Notes under the pieces: generated by a model
Told to the model about the DNA's origin: nothing
Seen by the model: the letters and a program-made list of their open reading frames with translations, nothing else
Databases searched by the model: none
In this document: piece after piece, positions 1 to 64,000 of the stretch
Layout of the letters: every line of letters begins with the position of its first letter
Position numbering within the stretch: the stretch's first letter is position 1
Translations under genes and position numbers: made by a program
NCBI RefSeq assembly: GCF_002973595.1
Contig: NZ_PVEO01000006.1
Span: 124,001-188,000 of the forward strand
DNA length: 64,000 nucleotides
Source of the DNA: Jejuia pallidilutea
GTDB taxonomy: Bacteria; Bacteroidota; Bacteroidia; Flavobacteriales; Flavobacteriaceae
Direction: 5' to 3'

Positions 1-777
1 TGTTCACTTATTGCTGGTGTAATAGCTTATGCTATGGGAGTTAATTTCGAATTTACTACGGCACCAGGACTACCACACATGAATCCATTATGGTGGTGGG
101 GTGAAGACACTGGTTGGCTATTGGGATGGCCAGATGTTGGTAATTTTATTGCAGTAATTCCTTTTGCAATTTTAGCTGTAGCCATGTGGTCTCCAGATTA
201 TTTAGGTCACCGTGTTTTTCAGGAGCTTAACTACCCTAAAAAGGCAAAACATGTTTTAATGGATGTAGATGATACTATGACGGTTGCATCAATTCGCCAA
301 ATGGTTGGTGCAGTACTTGGTGGAGGTAATATTGCCTCTTCTTGGGGAACCTATATGATTCCCGCTGCTATTGCGAAACGCCCAATTCCTGGGGGTGCTA
401 TACTTACCGCTTTACTATGTGTATTAGCTGCCGTTTTTGGTTATCCTATGGATTTAGCCATGTGGGAACCCGTACTTAGAGTTGCCTTAATTGTAGGTGT
501 ATTTTTGCCATTATTGGAGGCTGGTATGCAAATGGTGAAAGAACACAACGATTCTTTAAGTGCTGGAACCTGTATTTTTGCTTGTGCTTTTGTAAATCCA
601 GTATTTGGTTGGGCACTAACAATGTTACTCGATAATTTAGGATTGATTGGTGACCGTAAAAGGGCTGAAAAGCTATCTCTAAAAGAACGCCTAATTATTC
701 CAGGGGTTATGTTTTTAGTATGTGCGGTGTCTTTAGCACTAGTAGGACAGCTACCCGGGATTCCTGGAATATTTTAG
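1..777 (+). CDS. Multi-pass membrane protein, C-terminal part (DUF3360-like)
   Basis: The reading frame is open from the first base of the window, so the true start lies upstream and only the last 258 codons are present. The protein has at least five hydrophobic stretches, a Trp-rich loop (WWWGEDTGWLLGWPD), and ends with a hydrophobic segment near LVCAVSLALVGQLPG. The pattern resembles the DUF3360 family, polytopic membrane proteins that look like permeases and have no assigned substrate; this name is from memory and is moderate at best. No transport function can be inferred from what is visible. It is convergent with the aldehyde dehydrogenase that follows, with an inverted repeat between them. 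Confidence 0.6.
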   Translation, partial: CSLIAGVIAYAMGVNFEFTTAPGLPHMNPLWWWGEDTGWLLGWPDVGNFIAVIPFAILAVAMWSPDYLGHRVFQELNYPKKAKHVLMDVDDTMTVASIRQMVGAVLGGGNIASSWGTYMIPAAIAKRPIPGGAILTALLCVLAAVFGYPMDLAMWEPVLRVALIVGVFLPLLEAGMQMVKEHNDSLSAGTCIFACAFVNPVFGWALTMLLDNLGLIGDRKRAEKLSLKERLIIPGVMFLVCAVSLALVGQLPGIPGIF

Positions 778-812
778 CTAATAGCAATTTAACCATTACC
801 TATTTAAAAACC

Positions 813-865
813 ACATTCTGCTATACATGTATTAGTTAAAAAACAATACTATGTATGCAGAATGT
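813..865. repeat. Long inverted repeat between convergent genes
   Basis: ACATTCTGC-TATACAT on the left (813-828) is matched by ATGTAT-GCAGAATGT on the right (851-865) with one bulged base. Inside these arms GTATT and AATAC can also pair, giving a stem of about 20 bp around an A-rich loop. It sits in the 148 bp between two converging genes. It has no clear T-tract, so it may be a transcription terminator for either strand or a small palindromic repeat unit. Confidence 0.6.
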
Positions 866-924
866 AAGTTGAGGGAATGGATTAAAAATTTCAAGTTGCA
901 TATAGTTATACAGTTTGAAAAATA

Positions 925-2325
925 TTATTCACCATTGCTTATTAAAATAGATTTGATATTTACAAACTCCTTCATCCCAAATCCTCCGTGTTCGCGTCCA
1001 AAACCAGAATCTTTAACACCGCCAAATGGCATATTGGGTGCTGCTAAACCAAAAGAATTAATAAATACCATACCCGTATCAAAATGCTTCTCAGCTAATG
1101 TAACGGCACGTTTTTCATCTTTAGAAAATATACCACCACCAAGACCAAACCTACTATCATTTGCTATTCGCATAGCATCTTCATCGTCTTTGGCTTTAAT
1201 TAAAGAAGCTACGGGCCCAAATAGTTCATCGTCATATGCTGGCTGTCCTGGATTTACATTTTCTAAGACTGTGGCAGGGTAATAAAACCCTTTTTTATCA
1301 ACCATTGCTCCACCGCATAATACACTAGCCCCATTGCTAACACTTTTAGTTACCTGCTTATGTAGTTTATCTCTTAAATCTGCTCTTGCCATAGGGCCTA
1401 AGTCTGTTGTTTCATCTTTAGGATTGCCAAGTTTTAATTCGGACATAGCCTTAACAAAAGCCTGTTTAAATTCATCATATACAGCCTCTACAGCAATAAA
1501 CCGTTTTGCAGCTATACAAGTTTCTCCATTATTATAAATACGGCCCTTAACAGATTTTTCAACCGCTGTTTTAATATCTGCATCATGTAAAACAAGATAT
1601 GCATCATTACTTCCTAATTCCAGAACAGACTTTTTTAGTTGCGCCCCTGCTTTTTCACCTATAGCTTTTCCTGCATTTGGACTTCCAGTTAGTGTTACAC
1701 CTCTCACCAAATTGTGTTTAATTATAGCATCAGATTGATCGTGATTAATAACAAGTACAGAAAACAAACCATCTGGTAGACCTGCAGTTTTAAATATAGA
1801 TTCTAGCAATTTTCCTGTACCTGTAACATTTGAGGCGTGTTTTAATAGTACACTATTACCTGCCATAAGGTTTGCAATAGTGTACCTAATAACTTGGTAT
1901 GCAGGATAATTCCATGGTTGAATACCATAAATCACACCTATAGGGGCATAGGTAATGATGCCCTTACCACCATCTGATAATTTACGTTCTTCGTTTTTTA
2001 GTACTTCAGCGGCATGTTTAGCACAGTAATTACAAATGGCTGTACATAAATCTATTTCTTGGTGACTTTGCTTTAAGAGTTTCCCCATTTCATCAGTCAT
2101 CAATTCCGCTAAATCAGATTTGTAATTTTGAAGTTCTTCTCCAATAGATTTAATTATTTTTCCCCGTGTTTCAAAAGAGGCTAAGCGCCAATTTAAAAAG
2201 GCTTTGTGAGATTTTTGAATGGTATTTTCCACTTTGTTGTCTGCCATGTATTCATAAGTAGACAAAGTTTCTTCTGTAGTGGGATTAATGGTTTTAAAGG
2301 TATTTTCTTTTGTTTTCGTTTCCAT
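925..2325 (-). CDS. NAD(P)-dependent aldehyde dehydrogenase, succinate-semialdehyde dehydrogenase type
   Basis: This 466-residue protein is a full-length aldehyde dehydrogenase. It oxidises an aldehyde to the acid with NAD(P)+. The catalytic Glu is in LELGSN (E236), the nucleophilic Cys is in NNGETC (C270), and IQPWNYPAY and the C-terminal PFGGVKDSGFGREHG motif are typical of the class. Length and the GREHG ending fit the succinate-semialdehyde dehydrogenase (GabD/Sad) group best, but substrate cannot be fixed by eye. It follows the short-chain dehydrogenase gene by 48 bp on the same strand, so the two are probably cotranscribed. That gap contains five tandem copies of a 7-bp unit just before this start codon. 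Confidence 0.93.
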   Translation of the reverse strand: METKTKENTFKTINPTTEETLSTYEYMADNKVENTIQKSHKAFLNWRLASFETRGKIIKSIGEELQNYKSDLAELMTDEMGKLLKQSHQEIDLCTAICNYCAKHAAEVLKNEERKLSDGGKGIITYAPIGVIYGIQPWNYPAYQVIRYTIANLMAGNSVLLKHASNVTGTGKLLESIFKTAGLPDGLFSVLVINHDQSDAIIKHNLVRGVTLTGSPNAGKAIGEKAGAQLKKSVLELGSNDAYLVLHDADIKTAVEKSVKGRIYNNGETCIAAKRFIAVEAVYDEFKQAFVKAMSELKLGNPKDETTDLGPMARADLRDKLHKQVTKSVSNGASVLCGGAMVDKKGFYYPATVLENVNPGQPAYDDELFGPVASLIKAKDDEDAMRIANDSRFGLGGGIFSKDEKRAVTLAEKHFDTGMVFINSFGLAAPNMPFGGVKDSGFGREHGGFGMKEFVNIKSILISNGE

Positions 2326-2336
2326 ATTTTTTTTTC

Positions 2337-2371
2337 TTCTAACTTCTAACTTCTAACTTCTAACTTCTAAC
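2337..2371 (-). repeat. Heptanucleotide tandem repeat (GTTAGAA)x5 in a leader
   Basis: Five perfect copies of a 7-bp unit (TTCTAAC on the plus strand, GTTAGAA on the minus strand) lie between the stop of the SDR gene and the start of the aldehyde dehydrogenase gene. The repeat ends about 11 bp before the dehydrogenase ATG, separated from it by a short A-rich stretch, so it occupies the ribosome-binding region. The unit is not a multiple of three, but being noncoding its variation would alter leader length rather than reading frame. Confidence 0.9.
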
Positions 2372-2373
2372 TG

Positions 2374-3114
2374 TTATTTCTGTTCACTAGGTACAATAAA
2401 CACATCATTAATATTCACATGTTTTGGTTGTGTTAACGCGTAATAAATAGCATTTGCAATATCTTCAGATTCAAGTGTTTTCATTTCTTGCATTCCGCTT
2501 ATCTTTTCCTTTATATCTTCATCGGTAATGGTGCTTGTAAGATTTGTGGCTACTGCACCGGGCTCTATAGAGGTAACATTAATACCATATTTGGGTGCTA
2601 GTTCCTGTCGTAAACCTTCAGAAAACATTTTTACAGCCGATTTTGTGGCACAATACACTGCGCCACCAGGAAAATAAGCATGTGCAGCCATAGACGAAAT
2701 ATTAATAATATCGCCTCCTTCATTGTTAATTAGCTCTGGCAATACGGCAGAAACACCGTTTAATACACCTTTAATATTTACATCTACCATTTTATCCCAC
2801 TCATCTGTTTTTAATTTCTCAACGAAAGATAAAGGCATTAAACCAGCGTTATTTATTAGTCCGTCAACCTTACCATAAGCCTTAACTGTATCAGAAACAG
2901 CGTTTTTAAAATCATCGCTTTTAGTAACATCACCAGAAACTGCTATTGCTTTACCGCCATTATTGGTAATGGTATCTCTTAGTTTCTCTAACTTATCCTT
3001 GCTTCTTGCCATAAGCACAACCGAGGCTCCGTGTTTAGATAGTTTTTTTGCTGTTGCTTCTCCAATACCGCTAGATGCACCGGTAATTATAATTACTCTG
3101 TCTTCTAAATTCAT
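2374..3114 (-). CDS. SDR-family NAD(P)-dependent oxidoreductase
   Basis: A 246-residue classical short-chain dehydrogenase. The Rossmann glycine motif TGASSGIG is at residues 11-18, NNAG at 88-91, Ser at 140/141, and the YxxxK active site is Y154/K158 (YCATK). The size and layout match cytosolic alcohol/ketone reductases of the SDR family, including the YdfG-like group; the substrate is not determinable. It is the first gene of a likely two-gene unit with the aldehyde dehydrogenase. An alcohol-to-aldehyde-to-acid pairing is possible, but that is inference from adjacency only. Confidence 0.92.
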   Translation of the reverse strand: MNLEDRVIIITGASSGIGEATAKKLSKHGASVVLMARSKDKLEKLRDTITNNGGKAIAVSGDVTKSDDFKNAVSDTVKAYGKVDGLINNAGLMPLSFVEKLKTDEWDKMVDVNIKGVLNGVSAVLPELINNEGGDIINISSMAAHAYFPGGAVYCATKSAVKMFSEGLRQELAPKYGINVTSIEPGAVATNLTSTITDEDIKEKISGMQEMKTLESEDIANAIYYALTQPKHVNINDVFIVPSEQK

Positions 3115-3541
3115 ATACTTTTTTTTCGTTTTAATTCTTTTAAAGATAGTTGGTGTTGCAAGCTTAGTTTAGCTTTATCGTAGAATATGTTAGCTCTTAT
3201 ACGAAATGGGCAATTAATGTATAAAACTCTAATGCTAGCTACCTTAGTTTAGTTTTATGATCTTAATTAAAATAATAAGAAGATATTCCTTCAAACAAAT
3301 GAAACAACAAAAAATGACGTTGGAGTACCTTATGTTTTATGAATTAGTAATAGCCTACAAAAAGGCTCTCAACACAAATTCCACTTATTATAGATGTAAA
3401 TCTAGTTTTATTTCTCAATTTTTTAAAAATCAATAAATAAGAGTATTACGTACCTTTAAATAAACAAATTGTTTAAGTTAAAACAATTTATAACTTTTAA
3501 GCTAAAATGATTATAGTTGATTGGGTAAAATAATTTGACTT
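3115..3541. other. Intergenic region, 427 bp
   Basis: This AT-rich stretch lies between the start of the SDR gene and the end of the LytTR regulator gene, both on the minus strand. It should hold the SDR promoter, but no box close to the flavobacterial consensus was found. The only coding candidate is a 45-codon plus-strand frame (3299-3436), listed separately. No RNA or repeat was recognised. Confidence 0.6.
3299..3436 (+). CDS. Possible small ORF, 45 codons
   Basis: An ATG-started frame encodes 45 residues beginning MKQQKMTLEYLMFYELVIAY and ending in FFKNQ. It has an amphipathic, Tyr-rich N-terminal half and no transmembrane segment. There is no obvious ribosome-binding site or promoter, and flavobacterial AT-rich intergenic DNA often carries chance frames of this length. 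It is included because nothing else explains this part of the gap. It could equally be a decayed remnant. Confidence 0.2.
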   Translation: MKQQKMTLEYLMFYELVIAYKKALNTNSTYYRCKSSFISQFFKNQ

Positions 3542-4213
3542 TTAAAACAGCTTTTTTTTAACTGTTTCGTAATAACTATCGCTAACAGGAATTTGTACAT
3601 TTGTAACCCATAAGTCTCTGCCTTTTAATGCGGTAACTTTATCTTTGTTTATAATGTAAGAACGATGTACTCTTAAAAATAAAGAAGGAGGTAATTTTTT
3701 TTCGAGCGACTTTAAGGTTTGGTGGCTCATAATTTTTTTCTCCTTGGTGTAAAAAACTACATATTCGTTATCGCTTTCTACATAAAGAATATCGGTGTAC
3801 TTTAGTTTGTGTAAATCGTAACCCGATTTTACTGTAATGGCATTTTCAACAACAGTATCTTCTTTTTTAAATTTGTTTACCGCTTGTAAAAAACGTTCAA
3901 AAGTAATAGGTTTTAGCAGGTAATCTAGCGCGTTTAAATCGTATCCTTCTAAAGCGTATTCAGAATACGCTGTTGTGAAAATAACCTTTGTTTTCGAGTC
4001 TATTAATTTAGCAAAATCGGTACCTTTTAACTCGGGCATTTGTATATCTAGAAAAATAATATCTATATCATTTTCTTTTAAAATTGGTACTGCGCTCAAA
4101 GGGTTTTCAAAATCGTCTATAACTTCTAAAAAATCTATTTTATCGATATAAGATTTAAGGAGTGTTCTTGCTAACTCCTCATCATCAATTACAATGCATT
4201 TTACTTTGTTCAT
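3542..4213 (-). CDS. LytTR-family response regulator
   Basis: A 223-residue regulator with an N-terminal receiver domain (about 1-120) and a C-terminal LytTR DNA-binding domain (about 125-223). The acidic pocket is at IDDEE, the phosphoacceptor is D56 (FLDIQMP), and the conserved Lys is in LLKPI. The LytTR part shows the usual VESDNEYVVFYT and FLRVHRSYIIN motifs. LytTR domains bind pairs of about 9-bp direct repeats roughly two helical turns apart. The start overlaps the stop of the kinase gene by 4 bp, so translation is coupled. Its likely targets are the three repeated elements at 5341, 5841 and 8598. Confidence 0.95.
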   Translation of the reverse strand: MNKVKCIVIDDEELARTLLKSYIDKIDFLEVIDDFENPLSAVPILKENDIDIIFLDIQMPELKGTDFAKLIDSKTKVIFTTAYSEYALEGYDLNALDYLLKPITFERFLQAVNKFKKEDTVVENAITVKSGYDLHKLKYTDILYVESDNEYVVFYTKEKKIMSHQTLKSLEKKLPPSLFLRVHRSYIINKDKVTALKGRDLWVTNVQIPVSDSYYETVKKKLF

Positions 4214-5244
4214 ACTAAATTTAAATGGAGCGTTACTTTAAATGTTGTTTCATTATTATTTACTTCTAATTGATGCTTTTCTGGATACAAGATAGACAAT
4301 CTTTTCTTTACATTTTCAAGTCCAATGCCGCCAACTTTATCTTTGGTAATTACTTTTTTCGGTTTACTATTTTCAACTTCAAAATCGAGTGTTTTTTCAT
4401 CTGTATTGATCTTAATGTTTATAAAGGCATTGTTAATATCATCAATATTACTGTGTTTTAAAGCGTTTTCTATAAATGGTATAAGCAACATAGGTGCAAT
4501 GGTCGCAGAATTATTTGTAATGTTATAGTTAGAAGAAATGGGGTAGGTTTTACTACTTTTTAAAGCAAACAGTTTTAGGTAATTTTCTATATATTCAATC
4601 TCTTTTTTTAGTGGTACGGTTTCTTGGTCGCATTCATACAAAACATAGCGTAACATATCTGATAAATGAATAATACTTTTTTGTGTTTTACCAGAATCTA
4701 TCCCCGCCAGGGTGTATATATTGTTTAAGGAGTTAAATAGAAAATGTGGATTTATTTGCGATTTTAAAAGCTTTAATTCATTCTGTAAATTAATGTTTTG
4801 AGCCTTAATGGTTTCTTTTTCTTTTTGTTTTAAATAATTATAAACCTCTACAGACAAAGCCAAAACATAGGTAATAGCCAAAATTAAAGTATGCAATAAA
4901 TAATGCGTTGGCGGTTTTTTCATTTCTGGTCGCGGTGGTGGCCCCATTTCGGGTCTTCCTATAGGTTGAGCCTCCTCAAGTGGCATATGAAAAAGTAGAG
5001 ATAGAATCCATACTGAAATACCAATTAACACCATTGAAAAAACTGCAAAGTGCACATGTTTTTTTTTAAACAATAAATTAGGCGCCGCATAATAAATAAG
5101 CACACTAAGAAGCATAATTTGAAACAATAGCACAACAAAATTCTCATGTAGTATCTCGATATTGGCATCTTGGTTTAACCAAATAATTGTACCAATAAAA
5201 AGCCAAAGCGCAGCTTGAATAGTAAGTCTTGTAATTCTTTTCAT
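4210..5244 (-). CDS. LytS/YehU-type sensor histidine kinase
   Basis: Integral-membrane histidine kinase of the His_kinase (LytS/YpdA) family. Four to five transmembrane segments occupy the N-terminal half, with a Pro/Met-rich loop (RPEMGPPPRPEMKKPP) between two of them. The phosphoacceptor His lies in INPHFLFNSLNN and the ATP-binding domain carries LIPFIENALKH and GGIGLENVKKRL. The ATG at 5244 is preferred; a GTG-started form could begin at 5280. It is transcribed divergently from the EF-hand gene at 5435 and overlaps its response regulator by 4 bp. The Pro/Met-rich loop might be a sensor segment, for instance for a metal, but this is speculation. Confidence 0.93.
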   Translation of the reverse strand: MKRITRLTIQAALWLFIGTIIWLNQDANIEILHENFVVLLFQIMLLSVLIYYAAPNLLFKKKHVHFAVFSMVLIGISVWILSLLFHMPLEEAQPIGRPEMGPPPRPEMKKPPTHYLLHTLILAITYVLALSVEVYNYLKQKEKETIKAQNINLQNELKLLKSQINPHFLFNSLNNIYTLAGIDSGKTQKSIIHLSDMLRYVLYECDQETVPLKKEIEYIENYLKLFALKSSKTYPISSNYNITNNSATIAPMLLIPFIENALKHSNIDDINNAFINIKINTDEKTLDFEVENSKPKKVITKDKVGGIGLENVKKRLSILYPEKHQLEVNNNETTFKVTLHLNLV

Positions 5245-5340
5245 GCTGCAAAGTAAAGCAAAAATAAATCTATCAATCACTTATAAACTGGCAAAATACT
5301 ACTGTAAACATGGTGTTTATGGCATAGAAATAAAGTTTTA

Positions 5341-5402
5341 CTGAAAAGTTTTAGCGTTTCACAGAAAACCTAACTTTTAACACCATCTATATCTCATCTT
5401 TG
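5341..5402 (+). promoter_or_regulatory. Repeated regulatory element, copy 1, with -7 box
   Basis: Half-site CTGAAAA (5341-5347) is followed after 14 bp by CAGAAAA (5362-5368), a 21-bp period. The sequence TTCACAGAA is shared exactly with the copies at 5841 and 8598. A -7-like box CATCTTTG (5395-5402) begins 33 bp after the second half-site, and the EF-hand ATG is 73 bp after it. The geometry matches a LytTR-type direct repeat placed over the -33 region of an activated promoter. Confidence 0.7.
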
Positions 5403-5434
5403 TATCAAAATAATACCCTTTAAATAGATTTAAA

Positions 5435-5719
5435 ATGAAACCAAAATCAATACTAGTTGTAGTTATCGCCAGTACATTATTTACATTCACAGCCAATGCA
5501 CAACAGTCTAGAGACCAAGATCAACGTAAAGAACCACCATCGGTAGATGAAATTTTTGAACACATGGATGAAAACGAAGATGGAAAACTTTCTAAGGAAG
5601 AAGTAAAAGGACCATTAAAGGAGATGTTTACCAAAATAGATACTAATGAAGATGGATATTTATCTAAGAAAGAAGTAGAAGAAGCGCCAAAACCTGAAGG
5701 TAGAAGACCAAGGCAATAA
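5435..5719 (+). CDS. Secreted EF-hand protein
   Basis: A 94-residue exported protein. The signal peptide ends at ANA|QQ (about residue 22). Two canonical EF-hand calcium loops follow, D45-E56 (DENEDGKLSKEE) and D69-E80 (DTNEDGYLSKKE), each with Asp at positions 1 and 5, Gly at 6 and Glu at 12. The tail is Pro/Arg-rich. It is a paralogue of the EF-hand lipoprotein at 8692, which shares the MDENxDGKLS and EVKGPL core. It has its own copy of the repeated regulatory element upstream and a terminator downstream, so it is a monocistronic unit of the same regulon. Confidence 0.9.
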   Translation: MKPKSILVVVIASTLFTFTANAQQSRDQDQRKEPPSVDEIFEHMDENEDGKLSKEEVKGPLKEMFTKIDTNEDGYLSKKEVEEAPKPEGRRPRQ

Positions 5720-5769
5720 AAACATATAAACTTAGTTTTTTTTCATCAAATTTTGATGGATTAATAGCG

Positions 5770-5805
5770 AAAGGCTTCGTGAGAAATTGCGAAGCTTTTT
5801 TAGTT
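5770..5805 (+). terminator. Rho-independent terminator after EF-hand gene
   Basis: AAAGGCTTCG and CGAAGCTTTTT form a stem around a 10-base loop, followed by a T-run. It lies 50 bp after the EF-hand stop codon. Confidence 0.8.
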
Positions 5806-5840
5806 TATAAATTTAAATTCTACCTAAAAATACCCATACA

Positions 5841-5902
5841 CTTAAAAGTTGCTCCCATTCACAGAATACTCTCATTTGACATATTATTTTAATCGAATTT
5901 TA
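5841..5902 (+). promoter_or_regulatory. Repeated regulatory element, copy 2, with weak -7 box
   Basis: Half-sites CTTAAAA (5841-5847) and CAGAATA (5862-5868) have the same 21-bp period as copy 1 and the shared TTCACAGAA. At the equivalent position, 33 bp on, lies GAATTTTA (5895-5902), a weak -7 box. The ferredoxin ATG is 68 bp after the second half-site. It would drive the ferredoxin, haem protein and flavoprotein genes. Confidence 0.65.
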
Positions 5903-5929
5903 TACTCTAAACGCTTAATATCTAACAAA

Positions 5930-6145
5930 ATGCCAATAAAAAGTATAAATGGTTGTATCGGTTGCGAAGAGTGCATAAAAAGTTGTCCAACTGATGTTTT
6001 AAGGTTAAATCCCGATTCTAAAAAAGCAGAAATTTTATATCCAGAAGACTGCCAAATTTGTCATTTATGCAGAATGTATTGTCCTGTTGATGCTATAGTA
6101 ATAACACCCGATAAATCTATTCCTGTAATCGTGTCTTGGGGTTAA
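5930..6145 (+). CDS. Two-cluster [4Fe-4S] ferredoxin subunit
   Basis: A 71-residue protein with two cysteine motifs, CIGCEECIKSCP near the N-terminus and CQICHLCRMYCP after it, each ligating one [4Fe-4S] cluster. The ATG at 5930 is chosen because the longer frame from 5849 would begin inside the upstream regulatory element. It lacks a signal peptide. Its gene is followed by the haem protein and the Tat flavoprotein, an arrangement like the AprB/AprA and fumarate-reductase iron-sulfur/flavoprotein pairs. It probably passes electrons between the membrane haem protein and the flavoprotein. If so, it must travel with the flavoprotein through Tat or work from the cytoplasm; the sequence does not decide. 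Confidence 0.9.
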   Translation: MPIKSINGCIGCEECIKSCPTDVLRLNPDSKKAEILYPEDCQICHLCRMYCPVDAIVITPDKSIPVIVSWG

Positions 6146-6159
6146 TAAAACAGAGGTTT

Positions 6160-6801
6160 ATGAAAACACAAAACTACATAATAAAATTATCGGTGCTTAT
6201 CTTCTCATTTTTAATAGTGCCCTTGTTATTGTATTTCACTGGAAATTTTCAAAGACGATCCACTTTAATGGAAACCTTATCTATAACAACAATTCTAGGG
6301 TTTTCATTATTACTATCTCAATTTTTTACTTCAAGATTAAATATAGGATTGGTAAAAAAAATAAGAATGGTAAATGTACTCGCTATTCATAGGTTTATAG
6401 GCTACTTTTTTATCGCTGTAATACTATTACATCCATTTTTCATTATTGTTCCAAAGTTTTTCGATAATGGTGTATCGCCAAGTGATGCCTTTGTAAAATT
6501 AATTACAACATTTAGTACTACGGGCATTATCCTAGGCATAATAGGGTATACTCTTATGTTACTTCTGATGGTAACGGCTTATTTCAGGTTTAAAATGCAT
6601 CTAAACTATAAAACATGGAGGCGTTTACATGGGTATTCAGCCTTACTTTTTGTAATAGCAGCTACGTGGCATGTTATCGATATGGGCCGACATAGCAACA
6701 CGTTATTTTCAACGTATTATGTGTTAATGGTGGTAATTGGTGTGTTTTATTTATTAAAAACCTATGTAACTAATACAGGTAAACATGAAAACAAAACATA
6801 G
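6160..6801 (+). CDS. Ferric-reductase-like haem-b transmembrane protein
   Basis: A 213-residue integral membrane protein with five to six helices. Paired histidines sit in two helices: AIHRFIG and LLHPFF in one, LHGYSALLF and TWHVID in the other. This is the bis-haem b signature of the ferric-reductase-like (YedZ/MsrQ/NOX) superfamily. The ATG at 6160 is preferred, after the ferredoxin stop at 6145; an earlier start at 6136 would overlap the ferredoxin by 10 bp. The 3' end overlaps the flavoprotein gene by 17 bp. The likely role is moving electrons from the quinone pool or a cytoplasmic donor across the membrane to the exported flavoprotein. Confidence 0.85.
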   Translation: MKTQNYIIKLSVLIFSFLIVPLLLYFTGNFQRRSTLMETLSITTILGFSLLLSQFFTSRLNIGLVKKIRMVNVLAIHRFIGYFFIAVILLHPFFIIVPKFFDNGVSPSDAFVKLITTFSTTGIILGIIGYTLMLLLMVTAYFRFKMHLNYKTWRRLHGYSALLFVIAATWHVIDMGRHSNTLFSTYYVLMVVIGVFYLLKTYVTNTGKHENKT

Positions 6802-8593
6802 AAAAATCTCAAGAAGAAAATTTATAACCTTAACAGGAGGAGCAGCTGGTTTTGCTGCCATGGGAGGATTTGCAATGCAAGTAGATTGGGCTTTAAACAA
6901 TCCTGAAATTAATGCAGAAACTCTTGAAAACAATAGAATTACTACTGATGTTTTAGTGGTAGGCAGCGGTATGGCAGGTTTGTTTGCTGCTGTAAAGGCT
7001 CATGATGCTGGGGCTCAAGTTTTAATGGTTTCAAAAGGACGTTTAGGTTCTTCGGGGCAAACACCATTTGCCAAAGGTATTTTTGCTTATGATAAAGATA
7101 ACGAAGCGTTAAGTATTGATGAATTTGTGGCGAAAGTATCGCGTTCTGCTCTTGGTACAAATAACAAGGCGTATACCAGACAATTGGCAGAACATTCCTT
7201 AGCAAGAGTTAACGAATTGAGGGAATGGGGCTTTTTTGAATCTTCATTATATAATAAAAGTTTTAGCAAACCTATAGAAGAACGCAATATTCCTGTTCAC
7301 GAACGTGTTACGATTACGCATTTAGTAAAAGAAGATGATAGGATAATAGGTGTTGCTGGTTTTAGTATAGACGAACAAAAGGTGTTGTTTTATGAAGCTA
7401 AAAGTGTGATTTTATGTACCGGAGCAGGAGGTTTTAAACCCAACGGATTCCCCATTTGCGATTTAACTCACGACGGTACTGTAATGGCGTATAATATTGG
7501 TGCAAAAGTTACTGGTAAAGAATGGAATGATGGTCATCCTGCAAAATCAGAAAATCCCGCAGCGTGTTATGATGGTTGGGGCGATATGTTTGAACAAAAA
7601 CCAAGTACAACACGCATTGAAATTCGTCACGATTTAGGTGTAGACATGAATTATATGGCGTATATAAATGGTGGTGCAGCACAAATGGGACCTCCGGGGA
7701 GAGGCAATCAAAGTAATGGAGTTTCTGGAGGACCCTATAGACCTGAAGAGTTTACGAGTCAAGGAGGTCCTGGTGGTCATTCACAAGATGGAGAAGAAAT
7801 ACAAGGACCGCCTCCTGGTGATAGTGATAGAAAACGTCCCCTTAGAAAAGAAGGAAAAGTTGCACCACCAGGAATGGGAGGTAGTGTAGTGGGAGGATCT
7901 ACGGCTGGAATGTCTATACACAAAGCAGAAGGTTTAGTACCTATAAATGATAAATGTGAATCTACAATTCCAGGCTTATATGCTGCTGGAGATGCTTTAG
8001 GCTCGTATATGGCTGGCGGAATTTATACGCAAATTGGTTCGTCGTTATCAGGATCGGCGGTACAAGGTGCTATTGCTGGAGAAACTGCTGCCAATTATAG
8101 TAAAACTGTAAAAAGCAAAAATATCTCTACTAAAAAACTAAAAAGTATTGAAGAAGACATTTTAGCGCCCTTAAAACGAGAGGCTGGTTACAGTCCTGCA
8201 TGGGTAACCCAAACGTTACAGAGTATTATGATACCCAACTTTGTATTGTACATAAAAAAGGAAAATTTAATGAAAGCTGCCTTGGCATATGTAGAAGAAC
8301 TTCGCGATCATCATGTACCTCATTTAAGGGCATCTAATTTACACGAATTGCGTTTAGCTCATGAAACGAAAAACATGGTAATAAGTGCCGAAATGAAGTT
8401 ACGAGCCTCCTTAATGCGAACCGAAAGTAGATGTAGTCACTTCAGATTAGATTACCCTGAAGTGGATAACGAAAACTGGCAAGCGTGGATTAACATTTTT
8501 AAGGGCGAAGACGGAAGCATGACATTAGAAAAACAACCTTTTAACACGTGGGCATCTACGACTAAAAGTAGCGAAATTGAAGCTAATAGCTAG
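6785..8593 (+). CDS. Tat-exported FAD-dependent oxidoreductase (fumarate reductase/AprA-like)
   Basis: A 602-residue flavoprotein. Twin-arginine signal SRRKFI is at residues 9-14, followed by a hydrophobic stretch. The FAD dinucleotide motif VVGSGMAG is at 58-65, the second FAD motif GLYAAGD at 397-403, and an SdhA/AprA-like helical C-terminal region carries HELRLAHETKN and RTESRC (545-550), where relatives usually have RTESRG. A Gly/Pro-rich, probably disordered insertion occupies about residues 301-365 just before the second FAD motif. The family reduces fumarate-like, urocanate-like or adenylyl-sulfate substrates; this one's substrate is not evident. It is the last gene of the ferredoxin-haem-flavoprotein operon. 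Confidence 0.88.
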   Translation: MKTKHRKISRRKFITLTGGAAGFAAMGGFAMQVDWALNNPEINAETLENNRITTDVLVVGSGMAGLFAAVKAHDAGAQVLMVSKGRLGSSGQTPFAKGIFAYDKDNEALSIDEFVAKVSRSALGTNNKAYTRQLAEHSLARVNELREWGFFESSLYNKSFSKPIEERNIPVHERVTITHLVKEDDRIIGVAGFSIDEQKVLFYEAKSVILCTGAGGFKPNGFPICDLTHDGTVMAYNIGAKVTGKEWNDGHPAKSENPAACYDGWGDMFEQKPSTTRIEIRHDLGVDMNYMAYINGGAAQMGPPGRGNQSNGVSGGPYRPEEFTSQGGPGGHSQDGEEIQGPPPGDSDRKRPLRKEGKVAPPGMGGSVVGGSTAGMSIHKAEGLVPINDKCESTIPGLYAAGDALGSYMAGGIYTQIGSSLSGSAVQGAIAGETAANYSKTVKSKNISTKKLKSIEEDILAPLKREAGYSPAWVTQTLQSIMIPNFVLYIKKENLMKAALAYVEELRDHHVPHLRASNLHELRLAHETKNMVISAEMKLRASLMRTESRCSHFRLDYPEVDNENWQAWINIFKGEDGSMTLEKQPFNTWASTTKSSEIEANS

Positions 8594-8597
8594 TTAA

Positions 8598-8659
8598 CTG
8601 AAAACTTAAGCCCATTCACAGAAAACCAAAATTTGGTGTAGTTCTATTACAGATATTTG
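8598..8659 (+). promoter_or_regulatory. Repeated regulatory element, copy 3, with -7 box
   Basis: Half-sites CTGAAAA (8598-8604) and CAGAAAA (8619-8625) repeat the 21-bp period with the shared TTCACAGAA. The box GATATTTG (8652-8659) begins exactly 33 bp after the second half-site, as in copy 1. The EF-hand lipoprotein ATG is 73 bp after the second half-site, again the same as copy 1. It begins 5 bp after the flavoprotein stop. Confidence 0.7.
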
Positions 8660-8691
8660 TAGAGTAAATAGTAAATAACACCATTGAAATT

Positions 8692-9006
8692 ATGATATCG
8701 AATACAATAAAAATAGCAATCACAGTAGTATCTATAGCGGTCTTTGTTTCATGTAAATCTTCTGAAACAGAAAATAAAAATGCGAATACACAAAGAGGTC
8801 AGGGTGAGCGTCCTTCTGTAGCGCAATTAATTACAGAAATGGATGAAAATAAGGATGGAAAGTTATCAGAATCTGAAGTAAAAGGACCTTTGCAAAACGA
8901 TTTTTATAAAATAGACACAAACGATGATGGTTTTCTTTCAAAAGAAGAACTAGAAAATGCACCTGAACCAGAACGAAAAGGCAGACCTCAAGGTGGCGCT
9001 AGATAA
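8692..9006 (+). CDS. EF-hand lipoprotein
   Basis: A 104-residue lipoprotein. The signal peptide ends in the lipobox VFVSC (C21). Two EF-hand loops follow, D51-E62 (DENKDGKLSESE) and D75-E86 (DTNDDGFLSKEE), both with complete calcium-ligand spacing. The C-terminus is rich in Pro, Arg and Gly. It resembles the soluble EF-hand protein at 5435 and probably arose by duplication, with secretion modes that differ (lipid anchor here). It is 30 bp upstream of the CotH gene and shares its promoter, suggesting that calcium binding and the CotH protein act together outside the cell membrane. Confidence 0.9.
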   Translation: MISNTIKIAITVVSIAVFVSCKSSETENKNANTQRGQGERPSVAQLITEMDENKDGKLSESEVKGPLQNDFYKIDTNDDGFLSKEELENAPEPERKGRPQGGAR

Positions 9007-9036
9007 TAACTTTATAAATAATTTAAACGAATTGAG

Positions 9037-10482
9037 ATGAAACAAATATTCAAACTTAAAGCAACAACATTAGTTTTAGCTATGTTTTTTATACTGTCGG
9101 TTTTTAATGCCTGCAATAGCGACGACACAAACGATGTAATTATCGAGGAAGAAGAAAAGGAAGAAGAAGTAGTTATTGACGATACAGATTTTGAAGCAAC
9201 AGATTGGACTACCGAAACTCACAGTAAGGATACAGACCCCAACTACGAAGAAGTTTTTGAAGATGAAGCCGTAAAACGAATTGATATAGTTATAACTGAA
9301 AACCGTTGGCAAACCATGTTGGATGATATGACGGCAACTTACGGAACGTTTGGGTCTGGCTCTGGAGGTCCCGGTGGTGGTTTAACCGAAACTGATGAAG
9401 ATCCGGTTTTTGTGCCTGCAGAAGTGTTTTATAATGGTATAGAGTGGTACAGAGTTGGTGTTAGGTTTAAAGGAAATTCAAGTTTACAATCTACATGGCA
9501 AAGTGGCAATTTAAAACTATCGTTTAAGTTAGATTTTGACGAGTTTGAAGACGATTACCCACAAATAGACAATCAGCGTTTTTACGGATTTAAAAAGCTT
9601 CACCTTAAAAACAATTATAATGATGAGTCTATGTTAAGGGAAAAAGTGGCTGGCGATGTATTTAGAAATGCTGGTTTAGCAGCTTCACGTACGGCATTTT
9701 ACACAGTGTATGTTGATTATGGAAATGGTCCTACTTATTTTGGAGTTTACACTATGGTTGAAGATGTAGAAGATACGCTTTTAGATGATTATTTTGGAGA
9801 CAACGATGGTAACCTTTATAAGCCCGATGGTGATGCGGCAAGTTTTGCCTATGGTACTTTTGATGAAGATGAATATGTTAAAAAAACCAATGAAGATGAT
9901 GCTGATTTTACTGATGTTGAAAATCTTTTAACTATTTTACATGATACCTCAAGGACAACAGACCCTGAAACATGGAGAGCAAACCTTGAAGCTGTTTTTG
10001 ATACAGATGTATTCCTTAAATATTTAGCAACCAACACGGTGATTCAAAATTGGGATACCTACGGTAGAATGACGCATAATTATTACCTGTACAATAATCC
10101 AAATACGAATAAATTAACGTGGATTCCTTGGGATAATAATGAAGCTTTACAAACAGGAAACATGGGCGGTTCATTACCTTTAGATTTTTCAGGATTAAGT
10201 AGTAATAGCTGGCCTCTAATAGGGTATTTGTATGCCGATGATGTTTATAAAGCACAATATGATGGCTATGTTCAAGACATAGCAAACGATGCTTTTAGCG
10301 TGGGTAATATTCAAACACAATATGCTGCATATTCTGCCTTAATAGAGCCGTATGCAACAACTGAAAAGAGTGGTTATACATTTTTAGAAAGTAGTTCAGA
10401 TTTCCTTAATGCAGTTAATATACTTAACTCGCATGTTACGCAAAGGGCAACAGCAGTGAGTAATTATTTAAATAATAATTAA
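9037..10482 (+). CDS. CotH-kinase-family lipoprotein
   Basis: A 481-residue lipoprotein with lipobox FNAC (C26) and an acidic linker after it. The body matches the CotH family, secreted atypical protein kinases first known from Bacillus spore coats. Recognisable blocks are RFKGNSSLQS, KLHLKNNYNDESMLREK, YFGVYTMVEDVED, YKPDGD, NTVIQNWDTYGRMTHNYYLY and WIPWDNNEAL. It contains a short Gly-rich loop (GSGSGGPGGG). CotH proteins phosphorylate secreted proteins; the natural target here could be the neighbouring EF-hand proteins, but that is inference from operon position. It ends the operon and is followed by a strong terminator. Confidence 0.92.
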   Translation: MKQIFKLKATTLVLAMFFILSVFNACNSDDTNDVIIEEEEKEEEVVIDDTDFEATDWTTETHSKDTDPNYEEVFEDEAVKRIDIVITENRWQTMLDDMTATYGTFGSGSGGPGGGLTETDEDPVFVPAEVFYNGIEWYRVGVRFKGNSSLQSTWQSGNLKLSFKLDFDEFEDDYPQIDNQRFYGFKKLHLKNNYNDESMLREKVAGDVFRNAGLAASRTAFYTVYVDYGNGPTYFGVYTMVEDVEDTLLDDYFGDNDGNLYKPDGDAASFAYGTFDEDEYVKKTNEDDADFTDVENLLTILHDTSRTTDPETWRANLEAVFDTDVFLKYLATNTVIQNWDTYGRMTHNYYLYNNPNTNKLTWIPWDNNEALQTGNMGGSLPLDFSGLSSNSWPLIGYLYADDVYKAQYDGYVQDIANDAFSVGNIQTQYAAYSALIEPYATTEKSGYTFLESSSDFLNAVNILNSHVTQRATAVSNYLNNN

Positions 10483-10533
10483 AATTTAGTTTTCAAGATT
10501 GTTAGTTAGTTTAGTTAATTAGTTTAGTTTTTT

Positions 10534-10573
10534 AAAGACTCCGCAAAACAGTGCGGGGTCTTTACTTTTTTGT
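10534..10573 (+). terminator. Rho-independent terminator after cotH-like gene
   Basis: AAAGACTCCGC pairs with GCGGGGTCTTT (11 bp with one G-T pair) around an 8-base loop, and a T-rich tail follows. It lies 52 bp after the CotH stop and before the convergent esterase gene. Confidence 0.88.
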
Positions 10574-10601
10574 ATAAAGTGGCCATATAATAAATTTTAT
10601 A

Positions 10602-11345
10602 TTATAGTAATGGTTGCAACGTTTCCCAAACTGTACTGGCAATAATTTTATGACCTTCAACAGTAGGATGTATACCATCATTTTGATTAAGTTCTGGTAT
10701 GCCTCCAACATCTTTAAGTATAAATGGAATAAACGCTACATCATTTTTCTGTGCTAATTCTGCATACATGTTTCTAAATTCAGAAGTATAGCTATTTCCC
10801 ATATTTGGAGGTAATTCCATACCAGCTAATATTATTCTTGTGTTCGCATCTTTTTGCTTTACCGCATCAATAATTGCTTGTAAATTAGCATGTGTTTCAG
10901 ATATTGGTACACCACGTAATCCGTCGTTAGCCCCAAGTTCTAAAAGAAAAATATCAATATTTTGATTCAAAATCCAATCTATACGACTTCTACCGCCTGC
11001 GGTAGTCTCTCCACTTACTCCAGAGTTTACAACCGTGTAATTTAAATCTAGTGAGTCTATTGTTTCTTGTATTACTGCTGGATATGCATCGTTAGTGCTA
11101 TCTAAACCATATCCTGCAGTGATACTATCACCAAAAAATAAGATGGTTTTAGAGTTTGCTGTAATTACGGTTTCGCTTTCGGTTTCAACAGTTTCATTAG
11201 CATCTTCTGTAGTTTTAGTGTTAGAAGCGTTTTTACAGGACACAAAAACCAAGCAAAGCGAAATAAAATAACAAAACTTTAAGATTTTCTGGAAGTTAGA
11301 AACGTGTACATGTAAAAGCAATTGATTATTTTGAGCAGCATTCAT
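10602..11345 (-). CDS. TesA-like SGNH-hydrolase arylesterase/lysophospholipase
   Basis: A 247-residue SGNH (GDSL) hydrolase. Block I FFGDSITAGYG carries the nucleophile S74, block II has G110 in NSGVSGE, block III is GAND (N140), and block V is DGIHP (D223, H226). A hydrophobic segment ending LVFVSC (about residue 37) suggests a lipoprotein signal, so the protein is probably anchored outside the inner membrane. The N-terminal 20 residues before it are unusually long and no internal Met offers a shorter start. It is divergent from an ABC ATPase/permease pair, the same gene order as tesA-ybbA-ybbP in Escherichia coli. Confidence 0.9.
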   Translation of the reverse strand: MNAAQNNQLLLHVHVSNFQKILKFCYFISLCLVFVSCKNASNTKTTEDANETVETESETVITANSKTILFFGDSITAGYGLDSTNDAYPAVIQETIDSLDLNYTVVNSGVSGETTAGGRSRIDWILNQNIDIFLLELGANDGLRGVPISETHANLQAIIDAVKQKDANTRIILAGMELPPNMGNSYTSEFRNMYAELAQKNDVAFIPFILKDVGGIPELNQNDGIHPTVEGHKIIASTVWETLQPLL

Positions 11346-11371
11346 AAGCTATGAAATAAAATTAGAATTCA

Positions 11372-12058
11372 ATGTCAAAGATATTAAAGATAAACGGTCT
11401 CGAGAAAACATATGTTAGTGGCGCTAAACAATTAACAGTATTGCAACATATTTCTTTTGATGTTATAAAAGGGCAAACTTTCGCTATTGTTGGCCCTTCG
11501 GGAAGTGGAAAAACCACCCTTTTAGGGTTATGCGCAGGATTAGACACGCCAAATTCGGGCAATGTAGAGTTGTGTGGTTACAATCTCAATACATTAAACG
11601 AAGACCAACGCGCCCAATTACGGAATAGGGAAGTGGGATTTATTTTCCAAAACTTTCAGTTACTGCCCACACTTACTGCTTTAGAAAATGTTAGTGTGCC
11701 CTTGGAGTTACAAGGTGCAAAACATGCAGCCAAAAGAGGCATGGAACTTCTAGATCAGGTTGGGCTTGCAGATAGGTTTCATCACTATCCTTCGCAACTT
11801 TCAGGTGGCGAACAACAACGTGTGGCACTAGCTAGAGCTTTTTCTAATACACCTTCTATTTTATTTGCAGACGAACCTACAGGCAATCTTGATGAAGAAA
11901 CTGGTGAAAAGGTTATTAAACTATTATTCGATTTGAATAAAGCCTCAAATACCACATTGGTAATTGTAACGCACGACTTAGACTTGGCCAATCGCACCCA
12001 ACAGATTTTACGCCTTAAAGGCGGAAAAATTATTGCCAACCAACCTACTACCGTATAG
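11372..12058 (+). CDS. ABC transporter ATP-binding protein, YbbA/LolD-like
   Basis: A 228-residue ABC ATPase of the MacB/LolD/YbbA class. Walker A GPSGSGKT is at 41-48, the signature LSGGEQQRVALARA follows near residue 143, and Walker B is ILFADEPTGNLD with the H-loop in TLVIVTHDLDLA. The stop codon TAG and the GTG start of the permease gene share one base, so translation is coupled. Position next to a tesA-like gene and a large FtsX-type permease makes YbbA the best name by analogy. The cargo is unknown; relatives extract lipids or lipoproteins or transmit mechanical force to periplasmic partners. Confidence 0.9.
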   Translation: MSKILKINGLEKTYVSGAKQLTVLQHISFDVIKGQTFAIVGPSGSGKTTLLGLCAGLDTPNSGNVELCGYNLNTLNEDQRAQLRNREVGFIFQNFQLLPTLTALENVSVPLELQGAKHAAKRGMELLDQVGLADRFHHYPSQLSGGEQQRVALARAFSNTPSILFADEPTGNLDEETGEKVIKLLFDLNKASNTTLVIVTHDLDLANRTQQILRLKGGKIIANQPTTV

Positions 12059-14607
12059 TGAAAAAGTCTCTAGCAACATCTCAACTTAATTTGCCTTGGC
12101 TTTTTAAAATGGCATGGCGCGATGCCAAAGCAAGTCGCGTACGTTTGCTATTATTTATGGCCTCCATCATTTTAGGAATTGCTGCCGTAGTTTCAATACA
12201 ATTGTTTCGTGATAATTTGAAGGATAACATTCAGCGACAGTCTAAATCTTTAATGGGTGCCGATTATTTAATAGACATCAACGAAACGCCCAACGAACGT
12301 GCACAATTTATCATAGATTCCTTAAATCCTGTGGCTACCGAGGTTAATTTTGTGTCTATGATAGCCTTTCCTAAAAATGGGGGCAGCAAATTAGTGCGTG
12401 TACGTGGTCTTAAAGGTATGTTTCCTATTTATGGAGAAATGAAAACCCAACCACAAATGGCGGCTGCTAGCTATCAAAATAATGGCGGTGCACTGGTTGA
12501 CGCTACACTAATGTTGCAGTACAATGTAACACCGGGCGATTCTATTAAAGTTGGCGTAATCACTTTGCCCATTGTAGGGGCATTAAATAGTTTACCAGGA
12601 AGCTCAGCCATTATGTCTTCTGTTGCACCGCCTGTAGTTATTCCTTACAATCTTGTTGATAAAACAGAACTACTTCAATTTGGAAGCCGAAAAGAATACC
12701 AATATTATTATAAAGCTACAGCAGAAACAGATTTAGATGAACTAGATAAGGTTTTAGACCCTATGTTGGATGCCGAAAATGCCGATTTAGACACACATAC
12801 CAGCACCAGCAGACGATTAGGACGCCGTTACGAAAATATGGGCAAATTCCTTAATCTTGTAGCATTCATCGCTTTACTTTTAGGCTGTGTAGGTATTGCA
12901 AGTTCTGTACATATTTACATTAGGGAAAAGCTAAAACATATAGCTGTTTTAAAATGTTTGGGTGCTTCTCGTCAGCAAAGTTTTTTTATTTATCTCATTC
13001 AAATAGCAAGTATAGGCATTATTGGTGGCGTTATTGGCGCCATTATTGGTATAGGTATTCAAGCCGCTTTTCCTTATCTGTTAAAAGGGTTTTTACCATT
13101 CGATATTACTGTTACCATTACCACACAACCCCTTATTATGGGTGTTGTACTCGGGTTTATAATTGCTATTCTTTTTGCCTTACTGTCGTTACTCAATACA
13201 TGGTTTGTTTCGCCCTTGGAAGCCTTACGTGTTAGCGACCCTAACGGATTAAAAAAACCTAAATTAGCTAGATTCATAGTGTTTGTAACCATTCTGCTGT
13301 TTCTATTTTTATTCTCTTATTGGCTACTTAAAAATGTAACATACGCTGTTGGTTTTGTTACTGGTATGCTTATTACATTTGCTATTTTGGCTGGTATTGC
13401 AAGTTTAACCATGAAATTGATAAAAACATGGTTTCCAAAATCATGGGGTTACACTACACGCCAAAGCCTTTTAAATCTTTTTAGACCAAATAACCAAACC
13501 TTGGTGCTCATTGTAGCAATTGGTTTAGGTACGTTTTTAATTAGCACCTTATATTTTACAAAGGATATTTTATTATCTAAAACCGCTATTGGTAACACTG
13601 CACAATCTGCAAATATTATCCTGTTGGATGTACAACCAGAACAAGAAGCTGCCATTACCGAAACTATTGCTAATAATGATTTGGAGGTTATAGATAATAT
13701 TCCTTTGGTAACCATGCGTATTCACAGTGTAAAAGGCATGTTGGCCAAAGAGGCACAAGAAGATAGCACCGTTACTATCAGGCGATGGGTGTATAATCAT
13801 GAGTTTAGAACTACCTATCGCGATAGTTTAATTTCCTCGGAAGAATTACTGGAAGGCTCCTGGACGCCTAATGTAATACCTGGTGAGGTTATACCAATTT
13901 CAATCTCTGATAATGTGGCCGAAGATGCTAACGTTACCATTGGTGATACTATTGTTTTTAATGTACAAGGGGTGCTAATGGAAACCGTTGTTGGTAGTAT
14001 ACGCTTGGTAGATTGGGGACAATTACAGCCTAATTTTTCCATAGTGTTCCCCAACGGTGTTTTAGAAAACGCACCACAATTTAACGTACTAACTACACAT
14101 GCACCAAGCGAATCTAGTTCGGCACAATTACAGCGCAATATGGTGACTAAATTTCCTAATGTTACCGTCATAGATTTAAGACAAGTATATACGCTTGTAG
14201 AAGATATTCTAAACAAAGTATCGTGGATTATTAATTTTATGGCATTCTTTAGTATACTCACAGGAATAATAGTTTTAATTGGTTCTGTACGTACTAGTAA
14301 ACATCAGCGCATTAAAGAAAGTGTTTTACTAAGAACCTTAGGTGCTAAAAACAAACAAATATTAAAAATTACCGCTTTAGAATATTTGTTACTTGGTACT
14401 GTAGGCAGCTTAGTAGGAATTTTGTTAGCTTTAATAAGCGCTTTATTATTGGCATTCTTTATATTTAAAGAGCCATTTACACCATCAGTAATTCCGTTTC
14501 TGGTGTTTTTGCCTTTCATTTCACTTCTAGTATTGGGTATTGGTTTAAGTAATATTCAAAGTGTTCTAAAAAGTTCGCCTCTAGAAGTGTTGCGGCGTGA
14601 AGCTTAA
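12058..14607 (+). CDS. ABC transporter permease, YbbP-like (two FtsX domains)
   Basis: An 849-residue permease starting at GTG (overlap with the ATPase stop). It has an N-terminal transmembrane helix, a large periplasmic domain to about residue 260, an FtsX block (VAFIALLLGCVGIASSVHIY onward), a second set of helices and periplasmic region, and a C-terminal FtsX block near IINFMAFFSILTGIIVLIGS, ending in SSPLEVLRREA. The size and duplicated FtsX layout match YbbP of E. coli. A degenerate copy of its last 46 codons lies 443 bp downstream. Confidence 0.9.
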   Translation: MKKSLATSQLNLPWLFKMAWRDAKASRVRLLLFMASIILGIAAVVSIQLFRDNLKDNIQRQSKSLMGADYLIDINETPNERAQFIIDSLNPVATEVNFVSMIAFPKNGGSKLVRVRGLKGMFPIYGEMKTQPQMAAASYQNNGGALVDATLMLQYNVTPGDSIKVGVITLPIVGALNSLPGSSAIMSSVAPPVVIPYNLVDKTELLQFGSRKEYQYYYKATAETDLDELDKVLDPMLDAENADLDTHTSTSRRLGRRYENMGKFLNLVAFIALLLGCVGIASSVHIYIREKLKHIAVLKCLGASRQQSFFIYLIQIASIGIIGGVIGAIIGIGIQAAFPYLLKGFLPFDITVTITTQPLIMGVVLGFIIAILFALLSLLNTWFVSPLEALRVSDPNGLKKPKLARFIVFVTILLFLFLFSYWLLKNVTYAVGFVTGMLITFAILAGIASLTMKLIKTWFPKSWGYTTRQSLLNLFRPNNQTLVLIVAIGLGTFLISTLYFTKDILLSKTAIGNTAQSANIILLDVQPEQEAAITETIANNDLEVIDNIPLVTMRIHSVKGMLAKEAQEDSTVTIRRWVYNHEFRTTYRDSLISSEELLEGSWTPNVIPGEVIPISISDNVAEDANVTIGDTIVFNVQGVLMETVVGSIRLVDWGQLQPNFSIVFPNGVLENAPQFNVLTTHAPSESSSAQLQRNMVTKFPNVTVIDLRQVYTLVEDILNKVSWIINFMAFFSILTGIIVLIGSVRTSKHQRIKESVLLRTLGAKNKQILKITALEYLLLGTVGSLVGILLALISALLLAFFIFKEPFTPSVIPFLVFLPFISLLVLGIGLSNIQSVLKSSPLEVLRREA

Positions 14608-14658
14608 ATCTCCATACTAATTTCGTAACTTAAAAACCCAATATAAAAAAAAGATTTC

Positions 14659-14817
14659 ATGTTACAGCTACCACAAGGTACTCGAAACCCAGACGACAAT
14701 AGCCCCATTGATTTAAACAGTGTTTTTGATGTGTTTGTTTATATTATTTTGCCACTATTAATTATCGTTTTTTATATACTTTGGAGACGATGGAAGAAGG
14801 GTAGGGACAAGCATTAA
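14659..14817 (+). CDS. Small single-pass membrane protein, 52 residues
   Basis: A 52-residue protein beginning MLQLPQGTRNPDDNSPIDLN, followed by one hydrophobic helix (VFVYIILPLLIIVFYILW) and a basic end (RRWKKGRDKH). The topology would be N-terminus out by the positive-inside rule. Similar short proteins with an NPID-type N-terminus occur widely in Flavobacteriaceae, some mislabelled in databases as adenylosuccinate synthetase; this is recalled, not checked. It begins 51 bp after the permease stop and may be the last gene of that operon. Confidence 0.65.
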   Translation: MLQLPQGTRNPDDNSPIDLNSVFDVFVYIILPLLIIVFYILWRRWKKGRDKH

Positions 14818-15049
14818 TAATGTAAAATAGCTTATAGGTTTTTATATTGTAACTGCTATAATTGTTTAATACTATTAGCCACTCGTTTAAATTCCATTGC
14901 ACAAAAATACCAGTATTCATTAAAGGAACTAAAGTTTAAATATGGTAAAAACATTTAAAACATCTATTTAATTTCCCAGCTCTTTTACTTTAAAACATTT
15001 TATTACTAAACTTTTTAGATATTTGGTATTTTGTATTCTTTGTGTTGAA

Positions 15050-15187
15050 AAAGAGCCGTTTACACCATTTGTAATTCCGTTTTTGGTGTTTTTGCCTTTC
15101 ATTTCACTTCTGGTATTGGGTATTTTACTTAATATCCAAGGTGTTTTAAGAAGTTCGCCTTTAGAAGTGTTGCGGCGTAATGCTTAA
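15050..15187 (+). pseudogene. 3' remnant of a second ybbP-like permease gene
   Basis: These 138 bp align with the last 141 bp of the permease gene at 12058 with one 3-bp deletion. They encode KEPFTPFVIPFLVFLPFISL and then SSPLEVLRRNA before a TAA, against KEPFTPSVIPFLVFLPFISL and SSPLEVLRREA in the intact gene. The reading frame is preserved but there is no start and no upstream homology; the preceding 230 bp (14818-15049) hold nothing recognisable. It is best read as a leftover of a tandem duplication or of recombination with a paralogue. Confidence 0.85.
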
Positions 15188-15252
15188 TTATTTAAGTTTA
15201 CAAAAAAAAACCGTCCTATAGTATTTAGCTAGAGACGTTATATTCTTTACAT

Positions 15253-16539
15253 ATGGCAAACCATATAAACCCAATAGAAAGGGATAGTATTATAGACAGA
15301 CAACTTAGATTTCAAAAGTTGTTAATGAGTATTTCTACCACCTATATAAACGCTGATTTATCGGATATAGACCAACTTATTGAACGATCTTTAAAACAAA
15401 TTGGCGAATTTGTGGAATCTGACCGTAGTTATATTTTTTCGTATGATTTTAACAAAGGTACTACCACCAATACATACGAATGGTGTGCCGATGGAATTAC
15501 ACCAGAAATTGATAACCTAAAGGATGTTCCCATAGATTTTATTCCGCAATGGCTTGAAGCTCATCGCAACGGTGAACCTTTTTATGTAGAAGATGTAAGT
15601 GCACTACCAAAGGATGGAGAATTTGGTTTGCGGGCAATTTTAGAGCCCCAAGGCGTTAAAAGTTTAATTGCTATTCCAAAAATTAAGAACAACGAGCTCA
15701 TTGGTTTTGTAGGTTTCGATTCTGTACATAAAATAAATACTTACAATGAACACGAAAAAGATATTTTGTTTGTTTATGCCAATATGTTAGTAAATATTAT
15801 TCAACGTAAAGAAACTGAAGAACATATAAAACGGCAAGACGCAAAAAGGGAAGAGCTCTTACAGCATTTATCCAATCATAACAAAGCGCTGAATGAGTAT
15901 GCACATGTAGTGTCGCACGATTTAAAAGCGCCACTTATAAATATTCATACATTAATAAGTTGGTTTATAGATGATAATAAAGCTAAGATAGACCCCGCGC
16001 AACTACAACCATTAAAACAAGCACTGTTTAATGTTGAAAAAATGGACTTACTTATTAAGGGCATTTTAAATTATTCTACCATAGACCGTATGGATGTGGA
16101 GGATTCCTTAATAAATTTAAACGTAATAATTGATGAGCTTTTGGAAACCTTGCTAATTCCAGAGCATATAGATATTACAATTCAAGATAATTTGCCACAG
16201 GTATTAGGAAATACATGGCGCTTTAAGCAAGTATTTCAAAACCTTATTCAGAATGCAGTGGCCTATTGCGATAAAGAACAGAGTAAGGTAGAAGTTAGTT
16301 ACATAGACAAAGGCACTGTTTATGAATTTTGCGTAAGAGACAATGGTGTTGGTATAAATGCCAACTATTTCAACAAGATTTTTAAAATCTTTACCAAGTT
16401 GGAAAGTACAGGGACATCATCTGGTATTGGTTTATCTATTGTTAAAAAAATAGTGAATTTCTACAAAGGTGATATTTGGGTAGAAAGTAAAGAAGGTGAG
16501 GGTAGTGCATTTTATTTTACACTCTTAAAACCGGAGTAA
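15253..16539 (+). CDS. GAF-domain sensor histidine kinase
   Basis: A 428-residue soluble kinase. A GAF sensory domain covers about 30-185 (SDRSYIFSYDF, GVKSLIAIPKI), then a coiled linker, a HisKA dimerisation domain with H222 in VVSHDLKAPL, and an HATPase domain with N-box QNLIQNAVAY, G1 VRDNGVGI and G2 SGIGLSIVKKIV. No transmembrane segment is present, so it senses a cytoplasmic signal. No response regulator is adjacent, making it an orphan kinase. The preceding bases hold a weak inverted repeat (about 15211-15240) but no clear promoter. Confidence 0.93.
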   Translation: MANHINPIERDSIIDRQLRFQKLLMSISTTYINADLSDIDQLIERSLKQIGEFVESDRSYIFSYDFNKGTTTNTYEWCADGITPEIDNLKDVPIDFIPQWLEAHRNGEPFYVEDVSALPKDGEFGLRAILEPQGVKSLIAIPKIKNNELIGFVGFDSVHKINTYNEHEKDILFVYANMLVNIIQRKETEEHIKRQDAKREELLQHLSNHNKALNEYAHVVSHDLKAPLINIHTLISWFIDDNKAKIDPAQLQPLKQALFNVEKMDLLIKGILNYSTIDRMDVEDSLINLNVIIDELLETLLIPEHIDITIQDNLPQVLGNTWRFKQVFQNLIQNAVAYCDKEQSKVEVSYIDKGTVYEFCVRDNGVGINANYFNKIFKIFTKLESTGTSSGIGLSIVKKIVNFYKGDIWVESKEGEGSAFYFTLLKPE

Positions 16540-16728
16540 ATTGAATCTCTTTTCTATGAATACTTCTAATAAAAGCATGAGCAAACTTTTACATTGCAAT
16601 CTAAAAAATACTGAAACTAAAAAAACCAAAACATTTCAATAGCTTTGATTTGAAATATTTTGGTTTAAATTAAAGTAAGCAATAACTAAATACTTTTTTT
16701 GAGTTCTATAACTGTCAAAAAAAATAAT

Positions 16729-17301
16729 TTAAAATGTTTTGGCAATTCCTATACCTATTGCAATATAATTAACATCAATATTAGTTTTTGTTCCTTCAAT
16801 ATTTAAATTTCTTGATAAAGCGCGATATCCTATTTGAGGTCTAAGATTCCAATTAGAACCCAAATGATAATTCAGTCCCGCTCCAACTTCCCAACCAAGA
16901 CCATGTCCGGAATCATCAATAATGTTTCCATCATTATCTTCTACTTCAATATGATTATAAATGGCACCTGCTCTGAAGAGATAGGATAAGGACTGTGACG
17001 ATGCAATTGGGTGTATAAATTGAAGTCCAAATGTATAACCCGTTTCATCAAAATCAATATCAGAATCTTTGATGTTAAAATTATTATAACCCCAACCAAC
17101 ATAAGCACCTAAATGTTCCATAAATCGATAATTAACAGCAATTTCAAAACCAAAGCCAGTTTTAATATTTGAATCAACAAAATCTTTTGTTGGAAAATCA
17201 ATATTTGGTCTAAATTCTGCTGACCATTTATTTTGACTAAACGAAGAAATTGTGTAAAAAGCTAAGCTTAATACTACAATTATAAATTTTAATTTTTTCA
17301 T
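16729..17301 (-). CDS. Outer-membrane beta-barrel protein
   Basis: A 190-residue protein with a signal peptide ending near SSFS|QN. It then shows alternating hydrophobic/polar strands with frequent Gly and aromatic residues (GFGFEIAVNYRFMEHLGAYVGWGYNN, GLGWEVGAGLNYHL, IGIGIAKTF) and ends in Phe, as expected for a small eight-stranded barrel of the OmpW/OmpX-like type. It is monocistronic, with no operon partners. The function of such small porin-like proteins is not predictable from sequence. Confidence 0.85.
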   Translation of the reverse strand: MKKLKFIIVVLSLAFYTISSFSQNKWSAEFRPNIDFPTKDFVDSNIKTGFGFEIAVNYRFMEHLGAYVGWGYNNFNIKDSDIDFDETGYTFGLQFIHPIASSQSLSYLFRAGAIYNHIEVEDNDGNIIDDSGHGLGWEVGAGLNYHLGSNWNLRPQIGYRALSRNLNIEGTKTNIDVNYIAIGIGIAKTF

Positions 17302-17936
17302 GATTAATGAATATTTATAAGTTGTAATATAAAATTAATTAATAAGCCTTTTTTGTGAAATGATAATTATCAGATATAAAGCTTCGTTAAGCTATATGAT
17401 TAAATTTCCAAAACTTTATAAGTAGTAATTAATTTTTAAAGAAGTAACCCAGATTTTAGGATATAATTTTAGCAAAACTATTATCGATATAAAAAAGATT
17501 AGTACTTAATCAAAGGCACTATACCATAAATTAGTGTAACATATACCGTTTAGAGTTTATCCTAATCTTGCACGTGATAACTTTTCTTTGTAATAGCGAA
17601 GTTTAAAACTGTAGCATTTTTCTAACTTTTATTTTTTTAAACTTTCTATACACGGTAAATGACATGAAGTATACAAGATGCATGAACTTTTCTAAAACAC
17701 TATTAACCTTGTGAATAAATACGCTTTTACGAAACCACGATAGGAGATGTAGTGGAATGTGCGCGTGAAAAACAAAACTGATTACAGCTAAAATTAAAGT
17801 AATTCCTGATGTAATACTTAAATCTCATCGATAAAAAAAGGCTTTCTGTATAATCAATACTCCTAAACGTCTATTACAGTTTAATAGCATAGAATATAGG
17901 CACACCTTTGTTGTGTTAAATGTAAACACAAAAAAA
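17302..17936. other. Intergenic region, 635 bp, upstream of the efflux operon
   Basis: This AT-rich region separates the divergent barrel gene and tolC operon. It contains one copy of a dispersed repeat (17639-17767) and, at 17903-17910, a -7-like box CACCTTTG that ends 26 bp before the tolC ATG. No coding frame or RNA was recognised; the rest looks like ordinary spacer. Confidence 0.6.
17639..17767. repeat. Dispersed repeat, copy 1
   Basis: About 129 bp similar (roughly three quarters identical by eye) to 25251-25376. Shared blocks include CATGAAC, TCTAAAACA, AACCTTGTGAATA and GGAATGTG. On the minus strand both copies share a short coding-like pattern (IHKV..VLE.FM.LV), with a stop in copy 2, so both may be relics of one former gene or mobile element. 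Confidence 0.65.
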
Positions 17937-19268
17937 ATGAAAATATACCTAATCCTTGCAAGTTTTATCTTCGTGCAGTTTTCTATAGCTCAAGAGGTTT
18001 CAACTGCTACTTCACCAAACATATGGTCTTTAGAGGATTGTATTAATTATGCATTGGAAAATAACATCGTAGTAAAAGATGCTGCTTTAAATCGAAATAT
18101 AGCCGAAGTAGATTACAGTAAAGCAAAATCATCAAGACTGCCAGATTTATATGGTTCAGCATCTCAAACATTTTCTAATGGTAACACTATCGACCCCATT
18201 ACAAGCGATTTTGTTACCGACCAAATCTATAGCACCAATGCAAGTCTTAATAGTTCTATGACATTGTTTCAAGGAAACCAAATCAATAACCAAATTGAGC
18301 AAAATAAATTACTTCTACATCAAAGTGCATTTTTAGAAGAAGAAACCAAGAATGACATTATTGTAAACATTTTAGAAAATTATTTACAAATTCTATTCGC
18401 TAAAGAAGGTATTACAATTGCTAAAAGCAATCTCATAGCATCAGAAAAAGAACTAGAAACAGCAAAGGCAAGGTTAGATGCCGGTTCTATTGCTTTGAGC
18501 GATTATACCGAAGCACAAAGTCAGGCAGCAACAAATAAATATGCAGTCATCACAGCGAAAAATACCTACCAACAATACATCATAACATTAAAACAACTTT
18601 TAGAGTTAGATCCAACTCAAAATATCGAAATTCAAACGCTCAGTAACGACACTGATTATGTATATCTAGAGCTCGATAGATTGAATATTTACAACAAAGC
18701 CCTGGGTATATTGCCAGAAGTAAGTGCCAGTAAAATTGGAGTTGAAATAAGTGAAAAAGAATTAAATATCGCAAAAGGCGACTATTTACCAACACTATCC
18801 TTAACGGGGAGTATTGGTTCTGGTTATACAAGTATTAATGACAATACGTTTTCAAATCAGTTCGATGTTAATTTTAATCAAAGAATTGGCCTATCATTAA
18901 GTATTCCCATTTTTAATAGAAAACAAACAAAAGCAGCAGTAAAGACTGCTACTATAAATATTGAAAAAGCGGAAATACAAAAGCAATCCACAGAAAAGGA
19001 AGTGTATAAAAAAGTAGAAACAGCCTATCAAAATGCGGTATCGGCACAAGAACAAGTTATTGCTACGAAAGCTTCCAAAATCGCCGCAGAAGAAAGCTAT
19101 AAACTAGCGCAGAAAAAATACGAATTGGGTGATTTAAGTACTACCGATTTGGTGATTAGCCAAAATACCTACACCAACGCACAAGAAAACTATTTACAAG
19201 CCAAATACTTAAATATTTTATACCATCAATTATTACAATTTTATCAAGGAAACGATATCAAACTTTAA
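17937..19268 (+). CDS. TolC-family outer-membrane efflux protein
   Basis: A 443-residue protein with a signal peptide (MKIYLILASFIFVQFSIAQ) and the duplicated long coiled-coil helices of the TolC/OEP family, including WSLEDCINYALENNI near the N-terminus and AQKKYELGDLSTTDLVISQN in the second half. The ATG at 17937 is chosen over a GTG at 17913, which would lie within a few bases of the presumed -7 box. It forms the outer-membrane channel of a tripartite exporter with the three genes that follow. Confidence 0.93.
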   Translation: MKIYLILASFIFVQFSIAQEVSTATSPNIWSLEDCINYALENNIVVKDAALNRNIAEVDYSKAKSSRLPDLYGSASQTFSNGNTIDPITSDFVTDQIYSTNASLNSSMTLFQGNQINNQIEQNKLLLHQSAFLEEETKNDIIVNILENYLQILFAKEGITIAKSNLIASEKELETAKARLDAGSIALSDYTEAQSQAATNKYAVITAKNTYQQYIITLKQLLELDPTQNIEIQTLSNDTDYVYLELDRLNIYNKALGILPEVSASKIGVEISEKELNIAKGDYLPTLSLTGSIGSGYTSINDNTFSNQFDVNFNQRIGLSLSIPIFNRKQTKAAVKTATINIEKAEIQKQSTEKEVYKKVETAYQNAVSAQEQVIATKASKIAAEESYKLAQKKYELGDLSTTDLVISQNTYTNAQENYLQAKYLNILYHQLLQFYQGNDIKL

Positions 19269-19279
19269 TCATCATAATC

Positions 19280-20488
19280 ATGAAAAACAAAAAGAAAATC
19301 ATAATAGGTGGCATTATACTAGTTGTACTAGCCATTGTAGCATACAGTTTTATTAACGGTGGTGATACTGTAGTTATCGAAGCAAAAACGGTGGTTGCCA
19401 AAAAAACAAATGTAACTACAATGGTCACCGCAACAGGAACTATTGAACCTATTAATCAAGTAGATGTTGGTACTCAAGTTTCTGGCGTTGTAGAGAAAAT
19501 TTATGTTGATTATAACAGTGAAGTAAAAGAAGGACAATTGATTGCAGAATTGGATAAAACTAATCTTCGTGCTGCAAAAATACAAGCACAGGCAGCTTAT
19601 GATAATGCTTTAAGTCAAAGAAATTACATGAAGACGATTTACGACAGACAAAAAACATTGTTCGATAATCAAGTGATTAGTAAATCAGATTTTGATGATG
19701 CCTCATACAACTACGAAACAGCAAAAGGCACGGTAGTACAGCGATATTCAGACCTAGAACAAGCCAAAACCAATTTAGGTTATGCTAATATTTATTCGCC
19801 AATTGATGGTGTTGTTTTATCGAGAGACATTGACGAAGGACAAACCGTTGCTGCCAGCTATAGCACACCAACATTGTTCACCATTGCTCAAGATTTAAAA
19901 GAAATGCAAGTTGAAGCAGATGTAGATGAAGCCGATATAGGCAACGTAACAGAAGGCCAACGTGTAGAATTTACTGTAGACGCTTACATGGGAGAAACGT
20001 TTTATGGAGTAGTAACTCAAGTACGTTTAGACCCTACAATAACCTCAAATGTAGTGACTTACACCGTAGTTATTAAAGCAGAAAATGAACATTTAAAATT
20101 AAAGCCAGGTCTTACAGCAACCATTTCAATTTACACATTAAAATTGAATGATGTCTTAACTGCAGAAGCTAAAGCCATCAATTTTAGTCCAGATGCTGAA
20201 ACATTAGCAACTTATAATACGCATCATGATTTACCTGAAACTACTGCTAATATAACAACAGCAGAAAATGTATTATGGGTATTAGGAAATGACAGAAGCA
20301 TTACACCAAAAACCGTAACCTTAGGGGCAAGTGATGGTGTTAATGTTCAGGTGCTGAGTGGTATTTCAGAAGGCGAGCAATTGGTTTACAGTTTAAAAGG
20401 AATATCTAAAGCAGAAGCAGGTCCTCCGGCAGGATCAAACGAAAGTCCTTTTATGCCAAAACCACCGGGAGCCAACAAAAAGAAGTAA
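19280..20488 (+). CDS. MacA-like periplasmic adaptor (HlyD/RND family)
   Basis: A 402-residue membrane-fusion protein. One N-terminal transmembrane helix (KIIIGGIILVVLAIVAYSFI) is followed by the split lipoyl domain (VDVGTQVSGVVEKIYVDYNS and YANIYSPIDGVVLSRDIDEG), an alpha-hairpin between them, and beta-barrel/membrane-proximal domains. The C-terminus is Pro-rich (PPAGSNESPFMPKPPGANKKK). It connects the MacB-like inner-membrane proteins to the TolC channel. It lies 11 bp after tolC and 6 bp before the ATPase gene, a clear operon. Confidence 0.93.
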   Translation: MKNKKKIIIGGIILVVLAIVAYSFINGGDTVVIEAKTVVAKKTNVTTMVTATGTIEPINQVDVGTQVSGVVEKIYVDYNSEVKEGQLIAELDKTNLRAAKIQAQAAYDNALSQRNYMKTIYDRQKTLFDNQVISKSDFDDASYNYETAKGTVVQRYSDLEQAKTNLGYANIYSPIDGVVLSRDIDEGQTVAASYSTPTLFTIAQDLKEMQVEADVDEADIGNVTEGQRVEFTVDAYMGETFYGVVTQVRLDPTITSNVVTYTVVIKAENEHLKLKPGLTATISIYTLKLNDVLTAEAKAINFSPDAETLATYNTHHDLPETTANITTAENVLWVLGNDRSITPKTVTLGASDGVNVQVLSGISEGEQLVYSLKGISKAEAGPPAGSNESPFMPKPPGANKKK

Positions 20489-20494
20489 ATAGCC

Positions 20495-21238
20495 ATGAGT
20501 AAAGAAATTATAAAAATAGAAGACTTAAAGCGCGAGTTTACCATGGGTAGCGAAACGGTACATGCGTTAAGAGGCATTTCGTTTGATATCAAAGAAGGCG
20601 AGTTTGTCACCATTATGGGATCGAGTGGTTCTGGGAAAAGTACGCTCTTGAATATTTTAGGATGTTTGGATCAGCCTACATCAGGAACTTATGAAATTGA
20701 TGGTGTAAAAGTAAAGGATCTCAGCAGAAATGAATTGGCTACTATTAGAAACGAAAAAATAGGCTTTATTTTTCAATCCTACAACTTGTTAGCAAGAACT
20801 TCGGCTTTAGAAAACGTAGAACTTCCTTTGCAGTACAACAGTAAAGTGTCTACTGAAGAACGTAGAAAAAGAGCCATTAAAGCTTTGGAAATGGTTGGCT
20901 TGGGAGACCGAATGGATCATACACCCTCACAACTATCAGGAGGACAACAACAACGGGTTGCCATTGCAAGGTCGTTAGTAAATAATCCAGTTATGATTTT
21001 GGCCGATGAAGCCACAGGAAACTTAGATACAAGAACGTCGTACGAAATTATGTCATTGTTTCAAGAGTTAAATAAACAAGGTATAACCATCACTTTTGTA
21101 ACGCACGAACCTGATATTGCAACCTTTAGCAGTAGAACTATTGTGTTGAAAGATGGTAATATTATTCAAGATTATAAAAACAACAAGGTACAATCTGCAG
21201 CAAACGAGTTAGCAAAATTACCTCAAGAAGATCATTAA
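20495..21238 (+). CDS. MacB-like ABC ATPase
   Basis: A 247-residue ABC ATPase with Walker A MGSSGSGKS, Q-loop FIFQSYNLL, signature QLSGGQQQRVAIARSL and Walker B MILADEATGNLD. Together with the next gene it corresponds to the two halves of E. coli MacB, which is a single fused protein. It powers the tripartite pump; MacAB-type pumps export macrolides, peptides, haem precursors or lipids, and the cargo here is unknown. Confidence 0.93.
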   Translation: MSKEIIKIEDLKREFTMGSETVHALRGISFDIKEGEFVTIMGSSGSGKSTLLNILGCLDQPTSGTYEIDGVKVKDLSRNELATIRNEKIGFIFQSYNLLARTSALENVELPLQYNSKVSTEERRKRAIKALEMVGLGDRMDHTPSQLSGGQQQRVAIARSLVNNPVMILADEATGNLDTRTSYEIMSLFQELNKQGITITFVTHEPDIATFSSRTIVLKDGNIIQDYKNNKVQSAANELAKLPQEDH

Positions 21239-21240
21239 TT

Positions 21241-22461
21241 ATGAGACTATTAAATTTACTTAAAATCGCCTATAAAGCCATTGTTCTGAATAAAACCAGA
21301 ACCTTGTTAACCATGTTAGGAATCATCATTGGTGTAGCTTCTGTAATTGCCATGTTGGCGATAGGTGAAGGCTCTAAAGAAAGTATCCGCGCTACCATTT
21401 CAAGTATGGGTTCTAACATGATAACCATTAGACCTGGAACTGATGATAGAGGTCCAGCAAGAGGAAGTGGTGGCGACGTGCAAACACTTATTCTAGAGGA
21501 TTATCAGTTGATCAAAGAAAAAGCGACATTATTAAGCAATATTACACCTGTTGTTAATGGTGGTGGGCAAGTCATTAACGGTTCCAACAACTGGCCATCT
21601 TCCATTTATGGTGTTAATCCAGAGTATTTAGACATAAAAGCAGTTGGTTTACAAAGCGGAAGTATGTTTACGGATGCCGAAGTAAAATCCGCTTCAAAAG
21701 TGGCCTTAATTGGGCAAACGGTTGTAGAGAACGTATTTCCCGATGGTCAAGATCCTGTGGGACAAATGATTCGATTTAATAATATTCCGTTTAAAGTGAT
21801 TGGAGTTCTGGAAGAAAAAGGTGAAAATACTTTTGGTCAAGATCAAGATGATGTGGTGATAGCACCTTTTACCACTGTTCAAAAACGTATTTTGGCTATC
21901 GATTATTTAAATCAAATCATGGCTTCGGCAATTAGTGAAGATGACGCCCCTGAAGCTGTTGAGCAAGTCACTGAAATTTTACGTTCACAACACAAAATAA
22001 TGGAAACTGAAGATGATGATTTTACGGTACGTTCTATGGAAGAATTAATTTCTACCTTTAGTTCTACCAGTGAAATGCTAACAGTTTTATTAGTAGCCGT
22101 AGCAGGTATATCCTTATTAATTGGAGGAATTGGCATCATGAATATTATGTATGTTTCTGTAAAAGAACGTACTAAAGAAATTGGTTTGCGAATGGCAGTA
22201 GGAGGTAAGGGATCCGATATTTTAATGCAGTTTTTAATCGAGGCCATTTTAATTAGTATTACTGGCGGACTTTTAGGTGTAATACTAGGGCTTGGAGCGA
22301 CTGTTTTTATAGAAAATTTCTTAAATTGGCCTACAAGCGTTGCGCTATACTCTATAGTTATATCGTTTGCTGTTTGTGCTGTAACAGGAATCTTTTTTGG
22401 ATGGTATCCTGCAAGAAAGGCATCAGCTTTAGATCCAATAACAGCATTGCGTTACGAATAA
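21241..22461 (+). CDS. MacB-like ABC permease
   Basis: A 406-residue permease with one N-terminal helix (NKTRTLLTMLGIIIGVASVI), a large periplasmic MacB_PCD domain (about 50-270), and three C-terminal helices forming the FtsX fold (LLVAVAGISLLIGGIGIMNIMYVSVKERTKEIGLR), ending ARKASALDPITALRYE. These are the standard MacB motifs. It begins 2 bp after the ATPase stop and is followed 6 bp later by the kinase gene. Confidence 0.93.
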   Translation: MRLLNLLKIAYKAIVLNKTRTLLTMLGIIIGVASVIAMLAIGEGSKESIRATISSMGSNMITIRPGTDDRGPARGSGGDVQTLILEDYQLIKEKATLLSNITPVVNGGGQVINGSNNWPSSIYGVNPEYLDIKAVGLQSGSMFTDAEVKSASKVALIGQTVVENVFPDGQDPVGQMIRFNNIPFKVIGVLEEKGENTFGQDQDDVVIAPFTTVQKRILAIDYLNQIMASAISEDDAPEAVEQVTEILRSQHKIMETEDDDFTVRSMEELISTFSSTSEMLTVLLVAVAGISLLIGGIGIMNIMYVSVKERTKEIGLRMAVGGKGSDILMQFLIEAILISITGGLLGVILGLGATVFIENFLNWPTSVALYSIVISFAVCAVTGIFFGWYPARKASALDPITALRYE

Positions 22462-22467
22462 TATATT

Positions 22468-23502
22468 ATGTATAAAAACAAAAAAATAAACGTCTTTTCA
22501 CACATTCTTGTATGGTTAGTACTATTCAGCATGCCTTATGTGTTGTCTTATGGACAGTCGCAAGAGATTGATAGAATCATAGCACATTTTTGGATTCCTA
22601 TTGCTTTTTATGCCATAATATTCTATATCAATTATTTTATACTTATTGATCGTTTTCTGTTTCCTAAAAAAATGGTGCTTTTCATCATTGTTAATTTAGC
22701 AATGATAGCATTATTTATTACACTAAAAGAGCAAATTGAGAATTCGTTCTTCAGTGATTTAATTAGAAGGCCTTCTCAAAATGATGGTAATAGTCCACCT
22801 TTTAAAATGTTCGTTTACGTTCAAATGATATCCTATATGGCACCTTTGTTATTTTCTATCGCAATTAAAACAACACAGCGTTGGGTAAATACCGAAGCTG
22901 AACGTAAAGAAGCTACTAACTTTAAATTACAATCAGAGTTACAGCATTTGCATTACCAATTGCAACCGCATTTCTTTTTTAATTCGTTAAATAATATTTA
23001 TGCTATGGTAGATGTTTCGCCGGAGCAAGCTAAAACATCTATTCACAGCTTAAGTAAACTCATGCGCTATATGCTATATGAAACCAATGTAGAATTGGTG
23101 CCACTTTCAAAGGAAATCGATTTTATGAAAAAGTATATCGAATTAATGAAGTTGCGTGTTTCAGAAAAAACCGTGGTGAATTATAGCTTTCCAACTAAAG
23201 AAACAGGGATGGAAATTGCGCCATTATTATTCATTTCTTTAATTGAAAATGCCTTTAAACATGGCGTTTCGGCAAGTAAAGCGAGTGAGATTAATATACA
23301 TATGACTTGCCAAAATGATACTGTTGTATTTACTATTGAAAACGATAATTTTCCAAAGAAAACCGACGATAAAAGCGGTTCAGGTATTGGGTTGAAAAAC
23401 TTAGAGAAACGTTTGAAATTGTTGTATACCGATAAACACGACTTTAAAACATCACTTAAAGACGAGCGTTTTTCAGTACATTTAAAAATAGAAACTACTT
23501 AA
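22468..23502 (+). CDS. LytS-type sensor histidine kinase of the efflux operon
   Basis: A 344-residue His_kinase-family protein. Four transmembrane helices fill residues 10-135. The phosphoacceptor H168 is in LQPHFFFNSLNNIY and the ATPase domain has LFISLIENAFKHG and GSGIGLKNLEKRL. It is encoded within the efflux operon, so the pump and its sensor are co-expressed; sensing of membrane stress or of the pump substrate is likely. It is a distant paralogue of the kinase at 4210. Confidence 0.93.
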   Translation: MYKNKKINVFSHILVWLVLFSMPYVLSYGQSQEIDRIIAHFWIPIAFYAIIFYINYFILIDRFLFPKKMVLFIIVNLAMIALFITLKEQIENSFFSDLIRRPSQNDGNSPPFKMFVYVQMISYMAPLLFSIAIKTTQRWVNTEAERKEATNFKLQSELQHLHYQLQPHFFFNSLNNIYAMVDVSPEQAKTSIHSLSKLMRYMLYETNVELVPLSKEIDFMKKYIELMKLRVSEKTVVNYSFPTKETGMEIAPLLFISLIENAFKHGVSASKASEINIHMTCQNDTVVFTIENDNFPKKTDDKSGSGIGLKNLEKRLKLLYTDKHDFKTSLKDERFSVHLKIETT

Positions 23503-23505
23503 ATT

Positions 23506-24234
23506 ATGAGCAATATAAAAATTTCGTGTGTTATTGTGGATGATGAGCCTATGGCGCTTAATTTAGTAGAAAGCTATGTAGAAAAAACGCCATTTTTAGA
23601 GTTAAAACAAAAGTGTAGTAGTGCTATTGAAGCTATGGAATTTATAAAAACGCATCCTGTAGATTTGTTGTTTTTAGATATACAGATGCCAGATTTAACA
23701 GGTATTGATTTTTCCAAAATGCTCCCAAAAGAAACCCGTGTTATTTTTACAACTGCTTTTGATCAATATGCTTTGGAAGGTTTTAAAGTAGAAGCTTTAG
23801 ATTACTTGCTAAAACCCTTTGATTATGCCGAATTTTTAGCTGCAGCAAACAAAGCCAGTACCTGGTTTGAATTGGTAAAAGGGAAGCGTCAGAGTATTCT
23901 TTCAGAAGAAAAAGAATTTCTTTTTGTAAAATCTGAATACAAACAATTGCGTATCAAATTAGCAGATGTGCTGTATTTTGAAAGCTTAAAAGACTACATA
24001 AAAATTTGGTTAAAAGACAATCCGAAACCGATTCTAACTTTGATGAGTTTAAAATCTTTAGAAGAAGAGCTTCCAGAAACCCAATTTATGCGAGTACATC
24101 GTTCATTTATTATATCGCTAAAAAATGTTGAAACCATTGAGCGTAGTCAAATCATTATCAACAAACAACGCATCACGGTTTCTGAACAGTACAAATCTAA
24201 ATTTTTAGAGTTTATCAATAATAATTCACTATAA
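23506..24234 (+). CDS. LytTR-family response regulator of the efflux operon
   Basis: A 242-residue regulator with a receiver domain (phosphoacceptor D58 in LFLDIQMPDLTG, Lys in LLKPFD) and a LytTR domain (LYFESLKDYIKIWL, FMRVHRSFIISLKNVE). It starts 3 bp after the kinase stop. Being the last gene of the operon it probably autoregulates the pump promoter near 17900, but no repeated element like those at 5341/5841/8598 was found there, so its target sequence must differ. Confidence 0.93.
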   Translation: MSNIKISCVIVDDEPMALNLVESYVEKTPFLELKQKCSSAIEAMEFIKTHPVDLLFLDIQMPDLTGIDFSKMLPKETRVIFTTAFDQYALEGFKVEALDYLLKPFDYAEFLAAANKASTWFELVKGKRQSILSEEKEFLFVKSEYKQLRIKLADVLYFESLKDYIKIWLKDNPKPILTLMSLKSLEEELPETQFMRVHRSFIISLKNVETIERSQIIINKQRITVSEQYKSKFLEFINNNSL

Positions 24235-24401
24235 ATTTTATTTTCAAAATTAGACTTCTATAAAATCATATTATTGGTAGAGACAATGTATGTAACCGTA
24301 TATTACTATTTTTTATAATTCTAATCCAACATACCTTTATACTATTAAAAGATAATTGACAAGTATAGAAAACGTTGAACCCTTAATAAAATTTAGAAAT
24401 T

Positions 24402-25007
24402 ATGAAAACATTTATAAAAATATACTTTATAATACTATTGTTTATGGTGGCACTTACCACACAAGTTTCAGCACAAACAAAACGAAACACAAACACAAGA
24501 ACCGCAACAACAAAAACCTTGGCAAACAGAACGACTAAAAATAACAATACGAGTAAAAGAGTTTCAAGTACTAAAGTAACCTACAAAAAACCAACTCGGA
24601 AAGTAACTTCGGTAAGGTCACTTCCTAAAAAAACAGTTGTAAAACACAATAACCAAAATTATTATTACGCAAATAATAGATATTACACGCAATCAAGAGG
24701 ACGTTACATTGCTATTGCACCAAAAGTTGGATTTAGAATAAACGTATTGCCTTCAAACTATAGAAGCATACACTTTAATAATCACAATTATTTCAATGCA
24801 GACGGCATATTTTATATTCAAATAAATAACCAATACGAGGTGGTGGATCCAGAAGTTGGTACAATAGTCTATGAACTACCAGACGATTACGAAAAAGTAA
24901 TCATAGACGGGCAAACATATTATGAATATGCAAACATCTTATACGAAAAAGTGCAGGTCGACGGTATAAGAGCGTATGAAGTAGTTGGTATTATTGATAT
25001 GGAATAA
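24402..25007 (+). CDS. DUF6515-like secreted protein
   Basis: A 201-residue protein with a signal peptide ending VSA|QT, a Thr/Lys/Asn-rich basic linker (about 25-75), then aromatic repeats of the type YYYANNRYY, HFNNHNYFNADGIFYIQ and IDGQTYYEYANILYEKV interspersed with LPxxY motifs. This matches the DUF6515 family of Bacteroidota, whose function is unknown. It is probably periplasmic or outer-membrane associated, is monocistronic, and is followed by a terminator. Confidence 0.8.
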   Translation: MKTFIKIYFIILLFMVALTTQVSAQTKRNTNTRTATTKTLANRTTKNNNTSKRVSSTKVTYKKPTRKVTSVRSLPKKTVVKHNNQNYYYANNRYYTQSRGRYIAIAPKVGFRINVLPSNYRSIHFNNHNYFNADGIFYIQINNQYEVVDPEVGTIVYELPDDYEKVIIDGQTYYEYANILYEKVQVDGIRAYEVVGIIDME

Positions 25008-25049
25008 AAAAGTTGAATTAGTTTGATTGGTTGATTAGTAGTTGGTAAG

Positions 25050-25082
25050 CGGGTAATTATTTTATAATTGCTCGTTTTTTTT
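25050..25082 (+). terminator. Rho-independent terminator after DUF6515 gene
   Basis: CGGGTAATTAT pairs with ATAATTGCTCG (two G-T pairs) around a 3-base loop and is followed by a run of eight to nine T. It lies 43 bp after the stop codon. Confidence 0.85.
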
Positions 25083-25161
25083 GCTGTAATGATTATAAAT
25101 GTCTAAAACGCTTAGCTATAATAGAAATTACTATAAATGTGCTATAATATTCTTGCGTTAT

Positions 25162-25197
25162 AGCTTGTCCCGAATTTATTTTGGGATAACTTGAGCT
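25162..25197. repeat. Imperfect palindrome
   Basis: The ends AGCT...AGCT flank a core TCCCGAAT/ATTTTGGGA that can pair with one G-T. It has no T-run. It lies between a terminator and the dispersed repeat and may be the edge of a decayed mobile element. Confidence 0.4.
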
Positions 25198-25250
25198 TTG
25201 GATAAAGTCTAAAGTTGTTACTAAAAATTCCTTTAAAAAATTTATTCTCA

Positions 25251-25376
25251 AAAGTTTCTTCTACAATGTTAATGAAATCAAGTTTACGAGATTCATGAAC
25301 GCCTCTAAAACAATAATAACCTTGTGAATACACACTTTTTATGCGACGACGTAGGAGGGAAGGGGAATGTGTGTGG
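25251..25376. repeat. Dispersed repeat, copy 2
   Basis: The partner of 17639-17767, in the same orientation and again upstream of a plus-strand gene. Length is 126 bp against 129 bp, with a few small indels. Confidence 0.65.
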
Positions 25377-25475
25377 AATGTGATGAACTGTAATGATTTT
25401 CGTTAAATACCCAATATTGGGTATAGGAAGTTTATTATATTTCTTATATTTTGCAAAATACTTAAAACTAGACAA

Positions 25476-26924
25476 ATGAAAAAAACAATCCTATACATAC
25501 TATTTGCTTTTTATATTTTTAGTTTAAATCAAAGTTGTGAAAAAGAACAACAATCTGATAATGAAATTGGTAATAAAGATGTTTTTACATTAATGACTAA
25601 TGGAAGCGACCCTTTGTTATTGAATGTTAAAAAGAATGATGGTTCATCAATAAATGTTTATTGTGACCGAGGAAGTGATGGCATTCCAACAAATGTTACT
25701 CAGTTTACATTTGGAGAAAGTGCAGATAGCGAGAATATTTTTCAGTTGGACAATAAGTCAAGAATATCATATATGCAAGCGGATAATGGTGTTCAATTTT
25801 ATTTAGATTGGCAGGGTGAGACTACTTTCAATTTAACTGTTATCAGTACAGATGGAGAAACAACTATAAACACTGAAGTTGACTTAAATGATAATACAGG
25901 TAAATCTAGCTTTAATTCATCTAAAAACAGAAATCAAATCAACTACTCAAATGGTAACGGTATGAATTCTGTAAAATTAAGTATATATGAATGTGATGAA
26001 GTGTCTAAAAGCATTTATCATAAACCTAAAATAATCATTAAAGAATCAGCAGGTGGAGATAATAGAAGTGATTTTTTAAGGACCTATTATCCTAAACAAA
26101 AGGAATTAGGAGTCGCTATTTATGAGGTTGATGTACCAAATGATACGGCTCCATCTGTAAACCTAAGTGAATTATGCAAAGCAGTCAACGATATATTATC
26201 TCCTCTTTGTACAGTTCAGGGGTTTTCTAATGCAGCACTTCTCACAACAATAAGTAATTCGCTTTCTGTTGTAATAGCTGCATCTGGAATTGGAGTAGTT
26301 CCAGCTGCAATTCTTTCGACTGCTACAAATAGTTTATATGGTGCTTTGTCTACATATTGTGGAACTCTTGGGTTTTCTGCAGGAGATTCTGCTAGTATAG
26401 CGGATAAAATATGTGGAGCAGAAAAGTTAAATTTTTCAATTTATGAAGATTTGGTTATTTATGCTAGTATTAACTCTTTACCGTCAAATATTTTGAGTAA
26501 TATAACTACCAATCCTGGACAAGGGCCATATGAAGATTTGGTTATAGATTTGGGAGATGATGGCTGTATTGATATTCTTAGCTATAACCAATATAGCTAT
26601 GATTGTAGCAATGGAAATTATTCCCCTTTAGGTCCTTATCCAATTATTTTTTTAGATGACTTCACATGTGGCTTTTCTGATTATCAAGGTTGCTCTTCGA
26701 CAGGGACTTATTCCTTTGACGGAACAAATTTATCATATACTATAGTTTTTAATTGTGATGAGACGTCTGCCGGTGGTGAACGAACTACACAAACTGAAAA
26801 TTTTACCGGAGTATTAAATTCAGATGGTAGCTTTTATGGAGACTTGAATATAAAACAGAACTATCCAGATAGGCCACAGTATGTCGAAACCGATTGCAAA
26901 GGAACAATAAGTATACGTAATTAA
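25476..26924 (+). CDS. Lipoprotein of unknown function
   Basis: A 482-residue protein with a lipoprotein signal (lipobox LNQSC, C21). The N-terminal half has alternating strands (VFTLMTNGSDPLLLNVKK, TEVDLNDNTGKSSFN). A central hydrophobic, small-residue-rich stretch lies near 255-300 (VVIAASGIGVVPAAILSTATNSLYGALS) between several cysteines. The C-terminal third is beta-rich with Cys, ending in a short domain with SSTGTYSFDGTNLSYTIVFNC and GVLNSDGSFYGDLNIK that resembles lipocalin-like repeats in other flavobacterial lipoproteins. I do not recognise the family. It stands alone between repeat-bearing gaps, which suggests recent arrival. Confidence 0.8.
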   Translation: MKKTILYILFAFYIFSLNQSCEKEQQSDNEIGNKDVFTLMTNGSDPLLLNVKKNDGSSINVYCDRGSDGIPTNVTQFTFGESADSENIFQLDNKSRISYMQADNGVQFYLDWQGETTFNLTVISTDGETTINTEVDLNDNTGKSSFNSSKNRNQINYSNGNGMNSVKLSIYECDEVSKSIYHKPKIIIKESAGGDNRSDFLRTYYPKQKELGVAIYEVDVPNDTAPSVNLSELCKAVNDILSPLCTVQGFSNAALLTTISNSLSVVIAASGIGVVPAAILSTATNSLYGALSTYCGTLGFSAGDSASIADKICGAEKLNFSIYEDLVIYASINSLPSNILSNITTNPGQGPYEDLVIDLGDDGCIDILSYNQYSYDCSNGNYSPLGPYPIIFLDDFTCGFSDYQGCSSTGTYSFDGTNLSYTIVFNCDETSAGGERTTQTENFTGVLNSDGSFYGDLNIKQNYPDRPQYVETDCKGTISIRN

Positions 26925-27930
26925 AAGCTTTTTATGAAAATGGTTGCTTTGAAAACTTTAATACGAGTTTCTAATTAAGACATGAGTATCGAAATTTCAA
27001 AGTAAGGATTTGACCTCATAAAATTTTGGTAAAACAATAGGAGAGAGGAACGTAATATTTTAGGGGTTTAGTTACTGTTATTATTTGTTTTACAGCATTT
27101 TAAAGCGTTTTCTACAGAAATCTTGGTTAGTTACAATGTTTCCTAAAATATAGTGTAACGAGCCGTAATTGTTTCCATAATTATATGCAGTCTTGTTTTT
27201 TTTGTTTCTTTTTTTATCAAGAAAAAAAGATATAACCAAAACTTAAGAAGTTAGAATCTTCAATTTCTATTTTACATACTATTTGAAAGAATTGATTGAG
27301 TATCAATTTTTCAAATACATCTACATAATTCCTATTTGACATAATAAATAGCAAAGGTTAATTTCTTGAAAACTTAAATATAAAGCAAGTGTACAGAAAT
27401 TTTAAGCAAGGGATTGAGCAAAGGAAAATTTTGTACTGTTGCGAAAGAAAACTTTTTACAACGAAAATTTCAATTACTGACGAATTATAAATACTAAGCT
27501 AAAAGCTTTTGCTTTTTTTAGCGTTGGCAAGCGTTGGATATCCCGATGTAAAATCGTAACGCGGCTATTTTACATAACGGCAAATTATAGATACAGTTGT
27601 TTAGCATTGGCGCAAATTAACTTTTACATAAATTACTAACAATATAAAACACTTGTACAACTCATTGCAACAAATGGGCTTTTACATAATTGTCGATATA
27701 GACCTAAAGGCGCTATATCGACAATTATGTAAAAGCCCATTTGTTTAAATGTACTATAATTTATATTATGTAAAATAGAATGTTTAAGTGTATCATTCTA
27801 CTTCTGTGTTCTAACTCTTTTTTTATATTTACAGGAATAGCTAAGAAATTTAAAACATAGATATATAGATCTTATAAAATTCATTAATTTTAAAATTAAT
27901 AATCCAAATGCTCTAAATCACAAAAAATCT
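26925..27930. other. Noncoding region, about 1 kb, with a repeat element
   Basis: No convincing gene was found in these 1006 bp. The first 600 bp are AT-rich spacer with short hairpins such as AAAAGC/GCTTTT near 27500. From 27565 to 27778 lies an element with nested inverted repeats, described separately. The last 150 bp lead into the DUF2237 gene and contain a weak -7-like TATATTTA. Confidence 0.6.
27565..27778. repeat. MITE-like element with nested inverted repeats
   Basis: Outer arms at 27565-27596 and 27750-27778 are inverted copies of CTATTTTACATAA...AAATTATAG with a few changes. Inside them is a perfect 33-bp inverted repeat, 27669-27701 and 27713-27745, around an 11-base loop. The decamer TTTTACATAA occurs three times forward (27568, 27622, 27680) and twice inverted (27725, 27766). 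No coding frame is present. The structure fits a miniature inverted-repeat element or a folded noncoding RNA. No target-site duplication could be assigned. Confidence 0.75.
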
Positions 27931-28287
27931 ATGTCTAAAAATGTATATGGTAATCCTTTAATTTCATGTTGTACAGATCCTGTAACGGGTTATTTTAGAG
28001 ACGGTCTATGCCGTACCATGCCCGAAGATACTGGAACGCATGTGGTTTGCGCCTTAATTACCAACGCTTTTTTGGTTTACACAAAATCTAAAGGCAACGA
28101 TTTAAGCTCCCCTAAACCACAATTGCAATTTCCTGGTTTAAAAGCTGGTGACAAGTGGTGTTTATGCATATCGCGCTGGCTAGAAGCTGAAAAAGCTGGT
28201 GTTGCTCCCAAAATAGACTTAAAAGCAACACATATTAAAGCCTTAGATTTTGCACCTCTTGAGCTTTTAGAGGCTTATGCCATTTAA
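27931..28287 (+). CDS. DUF2237 family protein
   Basis: A 118-residue soluble protein, full length for the DUF2237 family. Diagnostic stretches are NVYGNPLISCCTDPVTGYFRDGLC, HVVCALITNAFLVYTKSKGNDLS and GDKWCLCISRWLEA, with conserved Cys residues that could bind metal. The function is unknown. It is transcribed on its own upstream of gcvT, separated by 100 bp. Confidence 0.9.
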   Translation: MSKNVYGNPLISCCTDPVTGYFRDGLCRTMPEDTGTHVVCALITNAFLVYTKSKGNDLSSPKPQLQFPGLKAGDKWCLCISRWLEAEKAGVAPKIDLKATHIKALDFAPLELLEAYAI

Positions 28288-28387
28288 TCGAGTATATCTT
28301 CTTAATCGTATTATATTTTGCTAAAACATCATCATAGTCTTTATGTATTTCGGTATTTTTGCTAATCTTAATTACAAATAAATGATA

Positions 28388-29470
28388 ATGAAACAAACCG
28401 CCTTAACTAAAACTCACGAAGCCCTTGGCGCAAAAATGGTGCCGTTTGCAGGATACATTATGCCTGTACAATACGAAGGCGTTACCATAGAACACGATAC
28501 TGTTAGAAACGCGGTTGGTGTATTTGATGTGTCGCACATGGGCGAATTTTTAATTGAAGGGCCCAATGCCCTAGCGCTTATACAAAGCGTATCTAGTAAC
28601 GACGCCTCTAAGCTTACCATTGGTAAAGCGCAATACAGCTGTTTACCAAACGATACGGGCGGTATTGTAGACGATTTAATTATTTATCGCATTAAGGAAG
28701 AGACTTACCTTTTAGTGGTTAATGCCAGCAATATTGAAAAAGATTGGAATTGGATCTCGTCCAAAAACAATGTTGGCGCTACTATGAGAAATTTAAGCGA
28801 CGACTATTCCCTACTCGCCATTCAAGGTCCAAAAGCCATTGAAGCAATGCAATCGTTAACCAGCGAAGATTTGTCTGCCATTACGTTTTATAATTTTGTG
28901 GTTGGAGATTTTGCTGGGATAGACCACGTTATTATTTCTGCTACGGGCTACACCGGTAGCGGTGGTTTCGAAATTTATTGCAAAAACAGCGAAGTGCAAC
29001 ACATTTGGAATAAGGTTTTAGAAGCTGGTGCAGCATTTGGTATAAAACCTATTGGTTTAGCGGCACGCGATACCTTACGTTTAGAAATGGGCTATTGCCT
29101 TTATGGTAATGATATAGATGATACCACCTCTCCTATTGAAGCTGGTTTGGGCTGGATTACAAAGTTTACTAAAGATTTTACCAACGCCGAAGCCTTAAAA
29201 GCTGAAAAGGAACGCGGACCAGAACGTAAACTGGTTGGTTTTGAATTGGATGACCGCGGAATTCCACGTCACGGTTACGATATTGTAGATACTAACGGTA
29301 ATGTTATTGGCAACGTTACCTCTGGTACCATGGCGCCATCGTTGGGTAAAGGTATTGGCCTGGGCTACGTGCCTCCTATTTTTGCCAATGCAGGAAGCAA
29401 AATCAATATTCAAATAAGAAAAAAAGCGGTGCCAGCTACAGTTGTAAAGCTCCCATTTTACAAGGGCTAA
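28388..29470 (+). CDS. gcvT: Glycine cleavage system T protein (aminomethyltransferase)
   Basis: A 360-residue protein of the GcvT family. It transfers the methylene group from aminomethylated H protein to tetrahydrofolate and releases ammonia. Conserved blocks are [38 protein letters not shown] and [18 protein letters not shown]; the folate-binding Asp is expected in the ISATGYTG and RDTLR region. The ATG at 28388 is preferred over one two codons upstream. A -7-like TATTTTTG (28354-28361) precedes it. The P and H subunit genes are not in the window. Confidence 0.95.
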
Positions 29471-29492
29471 ACGGTATTTGAAGGAGAATTTA

Positions 29493-30323
29493 ATGAAGGA
29501 GGCAAACAAACATACCATCCTAATTTTGGGCGGCAGTGGTTTTTTAGGAAACGCTATTTACAAAGAATTATGCGCGTATTTTAGAACCTTTGCAACCTAC
29601 AACACATCTCATTCCCAACTGGAAAAAAACCATCATTTTTTTCAATATAATTTTGAAGAAGATGATATTTACGAAATTCTGGATATTGTAAAGCCAACCA
29701 TAATTATTTCTGCGCTTCGTGGCGACTTTTCTAAGCAGGTGTTACTGCATCAACATTTAGCTGAATACGTATTTTCGCAAAAGGTAAAATTGTTGTTTTT
29801 ATCATCTGCCAATGTATTTGATGCCTACAGTAAATATCCAAGTTACGAAGAGGATAAAACGCTTACTAACAGCGTTTACGGACTTTTTAAAATAAAAATT
29901 GAAAACCTATTATTACGCTTGCCAAAAACACAAGTGGCCATTTTAAGAATGCCAATGGTATTTGGTGCTCAATCGCCCAGAATAGCAGAAATACTTCAAA
30001 ATATAAAGGAAAACGCACCTATTGAAGTATTTCCTAATTTAATTATGAACGTTACAACAGATTCTAAAGTAACACAGCAAATTCATTACATCATCAACAG
30101 AAACAAATATGGTGTTTTTCACCTAGGAAGTACAGATTTGGTACATCATGATGAATTTATAAAAGAAATTGTAGCATCGTTTCAATTAGAAAAAAAAGCG
30201 CTTTACAAACAAGTCTACACCACAAACGACGATAGATACTTAGCTGTATTGCCTAAGTTTAACAAATTGCCAAAGCATTTGCAATTGCACAGTCAGGATT
30301 TATTAAAAGAACTTAAAATGTAA
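29493..30323 (+). CDS. NAD-dependent epimerase/RmlD-like extended SDR
   Basis: A 276-residue protein with the nucleotide-binding motif ILGGSGFLGNAIYKEL at the N-terminus and the extended-SDR body, including LFLSSANVFDAYSKYPSYEED and YGLFKIKIENLLL with YxxxK (Y, K in VYGLFKIK). This matches the sugar-nucleotide-binding RmlD/NAD-dependent epimerase group. The ATG at 29493 is favoured because an AAGGAG ribosome-binding site sits 7 bp upstream; a TTG-started longer frame would begin at 29478. It starts 22 bp after gcvT and is probably cotranscribed. The substrate is unknown. Confidence 0.8.
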   Translation: MKEANKHTILILGGSGFLGNAIYKELCAYFRTFATYNTSHSQLEKNHHFFQYNFEEDDIYEILDIVKPTIIISALRGDFSKQVLLHQHLAEYVFSQKVKLLFLSSANVFDAYSKYPSYEEDKTLTNSVYGLFKIKIENLLLRLPKTQVAILRMPMVFGAQSPRIAEILQNIKENAPIEVFPNLIMNVTTDSKVTQQIHYIINRNKYGVFHLGSTDLVHHDEFIKEIVASFQLEKKALYKQVYTTNDDRYLAVLPKFNKLPKHLQLHSQDLLKELKM

Positions 30324-30439
30324 CCATATTTTTTAATCTCACCATAAAATTGGTTAATTTAGAGGTATGTGAAATATAGCGCTAGCACTAGTAAAAAATA
30401 AGCTATCGCGAATAAATTATTAAAGAAAACAATAAAACT

Positions 30440-30730
30440 ATGAGCAAACTTACAGCACAAGAAATAGAAACAAAATTATTACGTTTTCCAGATTGGGAAT
30501 ATTACGATAACGCCATACATGCGGAATTTGAATTTGAAAATTTTAAGGATTGTTTTAGCGCCATGAGCAGAATTGCTTTTGAATGTGAAGCCCTAAACCA
30601 TCACCCCAATTGGACTAACGTGTACAATGTACTTACCATAACTTTATCTACCCACGATGCCGATGGTGTAACAATGAAAGATTTTAATCTTGCCGAGGCT
30701 ATAGAACATATTGTAGAGCCAGAGGAATAA
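30440..30730 (+). CDS. 4a-hydroxytetrahydrobiopterin dehydratase
   Basis: A 96-residue pterin-4-alpha-carbinolamine dehydratase (PhhB/PCD fold). It dehydrates 4a-hydroxytetrahydropterin to recycle the cofactor of aromatic amino-acid hydroxylases. The signature is CEALNHHPNWTNVYNVLTI followed by LSTHDADGVTMKDFNLAEAIE, with the catalytic His pair in NHHPNW. The length is typical. It is monocistronic, with no hydroxylase adjacent. Confidence 0.93.
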   Translation: MSKLTAQEIETKLLRFPDWEYYDNAIHAEFEFENFKDCFSAMSRIAFECEALNHHPNWTNVYNVLTITLSTHDADGVTMKDFNLAEAIEHIVEPEE

Positions 30731-30775
30731 ATTGCTTTAGCCAGTATTTTACCGTTTTTCAAAAAACTGAATAAA

Positions 30776-30806
30776 TTTGGAATTACCTGCGCTATGTTTA
30801 AATTTG
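30776..30806 (+). promoter_or_regulatory. Bacteroidota housekeeping promoter of yebC
   Basis: TTTG (30776-30779), a 19-bp spacer, then TAAATTTG (30799-30806) gives an exact match to the TTTG-N19-TAnnTTTG consensus recognised by the Bacteroidota primary sigma factor. It ends 55 bp before the yebC ATG. Confidence 0.8.
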
Positions 30807-30861
30807 TAGAATTAAAATTTTTAGATATTTAAAATAGTTATAACCTTTTTAACTTAAATCT

Positions 30862-31608
30862 ATGGGAAGAGCTTTTGAATTTAGAAAAGCAAGAAAAATG
30901 AAACGTTGGTCTGCCATGAGTAAAGCCTTTACGCGTATAGGAAAAGATATTGTAATGGCTGTGAAGGAAGGTGGTCCAGACCCTGATAGTAATTCCCGGT
31001 TGCGCGCTGTAATACAGAATGCTAAGTCTGTAAATATGCCTAAAGACAATATTGAGCGTGCTATAAAACGTGCCAGCGATAAAAGTCAAGGCGATTATAA
31101 AGAGGTAGTTTTTGAAGGCTATGCGCCTCATGGTATTGCCATTTTGGTAGAAACCGCTACAGATAATAATACAAGAACGGTTGCCAACGTAAGGAGTTAT
31201 TTTAATAAATGCGAAGGGAGTTTAGGCACTTCGGGTTCGGTAGTGTTTATGTTTGACCATACCTGTAATTTTAAAATTAAGGGTGAAGCACTAGATTTAG
31301 AAGAATTAGAGCTAGAACTTATAGATTTTGGTGTGGAGGAAATTTTTGAAGACACTGATGAAGATGCCGATGGTAACGAAATTAACAGCGTAATGATTTA
31401 TGCGCCTTTTGAAAGTTTTGGTAAAATTCAATCGTATTTAGAAGACAATAATATTGAAATTCTATCCTCTGGTTTTGAACGTATTCCGCAGGTTACAAAA
31501 TCGTTAACGCCAGAACAAGCCGAAGATGTTGAAAAACTATTGGAAAAACTTGAAGAAGACGATGATGTACAACATGTATATCATACTATGGAAGAAACAG
31601 CAGATTAA
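30862..31608 (+). CDS. YebC/PmpR-family DNA-binding/translation factor
   Basis: A 248-residue protein that matches the YebC family over its full length: MGRAFEFRKARKMKRWSAMSKAFTRIGKDI at the N-terminus, PKDNIERAIKRA, YEGYAPHGIAILVE-like FEGYAPHGIAILVETATDN, and VEKLLEKLEEDDDVQHVYHTM at the end. The family acts as a transcriptional regulator in some bacteria and in others helps ribosomes pass proline stretches; which applies here is not known. It has its own consensus promoter and converges on menE across a shared terminator. Confidence 0.95.
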   Translation: MGRAFEFRKARKMKRWSAMSKAFTRIGKDIVMAVKEGGPDPDSNSRLRAVIQNAKSVNMPKDNIERAIKRASDKSQGDYKEVVFEGYAPHGIAILVETATDNNTRTVANVRSYFNKCEGSLGTSGSVVFMFDHTCNFKIKGEALDLEELELELIDFGVEEIFEDTDEDADGNEINSVMIYAPFESFGKIQSYLEDNNIEILSSGFERIPQVTKSLTPEQAEDVEKLLEKLEEDDDVQHVYHTMEETAD

Positions 31609-31632
31609 TATATTTTAAACTCTAAATAAAAA

Positions 31633-31670
31633 AAATCCGAATCTTAAGTTTTTAAGATCCGGATTTTTTT
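31633..31670. terminator. Bidirectional terminator between yebC and menE
   Basis: AAATCCGAATCTTAA pairs with TTAAGATCCGGATTT (15 bp with one mismatch) around a 4-base loop, flanked by A-runs on the left and T-runs on the right, so it can serve both convergent genes. Confidence 0.9.
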
Positions 31671-32744
31671 TTACGCTTCTAAAATCGAAGCTATTGTTTT
31701 AGAACGATGAATTTTTCCTGAAGCGGTTTCCTTAAACTTTCTAACGAATATAATGTCTTTAGGCACTTCAAATTTCTCTAAAGTCTTGAATAGTGTTTTA
31801 TCTAAAGTACGTTCCTTACCTTCTATTACCATAACAACTTTATAACCTAGGGTATCGTCTTCAATACCGTGTATAAAAAATTGCTCAGGTATTTTGTCTT
31901 GTAGCTGCTCCTCTATTTTCTCTGGGAATACTTTAACACCACCAGTATTTATAACGTTATCTATTCTACCAATCCATTCAAATTGGTTATCGGCATAAAT
32001 TTCAACTAAATCGTTCGTTACAATTTTAGTTTTGGAAAGCTTTGGGGCATCAATTATCAAACAGCCTCTATCGTCTGTAGAAATACTTACGTTTGGTAAG
32101 GTTGTAAAGTACTTGTCAGAAGGGTCTCCCGTAAAATTATTAAGTTTTCTAACGGCAATGTGCGATACGGTTTCGGTCATACCATAAGTTTCATATACCT
32201 GTGGTTTCTTATCTTTAATCAGCTCCTTGATATGAGAAGATACACGCCCACCTCCTACTATTACTGTTTTAATGGATTTTAAGTATTTTGCAAAGTTTTT
32301 TAACTGCATTGGTGTAAATGCGCAAAAATCATAATCCTTTTCATAATCAATTCTCGGTAAAGCAGATGGCACAACCATATCTACTTCAAGCCCTAAAATA
32401 ATGGCTCTTACCATCATCATTTTACCTGCAATAAAGTTGGAAGGCAAACAGTTTAGCACTTTTTTTCCTGGTGTTAAATCAAAAAAATCGCCAGTAGTAA
32501 TGGCAGAATTCACCATGGCCTGTTTTTTTATTTTTAAGGTTTTTGGTTTTCCGGTAGAACCAGATGTTTTAACCTTTATATAATCTTTTTTATCTAACCA
32601 GTCTAATAGAAAAAGTCCTAATTGTTGCTGGTATGGATAGCCTTCTTTTACAAAACTATACGCAACTTCCATTAGGTCTTCGCGGTTATAATGAAATCCT
32701 TCTAATTTAAATCTTCTGTGTACCTTGGTGTAATCTGGAGTCAT
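31671..32744 (-). CDS. menE: o-Succinylbenzoate-CoA ligase (AMP-binding)
   Basis: A 357-residue acyl-adenylate-forming enzyme, short for the family but typical of flavobacterial MenE. The phosphate-binding P-loop is TSGSTGKPKTLKI, followed by YGMTETVSHIA, DLVEIY, WIGRIDNVINTGGVKVFPEKIE and the C-terminal ETASGKIHRSK with the catalytic Lys. It makes o-succinylbenzoyl-CoA in menaquinone synthesis. It is the last of the minus-strand menC, CPBP, menE run, 9 bp from the CPBP gene, which supports the menaquinone assignment. Confidence 0.9.
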   Translation of the reverse strand: MTPDYTKVHRRFKLEGFHYNREDLMEVAYSFVKEGYPYQQQLGLFLLDWLDKKDYIKVKTSGSTGKPKTLKIKKQAMVNSAITTGDFFDLTPGKKVLNCLPSNFIAGKMMMVRAIILGLEVDMVVPSALPRIDYEKDYDFCAFTPMQLKNFAKYLKSIKTVIVGGGRVSSHIKELIKDKKPQVYETYGMTETVSHIAVRKLNNFTGDPSDKYFTTLPNVSISTDDRGCLIIDAPKLSKTKIVTNDLVEIYADNQFEWIGRIDNVINTGGVKVFPEKIEEQLQDKIPEQFFIHGIEDDTLGYKVVMVIEGKERTLDKTLFKTLEKFEVPKDIIFVRKFKETASGKIHRSKTIASILEA

Positions 32745-32753
32745 TTGTAATAT

Positions 32754-33689
32754 TTATTCTTCTAAAATTTTATAATCTTCTTTTGGTGGTTCTACAACGG
32801 GACCGAACAATTTATCTTTCCAATTGGTCCATTTGTATGTCTTCGACATAATTAATAAAATAATTGGATAGATTATTAAAACTGGAGCGATAATTTCCAT
32901 TTTCACATCAACAACTTGTTCTGCGGTATATTTAAATAGGGAATCTGTTTGTAAAGCAGACCACTCTGAGGTAATTAATATAGCAGCTAACAAATTATTT
33001 CCTAAGTGAAATCCTAAAGCCAACTCTAAGCCATCATCCATTAACGTCATAATTCCCAAAAGAAGACCAGTACCGATGTAAAACACCATAATTAATGGTC
33101 CTATTTCTGCAACTTCTGGGTTGGCGCTATGTGCTATACCAAATATAACCGAAGTAAGAATTAATGGAAACCACCTATTTCTCACCATAGTTCCTATATG
33201 TTGCATAAAATAACCTCTAAATAAATACTCTTCTAAGCCTATTTGAAAGGGAAACAACAATAAACTTATTATTAAAAGAATAATAAATTTAGTTGGTTGA
33301 AAATTCCAAACAATTTGAGATGAGTCGCTATAATAAGAAATACCAAAAAGCAATAATGTAATGCCAACAATTAATGAAAATGAAAATAGTATACGCTTAA
33401 AATCTACTTTATGCCTTGCTGTGGTTAAAGATAAAATACTTCTTTGGTGAATAAACTTTACCAAAACAAAAAGTAAGGCCAAAAGAAACGCAAAAGGTAA
33501 AAGGTTTATTAACAAATTTATATTACCTGGTAACGATTTCATCATATCGTAAGCAGCTTGCATATCCTCTTTCGATGTAAACAAAAAGAAGATAAAGTTT
33601 AAAATAAACATACCAGAAATTAATAGCGATGTTATAATAAACATCCATAATTCCCTTTTTCCCTTATATGCTTGCTGTATGTAGTCCAT
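32754..33689 (-). CDS. CPBP-family intramembrane metalloprotease
   Basis: A 311-residue polytopic protein with about eight helices. The CPBP (Rce1/Abi) motifs are EEYLFRG (the EExxxR motif), FGIAHSAN and FHLGNNLL, which carry the metal-binding Glu and His residues. Its start codon overlaps the menC stop by one base (TAATG), so the two are coupled. CPBP proteases cut prenylated or membrane proteins; the placement inside menaquinone genes is notable but its role there is unknown. Confidence 0.9.
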   Translation of the reverse strand: MDYIQQAYKGKRELWMFIITSLLISGMFILNFIFFLFTSKEDMQAAYDMMKSLPGNINLLINLLPFAFLLALLFVLVKFIHQRSILSLTTARHKVDFKRILFSFSLIVGITLLLFGISYYSDSSQIVWNFQPTKFIILLIISLLLFPFQIGLEEYLFRGYFMQHIGTMVRNRWFPLILTSVIFGIAHSANPEVAEIGPLIMVFYIGTGLLLGIMTLMDDGLELALGFHLGNNLLAAILITSEWSALQTDSLFKYTAEQVVDVKMEIIAPVLIIYPIILLIMSKTYKWTNWKDKLFGPVVEPPKEDYKILEE

Positions 33690-34723
33690 TATAAATTAAT
33701 TTCCCAGTTTTTAGTACTATCGTAATGTAAATGCCCTTTACTAACATACAAAGGCGATTCAAAATTATTTGTAAATAAACCTCCTGTACCTAAGCCTTGT
33801 GGCATTTTACTGTTTTGCATAAACGTATATTGTGCAATGGCGTTTAAGCCTATATTACTCTCTAGTGCACTTGTTATCCACCATCCTATGTTGTTGTTTT
33901 CAGCACTTTGTATCCAAGTATCGCTACCTTTAAATCCACCAACTAAAGTGGGCTTTAAGATAATGTATTGCGGACGAATAGTTTGTAGTAATTTTAATTT
34001 ATTTGTTACACTAAAAATTCCTATTAATTCCTCATCTAAAGCAATAGGAAGCGGTGTAACCTCACAGAGTTTAGCCATAGCTTCCACTTGCCCTTGTTTT
34101 ATGGGTTGCTCAATAGAATGTAAATGGAATTCAGATAGTATTTTTAGTTTTTCTAGTGCTTCATGAGGCGCAAAAGCACCATTGGCATCTACGCGTAATT
34201 CTATATCTTTTGAAGTAAATTCTTTTCTAATAGATTTTAGGAGATCTATTTCAGTCTTAAAATCTATAGCTCCAATTTTCATTTTAATACAATTGAAACC
34301 AGCGTTTATTTTATCTTTTATTTGCTGTTTCATAAAGGTTTCGCTTCCCATCCATATTAAACCATTAATAGGAATTGATGCGTTACCGTTTGTGAATTCT
34401 GAAGGGAACAATTCAAAATTATTTTGACTATGAAGCGATAAAAATGCCATTTCTAAGCCAAATTGTATGCTTGGAAACTCTATAAGTTCATCAAGAAGGG
34501 GTTGCAACCCTAAATGGATATTATTACATGCCCACTGGAGTTTAGTTTCAAAGTCTAACCTATCATCAACCGATAGTCCTTTAAACATACCACACTCCCC
34601 TATCCCCTCTTTTCCTTGGGATTTAAGTGTAATAATCCACGTTTCTTTAAGATTTAGTACACCTCTAGAGGTGCCACTTGGAGTTTTGAATTTTAGTGTG
34701 TGTGTTTTGTATGTTGCATGCAT
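33689..34723 (-). CDS. menC: o-Succinylbenzoate synthase
   Basis: A 344-residue enolase-superfamily enzyme that dehydrates SHCHC to o-succinylbenzoate. The muconate-lactonizing-enzyme-like barrel shows KMKIGA with the catalytic Lys, metal ligands RVDANGA, SIEQP and ALDEE, and ILKPTLVGG with the second Lys. The ATG at 34723 is preferred over a longer start at 34750. Neighbouring menE, menA and menB on the same strand support MenC rather than a dipeptide epimerase. Confidence 0.9.
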   Translation of the reverse strand: MHATYKTHTLKFKTPSGTSRGVLNLKETWIITLKSQGKEGIGECGMFKGLSVDDRLDFETKLQWACNNIHLGLQPLLDELIEFPSIQFGLEMAFLSLHSQNNFELFPSEFTNGNASIPINGLIWMGSETFMKQQIKDKINAGFNCIKMKIGAIDFKTEIDLLKSIRKEFTSKDIELRVDANGAFAPHEALEKLKILSEFHLHSIEQPIKQGQVEAMAKLCEVTPLPIALDEELIGIFSVTNKLKLLQTIRPQYIILKPTLVGGFKGSDTWIQSAENNNIGWWITSALESNIGLNAIAQYTFMQNSKMPQGLGTGGLFTNNFESPLYVSKGHLHYDSTKNWEINL

Positions 34724-34816
34724 AATTTTAGCAATGGCACAAAAATACATATCATAATATAAAAATGGGCAATTTTAAATTTAAAGTTGCCCATTTTAAA
34801 CCACTTTTAGGCTTAT

Positions 34817-35578
34817 TTATATAAAATCTACTTTACCAGTTTCCATATTGTAAACTGCAGCTACAATTTTTATTTTGCCCGTTTTCTCTAAATCTGCCAA
34901 AACAGGTGATGCGGTTCGAATATCATCAACAGTTTTTAGCGCATTATTTTTAATAACACTATTTGTGAAAGCGGTGTTTTTTGATGATACTTCTCCGTTT
35001 TTCTCAGTCATTTCCACTGATGGTTTTATTTCATTCAATAAATTGTTTAACGCATTCATATTCATGGAAGCTGCATCGGTATTATCAATAGCATGTTTTA
35101 CCGCACCACATGCCGTATGCCCTAACACAATAATTAGCTTAGAACCCGCAACAGCAGATGCAAACTCCATAGAACCAACAATATCGCTGTTTTCTATATT
35201 TCCTGCTACTCTGGCAACAAAAATATCTCCAATTCCTAAATCGAACACATCTTCTACAGGTACCCTACTATCTACACAAGATAATACAATAGCTTTGGGG
35301 TATTGCCCAATGGCAGATTTACGACGTTGTTCTGAGTGGTCGCGTCTAGTCAAATTATTATTCACAAAATTTTCATTCCCTTTTTTTAGCCTGCCTATAA
35401 TTTCATCGGCAGTCAAATTAGCCTGTTCTTCTGCGGTAAGCACACTTTTTATTGGTTTTTCTAAGCTAACCTCAGCAGTTGTTTCTGTTGTTGCTTTTTT
35501 CTTTGCTTCAGCATCTGCACACGATGTAATGGTAAATGATAATAAAGCGATACCTAAAAATTTTAAACTTGTTTTCAT
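34817..35578 (-). CDS. Exported beta-class carbonic anhydrase
   Basis: A 253-residue beta-carbonic anhydrase. Zinc ligands are C101 and H154/C157 (LSCVDSRVP and LGHTACGAV), with the D103/R105 dyad. An N-terminal lipoprotein signal (lipobox TITSC, C20) and an Ala/Lys/Thr/Glu linker precede the catalytic domain, so it acts outside the inner membrane. It hydrates CO2 to bicarbonate. It starts 25 bp after the stop of the DUF2490 gene and may be cotranscribed with it. Confidence 0.93.
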   Translation of the reverse strand: MKTSLKFLGIALLSFTITSCADAEAKKKATTETTAEVSLEKPIKSVLTAEEQANLTADEIIGRLKKGNENFVNNNLTRRDHSEQRRKSAIGQYPKAIVLSCVDSRVPVEDVFDLGIGDIFVARVAGNIENSDIVGSMEFASAVAGSKLIIVLGHTACGAVKHAIDNTDAASMNMNALNNLLNEIKPSVEMTEKNGEVSSKNTAFTNSVIKNNALKTVDDIRTASPVLADLEKTGKIKIVAAVYNMETGKVDFI

Positions 35579-35603
35579 AGCGTTTTGTATTAAAGTGTTA
35601 ATA

Positions 35604-36293
35604 TTAAAAATTATGGTGAAAGCTAAATTGCAGCTGTCCTTTTCCCCAATTATTGGTTTTTTGATTCATCCAACCTAATTGAAACCTTTGTCCTGGTTTT
35701 AGCACATAGCCTAAACCCAAATACGTTCTGTTTCTATCAAATAATGCTACGGTGTTGTTGTTACCTATATTGGTTTGTCCGTTAACAAAAATCTCATTGT
35801 AAAAGGCAGTATAAATAGCATTTTTTTCTAGTGCCTTTTTGTTTAATGGTATGTTTAAAAATAAGTTATAGCGGTATCTTGTTCTAAAATCCTGATTTTC
35901 AACAAAGCGCTGTTCGTATCTAAAACGATGGGTTAAAAAGAAACGACCACCTAACTTTTGGGAAAATAAACCTTCTTGGTATATTCTATTTTCATTTGTT
36001 GAAGCTGTACTATCGCCAAATGTACCAGTTGTAATATTGGCATAACCTAAGGTGAACATAATACCTGAATTTTTTGGTGTATACGTAACCCCAGTTCTTA
36101 CTAACAATTGCTCTAAGTCGCCCAATACATTCCAGTTTCTGTGCTGTAAATCGCCCTGAATTCCAAAGTCACTGTTTTTAAATTGGGTATTGAAGAAATA
36201 CATGTACCACGAACCGGTTTTAGATTGGTCTATTTGTGCATTTCCATAGGAAACAGACCATAACACAAACAATATTAAAAGTTTTAATCTCAC
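35604..36293 (-). CDS. DUF2490 family outer-membrane protein
   Basis: A 229-residue protein starting at GTG. A short signal peptide ends near YGNA|QI. It has repeated aromatic strands (GSWYMYFFNTQFKN, FFLTHRFRYEQRF, RTYLGLGYVL, LQFSFHHNF) and a terminal Phe, fitting the DUF2490 beta-barrel. Members are often linked to carbonic anhydrase or sulfate-related genes; function is unknown. A 10-bp inverted repeat (AATAGTATTA) lies just upstream at 36298-36333 and could be an operator. Confidence 0.85.
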   Translation of the reverse strand: MRLKLLILFVLWSVSYGNAQIDQSKTGSWYMYFFNTQFKNSDFGIQGDLQHRNWNVLGDLEQLLVRTGVTYTPKNSGIMFTLGYANITTGTFGDSTASTNENRIYQEGLFSQKLGGRFFLTHRFRYEQRFVENQDFRTRYRYNLFLNIPLNKKALEKNAIYTAFYNEIFVNGQTNIGNNNTVALFDRNRTYLGLGYVLKPGQRFQLGWMNQKTNNWGKGQLQFSFHHNF

Positions 36294-36629
36294 AACAAAT
36301 AGTATTAATCTTTAAAGTAAAAGTAATACTATTAATAATGCAAAACTGGAATTACCTATTATACTTATTTATAGATAAATAGAGAATGTTGATTTATGTT
36401 AACCAACTGTTGAACAAGGTGATTTTTTTAAATAAGAAAAAAGGGGTTTACAATATTATAAGCAGATGTGTTAGAATTAAATCTTTATTACCATTGAGCG
36501 TTTTTAATTAAAATGATTTCACTTTGAAAAATGAAAAATGGATTATTCATTGTAATTTAAAATTACAATTAATTAGATGTTAGCTCATTAGTAAATATAT
36601 CGACAACTAAACAATGTAGAAAACAGTAA
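36294..36629. other. Intergenic region, 336 bp
   Basis: It contains a 10-bp perfect inverted repeat at 36298-36333 immediately upstream of the DUF2490 start and a near-perfect palindrome ATTGTAATTT-A-AAATTACAAT at 36549-36569. No coding frame or RNA was recognised; the remainder is AT-rich spacer. Confidence 0.6.
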
Positions 36630-37307
36630 TTAGAGTTCTAAGGAACCTCCAATATCTAGCAACATCAAATCTTTATTTTTTTCGAAAAATTTTCGTTTTG
36701 CAACTTCGTGATCTATTTCAATATAACCAAATGTATCGTAGTGATAGCCTAGAACTTTATCGCACTCTACAAAATCGCTAGCTATAATTGCGTCATCAAT
36801 ACCCATTGTAAAGTTATCGCCAATAGGTAAAATGGCCAGATCTAATTTGGTTTGAAGCGGAATTAACTTCATATCGTAGGTTAAGGCAGTATCTCCGGCT
36901 ATATATATGTTTTTGTGTTCACCTTCAATCACAAAACCTCCTGGTTGTCCGCCATAACTACCATCGGGAAAGGATGAAGTATGAATAGCGTTAACGTATT
37001 TTACGGATCCAAATTCAAAATCCCATGTGCCGCCGTGGTTCATAGGATGAGTTTCCAAACCTAAATTTTCGTAATGTGTAGCGATTTCATAATTAGAAAC
37101 AACGGTAGCACCGGTACGTTTTGCTATAGCTTCTACATCTACTATATGATCTTGGTGCGCGTGTGTAACCAGAATAAAATCGCCTTTTAAAGCACTAATA
37201 TCAATGTGGGCTGCTTTTGGATTTGCAGAAATAAAAGGATCTACAAGAATATTAATATCATTAATTTGTATACCTAAACTAGCGTGACCGTAAAACGTAA
37301 TTTTCAT
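36630..37307 (-). CDS. UPF0173 metallo-beta-lactamase-fold hydrolase
   Basis: A 225-residue metallo-hydrolase of the UPF0173/UlaG-like type. Motifs are MKITFYGHAS, NILVDPFI, THAHQDHIVD (the zinc-binding HxHxDH), NHGGTWDF, FVIEGEHKNIYIAGDT and DNFTMG. The length is that of the family. The substrate is unknown. It lies 65 bp downstream of menA on the same strand and may be part of its transcript. Confidence 0.9.
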   Translation of the reverse strand: MKITFYGHASLGIQINDINILVDPFISANPKAAHIDISALKGDFILVTHAHQDHIVDVEAIAKRTGATVVSNYEIATHYENLGLETHPMNHGGTWDFEFGSVKYVNAIHTSSFPDGSYGGQPGGFVIEGEHKNIYIAGDTALTYDMKLIPLQTKLDLAILPIGDNFTMGIDDAIIASDFVECDKVLGYHYDTFGYIEIDHEVAKRKFFEKNKDLMLLDIGGSLEL

Positions 37308-37372
37308 TTTTATTTAGTTTTACACTAAAATAATCATTTTGTAAATAACATTAAAACTTCAATAGGTTTATC

Positions 37373-38275
37373 TTAAAATAGATGACCTACAGCTAATAAT
37401 ACAGATAGGAAAAATGTGGAAAGTGCCACTTTTTTTAACTCAGGATCTAAATCCTGTGGTGCATTATTATGTTTTACAGTTTTAATATGTTTAATTAAGG
37501 GAATATAAGCTATAAAATAAATTAAATTTAAGGGTGATGTGTAATACAATATACCCCATAAGGCAGAAACTACAATTGCTGAAATTATTAAAAATAAATG
37601 GTATGTTTTTGCTTTTGTAACGCCTAATTTTACTGCTAAGGTTATTTTTCCTGAAGCCTTATCTGAAATTATATCGCGCATGTTATTTAAGTTAAGTACC
37701 GCTACAGATAAAAGCCCTATGGTTATAGCAGGTAAAAATACAACATGGTGCACCGTTTTCGCATAAAGCACATAACACCCTATAACACTAACGAGACCAA
37801 AAAAAATAAAAACATAGGCATCTCCTAGTCCACGGTAGCCATAAGCTTTACTTCCAATAGTATATCTAATAGCGGCAATAACAGAAGCTATTCCTAAAAC
37901 AAAATATAATAATGTGAGTAGAAAATGCTGTGAGCCAAAAGCTGAAAATATTAATAGAAATGAAAGTACAATACAAACTAAAATATTAAGCTTAATAGCT
38001 TCGAACATAAGATTTGGTGTAATTTTACCACTTTGTATGGCACGTTCGGGACCAATCCTTTCAGCATCATCTGTACCTTTTACACCGTCGCCATAATCGT
38101 TAGCCAAATTAGATAGGATTTGTAAACTAATAGTTGTTAAAATGGCCAGCAGAAATATTTGCAAGTTAAAACAACCATTATATGCAGCAAAACTAGATGC
38201 AACTATAATACCAGAGACCGATAGCGGTAGCGTTCGTAAACGCATTGCGGAAATCCAAATTGAAACATTTTTCAT
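37373..38275 (-). CDS. menA: 1,4-Dihydroxy-2-naphthoate polyprenyltransferase
   Basis: A 300-residue UbiA-family membrane enzyme with about eight helices that attaches a polyprenyl chain to dihydroxynaphthoate. The first Asp-rich motif is LANDYGDGVKGTDD and the second is NLNNMRDIISDKASGK. The ATG at 38275 overlaps the menB stop by one base (TAATG) and is favoured; a longer form could start at 38287. Adjacent menB makes the MenA assignment firm. Confidence 0.95.
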   Translation of the reverse strand: MKNVSIWISAMRLRTLPLSVSGIIVASSFAAYNGCFNLQIFLLAILTTISLQILSNLANDYGDGVKGTDDAERIGPERAIQSGKITPNLMFEAIKLNILVCIVLSFLLIFSAFGSQHFLLTLLYFVLGIASVIAAIRYTIGSKAYGYRGLGDAYVFIFFGLVSVIGCYVLYAKTVHHVVFLPAITIGLLSVAVLNLNNMRDIISDKASGKITLAVKLGVTKAKTYHLFLIISAIVVSALWGILYYTSPLNLIYFIAYIPLIKHIKTVKHNNAPQDLDPELKKVALSTFFLSVLLAVGHLF

Positions 38276-39114
38276 TATGGAATCCATTTTTTTTCAAAGT
38301 TAGGTTTACGTTTTTCTAAAAACGCATTACGGCCTTCCTTTGCTTCATCTGTCATATAAGCTAATCGGGTTGCTTCTCCAGCAAACACCTGTTGTCCCAC
38401 CATACCATCATCTGTTAAATTCATTGCAAACTTAAGCATTTTAATAGACGTTGGAGATTTAGCCAGTATTTCTTGTGCCCATTCAAAAGCTGTACTTTCT
38501 AATTCATCATGAGGTATTACTGCATTTACCATTCCCATTTCAAAAGCTTCCTGTGCAGAATAATTTCTGCCTAAAAAGAAAATTTCCCGTGCCTTTTTCT
38601 GTCCTACCATTTTAGCTAAATAGGCTGAACCATAACCACCATCAAAACTGGTAACATCAGCATCGGTTTGTTTAAAAATGGCATGCTCTTTACTTGCAAG
38701 GGTTAAATCGCAAACAACATGCAAACTATGGCCACCACCTACAGCCCAACCTGGCACTACAGCAATAACTGCCTTTGGCATAAACCTAATTAGTCGTTGT
38801 ACTTCAAGGATATTTAAACGGTGGTACCCGTCGTCACCTACATAACCTTGTTCGCCTCTAGCCTTTTGGTCTCCGCCACTACAAAAAGAATACACCCCAT
38901 CTTTAGTTGAAGGCCCCTCGGCAGACAACAATACTACACCAATGCTAGTATCTTCATTAGCATCGTAAAACGCATCATAAAGTTCGCTAGTTGTTTTTGG
39001 TCTAAATGCATTTCTTACATTTGGCCTGTTGAAAGCTATTCGTGCAACACCATTACATTTTTTATAAGTTATGTCTTGATAGGTTTTGGCTGTTTCCCAT
39101 TTAGGATTGTTCAT
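38275..39114 (-). CDS. menB: 1,4-Dihydroxy-2-naphthoyl-CoA synthase
   Basis: A 279-residue crotonase-fold enzyme that cyclises o-succinylbenzoyl-CoA. Typical MenB blocks are RNAFRPKTTSELYDAF, FCSGGDQKARGEQGY, VVPGWAVGGGHSLHVVCDLTLAS, DGGYGSAYLAKMVGQKKAREIFFLGR and ATRLAYMTDEAKEGRNAF. It starts the menB-menA pair. Together with menA, menC and menE the window holds most of the later menaquinone pathway; menF, menD and menH are not seen. Confidence 0.96.
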   Translation of the reverse strand: MNNPKWETAKTYQDITYKKCNGVARIAFNRPNVRNAFRPKTTSELYDAFYDANEDTSIGVVLLSAEGPSTKDGVYSFCSGGDQKARGEQGYVGDDGYHRLNILEVQRLIRFMPKAVIAVVPGWAVGGGHSLHVVCDLTLASKEHAIFKQTDADVTSFDGGYGSAYLAKMVGQKKAREIFFLGRNYSAQEAFEMGMVNAVIPHDELESTAFEWAQEILAKSPTSIKMLKFAMNLTDDGMVGQQVFAGEATRLAYMTDEAKEGRNAFLEKRKPNFEKKWIP

Positions 39115-39377
39115 ACTCTAAAATTTTATTCAAAAATAAATGATATTTTAAAAAAATTGGGCTGTTCAGAAAATAATAATACGAAAACGAAAAAATAATA
39201 GATTAATAAAATGAATCTTGTTTTTTAAGGAATTAATAAAACTATAAAATAAGCAGTTATACTTATTTTTTATGTAGCTTTTATTTTATAAATTAGTAAA
39301 TGTTTTATTATAAATAATTAAAATTTGCGTTTTAACGATATTATTTATACTTTTATCGAACTAAATCTAAATTGCCT

Positions 39378-39554
39378 ATGTTGTTAACTACTACTATTAT
39401 CATTGCCGCTTTGGTATGTATTAATTTTTTACTTTTAAAAATCAGCTGTAATAAAACAGCTAAACAAAGTAAAATTAATAAAAACCCTATTGTACTAAAA
39501 TCACATAAAACCCTTGTTGATATTGAAGAAAATTTGGCTCCAACGGGAAGCTAA
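39378..39554 (+). CDS. Small membrane protein, 58 residues
   Basis: A short protein starting MLLTTTIIIAALVCINFLLL, one transmembrane helix, then a basic segment (KISCNKTAKQSKINKNP) and an acidic tail ending ENLAPTGS. The Cys right after the helix is not in a standard lipobox. The ENLAPTGS end seems familiar from other flavobacterial small proteins, though this was not checked. It converges on ung with only 4 bp between the stops. Confidence 0.6.
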   Translation: MLLTTTIIIAALVCINFLLLKISCNKTAKQSKINKNPIVLKSHKTLVDIEENLAPTGS

Positions 39555-39558
39555 AACA

Positions 39559-40224
39559 TTACCATCTTATAGATTTTAGATTTTTAGAAGTAAGCAAATC
39601 GTTTGTTTTACTAAAATGCTTATTACCAAACCAATAACCTCTATTGGCGCTTAATGGAGATGGGTGTCCCGATGTTAATATATCGTGTTTTGCACCTTCT
39701 ATTAATTTAACTTTTTGTTTGGCATAACCACCCCAGAGTAAGAATACCACATTATTTTTTTTGGCGTTTATCGTCTTAATCACAGCATCTGTAAAGGTTT
39801 CCCATCCTTTTTTTTGATGACTACCAGCTTCGTGTGCCCTTACTGTTAACGTAGCATTCAACAATAAAACACCTTGTTTTGCCCAACGTGATAAATCTCC
39901 ACTTTGTGGATAAGATACCCCCAAATCATTTTCAATCTCCTTAAAAATATTTATTAGTGACGGTGGATGCGTTACACCATCCTTAACCGAAAAACATAAG
40001 CCATTGGCTTGTCCTGGCCCATGATAGGGATCTTGCCCAATAATTACCACTTTTACATCATTAAAATGGCAATAATTAAACGCATTAAATATCTCTTGTC
40101 CAGGAGGAAAACAACGATAATTACTATATTCCTGCTTTACAAAGTCTACTAATTCTTTAAAATAAGGTTTTTTAAATTCTTCCTTTAAGTAGGGTTTCCA
40201 ACTGTCGTGAATGGCAACTTCCAT
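39559..40224 (-). CDS. ung: Uracil-DNA glycosylase
   Basis: A 221-residue family 1 UDG that removes uracil from DNA. The catalytic water-activating loop GQDPYHGPGQANGLCFSV has D65, and the DNA-intercalating HPSPLSANRGYWFGNKHFSKTN carries the conserved His. Its ATG overlaps the holA stop by one base, so the two repair/replication genes are translated together. Confidence 0.97.
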   Translation of the reverse strand: MEVAIHDSWKPYLKEEFKKPYFKELVDFVKQEYSNYRCFPPGQEIFNAFNYCHFNDVKVVIIGQDPYHGPGQANGLCFSVKDGVTHPPSLINIFKEIENDLGVSYPQSGDLSRWAKQGVLLLNATLTVRAHEAGSHQKKGWETFTDAVIKTINAKKNNVVFLLWGGYAKQKVKLIEGAKHDILTSGHPSPLSANRGYWFGNKHFSKTNDLLTSKNLKSIRW

Positions 40225-41228
40225 TAATTTAAAATTCTAACTAATAATTCTTTTAATAAATCGCCTTGAGGTACCGCATTGGCACCTACACCTTTGCTTT
40301 TAACATCAAAACTTCTTAAGGTAGACACTATGGCACTTACTTTACGCATAGGATAATTTCTTGCAGCAGCAACATATTCGTTAACAAAATAAGGGTTTAT
40401 GCGTAACGCCGATGCTACACTTCGTGGTGATTTATCTTTTAAACCATGAAAATGCAAGAGTTGTGAAAAAAAGTTAAATAGTAGCGACACTGTAACAACC
40501 ATTGGATTATCCTTAGGGTTTTCAGCAAAATAATTTACAATTTTATAAGCTTTTACTGCATTTTTTTCACCTATAGCCTTTCGTAGCTCAAAGTTGTTAT
40601 AGTCTTTGCTAATACCAATATTTTCTTCTATAATTTCGGGAGTAATTTGGCTTTCGCTGGGTAAAATAATCTGTAGTTTTTCCAGTTCGTTATTAATTTT
40701 ACTTAAATCCGTACCTAAAAACTCAACCAACATTTGCGCAGCTTTAGGTGTAATGGTATACCCTTTTGGAGACAACACCCTTCTAATCCAATCTGCTACT
40801 TGGTTTTCATATAGTTTTTTACTTTCGTAAACAACGCCATTGTTTTTAAGGGCCTTATAAAGTGCTTTTCGTTTATCAATCTTTTTGTATTTATAATTTA
40901 CAACAAGAATGGTTGTGGGCTGAGGATGATCTGCATATACAGCCAATTTTTCTATTGTACGCGATAAATCTTGGGCTTCCTTAACAATAACTACTTGGTA
41001 TTCTGCCATCATTGGGTAGCGTTTGGCATTACTTACAATATCGTCTATTGTAATATCCCTGCCGTATAAAACCATTTGGTTAAAACCTCGCTCCTCTTCA
41101 GATAAAACGGTGTCTTCAATAAAATCAGAAATCTTATCAATATAATAAGGCTCCTCGCCCATTAAAAAATAAATAGGCTTAAGCTTTTTTTGCTTTATAT
41201 CTGTTACTAATTGTTTTACTTCGTCCAA
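40224..41228 (-). CDS. holA: DNA polymerase III delta subunit
   Basis: A 334-residue HolA, the subunit of the clamp loader that opens the beta clamp. Recognisable segments are PIYFLMGEEPYYIDKISDFIED near the N-terminus, EVVIVKEAQDL-like YQVVIVKEAQDLSR, and FLGTDLSKINNELEKL, with the three-domain length expected. It is encoded just upstream of ung on the minus strand and is divergent from the HsdR-N gene. Confidence 0.93.
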   Translation of the reverse strand: MDEVKQLVTDIKQKKLKPIYFLMGEEPYYIDKISDFIEDTVLSEEERGFNQMVLYGRDITIDDIVSNAKRYPMMAEYQVVIVKEAQDLSRTIEKLAVYADHPQPTTILVVNYKYKKIDKRKALYKALKNNGVVYESKKLYENQVADWIRRVLSPKGYTITPKAAQMLVEFLGTDLSKINNELEKLQIILPSESQITPEIIEENIGISKDYNNFELRKAIGEKNAVKAYKIVNYFAENPKDNPMVVTVSLLFNFFSQLLHFHGLKDKSPRSVASALRINPYFVNEYVAAARNYPMRKVSAIVSTLRSFDVKSKGVGANAVPQGDLLKELLVRILN

Positions 41229-41305
41229 ATAAAAATGGAATTTAAAATGTAGCTATTCAATTTATCTTTAAATTTTCATTAAAACATATACTGAATAACT
41301 TTATA

Positions 41306-41767
41306 ATGATAAATTTGTGCGTGCAAAGATTGAATTTCCCCACATATAACTTTCGATTCAAAAATAGCGAAAATAAAGTTTTAATTTTTGACATCATCCG
41401 TAAAAAATTTGTGGTTATGCAGCCAGAAGAATGGGTGCGACAAAACTGTGTGCATTTTTTAATTGAAGACAAAAAATATCCTAAATCGTTAATTAACGTT
41501 GAGAAAGAATTAAAAATTAACGATTTACGTAAACGCTACGATGTTGTTGTGTTTAAGCCAAATGGCGATATTTTAATTATTGTAGAATGTAAGGCACCAA
41601 AAATTGAGATAAATCAGCAGGTTTTTGATCAAATTGCAAGATATAACCTAACGCTAAATGCTGAGTATTTAATGGTTACCAATGGGTTACATCATTATTA
41701 TTGTAAAATGGATTTTAAAAAAGAGCAATATCAATTTTTAAGGGATATTCCCCAGTACCAAAAATGA
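41306..41767 (+). CDS. HsdR N-terminal-domain (PD-(D/E)XK) protein
   Basis: A 153-residue protein matching the type I restriction enzyme R-subunit N-terminal domain (HSDR_N_2). The nuclease-like core is YDVVVFKPNGDILIIVECKAPKIEI, with Asp and the ECK motif, preceded by PEEWVRQNCVHFLIE. There are no helicase domains and no methylase nearby, so it is not a restriction system; such stand-alone proteins are common next to holA in Bacteroidota. The true start may be the GTG at 41321 (VQRLNFPTYNF), because relatives begin there and a TAAATTTG box lies at 41310-41317. Confidence 0.8.
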   Translation: MINLCVQRLNFPTYNFRFKNSENKVLIFDIIRKKFVVMQPEEWVRQNCVHFLIEDKKYPKSLINVEKELKINDLRKRYDVVVFKPNGDILIIVECKAPKIEINQQVFDQIARYNLTLNAEYLMVTNGLHHYYCKMDFKKEQYQFLRDIPQYQK

Positions 41768-42753
41768 AAATAGCTGTAGTTATACTTAATTGGAACGGAC
41801 AAAAGCTTTTAGAGCAGTTTTTACCTTCGGTTACAACACACTCGAAAAATGCAGATATATACGTTGTGGATAATGCCTCAACAGATACCTCTATGGCCTT
41901 CGTAAACGCTAACTACCCAGAAGTTAAAATCATTCAAAATAAAGAGAATGGAGGTTTTGCAAAAGGCTACAATGAGGCTTTAAAAAAAGTTGATGCCGAT
42001 ATATTTTGTTTATTGAACAGCGATGTTGAAGTTACCAAAAACTGGCTAGAACCTATAGTTGAAGCATTTAAAAATAATGCTGAAGTTGCCATAATGCAAC
42101 CAAAACTATTAGATTATAAGCAAAAAGACTATTTTGAGTATGCAGGGGCTGCAGGTGGCTTTATAGATAAATTTGGCTACCCCTACTGTAGAGGTCGTAT
42201 TTTTAATACCTTAGAAAAAGATGAAGGGCAATATAACGATACACATTCCATATTTTGGGCTTCTGGCGCCTGTTTATTTGTAAGAAGTTATGTGTTTAAA
42301 GAACTAAATGGTTTTGATGAATCCTTTTTCGCACACATGGAAGAAATTGATTTATGCTGGCGCGCAAAAAACTTAGGTTACAAAATAATATATACTGGCA
42401 GATCGCAAGTATATCATGTTGGTGGTGCTACGTTGGCCAACTCTAACCCTAAAAAAACATTTTTAAATTTTAGAAATAGTTTATTCGCTCTTGTAAAAAA
42501 CGCTAAAGGAAATGTACTTTTCCTTGTATTTATAAGGTTAGTTTTAGATGGCGTAGCAGGAATTAAATTTTTAGTAGAGTTTAAATTTTTACACTTCTTA
42601 GCTATTCTTAAGGCACATTTTAGTTTTTACAAGCATATTTTTGGGTTAATTAAAAAACGAAAAACGATTACAAACAAAATAAAATATTATAACAAAACAT
42701 CCATAGTTTGGCTCTATTTCGTAAATAAAAAAAAGTTTTATAAAAGTTTATAA
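41764..42753 (+). CDS. Family 2 glycosyltransferase
   Basis: A 329-residue GT-A enzyme. The N-terminus KIAVVILNWNGQKLLEQFLPSV, the DxD-containing LLNSDVEV, and FDESFFAHMEEIDLCWRAKNLGY are typical of rhamnosyltransferase/WbbL-like GT2 proteins. The C-terminal part has hydrophobic segments that could anchor it to the membrane. It overlaps the HsdR-N gene by 4 bp (ATGA), so the two are cotranscribed. The sugar and acceptor are unknown. Confidence 0.92.
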   Translation: MKIAVVILNWNGQKLLEQFLPSVTTHSKNADIYVVDNASTDTSMAFVNANYPEVKIIQNKENGGFAKGYNEALKKVDADIFCLLNSDVEVTKNWLEPIVEAFKNNAEVAIMQPKLLDYKQKDYFEYAGAAGGFIDKFGYPYCRGRIFNTLEKDEGQYNDTHSIFWASGACLFVRSYVFKELNGFDESFFAHMEEIDLCWRAKNLGYKIIYTGRSQVYHVGGATLANSNPKKTFLNFRNSLFALVKNAKGNVLFLVFIRLVLDGVAGIKFLVEFKFLHFLAILKAHFSFYKHIFGLIKKRKTITNKIKYYNKTSIVWLYFVNKKKFYKSL

Positions 42754-42862
42754 CGCGTTTAGTAAAAGTTTTGTTAACAGTGCTGTATTCCCCCGTTTTT
42801 TATATACTTTTGTTAAAACAAACCGGCAATTATTTAATCCGAAAAACATTAATTTTTAAATT

Positions 42863-43702
42863 ATGAAAAAAGTAATTTTACTTAGCTTATCTACGCTATT
42901 TTTATTGAGTTCTTGTGTCTCTAAAAAAGAATTTTTAGCATTAGAAGAAAAACAAAAAGAAACCCAAGATTTATTGAATTCTGCAACTGTTAAATTAAAC
43001 TCTTGTTTAGAAGAAAGAGCCTCTGCAACGGCAAAAGCTACATTGTTGGAAAGTCAGGTAGAAGATTTGAAAAAATATAACGAGAACCTACAAATATTAT
43101 CAGCCAAAGGTGCTAGTAATGTTGAAAAAACATTAGAAAGCATTAAGGAAAAAGATTTAAAAATTACCCGTTTACAAGATGCCTTAACTAAAAAAGACAG
43201 TGTTACTTTAGCTTTAGTAACTAGCTTTAAACGCGAAGTAGGCATTAACGATCCTGATATTGAAGTAAATGTTGAAAAAGGCGTTGTATTCATTTCTATA
43301 TCAGATAAATTATTATTTAAAAGTGGCAGCTACAACGTAACTGCTAGAGCAAAAGAAGTTTTAGCTAAAGTTGCTAAAGTTGTAAAAGCTAAACCAGACT
43401 TTGAGTGTATGGTTGAAGGACATACCGATAGCAGATCTTACCAAAGCGGCGTGTTATTAGATAACTGGGACTTAAGTGTAAAACGTGCAACCTCTGTAGT
43501 ACGTGTTTTAGAAGACCTAGGCGTAAACTCTGGAAGGTTAATCGCTGCAGGACGTAGTTCTTACGTGCCTTTAGTAGACAACGATACTGCTGAAAATAGA
43601 GCAACAAACAGACGTACAAGAATTGTAGTACTTCCAAAACTAGACCAATTCTACGAATTAGTAGAAAAGGAAATGAAAAATTTAGAAGCTGGAGGTAACT
43701 AA
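42863..43702 (+). CDS. OmpA-family lipoprotein
   Basis: A 279-residue protein with a lipobox (LLSSC, C18), a coiled-coil region of about 100 residues (KQKETQDLLNSATVKLNSCLEE onward), and a C-terminal OmpA peptidoglycan-binding domain with EGHTDSRSY and NRRTRIVVLPK. It tethers the outer membrane to the cell wall. A -7-like TACTTTTG (42805-42812) lies about 50 bp before the ATG, with no good -33 box. A terminator follows. Confidence 0.93.
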   Translation: MKKVILLSLSTLFLLSSCVSKKEFLALEEKQKETQDLLNSATVKLNSCLEERASATAKATLLESQVEDLKKYNENLQILSAKGASNVEKTLESIKEKDLKITRLQDALTKKDSVTLALVTSFKREVGINDPDIEVNVEKGVVFISISDKLLFKSGSYNVTARAKEVLAKVAKVVKAKPDFECMVEGHTDSRSYQSGVLLDNWDLSVKRATSVVRVLEDLGVNSGRLIAAGRSSYVPLVDNDTAENRATNRRTRIVVLPKLDQFYELVEKEMKNLEAGGN

Positions 43703-43726
43703 AAAACCAGTCTTACAAAATATTAG

Positions 43727-43757
43727 AAAGCTCAACTTTAAAAAGTTGGGCTTTTTT
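43727..43757 (+). terminator. Rho-independent terminator after OmpA-family gene
   Basis: AAAGCTCAACTT pairs with AAGTTGGGCTTT (one T-G pair) around a 4-base loop, with a T-run after it. Confidence 0.88.
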
Positions 43758-43905
43758 TATTGGTATAAAAAGTAAGGTTGCGTATACTAAAAAAGAAGGA
43801 ATGATATTTAAAAATACATAGTGCAGCCCTTCAATAAAGGGCCTTCCTAAAATGGCAAATAAAATTATATGGCATTAATAGTAAATAAATAATACCAAGA
43901 AACCT

Positions 43906-43942
43906 AAAACCACTTTGAAAAAAACTAAGTGGTTTTTTTTTA
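43906..43942 (+). terminator. Second, orphan terminator-like hairpin
   Basis: AAAACCACTT pairs perfectly with AAGTGGTTTT around an 11-base loop and is followed by a run of about nine T. It is not preceded by any recognised gene within 150 bp other than the already terminated OmpA-family gene. Confidence 0.8.
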
Positions 43943-44020
43943 AAATGATTTTGGTCATTTTTTATCGGAGTCCTGTTTCCTATATTGAAACATGAATTTT
44001 TATAATTAATCCGATTAGTT

Positions 44021-44377
44021 ATGAAATTAAAATTACTTTTCTTACTCTCAACGTTATTTTGCTTTACTACACTACTCCAAATAACTATTCTACATAAGTA
44101 TTATGGGGCTGCAACTTTTAAGCATTTACAAACTCACAGATACTTACATTCTAATAGCAGAAGTATTAAAAATACAAAAGCTATAACCAATTTATTAAAA
44201 ATTATAAAAAACGTCTTGCTATCCAAAGGATACAATAAGACTTTCAATTATTTAAAAATAAGCTATCACCTCTTCAAAATCCAAACTAAAAAACCTCATT
44301 ATCCACATAACAACACATTAAAAAAACAGCCTTGTTTTTTTCAAGGTAATCGTCTAATTAATTCATTTATATCATGA
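44021..44377 (+). CDS. Hypothetical ORF with signal-peptide-like start, possibly decayed
   Basis: A 118-codon frame starting MKLKLLFLLSTLFCFTTLLQ, a good signal sequence, then a basic, His/Tyr/Asn/Lys-rich tail with little resemblance to any fold (KHLQTHRYLHSNSRS, HLFKIQTKKPHYPHNN). The stop overlaps the ATG of the next gene (ATGA). The codon use looks like AT-rich noncoding DNA after the signal. It may be a truncated or frameshifted secreted-protein gene whose signal peptide survived. Its status as a real gene is doubtful. Confidence 0.3.
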   Translation: MKLKLLFLLSTLFCFTTLLQITILHKYYGAATFKHLQTHRYLHSNSRSIKNTKAITNLLKIIKNVLLSKGYNKTFNYLKISYHLFKIQTKKPHYPHNNTLKKQPCFFQGNRLINSFIS

Positions 44378-45408
44378 AAACAAAACTCTCTCTTCTAATT
44401 TGCGTAATTTTAATTACCACAACAAATTACGCCCAAAAAGTTGTAGCACTTCACAGTTCTACCAATGGCGTGCAATACTTTAATGAAAATGCCGCCTTTC
44501 AAGAAGCTTATGATGCCTCTGTGGCAGGAGACACCATTTATTTACCAGGTGGCACACATACCCCACCTAATGTATTTAACAAAAAACTCACCATTTTTGG
44601 TGCAGGACACCATCCAGATGCCACAATAGCAACCTTTACTACAAAAATTTCTGGTAATGTTATCCTTGGTGAAAATGCAGATGGTTTTCATTTGGAAGGT
44701 GTTCATATTACTTCAGAATTAATAATTGGAAATACAAACGACATTTCTATTAACGATATAACTATAAAACGTTGTAGATGGACAAATCTAAGGGTTCCAG
44801 GGACTCAAGATATGAGCACCAGTAACAACAATGTTTTTGTAGAAAATATTTTTAATTCTGTATACGATTGTAGAAACTTAAGAAGCAGCTCCTTTTTTAA
44901 CAATATTATTTCAAATCATGCATACTATGAAATTTGGGATTTATATTTTGTAAATAATGTATTTACACATAGCGATACATATGGTACCGTAACACCTACA
45001 TTTAATGCTAATAATTGCGTATTTCAAAACAACATATTTCTACAAGAAGGCAACAATGTTGTAGTAGGTTCAGATAACACTTTTGAAAACAATATTTTCT
45101 GCAATACCATTTCTGCATTAGGAACAGACCCAACAGAAGTTAATAGTTATTATATGACACGCTCTGAAGTATTGGTAAACCAAACCGGAAATGTTTTTGA
45201 GTATACAGACAACTACCACTTACAGGCAGGTGCTGCAACAAATTTAGGTACAGATGCTACAGAAACTGGTATTTATGGTGGAGTTTACCCTTGGAAAGAC
45301 TACTCTATTCCTACAAACCCACATATTAGTAGTAAATCTATTTCTGGTTCATCAGACACGAATGGGAATATTCAAATAGACATTAATGTTCATGCGCAAA
45401 CCAATTAG
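44374..45408 (+). CDS. Secreted right-handed beta-helix-like protein
   Basis: A 344-residue protein with a signal peptide (ending NYA|QK). The start of the mature part, FQEAYDASVAGDTIYLPGGTHTP, and the repeating N/V-rich turns (NNNVFVENIFNSVYDC, FNANNCVFQNNIFLQ, NTFENNIFCN) are typical of parallel beta-helix proteins of the pectate-lyase/right-handed helix class. No catalytic residues can be named. It ends 2 bp before the T9SS protein gene, so the two form an operon; such pairs are often secreted surface or matrix proteins. Confidence 0.8.
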   Translation: MKTKLSLLICVILITTTNYAQKVVALHSSTNGVQYFNENAAFQEAYDASVAGDTIYLPGGTHTPPNVFNKKLTIFGAGHHPDATIATFTTKISGNVILGENADGFHLEGVHITSELIIGNTNDISINDITIKRCRWTNLRVPGTQDMSTSNNNVFVENIFNSVYDCRNLRSSSFFNNIISNHAYYEIWDLYFVNNVFTHSDTYGTVTPTFNANNCVFQNNIFLQEGNNVVVGSDNTFENNIFCNTISALGTDPTEVNSYYMTRSEVLVNQTGNVFEYTDNYHLQAGAATNLGTDATETGIYGGVYPWKDYSIPTNPHISSKSISGSSDTNGNIQIDINVHAQTN

Positions 45409-45410
45409 TT

Positions 45411-47540
45411 ATGAAAGCATTTAAATTAATTCCACATTTGTGGATATTAATAAGCCTGCTTTTTACTATCCACAACACAGCACAAAACAACATTATTGGT
45501 TATGAATATGCATTTAATGATGGTCAAGGCTTGCAATTTGTTAGTATTGCTCCTACGCCAAATTTTAATCTCGTAACCAATGTTGATGTAAGTGCACTAC
45601 CGAACGATGTGAATGTAATTCATCTAAGGTTTTTAGACCAAAATGGACTTTGGAGTCCAATAATTAGTAAAGTATTTGTAAAACCTCCCGAAGCTTTTCT
45701 AACAGCAAGTACTATTGTTGGTTACGAATATGGTTTTGATGACGACAACCCGCCATCGTATGTGCCCATTTCCCCAAATAAAGATGTTAACTTGGTTACA
45801 GCTATAGATGTGAGCGCATTACCTAACGATGTTAATGTGTTTTATATCAGATTTAAAGATGATATAGGCCAATGGAGTCCAATAATTAGTAAAGTATTTG
45901 TAAAACCTCCCGAAGCTTTTCTAACAGCAAGTACTATTGTTGGTTACGAATATGGTTTTGATGACGACAATCCGCCAACGTATGTGCCCGTTTCCCCTAG
46001 TAAAGATGTTAACTTGGTTACAGCTATAGATGTGAGCGCATTACCTAACGATGTTAATGTGTTTTATATCAGATTTAAAGATGATATAGGCCAATGGAGC
46101 CCAATAATTAGTAAAATATTTGTGAAGCCTCCCGAAGCTTTTCTAACAGCGAGTACTATTGTTGGTTACGAATATGGTTTTGATGACGACAATCCGCCAA
46201 CGTATGTGTCCATTTCCCCAAGTAAAGATGCTAACTTGATTACAGATATAGATGTGAGCGCATTACCTAACGATGTTAATGTGTTTTATATCAGATTTAA
46301 AGATGATATAGGCCAATGGAGCCCAATAATTAGTAAAATATTTGTAAAACCTCGTACTCCGGAAAACTTAACAAATAACGCATTGGTTTCACTTGAATAC
46401 TGGTTTGATAACGATTTTTCAACTAAAAAGTTTATAGATATTGATCCTGATGCATCAAACTATGTGTTAACTGAGGTTAATTTAAACCAACTTTGGGCTG
46501 GCGAGCATACTTTGCATACGCAGTTTAAAGATGTATACAACCAATACAGCGCTGTAATGACCGATACTATTGATAAACAAGTATTGCCAATTGCATCATT
46601 TGTTACCAACTCTAACTCTATCTGTGTAGGTGAAACCATCAATTTTACCAACAATAGCATAGATTATGATACTGTTACATGGAATTTTGATGATGGTAAT
46701 ACCAGTAGCGATTTTAACACATCTCATACTTTTAATACTGCTGGAACTTATGAAGTAAGATTAACTGTGTCTGAATCCAATTCTGGTTTAGATAGTATTG
46801 CAACACAAAACATTCAAGTATACAGTATTCCTGTTAATACCATAACAGCATCTGGTCCATTACAAGCATGTTTTGGAAGTACGGTTACATTAACTGCTGA
46901 TGATGCCAATGCCGATTATTTATGGTCTACAGGAGCAACATCGCGAAGCATTGATGTTACAGCAAATGGCACCTATAATGTTACATTAACAAGAACCAAT
47001 TCCTCGGGTTGCTCGGTTGTTTCAGATGATATAGTAATAACGTTTAATTCGGAAATTGATAATTCGGTAACAGTATACGAAAATTCAGGGGATGTTCAAT
47101 TAACGGCAAATCAACCAGAAGCCAGTTACCAATGGATAGACTGCTCTAATGGTAACACTAATATTGATGGTGAAACCAATAAAACCTTTACGCCAGCTAG
47201 CAATGGGGAATATGCGGTTAAAATAACAGTGAATAACTGTACTGTTACTTCAAATTGCCAAAATATAACAAGTTTGGGTGTCGATGAGGTTTCAGTTTAC
47301 AACTTTGTAAAATTATACCCAAATCCTGTTAAAGATAATTTAACCCTTACAACAGAATTCCCGCTATTAATTCAAATATGCAATATAAACGGAATGGTTT
47401 TGAACACTTTAAAATTTGAAAGTGGTGTGACTAACATTGATTTAAAAATGCTAAATAACGGATTGTATTTCTTTAAAATAAAAGAAATTTCTAACACAGG
47501 AAGCCAAAGGCAGGGTGTTTTTAAGATTTTAAAACATTGA
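45411..47540 (+). CDS. T9SS-secreted repeat protein with PKD domain
   Basis: A 709-residue protein. A signal peptide is followed by five copies of a 74-residue unit (motif VGYEYGFDDDNPP, DVSALPNDVNVFYIRFKD, GQWSPIISK), the middle three almost identical. Then come a PKD domain (about 395-465, VTWNFDDGNTSS and SHTFNTAGTYEV), an Ig-like/Cys-bearing region (YLWSTGATSRSI, YQWIDC), and a C-terminal type A sorting domain with KLYPNPVKDNLTL and a basic end. It is exported by the type IX system and attached or released at the surface. A terminator follows. Confidence 0.93.
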   Translation: MKAFKLIPHLWILISLLFTIHNTAQNNIIGYEYAFNDGQGLQFVSIAPTPNFNLVTNVDVSALPNDVNVIHLRFLDQNGLWSPIISKVFVKPPEAFLTASTIVGYEYGFDDDNPPSYVPISPNKDVNLVTAIDVSALPNDVNVFYIRFKDDIGQWSPIISKVFVKPPEAFLTASTIVGYEYGFDDDNPPTYVPVSPSKDVNLVTAIDVSALPNDVNVFYIRFKDDIGQWSPIISKIFVKPPEAFLTASTIVGYEYGFDDDNPPTYVSISPSKDANLITDIDVSALPNDVNVFYIRFKDDIGQWSPIISKIFVKPRTPENLTNNALVSLEYWFDNDFSTKKFIDIDPDASNYVLTEVNLNQLWAGEHTLHTQFKDVYNQYSAVMTDTIDKQVLPIASFVTNSNSICVGETINFTNNSIDYDTVTWNFDDGNTSSDFNTSHTFNTAGTYEVRLTVSESNSGLDSIATQNIQVYSIPVNTITASGPLQACFGSTVTLTADDANADYLWSTGATSRSIDVTANGTYNVTLTRTNSSGCSVVSDDIVITFNSEIDNSVTVYENSGDVQLTANQPEASYQWIDCSNGNTNIDGETNKTFTPASNGEYAVKITVNNCTVTSNCQNITSLGVDEVSVYNFVKLYPNPVKDNLTLTTEFPLLIQICNINGMVLNTLKFESGVTNIDLKMLNNGLYFFKIKEISNTGSQRQGVFKILKH
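45680..46345 (+). repeat. Three tandem 222-bp repeats
   Basis: Units 45680-45901, 45902-46123 and 46124-46345 are nearly identical in DNA, including silent positions. Each encodes one 74-residue unit of the T9SS protein. Divergent copies precede and follow. Near identity at silent sites indicates recent expansion or gene conversion. Confidence 0.93.
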
Positions 47541-47895
47541 AACCATTTATAAAAGCATGAAACTTAAAAAACCGCTTTGTTGTAACAAGGTGGTTTTTTG
47601 TTGTTGACTGACTGTTACCATTTTACAAATAAAGCTTTTATATTGTTTTGCTAGGGTACAACGATAAAAACTACAAAATAAAATTGAAAACTGTTTACTG
47701 ACATTAATTTTCTGTCACCAATTGCTTTAGCTATTCTGTACCTTGTGGTTACAATGTTTCATTCATAAGGTATTATTTTCGTGCCCATTAATTTCTAAAC
47801 GATAAGGGGGTATTCAGGTTAAAGTGCTTTAAATCAAGCCTGCGGAGTTGATGGGTTATGGAGAATTCAGAGATAAGGTAAGCGTCCAAATAACT
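47541..47895. other. Intergenic region, 355 bp, between convergent genes
   Basis: It holds the terminator of the T9SS gene at 47566-47599. The other 300 bp up to the end of the YrdC-family gene have no coding frame, repeat or RNA that I recognise. Confidence 0.6.
47566..47599 (+). terminator. Strong terminator after T9SS gene
   Basis: A 16-bp stem, AAAAAACCGCTTTGTT with AACAAGGTGGTTTTTT (two G-T pairs) around a 2-base gap, ending in a T-run and preceded by an A-run, so it can work in both directions. Confidence 0.9.
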
Positions 47896-48516
47896 CTAAA
47901 AAATCTCTATACTACCCTTGCCTTCCCTAACCACAACGGGCACGTCTTCTGATAGGTCTATTACCGTAGAGGCTTCGTTATCGCCATAACCACCGTCTAT
48001 TACTAAATCTACTAGGTTGTCCCATTTTTCGAGAATAAGTTCGGGATCTGTGGTATATTCTAAAATTTCATCTTCGTCTCGAATGGATGTTGAAATAATA
48101 GGATTGCCCAATTGCTTTACAATATCTAAGGCAATATTATTATTAGGCACTCTAATACCTACAGTTTTACGCTTTTTAAAAGGATTGGGTAAGGTTTTAG
48201 ACCCTGGAAGAATAAATGTATATGGCCCTGGAAGTGCGCGTTTTAATATTTTAAACGTAGCTGTATCAATCTGTTTTACATAATCGCTTAGATTACTTAA
48301 ATCGCTACATACAAACGAAAAATTAGATTTTTCGAGCTTAACACCCTTAATTCTTGCTACTTTTTCTAGGGCTTTAATATTAGTAATATCGCAACCTAAA
48401 CCGTACACCGTATCGGTGGGATAGATAATAAGTCCGCCCTGTTTAAGCACCTTTACTACCGTGTTAATCGCTTTAGAATTGGGATTTTCTTCGTATATTC
48501 TAATAAAGTCTGCCAT
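47896..48516 (-). CDS. YrdC/Sua5/YciO-family L-threonylcarbamoyladenylate synthase
   Basis: A 206-residue YrdC-fold protein. Typical blocks are LKQGGLIIYPTDTVYGLGCDI, KSNFSFVCSDLSNLSDYVKQID, LPGPYTFILPGSK, KKRKTVGIRVPNN and GNPIISTSIR. YrdC-family members make the threonylcarbamoyl-AMP used for the t6A tRNA modification; the YciO-like short form here has no proven role of that kind. The ATG at 48516 is used because the first 20 residues of the longer frame lack homology and look like upstream sequence. Confidence 0.9.
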   Translation of the reverse strand: MADFIRIYEENPNSKAINTVVKVLKQGGLIIYPTDTVYGLGCDITNIKALEKVARIKGVKLEKSNFSFVCSDLSNLSDYVKQIDTATFKILKRALPGPYTFILPGSKTLPNPFKKRKTVGIRVPNNNIALDIVKQLGNPIISTSIRDEDEILEYTTDPELILEKWDNLVDLVIDGGYGDNEASTVIDLSEDVPVVVREGKGSIEIF

Positions 48517-48718
48517 AATATATATCTTGTACAAGCGTTTTACAAAGTAAGTAAAAAATTTCTTGAAACTAAACATACTTAATATATCACAAAACGAGGT
48601 GTTTTACCTAATGTATTGTTGCTGTAATGTTTAAAGATTTTGCATTTATAGTTACTCTTGTATGGAAACTACAAGTTAAAATAAATGCAAAACAATGCAT
48701 AAAAAAATTGGCTTTTAA

Positions 48719-49600
48719 ATGAAGAATATAATGCACACACTAAAATTTTTATTTGTTGGTTTCCTACTATTGGTGTTTAATGCCTCCTGTTCTAACGAAA
48801 CCACTAGCGATGAGGATATTACAGAAAACATATTAAATACGAGCAAAGTTTTTGAAGCTTTTGATGTTGCTTATGGCGATGCAGAGCGACAAAAATTTGA
48901 TATTTATCTTCCTGCCAACAGAACATTGGCTACCAAAACCGTTATTTTGATTCACGGTGGTGGTTGGACCTCTGGCAGTAAAGCCGATATGAATGTCTTT
49001 AAGCTCTTAATTACCCAACAATTTAGTGATATTGCAGTTGTGAATATGAATTATAGGTTGGCCAATGCTAACAACAAGCCTTACCCTATGCAGATTGAAG
49101 ATATTACTAATTTGGTAGCTTTCCTTAGGGAAAACAAAACTAAATATTCTATTTCTGAAGATATAGGTTTTATAGGTATTAGTGCTGGTGCACACTTATC
49201 ATTATTATGGAGTTATGCTTTTGATACCAATAACAAAGTAGATATGGTGTGCAGTATTGTAGGGCCAACCAATTTAACCGATCCGGAGTATTTAAACAAT
49301 ACCAATCCCGAGTTACAGAATTTACTCGATTTATTTGGCATAGACCCAACTACTGAATTTTTAGAAGAAGTAAGTCCGTTTCATCAAGTAACGGCTACTG
49401 CTCCACCTACCATATTGTTTTACGGCGGAAAAGACCCCTTAATTCCAATATCACAGGGTACAGATTTAAGGGATAAACTACAATCGTTAAATGTAACCCA
49501 CGAATTTACATTGTATGATAATGCAGGCCATGGCTGGACGGGTCTAGAACTTCTTGATACTTGGAGTAAGCTAAATGTATTTATGGAAACGCATTTATAG
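48719..49600 (+). CDS. Alpha/beta-hydrolase-fold esterase lipoprotein
   Basis: A 293-residue lipoprotein (lipobox NASC, C24) of the esterase/BD-FAE-like class. The oxyanion motif is LIHGGGWTSG, the nucleophile Ser is in GISAGAHLSLL, the acid Asp in GGKDPLIP and the His in AGHGWTG. This is the complete triad of the HSL/esterase-like group, often acting on short-chain esters or xylan acetyl groups. It is periplasmic or outer-membrane bound. No carbohydrate genes are adjacent to give a substrate. Confidence 0.88.
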   Translation: MKNIMHTLKFLFVGFLLLVFNASCSNETTSDEDITENILNTSKVFEAFDVAYGDAERQKFDIYLPANRTLATKTVILIHGGGWTSGSKADMNVFKLLITQQFSDIAVVNMNYRLANANNKPYPMQIEDITNLVAFLRENKTKYSISEDIGFIGISAGAHLSLLWSYAFDTNNKVDMVCSIVGPTNLTDPEYLNNTNPELQNLLDLFGIDPTTEFLEEVSPFHQVTATAPPTILFYGGKDPLIPISQGTDLRDKLQSLNVTHEFTLYDNAGHGWTGLELLDTWSKLNVFMETHL

Positions 49601-49785
49601 TTATTTTACATAAGATTAGTGTTACGAATTTTATACACTATTAAAACTGTAATTTCCAATACTGCTAAATATTAAAATTACCAACTGTATTAATATAATG
49701 CATACAAATGGATGCGTTAGTTTAATACGTTATTGATTATTAGTTTTTTAATGTAACATTTTTGTTTTCCAGTAGTCTTTATGGT

Positions 49786-50748
49786 ATGATAAGACTGTGG
49801 GTTACAATATTACTTTTTACCATAAATGCTTTCGTTTTTAGAGCGTACGCCATAGCCAACCCTCCTATTCTGTTTCCAAAAGCCGAAGTTTTAAACCCGT
49901 ATACCACCCGCATTCCTTTTAAGCTGGTAGATCATTTAATAGTTGTAGAGGCAGAATTATTGGATAAAAAAGGCAACTTTATTATCGATACGGGTTCAGA
50001 AGCCTTAATTTTAAATAGTGTTCATTTTAATGCGTATTATGCATTTCAAAAAAAAGCTACTAATGCGTCTGGGGTTAATGCCGTTTTGGATTTTTCGTAT
50101 GAAAAATTTATAGATGAATTTAATTTAAATGGGTTTAAATTTGAAAATAAAGTATCAGATATCATTAATTTATCCCATATTGAAAAAAGTAAAAAAATAA
50201 AACTATTAGGCATTATTGGGTATAGTATTTTAAAGGACTATGAGGTTTTTATCGATTTACATCTCCATCAAATTACGCTAACTAAAGTTGATAAAGAAGG
50301 ACACCCCTTAAGCGATAAAATTTATTTAGAAAAAATAGTAGATAGTTTAGACTTCACACTAAAAAAGCATACTATTGTAATACAGGGTTTTATAAATAAC
50401 CAAAGTGTTCGTTTTGGTTTAGATACTGCCGCAGAGTTTAATCAAATAAATAAGAGTATACACAGAAAAGCCTTAGCGTTTTTTATTCCAAAAAAACGTT
50501 TAAAATTAAATGGTGCCAGCGGAAAAACAATTAGGGTTTTGGCAGGGAAATTGCATCGTGTAAAATTAAAGGATAATATTTATTTTGGCCCCATGTATAC
50601 TGTTTTAACGAATTTAAACCAAATGAATGAAGCTTTTGGAGTTGCAATAGATGGTATTTTGGGTTATGAATTTTTTGCTCAAAAACGTACTATTATTAAT
50701 TATAAAAAAGAAAAATTGTATTTTATTGATTACCCAATTGCATACTAA
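49786..50748 (+). CDS. Retropepsin-like aspartic protease
   Basis: A 320-residue protein with a signal sequence (MIRLWVTILLFTINAF). It has two aspartyl-protease-like motifs, FIIDTGSEALIL and VRFGLDTAAEFN, on two homologous halves, as in pepsin-like single-chain retropepsins of Bacteroidota. The ATG at 49786 is used; the earlier frame starts from TTG. Its stop codon is immediately followed by the next gene's ATG, so the two are in one operon. Confidence 0.8.
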   Translation: MIRLWVTILLFTINAFVFRAYAIANPPILFPKAEVLNPYTTRIPFKLVDHLIVVEAELLDKKGNFIIDTGSEALILNSVHFNAYYAFQKKATNASGVNAVLDFSYEKFIDEFNLNGFKFENKVSDIINLSHIEKSKKIKLLGIIGYSILKDYEVFIDLHLHQITLTKVDKEGHPLSDKIYLEKIVDSLDFTLKKHTIVIQGFINNQSVRFGLDTAAEFNQINKSIHRKALAFFIPKKRLKLNGASGKTIRVLAGKLHRVKLKDNIYFGPMYTVLTNLNQMNEAFGVAIDGILGYEFFAQKRTIINYKKEKLYFIDYPIAY

Positions 50749-51714
50749 ATGAAATTAATAAAACTACATATCGCCCTATTACTATTTGCGCTTGTAAGTT
50801 TAAGTGTTTTTGCGCAAAACAAAACATTTAAAGGCTACACCATAGAGAATGATACTGTTACATTTAGGTTTGATGTTAGAGATTACTCTAAGTTTACAAA
50901 AGAACACACAGGGCAACGCTTAGAATTTGGCGACTTTAATATAGCGCATGTTTCTGTTTCTGGAGCGTTTAATAATTGGTCGCGAGAAGGGTGGAAAATG
51001 ACAAAGATTAACAACTACATTTACGAGCTAAAAAAGTGTATTGCCGATTTTAATGATGCCTTTTCTTGGGAGTTTAAATATGTAATTAACGACGCTTATT
51101 GGGCAGAACCTACAAAAAAAGACGGTAACATATCTAAAGCCATAAAAAACGGCAGAAGACTTGGTGTTTACAACCTTAAAATGTATACCGCTTACCCTTC
51201 TAAAAATGGTAATGCAACATTTAAACTAAAAGGATTTAAAGATGCTAAAAAAGTAGTGCTTGCTGGATCGTTTAATAAGTGGAACGAACAGTTGTTTGAA
51301 ATGAATAAAACCGACTACGGATGGGAATTGACCCTACAAATGAAACCAGACGTGTACCAATATCGCTTTATTGTTGACGGCAAATGGATGGAAGACCCGC
51401 ATAACCCAAGTAAAACACCTAATGAGTTTAATGAATTTAATTCTGTTTTAAATATTCAAAAACATATTACGTTTGCCTTAGTGGGTTATCCCAATGCTAA
51501 GGAAGTAATTTTAGCAGGCTCGTTTAATAACTGGAATGAACATGCCATAAAAATGGAAAAAACAACAGATGGTTGGGTGTATTCGCTTCCCTTATCTGGC
51601 GGTAAACACCATTATAAATTTATTATTGATGGCGAATGGATAACCGACCCTGATAATCCTGTTAGGGAGTATGATGGCGACGGCCATATTAATTCGGTTT
51701 ATATGGTAAAGTAA
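50749..51714 (+). CDS. Secreted protein with three CBM48/AMPK glycogen-binding domains
   Basis: A 321-residue protein with a signal peptide ending VFA|QN. Three tandem AMPK-type CBM48 domains follow, each with the FNxW motif: SGAFNNWSREGW, AGSFNKWNEQLF and AGSFNNWNEHAI, and the last two end in FIVDGKW and FIIDGEW. No catalytic domain is attached. CBM48 normally binds alpha-glucans such as glycogen or starch. Encoded directly after the aspartic protease, it could be a surface glucan binder that the protease processes, but that is a guess. Confidence 0.88.
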   Translation: MKLIKLHIALLLFALVSLSVFAQNKTFKGYTIENDTVTFRFDVRDYSKFTKEHTGQRLEFGDFNIAHVSVSGAFNNWSREGWKMTKINNYIYELKKCIADFNDAFSWEFKYVINDAYWAEPTKKDGNISKAIKNGRRLGVYNLKMYTAYPSKNGNATFKLKGFKDAKKVVLAGSFNKWNEQLFEMNKTDYGWELTLQMKPDVYQYRFIVDGKWMEDPHNPSKTPNEFNEFNSVLNIQKHITFALVGYPNAKEVILAGSFNNWNEHAIKMEKTTDGWVYSLPLSGGKHHYKFIIDGEWITDPDNPVREYDGDGHINSVYMVK

Positions 51715-51858
51715 ATACGTTATCCATTTCCCTTTTACGTATTTAACACACATTACATGCCCTATTGAAAGAGGCCACTTTTTCTTAGCGTATAAATACA
51801 ATTTTAGGTAATACTTTTATTTTAAGCAGAAGTTTACCTCCCAGAAAAAAAATGAGGT

Positions 51859-54210
51859 TTATCCAATCACCTCCAACTTAGCAAACCGTAACAATAACTT
51901 CTTGCTGCCTCCAGTTTCAAACCTAATTTCAGCTTTTGTATCAGCGCCTTGGCCTTCAATTTTTAAAACTTCACCCTTTCCAAATCTAATGTGTTTTACA
52001 ATATTACCAACGGCTAATTTGCTATCGAACAAATTTGCAGCTCCATTGCTGGTTTTTGAAACAGGTTTTAAATTTTTAGGTGCAGACACTTGAAATTTTT
52101 CTGGCTCAGATTTTGGTGCTCCTTTTTTTCGTTCTAATGTTTTGGCAGGTTTAAACCGTATTCTGTTAGGCGATGCTTTTTGGTCTGGTTCTACATCACC
52201 AAAAATGTTGGCATCTAGCATTGGGTTATAGCGTCGTTCTTCAATTGGCGTAACAATATCCAAGTACTGTTCGTCTATTTCTTCAATAAAACGACTTGGT
52301 TCTGCATCAATAAGTTTACCCCAGCGGTATCGAGATAAGGCATAAGTTAAGTACGCTTGTTTTTCTGCTCTTGTTAGTGCCACGTAAAATAAGCGTCGCT
52401 CCTCCTCTAGTTCGCTTCGCGTATTCATGCTCATAGCACTTGGGAATAAATCTTCCTCTAAACCAACAATAAATACATAAGGAAACTCCAAACCTTTGGC
52501 TAAATGAATCGTCATAAGTGCTACATGGTCGGTATCACCTTTGTCGTTATCTAAATCTGTAGCTAGTGCCACATCTTCTAAAAACTCAGCTAAGGAGCCC
52601 GTAGCATCGGCTATTTCGCGCTGACCTTCAACAAAATCCTTCATACCATTAAGCAGTTCCTCAATGTTTTCCATTCTCGCTACACCTTCTGGCGTACCGT
52701 CTTTATTAAACTCCCTAATTAAGCCACTACTTTTTGTTACATGTTCTGCCAGTTCAAACACATCCGCAGTTTGGTTCATTACCTGGTAACTCTCAATAAG
52801 TGTTGCAAAATTTTCTAGTTTGTTTTTAGTGCCAGAATTAATTTTAATATCAATTTTATCTAAGTTTTTAATAACTTCAAAAATTGTGCGATCGTAACCA
52901 TTTGCTGTAACAATTAGCTTATCTAAGGTAGTTTGCCCAATACCACGGGGCGGAAAATTAATAACGCGCTTTAGAGCTTCCTCATCGGCAGGATTAATAA
53001 TTAAGCGCAAATAGGATAACACATCCTTTATTTCCTTGCGTTGGTAAAATGATAGTCCACCATAAATACGGTATTTAATATCGCGCTTTCTAAGGGCATC
53101 CTCTATGGCACGAGATTGTGCATTGGTTCGGTATAGTACTGCAAAATCGCTATTAGGCACATGCGCTTCCATTTTGGTTTCAAAAATCGTGCTGGCTACA
53201 TAACGCCCCTCATCACCATCGGTTAACGAACGATTCACTTTTATTTTTGCGCCTTCTTCATTGGCTGTCCATACTATTTTTTCAAGCTTGGTTTGGTTTT
53301 TGTCTATTATAGAATTTGCGGCATTTACAATATTTTTTGTAGAACGGTAGTTTTGTTCTAATCGAAATACTTTAACATCATCATAATCTTTTTGAAAATT
53401 AAGAATATTGTTAATGTTTGCCCCTCTAAATGCATAAATACTTTGTGCATCATCGCCTACTACACATATATTTTGAAATTTATCAGACAGTGCCCTAACA
53501 ATTAAATACTGCGAGTGGTTGGTATCTTGATACTCATCTACTAAAATATAACGAAAGCGGTTTTGGTACTTCATTAACACATCTGGAAAACGCGTTAAAA
53601 GTTCGTTGGTTTTTAATAACAAATCATCAAAATCCATCGCACCAGCTTTAAAACATCGGTCTACATAGGCTTTGTAAATCTCTCCCATTTTTGGGCGACG
53701 CGCCATGGCATCGGCTTCCTTTAATTCTGGATTTTGAAAATATGCACGAACGGTAATTAAACTATTCTTGTAAGAGGAAATTCTAGAGCGTACCTGTTTG
53801 TACTTATACACATCCTTATCTAGATTCATTTCTTTAATGATTGAGGCAATCAACCTATCAGAATCTTGGGTATCGTAGATGGTAAAATTACTAGGATACC
53901 CCAATTTATCGGCTTCAATACGTAAAATTTTAGCAAAAACCGAGTGAAACGTACCCATCCACAGGTTTTTTGCTTCACTTGCACCAACAATAGCAGCAAT
54001 ACGCTCTTTCATTTCGCGCGCTGCCTTATTGGTAAAGGTTAGCGATAAAATATTAAAGGGGTCTATACCCTTACTCATCATATACGCTATGCGGTAAGTG
54101 AGCACACGGGTTTTTCCAGAACCTGCGCCTGCAATTACAATCATTGGTCCATCTATTTGGATGGTAGGTTCTAACTGTGCGCTGTTTAACTGATTTAAAT
54201 ATTTTTCCAA
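51859..54210 (-). CDS. UvrD/PcrA-type DNA helicase
   Basis: A 783-residue superfamily 1A helicase. Motif Q/I is QLNSAQLEPT and GAGSGKTR, Ia LTFTNKAAREMKER, II VDEYQDTN, III GDDAQSIYAFRGA, IV RLEQNYRS, V TIHLAKGLEFPYVFIVGLEE and VI ALTRAEKQAYLTYALSRYRWG. The C-terminus has the UvrD/PcrA-type Tudor-like end (GNIVKHIRFGKGEVLKIEGQG). It unwinds DNA in nucleotide-excision and mismatch repair. Confidence 0.97.
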   Translation of the reverse strand: MEKYLNQLNSAQLEPTIQIDGPMIVIAGAGSGKTRVLTYRIAYMMSKGIDPFNILSLTFTNKAAREMKERIAAIVGASEAKNLWMGTFHSVFAKILRIEADKLGYPSNFTIYDTQDSDRLIASIIKEMNLDKDVYKYKQVRSRISSYKNSLITVRAYFQNPELKEADAMARRPKMGEIYKAYVDRCFKAGAMDFDDLLLKTNELLTRFPDVLMKYQNRFRYILVDEYQDTNHSQYLIVRALSDKFQNICVVGDDAQSIYAFRGANINNILNFQKDYDDVKVFRLEQNYRSTKNIVNAANSIIDKNQTKLEKIVWTANEEGAKIKVNRSLTDGDEGRYVASTIFETKMEAHVPNSDFAVLYRTNAQSRAIEDALRKRDIKYRIYGGLSFYQRKEIKDVLSYLRLIINPADEEALKRVINFPPRGIGQTTLDKLIVTANGYDRTIFEVIKNLDKIDIKINSGTKNKLENFATLIESYQVMNQTADVFELAEHVTKSSGLIREFNKDGTPEGVARMENIEELLNGMKDFVEGQREIADATGSLAEFLEDVALATDLDNDKGDTDHVALMTIHLAKGLEFPYVFIVGLEEDLFPSAMSMNTRSELEEERRLFYVALTRAEKQAYLTYALSRYRWGKLIDAEPSRFIEEIDEQYLDIVTPIEERRYNPMLDANIFGDVEPDQKASPNRIRFKPAKTLERKKGAPKSEPEKFQVSAPKNLKPVSKTSNGAANLFDSKLAVGNIVKHIRFGKGEVLKIEGQGADTKAEIRFETGGSKKLLLRFAKLEVIG

Positions 54211-54346
54211 AGTATCTTCTTTTTCAACGTGTGAAAATAACTAATGTTACCTTTATATAACATCAGAATTATCAATAATTATAAACAATCTATCTTCTTG
54301 TGTTGTAGGTATCGGTTTTTAAAACAATTATAAATTAATATATTGT

Positions 54347-55906
54347 TTACGGTTTCTTTTTTCCATTTCCTACAATGGCTCCCATTAAGGCTTGTTTTAA
54401 GTTTAACCAAATAAAGTTAAATATAGATTTTGTACGGTCTCTGTGTATGTGTTCTTTAGATCCGTAGCTAAAAGTTTTAGCATCATTATTACTATCTTTA
54501 GAAATAAAAATATTTAAAACTGTAGATAAAAGTTTGTTTTTTTCTTTGCCATTCTTTTTTAGGACTACAACATCAAAATCTTCATATTTCAATTTAGCAT
54601 CAATTTGTGATGTAATTGCGTTTCCGCTAACGGTAAAATATAATTTTTCTACTTCACCTTCTAATTTTACATTCAGGTTTGGTGTCATAAACTGGTTTAA
54701 ATCGTGCGCATGAAATTTTCCAATATCAGATTTGAATACAAACGCATCATTTTTATTGTTTACATTAAAATTCCACTGCACATGTAAAGGCGTATGTTTC
54801 ATAAAAATTGCATTAATATCAATATGCGTTTTATCAATGTAGGTATTTCCCAGATTAGTTATGTTGGCATTTAAATTTGAAAAACGCAGTTCCCCGCCTT
54901 TTGTATTTGCTTTAACTTTTTCGGTATAGTTTATTGCAGAATTTTTTATTTGTAGCGTGTCTAGCGCCATATTGAAATTTAATTCCCGTAACATTTTACT
55001 ATACAATGGTTTGTAAGACATATCGTCTGGAAGTAATTTGTCTCTAAAAATTTCGAAATTAGCTTGATATATAGTTGTAAGTGGACTATTGAAATAAAAT
55101 AGCGAATCTTGCTTGAGTCCAAAATCTGGATATTTAAGAGCTATAGAATCTATATTTAAGTTATAATGATCCCTTTCTGTGGTGATATGATTGGATAAAG
55201 CGTTTTGAGATAGTGATGTGTTTAGCTTTACATCTGTAAGCTTTATCGTTTCTGGATTAATATTTATATGAGTTAAATTAAGATCTTCAAACGCGCTAAT
55301 TTTAAAAAACACGTTGCTGCTATTAACACTATAATTTTTATAAGATATATGTGCTTTTGTAGTGTTTGGGGCAATAGAAACATCTTCTATTTTAAAATTA
55401 ATTGCATTAGATTTTAAGGCCAACGTATTATTTTGTGCTTGGTAAACGTCTAATTTACCATCAACAATTTCTAAATATTGTATGGCCACCTTATGTTTAA
55501 AACTACTGTTAAACCTTTTATGATAAGTGTTGTTTTGTACCAAATTATTATGATAATACCTAATATTTGGCTGCTCGAAAATTACTTTATCTGCATAAAT
55601 TTTATCATTAAAAACATAAGACCAATAACTTACCCCTTCAATATTCAAGCGTTTTAAGGTTATGCTTAAATTTACAGTATCCGTAGTTTTTCCATACACT
55701 CTAATGTGTGGCTCATTTACGTTTAGGCGTCCGGTGAAAGCATTTAAGCTAATGTCTTTATACTCTATTTTTATGGTTTCAGATAAGGATTTTAACTTAG
55801 TCTCCAACTTTCTTTTTAAACTATAATTAATGGTGAAACCAGCAATACAAACCAATACTAAGGCGCCTAAAAACCAAATTATATATTTTTTTGACTTTAA
55901 ATTCAT
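54347..55906 (-). CDS. AsmA-like/DUF748-type inner-membrane-anchored protein
   Basis: A 519-residue protein with one N-terminal helix (KKYIIWFLGALVLVCIAGFTINYSL) and an otherwise beta-rich periplasmic part with repeated patterns such as LNVNEPHIRVYGKTTD and EDVSIAPNTTKAHISYKNYS. The topology and the C-terminal part (VKLEGEVEKLYFTVSGNAITSQIDAKLKYEDFDVVV) fit the AsmA/DUF748 lipid-transport-like group. The ATG at 55906 follows a short in-frame extension at 55927. Function is inferred only from resemblance. Confidence 0.6.
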   Translation of the reverse strand: MNLKSKKYIIWFLGALVLVCIAGFTINYSLKRKLETKLKSLSETIKIEYKDISLNAFTGRLNVNEPHIRVYGKTTDTVNLSITLKRLNIEGVSYWSYVFNDKIYADKVIFEQPNIRYYHNNLVQNNTYHKRFNSSFKHKVAIQYLEIVDGKLDVYQAQNNTLALKSNAINFKIEDVSIAPNTTKAHISYKNYSVNSSNVFFKISAFEDLNLTHININPETIKLTDVKLNTSLSQNALSNHITTERDHYNLNIDSIALKYPDFGLKQDSLFYFNSPLTTIYQANFEIFRDKLLPDDMSYKPLYSKMLRELNFNMALDTLQIKNSAINYTEKVKANTKGGELRFSNLNANITNLGNTYIDKTHIDINAIFMKHTPLHVQWNFNVNNKNDAFVFKSDIGKFHAHDLNQFMTPNLNVKLEGEVEKLYFTVSGNAITSQIDAKLKYEDFDVVVLKKNGKEKNKLLSTVLNIFISKDSNNDAKTFSYGSKEHIHRDRTKSIFNFIWLNLKQALMGAIVGNGKKKP

Positions 55907-56014
55907 TATATAAATATAAACATTCAATATTTTTATATCCCAAATAATAAATATCTTTAATAGTTTAAATATTAACTGTTTTAATAATTGGTTAGATATT
56001 TTTAAATAAATAAA

Positions 56015-57568
56015 ATGAATTCAATTGTAGAGTTTTTATCAAATATACCCTGGTGGCTATGGATTATCCTTGTGTTGTTAGTAATAGCCATTCGTGACAT
56101 TTTTCAAAAGAAACACACCATAGTTCATAATTTTCCGCTGGTTGGCCATATAAGGTATATGTTAGAAAGTATTGGCCCAGAAATGCGCCAATATTTTGTA
56201 GCAAACAACAGGGAAGAATTGCCCTTTAACCGTATAGAACGTGGTTGGGTATATGCTTCTGCTAAAAAGGAAAACAACTACGAAGGCTTTGGCACCGATA
56301 GGGATATTTATGCCCATCAGCATATTTTTATAAATAATGCTATGATGCCTTTTAAACTAGAAGAAGGGCATCCGCATACCTTAGATAACACATTTTTACC
56401 ATGCGCCAAGGTCATGGGGGCTTATAACAAACGCAAAAAACCTTACAGACCTGCTTCCGTAATTAATGTATCTGCAATGAGTTATGGTTCGTTATCGGCA
56501 AAGGCCATAGAGTCTTTAAACAAAGGCGTAGCAATAGCGAACGCTTACCACAACACTGGCGAAGGTGGTTTATCGCCTTATCATAGCAACGGTGGCGATG
56601 TAGTATTTCATTTTGGGACAGGTTATTTTGGTGTACGCTCTAAAGATGGTGGGTTTTCTATGGAAAAAATGGTGAAATTGGTTGAAGACAATCCGTTTAT
56701 AAGAGCCATTGAAGTAAAATTATCACAAGGCGCAAAACCTGGAAAGGGCGGTGTGCTTCCTGGAAAAAAAATATCAAGGGAAATTGCTGATATACGAGGG
56801 GTTGAGGTTGGTAAGGATGTACTATCGCCTCCTACCCATAAAGCGTTTTCTAATGTACCAGAATTGGTAGATTTTATAGAAGCTATTGCTGAAAACACAG
56901 GTTTACCCGTGGGTATTAAAGCTGCCATTGGAAAATTGGAACAATGGGAAGAATTGGCTGATACCATGCTAAAAACCGGCAAAGGACCAGATTTTATAAC
57001 TATTGATGGTGGCGAAGGTGGCACAGGTGCTGCACCACCAAGTTTTGCAGACCACGTGTCTTTACCTTGGGTTTATGGCTTCAGTGATGTTTACAAGCTA
57101 TTTAAGTCTAAGGGATTGTGCGACCGTGTAGTGTTTATTGGTAGTGGCAAATTAGGTTTTCCTGCTAAAGCAGCCATGGCGTTTGCAATGGGAGTAGATT
57201 GTATAAATGTAGCCCGTGAAGCAATGATGAGTATTGGGTGTATACAAGCCCAAATTTGCCATACCAACCGCTGTCCTACCGGTATAGCAACACAAAACAA
57301 ATGGTTACAAAATGGTATAGATCCTACACTAAAATCGGTACGTTTAGCACAATACTTTAAAACATTTAGAAAAGAATTAATTGAAATAACCCATGCCGCG
57401 GGTTACGAGCATCCGTGTCAGTTTAAAATGACTGATATAGAAATGAATGTAGATGACCATAATTTATCTAAAGAATTAGATAAAACATACATGTACAAAA
57501 AAGTAAACGTCCCTTTTGAAGGTATACAACATTTGAAAGAATGTGTATATTTGGGTGGTAAATGCTAA
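56015..57568 (+). CDS. FMN-binding glutamate-synthase-family protein
   Basis: A 517-residue protein. An N-terminal membrane helix (PWWLWIILVLLVIAIRDIF) precedes a domain matching the FMN-binding half of glutamate synthase (GltS large subunit): VSAMSYGSLSAKAIESLNKG, NTGEGGLSPYH, KLSQGAKPGKGGVLPGKK, TIDGGEGGTGAAPPSFADHVSLPW and a Cys-rich end (CIQAQICHTNRCPTGIATQ) that could hold an Fe-S cluster. It lacks the glutaminase half. Such stand-alone proteins have no established substrate. Confidence 0.9.
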   Translation: MNSIVEFLSNIPWWLWIILVLLVIAIRDIFQKKHTIVHNFPLVGHIRYMLESIGPEMRQYFVANNREELPFNRIERGWVYASAKKENNYEGFGTDRDIYAHQHIFINNAMMPFKLEEGHPHTLDNTFLPCAKVMGAYNKRKKPYRPASVINVSAMSYGSLSAKAIESLNKGVAIANAYHNTGEGGLSPYHSNGGDVVFHFGTGYFGVRSKDGGFSMEKMVKLVEDNPFIRAIEVKLSQGAKPGKGGVLPGKKISREIADIRGVEVGKDVLSPPTHKAFSNVPELVDFIEAIAENTGLPVGIKAAIGKLEQWEELADTMLKTGKGPDFITIDGGEGGTGAAPPSFADHVSLPWVYGFSDVYKLFKSKGLCDRVVFIGSGKLGFPAKAAMAFAMGVDCINVAREAMMSIGCIQAQICHTNRCPTGIATQNKWLQNGIDPTLKSVRLAQYFKTFRKELIEITHAAGYEHPCQFKMTDIEMNVDDHNLSKELDKTYMYKKVNVPFEGIQHLKECVYLGGKC

Positions 57569-57595
57569 ATGTCCTAACATTATTAACCAACACTT

Positions 57596-58117
57596 ATGGA
57601 TTCAAATAGAATTATAGACTTATTCTTATTTACGCTACCAGCATTAATTACTGGAATGATAGCGTACTACTTTTTTAAAACCCATACAGCCAATGAAGAT
57701 GGTCGTCGTAGGTTTTTATTAAAAAAAGATTTGCAAACCACATCGCTTCCATTACGACTACAGGCATATGAACGTTTAACACTTTTTTTGGAACGCATAT
57801 CGCCTAATAAACTACTGCTTAGAGTAAAGCCAACTTCTTCTAATAAAGATGATTACGAAGCTCTATTGATACAAAACATTCAACAGGAGATGGAACATAA
57901 TTTAACCCAACAAATTTATGTAAGCGAAAAATGTTGGAGTGTGATTTCTACCGCAAAAAGTGCTACTGTACAGCTTATACGAAAAGCAAACCTATCGGAA
58001 AAAACAGATTCTGCCGATAAGCTTCGGGAAGTAATTTTAACTGAAATGATGGAACGCCATTCACCAAGCGATGCTGCTATTTCTATACTAAAGGAAGAAG
58101 TTAGGGAATTGTGGTAA
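57596..58117 (+). CDS. Conserved hypothetical protein with N-terminal helix (DUF7935-like)
   Basis: A 173-residue protein with one N-terminal transmembrane helix (LFLFTLPALITGMIAYYFF) and a soluble, helical remainder with charged heptad-like stretches (TSLPLRLQAYERLTLFLERISP, EHNLTQQIYVSEKCWSVIS). The pattern resembles a flavobacterial family I remember as DUF7935. No function is known. It begins 28 bp after the FMN protein and is probably cotranscribed with it. It is convergent with the patatin gene with 2 bp between the stops. Confidence 0.7.
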   Translation: MDSNRIIDLFLFTLPALITGMIAYYFFKTHTANEDGRRRFLLKKDLQTTSLPLRLQAYERLTLFLERISPNKLLLRVKPTSSNKDDYEALLIQNIQQEMEHNLTQQIYVSEKCWSVISTAKSATVQLIRKANLSEKTDSADKLREVILTEMMERHSPSDAAISILKEEVRELW

Positions 58118-58119
58118 TA

Positions 58120-59037
58120 TTATGTGTCGCCTAAACGTACCTCGTTAGAGCTTGCCTGTTCGCACCGCGCTTTTGCATACTGCCACCCTTGTTGCCACCA
58201 AGATGCCATAAGCTGCTTATTAAAAATTAGGGAGTTTTCGGTAAGTTTAGATGGTGTGTAATACAAATTAAGTTCTACGCCCCTGTTTTTTGCTGCTAGC
58301 TTACCAATAGTAATATCGTTGCGCTCTATTTGGTCAGACAGATGCCCGAATAAATTTATTAATAAAGAAAAAGGATTATTGCCCAAAACTTTACTGTATT
58401 CCATACTTTCAGATTCTAAAACTATAGCATCAACCTCTGTAGCACCTCGCAAAATAGCTTCCCTAATTGGAATTACACAACCTAGGCCACCATCGGCATA
58501 CTCAAATTCATTTTTCTTAACCAAAGACATAAATGGTATATAGTTACAAGAAATCCAAATCCAATCACAAAACTCATCATAATCATAATCTTTAATAGAT
58601 TTATACTCAACTCTATTTTTTGATAAATTAGAAACAGTAACTACAACATCATCTTTAGTGGTTTTTATTTTATCGTATTCGTCTTTTGAAAAATGTTTTC
58701 TAATATGTCGCCTAAGCGCTTTACTTTCGCCAAAGGTGCGTTTCATTCTTATAAATTGCCATATAGTATTTACAAAATCTATGGATACAAACTCCCTATC
58801 GCCTTTCTTTCTTATCGTGAATGGATTAACACTAAAAATATCGTTTTGTTTTACATTGGTAAATGCATGATAAATTTTGTTTATTTCTCCTGCAGCTAAA
58901 TGAGGTACCAATAAACTTCCAGTAGATGTCCCTAAAAACATATCGTAATCGCGCCCCTCTACTTCCATTAAGTATTGGGCAACACCGCCAGCATAGGCGC
59001 CTTTACTTCCTCCTCCTGATATAACTAGGGCTTTCAT
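58120..59037 (-). CDS. Patatin-like phospholipase
   Basis: A 305-residue patatin-fold lipase. The oxyanion motif is SGGGSKGAYAGG, the nucleophile Ser is in GTSTGSLL, and the catalytic Asp in EYADGGLGCVIP forms the DGG. There is no signal peptide, so it acts in the cytoplasm, probably hydrolysing phospholipids. The ATG at 59037 is used; the longer frame begins at 59076 with 13 unrelated residues. It is divergent from the giant adhesin gene. Confidence 0.92.
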   Translation of the reverse strand: MKALVISGGGSKGAYAGGVAQYLMEVEGRDYDMFLGTSTGSLLVPHLAAGEINKIYHAFTNVKQNDIFSVNPFTIRKKGDREFVSIDFVNTIWQFIRMKRTFGESKALRRHIRKHFSKDEYDKIKTTKDDVVVTVSNLSKNRVEYKSIKDYDYDEFCDWIWISCNYIPFMSLVKKNEFEYADGGLGCVIPIREAILRGATEVDAIVLESESMEYSKVLGNNPFSLLINLFGHLSDQIERNDITIGKLAAKNRGVELNLYYTPSKLTENSLIFNKQLMASWWQQGWQYAKARCEQASSNEVRLGDT

Positions 59038-59220
59038 AATATAAATACGGTATAAATATAACGAATAAGAGGTCATATTAAAATCCTCACAGAATAAATA
59101 TTAGCCATATACCTAACACTAGGTATTTTGTAGATAAAAATCACATTATCACGAAATTTTCTGTACAAGCTAAAAAAGAATCTATATTTTAGGGATCGCT
59201 ATTAACACTAACTTTTACTT

Positions 59221-62200
59221 ATGCTGAAGAAATTGTTTCTTGTTGCATTATTTTCTTTTGTAATAATTGCATCGTTATTTGCACTAAACGGCATTCACCC
59301 AAGGGCTAATTATTTTGATAGGTTAGCGCTTATAATTTTGCCTCCTTCAGCTTCAATTTCAGGAACAACCGAAGTTTGCTTAAATAGTTCTCCAGACCCC
59401 GAAATAACCTTTACAGGTTCGGGGGGTGCCGCGCCTTATACGTTTACTTATACAATTAATGGAGGCGGGAATTTAACAGTATCCACGACAGGTTCAAATA
59501 ATTCAGTAGACTTATCTGTAAACACTGGTACAGTTGGAACTTTTATATATCGATTGGTTTCTGTTGAAGATAATACTGGCGATACTGAATCTGCAACAGG
59601 AACAGCCACAATAACCGTTAACGAACTACCCACAGTAGATTTTAATTTTGATAATAATGCGGCATGTTCTGGAACCCCAGTAAACTTTTCACCTTCAGCA
59701 ACTGGAAATAGTCCTTTTACATACAGTTGGAGTTTTGGTGATGGCGAAACGTCTACAAATGCTAATCCATCCCATGTTTTTGAAGCTATTGGATGTGGAA
59801 ATCAAATTTTTAATGTAACACTTACTGTTACTGATGATAATGGTTGTACTGCATCTGTTACAAAACCCATAACTGTACAGCAAAAACCGTTATTAGATTT
59901 TAGGGATGTCGACAGTCCTTTCGATCCCTTCAATAATTGTGGCAACAACACAACAGATCCTTCGTATACCATTAATGTTGGCATAGATAATGTGTCTCCG
60001 TGTATTAGTTCGTACAATGTAGATTGGGGCGATGGGAGCCCTGTTGAAACAGGTGTTACCTTTCCAGCAACCCACACATATACACAACTTGGGTCATTCA
60101 ACATGGAAATTACTGGCATAGGCACTAATTGTAACAATACAGTAACTTATTTAATTAAAAATTCTAGCAATCCTACAGGGGCTATTGTAAATCCTGGAAA
60201 TACTGTGAATTTATGTACGCCTGTAGATCCTATTGAATTTGCTATTGGGTCTTGGGCTACAAATCCACCAGATACCAATTATCAAGTAGATTTTGGTGAT
60301 GGCACTATTGAAAATTATACACAGGCACAATTGGAAGCATCATCTTTTTTTAATGCTACTGATCCTATAAATTCCCAAGATTTTCCAATTCCTCACACCT
60401 ACACCGAAACCAGTTGTCCGTTAAGCTACACGGTTATTCTCTACATTTTTACATCTTGTGGGCAAACAAATTTAACTGCTGGTCCTATTATAATTTTAAG
60501 GAGACCTGAAGTGGCCTTTGAGGATCCACCAACAAGTTGTGTTAATACTCCCGTTTTATTTGAAAATACCTCGCTTGATGGCTATAGCAATAACTGTAGT
60601 ATCAATGACGGATATTATTGGGATTTTGGAGATGGCAATACATCAACCGATAGAAATCCAACCCATACTTACACCACTACGGGAACATTCACAGTATCGC
60701 TTTATGCTGAAAATTCCTGTGGCGTTACCGATACGGTTACAAAAGATATTTGTATTGAAGCCGACTTAAACGCAGCTTTTACTTTAGATAGTAATAACGG
60801 ATGTTCACCCTTAGAGGTACAAACTACAAATACCACAGATTTAAGTGAGAGTTGTGGTGGTGTTACGTATTTATGGGAAGTAGCCTATAGCTCTGGTTTT
60901 TGTAGTACAGGCGTAGCACAGTGGACTTTTACTAATGGAACAGATGAAACTAGTGCTAATCCATCATTCGAATTTATTAGTGCTGGAACTTATACCTTGT
61001 CCTTAACCACAACAAATACCTGCGGAAGCGATACGGTTTCAGAAACTATTGAAGTAAAACAACCTCCTACTGTTGCTATTGATGCTGTTGCTGATTTTTG
61101 TGGTACGGCTTCCATAAATCCCATAGCTACAGTTGATAACTGTGCGCCAGCTACTGAAACTGTAACTTACAATTGGAGTTTTCCAGGTGGAACACCGGCT
61201 ACAGCAACAACATTAAACCCTGGAACTATAGTTTACAATACACCCGGCGTTTATCAAATAAGCTTTAGTGTAACATCAAGTTGTGGCACTACAACTGACA
61301 CTGAAGATTTTGAGGTTTTTCAAATTCCAACACTAACAAATACAGATTTAACCCAAACAATTTGTTCTGGAACGGCTACGGCTGAAGTCGATCTCACATC
61401 AGATATTTCGGGAACAACCTTTACATGGTCTGCTAGTGCAGCTCCCGGTGTTACAGGTTTTGTTGCAAATGGCACTACTAGCACCATACCTGTTCAAACG
61501 ATTTTTAATGCTAATACGACATCAGAAGATGTTACCTATACCATAACACCTTCTAATAGCAATTGCGATGGCGCACCTGTTAATTTAGTCATCACCGTTG
61601 ATCCTGCACCAGAATTTACAAGTCAGCCACAAGATGAAACTATTTGTTTAAATGGTACTATTAATCAATTGTCTGTCTCTGTTAATGGCCCTGGAACCTC
61701 AAGCTATCAGTGGTATTCAAATACCGTAAATGATACAGCTACAGGAACTGCAATTGCTGGTGAAACAAACGCGACGTATACACCTCCAAACAATCCTGTT
61801 GGTGTAACGTATTATTATGTGATAGCGTCATTTACCTCTGGTGCTGGATGTGATGAGATTATATCCAACACAGCTCGAATTGAGGTTGTTGAGGGTATTC
61901 AAATTGACACCAATCCAATCCCAACTCAAAGCATATGTTTCGGTGGTAGTTTTGCAACAGATTTAGCCATAACGCATTCTGGCGGTACAGGAACTATTAC
62001 CTATCAATGGTATTCAAATACTACAAATTCTAATACTGGAGGTACAGCAATACCGGGTGAAACAGGAATACGTTATACCTCTCCCATTTTTAATACCCCG
62101 GGAACGTTTTACTATTACGTTACCGTTACAGCAAATGGCAGTGGATGTGCCCCTGTTACGAGCGAAGTAGCCGAAATTAGTGTTGTAGACGATCCAATAA

Positions 62201-64000
62201 TAACAACACAACCTATAATAAGTCAAGAATTGTGTCAAGGAACCACACCTCAAGATTTAGAAGTTCAAGTCACTGGTGGGTTGGGAACAAATTACACATT
62301 TCAATGGTACAGTAATACAGCCAATGCAAATACTGGTGGGACTATAATTGCAGGAGCAACTAACGCCACTTTCACACCTCCAACCACTGCGGTTGGCACC
62401 TTATATTACTATGCTGAAATTACACAACCTGACCCTGGATGTAGCGTTGTTAGTAATGTCTCAGAAGTTATCATAAACCAAGCACCTACAATTACCAGTC
62501 AGCCAATTTCTGAAACTATTTGTTTTGGGGAATCATTCAATACACTATCTGTGGCATTTGCAAACGGTGTTGGTACACCAACATTTCAGTGGTATTCAAA
62601 TACTGTAAATGATACAACAACGGGCACACTCATTGCTGGTGAAACAGGGACTACATATACACCGCCTTCTGGAATAGTTGGTACTGTGTATTATTATGCA
62701 ATCATTACATTTTCATCTGGTGGTTGTACAGAGATTACCTCAATAATTTCTGAACAAACGGTTAATGAGACACCAAATATTAGCGATAAAACAGATATTA
62801 TTTGTAGTGGAACTACTTTTACCATAACACCAGATAGTACTGGAGGTGATACCGCACCAACGGGAACAACCTACACATGGACCAACCCCGTAATAAATCC
62901 TGTAGGGACTATTACTGGTGCTTCGCAAGAAACAACGCCACAAACATCCATAAGTCAAACACTAACTAATACTACAACAAATCCGTCAACAGTAACATAC
63001 ACAGTAACGCCTACTTTAGGGGCTTGTGTTGGATCTGATTTTCAAGTTGTAATTACTGTAAATCCTTCCATAAGTATCACATCCATTCAAACGAATAGTA
63101 ATTGTTATTTAGATAATGGTGGTGCTTTAGATATCACAATATCTGGTGGTGTGCCGTTTTCAACAGGGAATCTGTATCAAATTAATTGGACAGGGCCAAA
63201 TGGGTACACGAACACTTCAGAAGATATTTCAAACTTAGCACCAGGAGATTATACAGTGTCTATTTTAGATGATGGTGGTTGTCCGTTTTCTGAAACATTC
63301 ACCATTACTGAGCCTGATGAATTGATATTCAGTACCATTGATTTTGATCCAGAAACAATTTCTTGTTTCCAAGAAGATGATGGTAGTATCGGTATTAACG
63401 TTTCTGGTGGTACTGCGCCTTACACTTATAGCTGGACAAGAAATGGTACGCCATATAGTACAGATGAAGATTTAACTAATGTACCACCAGGAACTTATGA
63501 AATAACTGTTACTGATGCCAATAATTGTAATCCAATCATTCAAAGTTTTTCGGTAATTGAGCCTCCAGAATTACAAGCTACTTTAAATACTAAAGTTGAT
63601 GTTATTTGTTTTGGTGAAGCTACTGGAGAAATTAATGTCAATATCACAGGCGGCAGACCTTTTGAGACATCACCGGGAGTATTTGATTACACGTATAGTT
63701 GGACAGGGCCTAACGGCTTCACGAGTACAAATCGTAATTTGACGGGACTATTTGCCGGAACTTATAATGTAACGGTTACAGATCGCTCTAATTGTACAGA
63801 TACATTGGAAGTGATAATAGACCAAACAGACGAGATTATAATTGATATAACTGCCACGGAAATTGAATGTTATAATGATAATGATGCATCCATAACCATT
63901 GATACTATTTCTGGCGGAAATGCGCCGTATACTGTAGCTTGGAGTAATTTAGGCTCTGGGCTTGTTCAAAATAATTTATCACCTGGTACTTATGTGATTA
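59221..64000 (+). CDS. Giant PKD/SprB-repeat surface adhesin, N-terminal part
   Basis: An open frame of 1593 codons runs from ATG 59221 to the window edge. A signal peptide (MLKKLFLVALFSFVIIASLFA) comes first. Then follow several PKD domains (SWSFGDGETSTNANPSHVF near residue 170, YWDFGDGNTS near 470), Ig-like repeats of about 100 residues with QWYSNT (about 800-1180, four copies), a PKD-like TPTGTTYTWTNP unit, and SprB-like repeats from about residue 1280 (SGGTAPYTYSW, PPGTYEITVTDANNC). Such proteins are large gliding/adhesion proteins secreted by the type IX system. The C-terminal sorting domain should lie outside the window. Confidence 0.9.
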   Translation, partial: MLKKLFLVALFSFVIIASLFALNGIHPRANYFDRLALIILPPSASISGTTEVCLNSSPDPEITFTGSGGAAPYTFTYTINGGGNLTVSTTGSNNSVDLSVNTGTVGTFIYRLVSVEDNTGDTESATGTATITVNELPTVDFNFDNNAACSGTPVNFSPSATGNSPFTYSWSFGDGETSTNANPSHVFEAIGCGNQIFNVTLTVTDDNGCTASVTKPITVQQKPLLDFRDVDSPFDPFNNCGNNTTDPSYTINVGIDNVSPCISSYNVDWGDGSPVETGVTFPATHTYTQLGSFNMEITGIGTNCNNTVTYLIKNSSNPTGAIVNPGNTVNLCTPVDPIEFAIGSWATNPPDTNYQVDFGDGTIENYTQAQLEASSFFNATDPINSQDFPIPHTYTETSCPLSYTVILYIFTSCGQTNLTAGPIIILRRPEVAFEDPPTSCVNTPVLFENTSLDGYSNNCSINDGYYWDFGDGNTSTDRNPTHTYTTTGTFTVSLYAENSCGVTDTVTKDICIEADLNAAFTLDSNNGCSPLEVQTTNTTDLSESCGGVTYLWEVAYSSGFCSTGVAQWTFTNGTDETSANPSFEFISAGTYTLSLTTTNTCGSDTVSETIEVKQPPTVAIDAVADFCGTASINPIATVDNCAPATETVTYNWSFPGGTPATATTLNPGTIVYNTPGVYQISFSVTSSCGTTTDTEDFEVFQIPTLTNTDLTQTICSGTATAEVDLTSDISGTTFTWSASAAPGVTGFVANGTTSTIPVQTIFNANTTSEDVTYTITPSNSNCDGAPVNLVITVDPAPEFTSQPQDETICLNGTINQLSVSVNGPGTSSYQWYSNTVNDTATGTAIAGETNATYTPPNNPVGVTYYYVIASFTSGAGCDEIISNTARIEVVEGIQIDTNPIPTQSICFGGSFATDLAITHSGGTGTITYQWYSNTTNSNTGGTAIPGETGIRYTSPIFNTPGTFYYYVTVTANGSGCAPVTSEVAEISVVDDPIITTQPIISQELCQGTTPQDLEVQVTGGLGTNYTFQWYSNTANANTGGTIIAGATNATFTPPTTAVGTLYYYAEITQPDPGCSVVSNVSEVIINQAPTITSQPISETICFGESFNTLSVAFANGVGTPTFQWYSNTVNDTTTGTLIAGETGTTYTPPSGIVGTVYYYAIITFSSGGCTEITSIISEQTVNETPNISDKTDIICSGTTFTITPDSTGGDTAPTGTTYTWTNPVINPVGTITGASQETTPQTSISQTLTNTTTNPSTVTYTVTPTLGACVGSDFQVVITVNPSISITSIQTNSNCYLDNGGALDITISGGVPFSTGNLYQINWTGPNGYTNTSEDISNLAPGDYTVSILDDGGCPFSETFTITEPDELIFSTIDFDPETISCFQEDDGSIGINVSGGTAPYTYSWTRNGTPYSTDEDLTNVPPGTYEITVTDANNCNPIIQSFSVIEPPELQATLNTKVDVICFGEATGEINVNITGGRPFETSPGVFDYTYSWTGPNGFTSTNRNLTGLFAGTYNVTVTDRSNCTDTLEVIIDQTDEIIIDITATEIECYNDNDASITIDTISGGNAPYTVAWSNLGSGLVQNNLSPGTYVI

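Follow-up and report, generated by a model that had tools for sequence, protein, structure and literature searches.

Three 21-bp direct-repeat sites as probable operators of a neighbouring LytTR response regulator before EF-hand, redox and CotH genes of Jejuia pallidilutea

The window analysed here, a single stretch of 64,000 nucleotides (64 kb) from Jejuia pallidilutea, carries three 21-base repeat sites that are very probably docking sites of the LytTR response regulator encoded next to them. Comparison with relatives suggests that these sites activate a limited group of calcium-binding, CotH-kinase and redox proteins, and we consider it highly likely that they are operators by which the regulator co-activates three transcription units. 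The proposed mechanism is textbook LytTR, and this kind of switch is already known; what is new is the regulon (EF-hand, CotH, YHYH, VTC, Cthe_2159, SCO1 and the Tat flavoprotein chain) and the swaps of its regulator. A search of the open-access literature, which cannot establish that nothing has been published, returned no operator for a flavobacterial LytTR/kinase pair, nor its regulon. The features of the locus are as follows (model R2 was built with sites from other genomes only):

3542-4213, minus strand: LytTR response regulator, receiver and LytTR DNA-binding domain (Response_reg E 1.8e-21, LytTR E 3.4e-22)
4210-5244, minus strand: membrane sensor histidine kinase, His_kinase (LytS-type) family (His_kinase E 5.7e-25)
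5337-5366, plus strand: predicted operator 1, half-sites 5337-5345 and 5358-5366 (R2 E 1.8e-5)
5395-5402, plus strand: -7 box CATCTTTG of promoter 1, TTTG 62 bp from the start of operator 1
5435-5719, plus strand: EF-hand protein with signal-like leader (EF-hand_1 E 1.6e-12; two DxNxDG loops by eye)
5837-5866, plus strand: predicted operator 2, half-sites 5837-5845 and 5858-5866 (R2 E 3.3e-9)
5875-5878, plus strand: -33-like TTTG of promoter 2, 8 bp past the second half-site
5895-5902, plus strand: weak -7 box GAATTTTA of promoter 2, TTTA in place of TTTG
5930-6145, plus strand: small ferredoxin with two 4Fe-4S motifs (Fer4 E 2.6e-10, 2 stretches)
6160-6801, plus strand: ferric-reductase-like membrane protein (Ferric_reduct E 3.3e-12)
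6785-8593, plus strand: flavoprotein of the fumarate reductase/AprA superfamily, Tat-like SRRKF leader (FAD_binding_2 E 1.8e-20, Succ_DH_flav_C E 1.1e-13)
8594-8623, plus strand: predicted operator 3, half-sites 8594-8602 and 8615-8623 (R2 E 5.3e-10)
8632-8635, plus strand: -33-like TTTG of promoter 3, 8 bp past the second half-site
8652-8659, plus strand: -7 box GATATTTG of promoter 3, from sequence reading and register
8692-9006, plus strand: EF-hand protein with lipoprotein-like leader (EF-hand_5 E 5e-10)
9037-10482, plus strand: CotH-family kinase with lipoprotein-like leader (CotH E 2.5e-70)

A preliminary description of this DNA had proposed that the three units share CT(G/T)AAAA-N14-CAGAA(A/T)A with a 21-bp period and identical cores, and pattern and repeat searches confirmed this to the base. 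The pattern CTKAAAA-N14-CAGAAWA has exactly three matches in the window (5341, 5841 and 8598, all on the plus strand), against a mean of 0.01 in dinucleotide shuffles (n=100), and the repeat search recovered the same copies as a single family of 41 nt (D1). TTCACAGAA is common to all three, and the half-sites are better given as 9-mers at 21-bp spacing: TTTACTGAA/TTCACAGAA, TACACTTAA/TTCACAGAA and TTAACTGAA/TTCACAGAA. Each element thereby has the form of a LytTR operator, a pair of direct repeats some 9 bp long and 21-22 bp apart centre to centre, and the elements lie 5' of the EF-hand gene, the ferredoxin operon and the EF-hand/CotH operon, respectively.

The register between element and promoter is rigid. 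In all three copies, the TTTG of the -7 box (TTTA in copy 2) stands exactly 62 bp from the first base of the element, and copies 2 and 3 have a -33-like TTTG at offset 38, which copy 1 lacks. Through this fixed 62 bp, the operators are placed shortly upstream of the -35/-33 element. The distances given in the preliminary description also held when counted from the first base of CAGAAWA: 33 bp to a -7-like box that is weak in copy 2, and 73, 68 and 73 bp to the start codons (ATGs at 5435, 5930 and 8692). Among 49 motif matches scoring >15 bits, TTTG occurs at offset 62 in 23 and at offset 83 (62+21) in 11. We set aside a tally of 27 of 36 promoters with TTTG at offset 62 as biased, because the promoter-proximal pair had been picked in triples; the unselected tally is the 23 of 49. 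For a second LytTR clade and unassigned loci, TTTG or TTTA stands at offset 62 in 18 of 20 sites and in 8 of 9 further sites.

This layout bears on the sign of the regulation. The regulator could instead repress the three units, the element shutting the promoter until a signal arrives, much as AgrA is described as a repressor of bsaA with a site downstream of that promoter (PMC4227749). Here, however, the repeats keep a fixed register upstream of the -33/-7 region and stand neither over it nor behind it, which is the layout of activated LytTR promoters, and we regard repression as unlikely. Under the preferred reading of activation, the membrane kinase would sense a signal and phosphorylate the receiver of the regulator, which would bind side by side at both 9-bp half-sites, two turns apart on one helix face. 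Bound just 5' of a promoter whose -33 element is poor and whose -7 box is TTTG, the regulator would then recruit sigma-A RNA polymerase. The units switched on jointly would be the EF-hand protein, a ferredoxin/membrane-cytochrome/Tat-flavoprotein chain, and the EF-hand lipoprotein with the CotH kinase, targets that presumably share a function in the envelope.

Domain searches bore out the LytS/LytTR pair that had been placed upstream of the sites, with a regulator of receiver and LytTR domains and an adjoining sensor of the His_kinase (LytS-type) family; the kinase start was set at the ATG at 5244, the gene diverging from the EF-hand gene. As a profile with 9 relatives, the LytTR part of the regulator matches the AgrA DNA-binding domain (3bs1) at E 1e-6. 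A homologue of the kinase stands beside the regulator at all 21 clade-A loci read and also in the locus of its most distant relative (L153), and the two proteins probably work as a pair. Models R1 and R2 gave no site towards the kinase, and we found none clearly directed at the kinase-regulator operon; operator 1 sits in the intergenic region shared with the kinase gene, yet faces the EF-hand gene. The twin arginines of the flavoprotein are conserved over 20 aligned sequences (R11 invariant, R10 in at least 90%). We do not claim this protein as a fumarate reductase; none of the NCBIfam models listed (25 of 66) scores it as high as its curated cut-off, and its structure prediction was set aside (mean pLDDT 54).

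A genome-wide search, as the preliminary description had proposed, made only the three window sites stand out (models R1 and R2). The whole genome (4,110,363 bases) holds four exact pattern matches, three of them the window copies. We dropped the fourth (C4:77405, L001), which lies in no open frame of at least 80 aa of its 3-kb locus, has no TTTG at register and is absent from the promoter-model matches of R1 and R2 at E<=10. R2 found the window sites at E 5e-10, 3e-9 and 2e-5 and its next match in the genome at 0.18, its 28 sites having been chosen with a position weight matrix (PWM) to which the window supplied 3 of 14 sites. Apart from the window sites, R1 gave no match below E 0.09 in this genome. 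A one-mismatch pattern search was too loose (54 places versus 30 in a reversed control), and the sequence-only models were used instead. That the repeats have no regulatory role and are a dispersed repeat, the remnant of an insertion or a product of chance is barely credible: local duplication could give three copies within 3.3 kb, but copies 2 and 3 of the 41-nt family are only 63% and 76% identical to copy 1, with the likeness mainly in the half-sites, the three stand out in the genome, and the same element precedes the same gene families in the same register in other genera.

Unsupervised expectation maximization (EM) on 104 upstream regions of related genes returned the same 21-bp direct repeat as its top motif. 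Scores exceeded 13 bits in 35 of the 104 regions, including all three window sites and, for 3 of the 35, the second copy of one genome; the next score was -2.4. Lag 21 also leads in upstream regions of loci that have no LytTR gene close by, which counts against our reading. When the PWM was applied to 17 new regulator loci, 15 of them had their best match ahead of a gene for an EF-hand, YHYH or CotH protein, and matches of at least 17 bits numbered 31 in these loci versus 1 in 18 other CotH loci; at L139 the best match lacks a clear target. The site also precedes YHYH, SCO1-containing, Cthe_2159 and VTC units in other genomes. The preliminary description had seen a compact, self-contained regulon; the three local sites stand, but the regulon is not confined to this locus.

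An alternative is that a different LytTR regulator encoded in the genome binds the three sites and that the neighbour is a bystander. Response regulators are plentiful (a first survey gave tens of candidate matches per genome), and LytTR half-sites are alike between regulators (PMC6193735). Against this, the site type occurs in CotH genomes only together with close relatives of the regulator: among 28 such genomes, all 9 that encode such a relative have it at their CotH locus and 0 of the 19 others do, the regulator not being adjacent to that site in five of the 9. One such site (G018) lies 2.2 kb ahead of CotH, before a VTC gene, with no exact TTTG at register. At E<=1e-60 the regulator is absent from all 11 other genomes of the genus that were searched, and we therefore regard the locus as accessory; the 10 of these that were scanned with R1 gave no match below E 0.003. 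Control by another regulator is thus very unlikely. Geometry, genome search and co-occurrence support the earlier proposal that the elements control the three units through the neighbouring regulator, a control that we infer.

A second LytTR clade uses other half-sites with spacing and register unchanged (TTCACTGAA in clade A, TTCATAGAT/TTCGTTGAT in clade B), and the clades have near-fixed residue differences in the DNA-binding domain (clade-B residues 131-136, 148-149 and 197-199). Operator type tracks regulator clade with few exceptions, such as L146, which scores higher for type B. L153 (45-49% identity) is without a clade-A site and has a clade-B-like one. Three clade-B loci (L039, L042, L046) have no motif directly before the ferredoxin or CotH gene; their sites lie elsewhere in the locus, and the one at L046 has no box in register. 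The motif at L052 is doubtful, with no box at register. The regulator tree has 7 of 21 inner branches well supported, and its long branches meet; we therefore relied only on the five-row clade of the window. At L031 the redox cassette (flavoprotein 82% identical) directly follows a LytTR gene that shares about 40% identity, yet neither site type was found there. The 36% regulators near CotH at L104 and L106 were rejected as candidates: they group with a regulator beside an ABC exporter at L031, and a much closer relative is encoded elsewhere in the same genomes.

In 12 more CotH genomes an ECF sigma operon is found instead; its promoter motif was drawn by eye from the same loci in which we counted it, and a second spelling was allowed for L093. 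It seems reasonably probable that one extracytoplasmic module travels among the Bacteroidota under any of three regulators that can replace one another: two LytTR clades, whose half-sites differ while the 21-bp/62-bp geometry is identical, or an ECF sigma factor. The module would comprise EF-hand, CotH kinase, YHYH, VTC polyphosphate-polymerase-like and Cthe_2159 proteins and, in the window, a ferredoxin/cytochrome/Tat-flavoprotein chain that is mobile across phyla. The two clades would form a natural experiment for reading the rules of LytTR recognition. With two clades, different half-sites and one geometry, the LytTR recognition code is directly testable. The site is legible from sequence with few false positives and therefore offers a ready regulon for secreted proteins (CotH, YHYH, EF-hand, Tat flavoprotein).

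LytTR regulators were said at the outset to bind direct repeats about 21 bp apart, and the geometry of the window matches published operators (PMC6193735). The HdrR/BrsR operators of Streptococcus mutans are 9-bp direct repeats with a 12-bp gap (21-bp period), 8 bp upstream of -35 (PMC6193735); repeats and gap are the same here, as are the 8 bp to the -33-like TTTG in copies 2 and 3, and half-sites such as ACCACTTAA and ACCACTTAT resemble TTCACTTAA of the Jejuia regulator clade. HdrR and BrsR, however, have a membrane inhibitor as partner, the mark of a LytTR regulatory system (LRS), and autoregulating sites (PMC6193735), whereas the Jejuia regulator has a His_kinase-family partner and predicted EF-hand/CotH/redox targets, and its promoters, unlike theirs, have a Bacteroidota -7 box. 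The LytTR operons of Bacteroides thetaiotaomicron and B. ovatus (PMC6193735 Table 3) likewise have direct repeats a short way ahead of a promoter that carries a TATCTTTG -7 box; they differ in 11-bp repeats with an 11-bp gap (22-bp period), in the half-site TCCGGTATTCA, and in regulators that carry membrane segments and pair with another membrane protein (PMC6193735). AgrA-type regulators (3bs1; PMC4227749) share the receiver and LytTR domains, the conserved FhRhHRS and direct repeats upstream of promoters, but serve another regulon and are distant in sequence (the 1e-6 match was that of a ten-sequence profile). Elsewhere in the family, ECF sigma/anti-sigma operons adjoin the same EF-hand/CotH module, the LytTR pair being replaced by a sigma factor and its operator by an ECF-like promoter motif.

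The three elements that the preliminary description had placed before an EF-hand gene, a ferredoxin operon and an EF-hand/CotH operon were confirmed exactly, in position and content, by sequence reading, pattern search and repeat search. Written as 9-mers they are direct repeats with a 21-bp period, and a -7 box (TTTG, in copy 2 TTTA) begins 62 bp after each element's first base; the exact pattern has a chance expectation of 0.01 in the window. The EF-hand, redox and EF-hand/CotH genes run divergently from a regulator/sensor pair:

3542-4213, minus strand, receiver-LytTR regulator
4210-5244, minus strand, sensor of the His_kinase family
5337/5358, copy 1 half-sites, direct repeat of 9-mers
from 5435, EF-hand protein, divergent from the regulator/sensor pair
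5837/5858, copy 2 half-sites, direct repeat of 9-mers
5930-8593, ferredoxin, ferric-reductase-like membrane protein and flavoprotein with twin-arginine leader
8594/8615, copy 3 half-sites, direct repeat of 9-mers
8692-10482, EF-hand lipoprotein-like protein and CotH kinase

At 2338-2375, AACTTCT units form a short tandem run between genes that look, by eye, aldehyde dehydrogenase-like and short-chain dehydrogenase-like.

The same geometry emerged when the 220 bp in front of each EF-hand, ferredoxin or CotH homologue in the fetched loci were searched. Filtering removed CotH matches below 38% identity, EF matches below 45 bits and regions shorter than 150 bp, leaving 104 regions. Where the locus has a LytTR gene (45 regions), self-matches of 8 in 9 or better were most frequent at lag 21 (9 regions versus 0-5 at other lags from 14 to 32); this lag was also first in the remaining 59, but barely (11 versus 10 for lag 15), and two of the loci behind these 59 come from genomes encoding the regulator elsewhere. 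Without any prior, an EM search over the 104 regions gave aTTcaTaGA.AAaaT....c.aTTCgTTGATT as best motif. Its scores were bimodal, with 35 regions above 13 and the next at -2.4; all three window sites were among the 35, as were three regions from the second copy of a genome present twice.

We then scanned 17 previously unused regulator loci with a 34-bp PWM built from 14 sites, three of them from the window. In 15 loci the top match was followed by a gene for an EF-hand, YHYH or CotH protein, one of these being a 28% CotH match at a locus end (L152); at L139 the top match had no clear target, and L153, with the most distant regulator, gave no match above 12 to this PWM. Matches of at least 17 bits, overlaps counted, numbered 31 in 328,816 bp of regulator loci; 18 further CotH loci (355,617 bp) gave one, located in genome G018. 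In other genomes (L137-L152) several EF-hand promoters have three half-sites in series, at the same 21-bp period, where the window sites have two.

A sequence-only model of 33 promoters, aligned gap-free across 73 columns, allowed the genome-wide search that had been proposed earlier, and the three window sites alone stood out (rough E-values of 3e-12, 6e-11 and 8e-8; nothing else in the window's genome below 0.09). They did so again with a second model built without window or Flavivirga jejuensis sites (5e-10, 3e-9 and 2e-5, equally rough; next 0.18). Across 40 other genomes, the first model found a match below 1e-3 in 18 of 20 with the regulator (exceptions G198 and G259) and in none of 20 without it (best 0.0022), the latter comprising 10 of 11 genus mates and 10 of 12 genomes with an ECF sigma arrangement. 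Most of these matches belong to loci that had been read before. Another eight, with E up to 3.3e-4, come from regions new to the analysis, and all eight sit 54-217 bp before an open frame: EF-hand (three), Cthe_2159-like (two), YHYH, CotH and PAP2/haloperoxidase-like (one each; YHYH and one Cthe_2159 confirmed with Pfam, the other six named by eye). A ninth (3.6e-4) falls within a coding frame.

Regulator and operator also occur together. Of 299 genomes from the family, taken to be Flavobacteriaceae, 21 (one being the window's) encode a close regulator relative (E<=1e-60; 49-75% identity), 28 encode CotH (E<=1e-60) and nine encode both. In eight of the nine, EF-hand or CotH genes follow a site directly; in G018 the site (L112:6967) lies 2.2 kb in front of CotH and precedes a gene with a VTC domain, with TCTG instead of TTTG in the register. 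The regulator is on a separate contig from the site in G001, G129, G212 and G018, and about 19 kb distant in G014; in all of these except G018 the site was recognised before the regulator was found. None of the 19 CotH genomes without the regulator has such a site in the roughly 20-kb stretch read from each (17 score no higher than 11.7; the two with the second site type described below score 10.1 and 12.9). For 9/9 versus 0/19, Fisher P = 1.4e-7, with relatedness ignored.

The cassette and CotH genes also adjoin a second LytTR/kinase pair, whose regulator is 38-43% identical to the window's and whose half-sites are TTCATAGAT and TTCGTTGAT. Spacing and register are common to this clade (B) and the window's (A): TTTG or TTTA stands at offset 62 from the element's first base in 18 of the 20 regions that have the motif outside clade A, and in 8 of 9 sites of L035, L039, L042 and L046. 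The better-scoring PWM agreed with the regulator's clade in 9 clade-A training loci, in 15 of 16 held-out clade-A loci (exception L146) and in 13 of 13 clade-B loci, of which two are one genome and three (L039, L042, L046) were held out. A B-like site accompanies the L153 regulator (45-49% identical); neither type was found at L031, where the cassette lies behind a 40% regulator. Near-fixed residue differences (21 versus 12 sequences) are 131 G/E, 133 D/K, 136 K/R, 148-149 DS/MR and 197-199 KGR/ERN. In our alignment residues 148-149 fall adjacent to AgrA H169, which we take to be a base contact. In G104 (L140:6701-11743) the clade-A pair adjoins a second LytTR/kinase pair with a 42% identical regulator, and at L035:14734 a clade-B site precedes a protein that by eye resembles G018's polyphosphate polymerase-like VTC-domain protein.

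Twelve CotH genomes without LytTR sites, plus L032, have a sigma factor and two companion genes upstream on the same strand; the sigma factors are 70-80% identical to that of L032, whose sigma domains were assigned by Pfam and whose companions had no Pfam match. A CACAAGT-N14-18-CATCTAA-like motif occurs in 13 of 73 loci scanned, exactly the sigma-factor loci. The EF-hand/CotH module is seen by an ECF sigma operon in L090, L091, L093-L100, L111, L116 and L032. The 28 CotH genomes thus comprise nine with a clade-A site, two with a clade-B site, 12 with the ECF arrangement and five with none recognised, and the ECF factor may be a third regulator type at this module.

The locus is accessory, since the regulator was absent (E<=1e-60) from the 11 other genus genomes searched. 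Its nearest named relative, in F. jejuensis (L058:5661-6120), retains regulator and kinase as well as the operators that precede the ferredoxin and CotH positions, with an internal deletion in the redox cassette and EF-hand and CotH mostly gone. Few genomes of the family carry the cassette: of 299 sampled, 2 have the flavoprotein at E<=1e-100, one of them being the window's own. A relative at 60-84% identity occurs in 28 loci, several of them metagenome bins, including Bacteroidales, Vibrio, Amphritea, spirochaete and Krumholzibacteriia contigs; the cassette appears across phyla at such identities in L031-L057. Such cross-phylum relatives suggest wide transfer. The flavoprotein is similar to subunits of fumarate reductase and APS reductase but falls below the cut-off of every NCBIfam model among the matches listed, and its twin-arginine leader is conserved (of 20 aligned sequences all have R11 and at least 90% have R10); the cassette could be a mobile electron chain of the periplasm. 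The targets' EF-hand loops and CotH kinase suggest secreted processes linked to calcium or phosphate. YHYH, MORN/SCO1, VTC and Cthe_2159 genes follow the operator in other genomes, and that the targets share an envelope role in phosphate/calcium or metal processes is no more than a guess.

Among 49 PWM matches above 15 bits in clade-A loci, TTTG lies at offset 62 in 23 and at 83 in 11, the latter equal to 62 if counted from the following half-site in a triple; with the promoter-proximal pair taken in triples, it lies at 62 in 27 of 36 promoters, 13 of which additionally have TTTG at 38 or 39 (-33 region). The flavobacterial sigma-A box is TAnnTTTG at -12 to -5 (PMC9723704, in excerpt), which therefore places the half-sites near -66 and -45. 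As the best reading of these sequences, a phosphorylated regulator dimer would activate from upstream.

The element is real, and its earlier interpretation as a LytTR operator is well supported. Excerpts of PMC6193735 describe LytTR operators as direct repeats of 9 bp, separated in most cases by 12 bp; those of S. mutans lie 4-11 bp before the -35 element, as in ACCACTTAT-12-ACCGCTTAT with an 8-bp spacer. The window's putative operators resemble them, with a 12-bp gap and, in copies 2 and 3, TTTG 8 bp further on. The switch is of a known kind; new are the regulon, the regulator swaps and the comparison of two clades.
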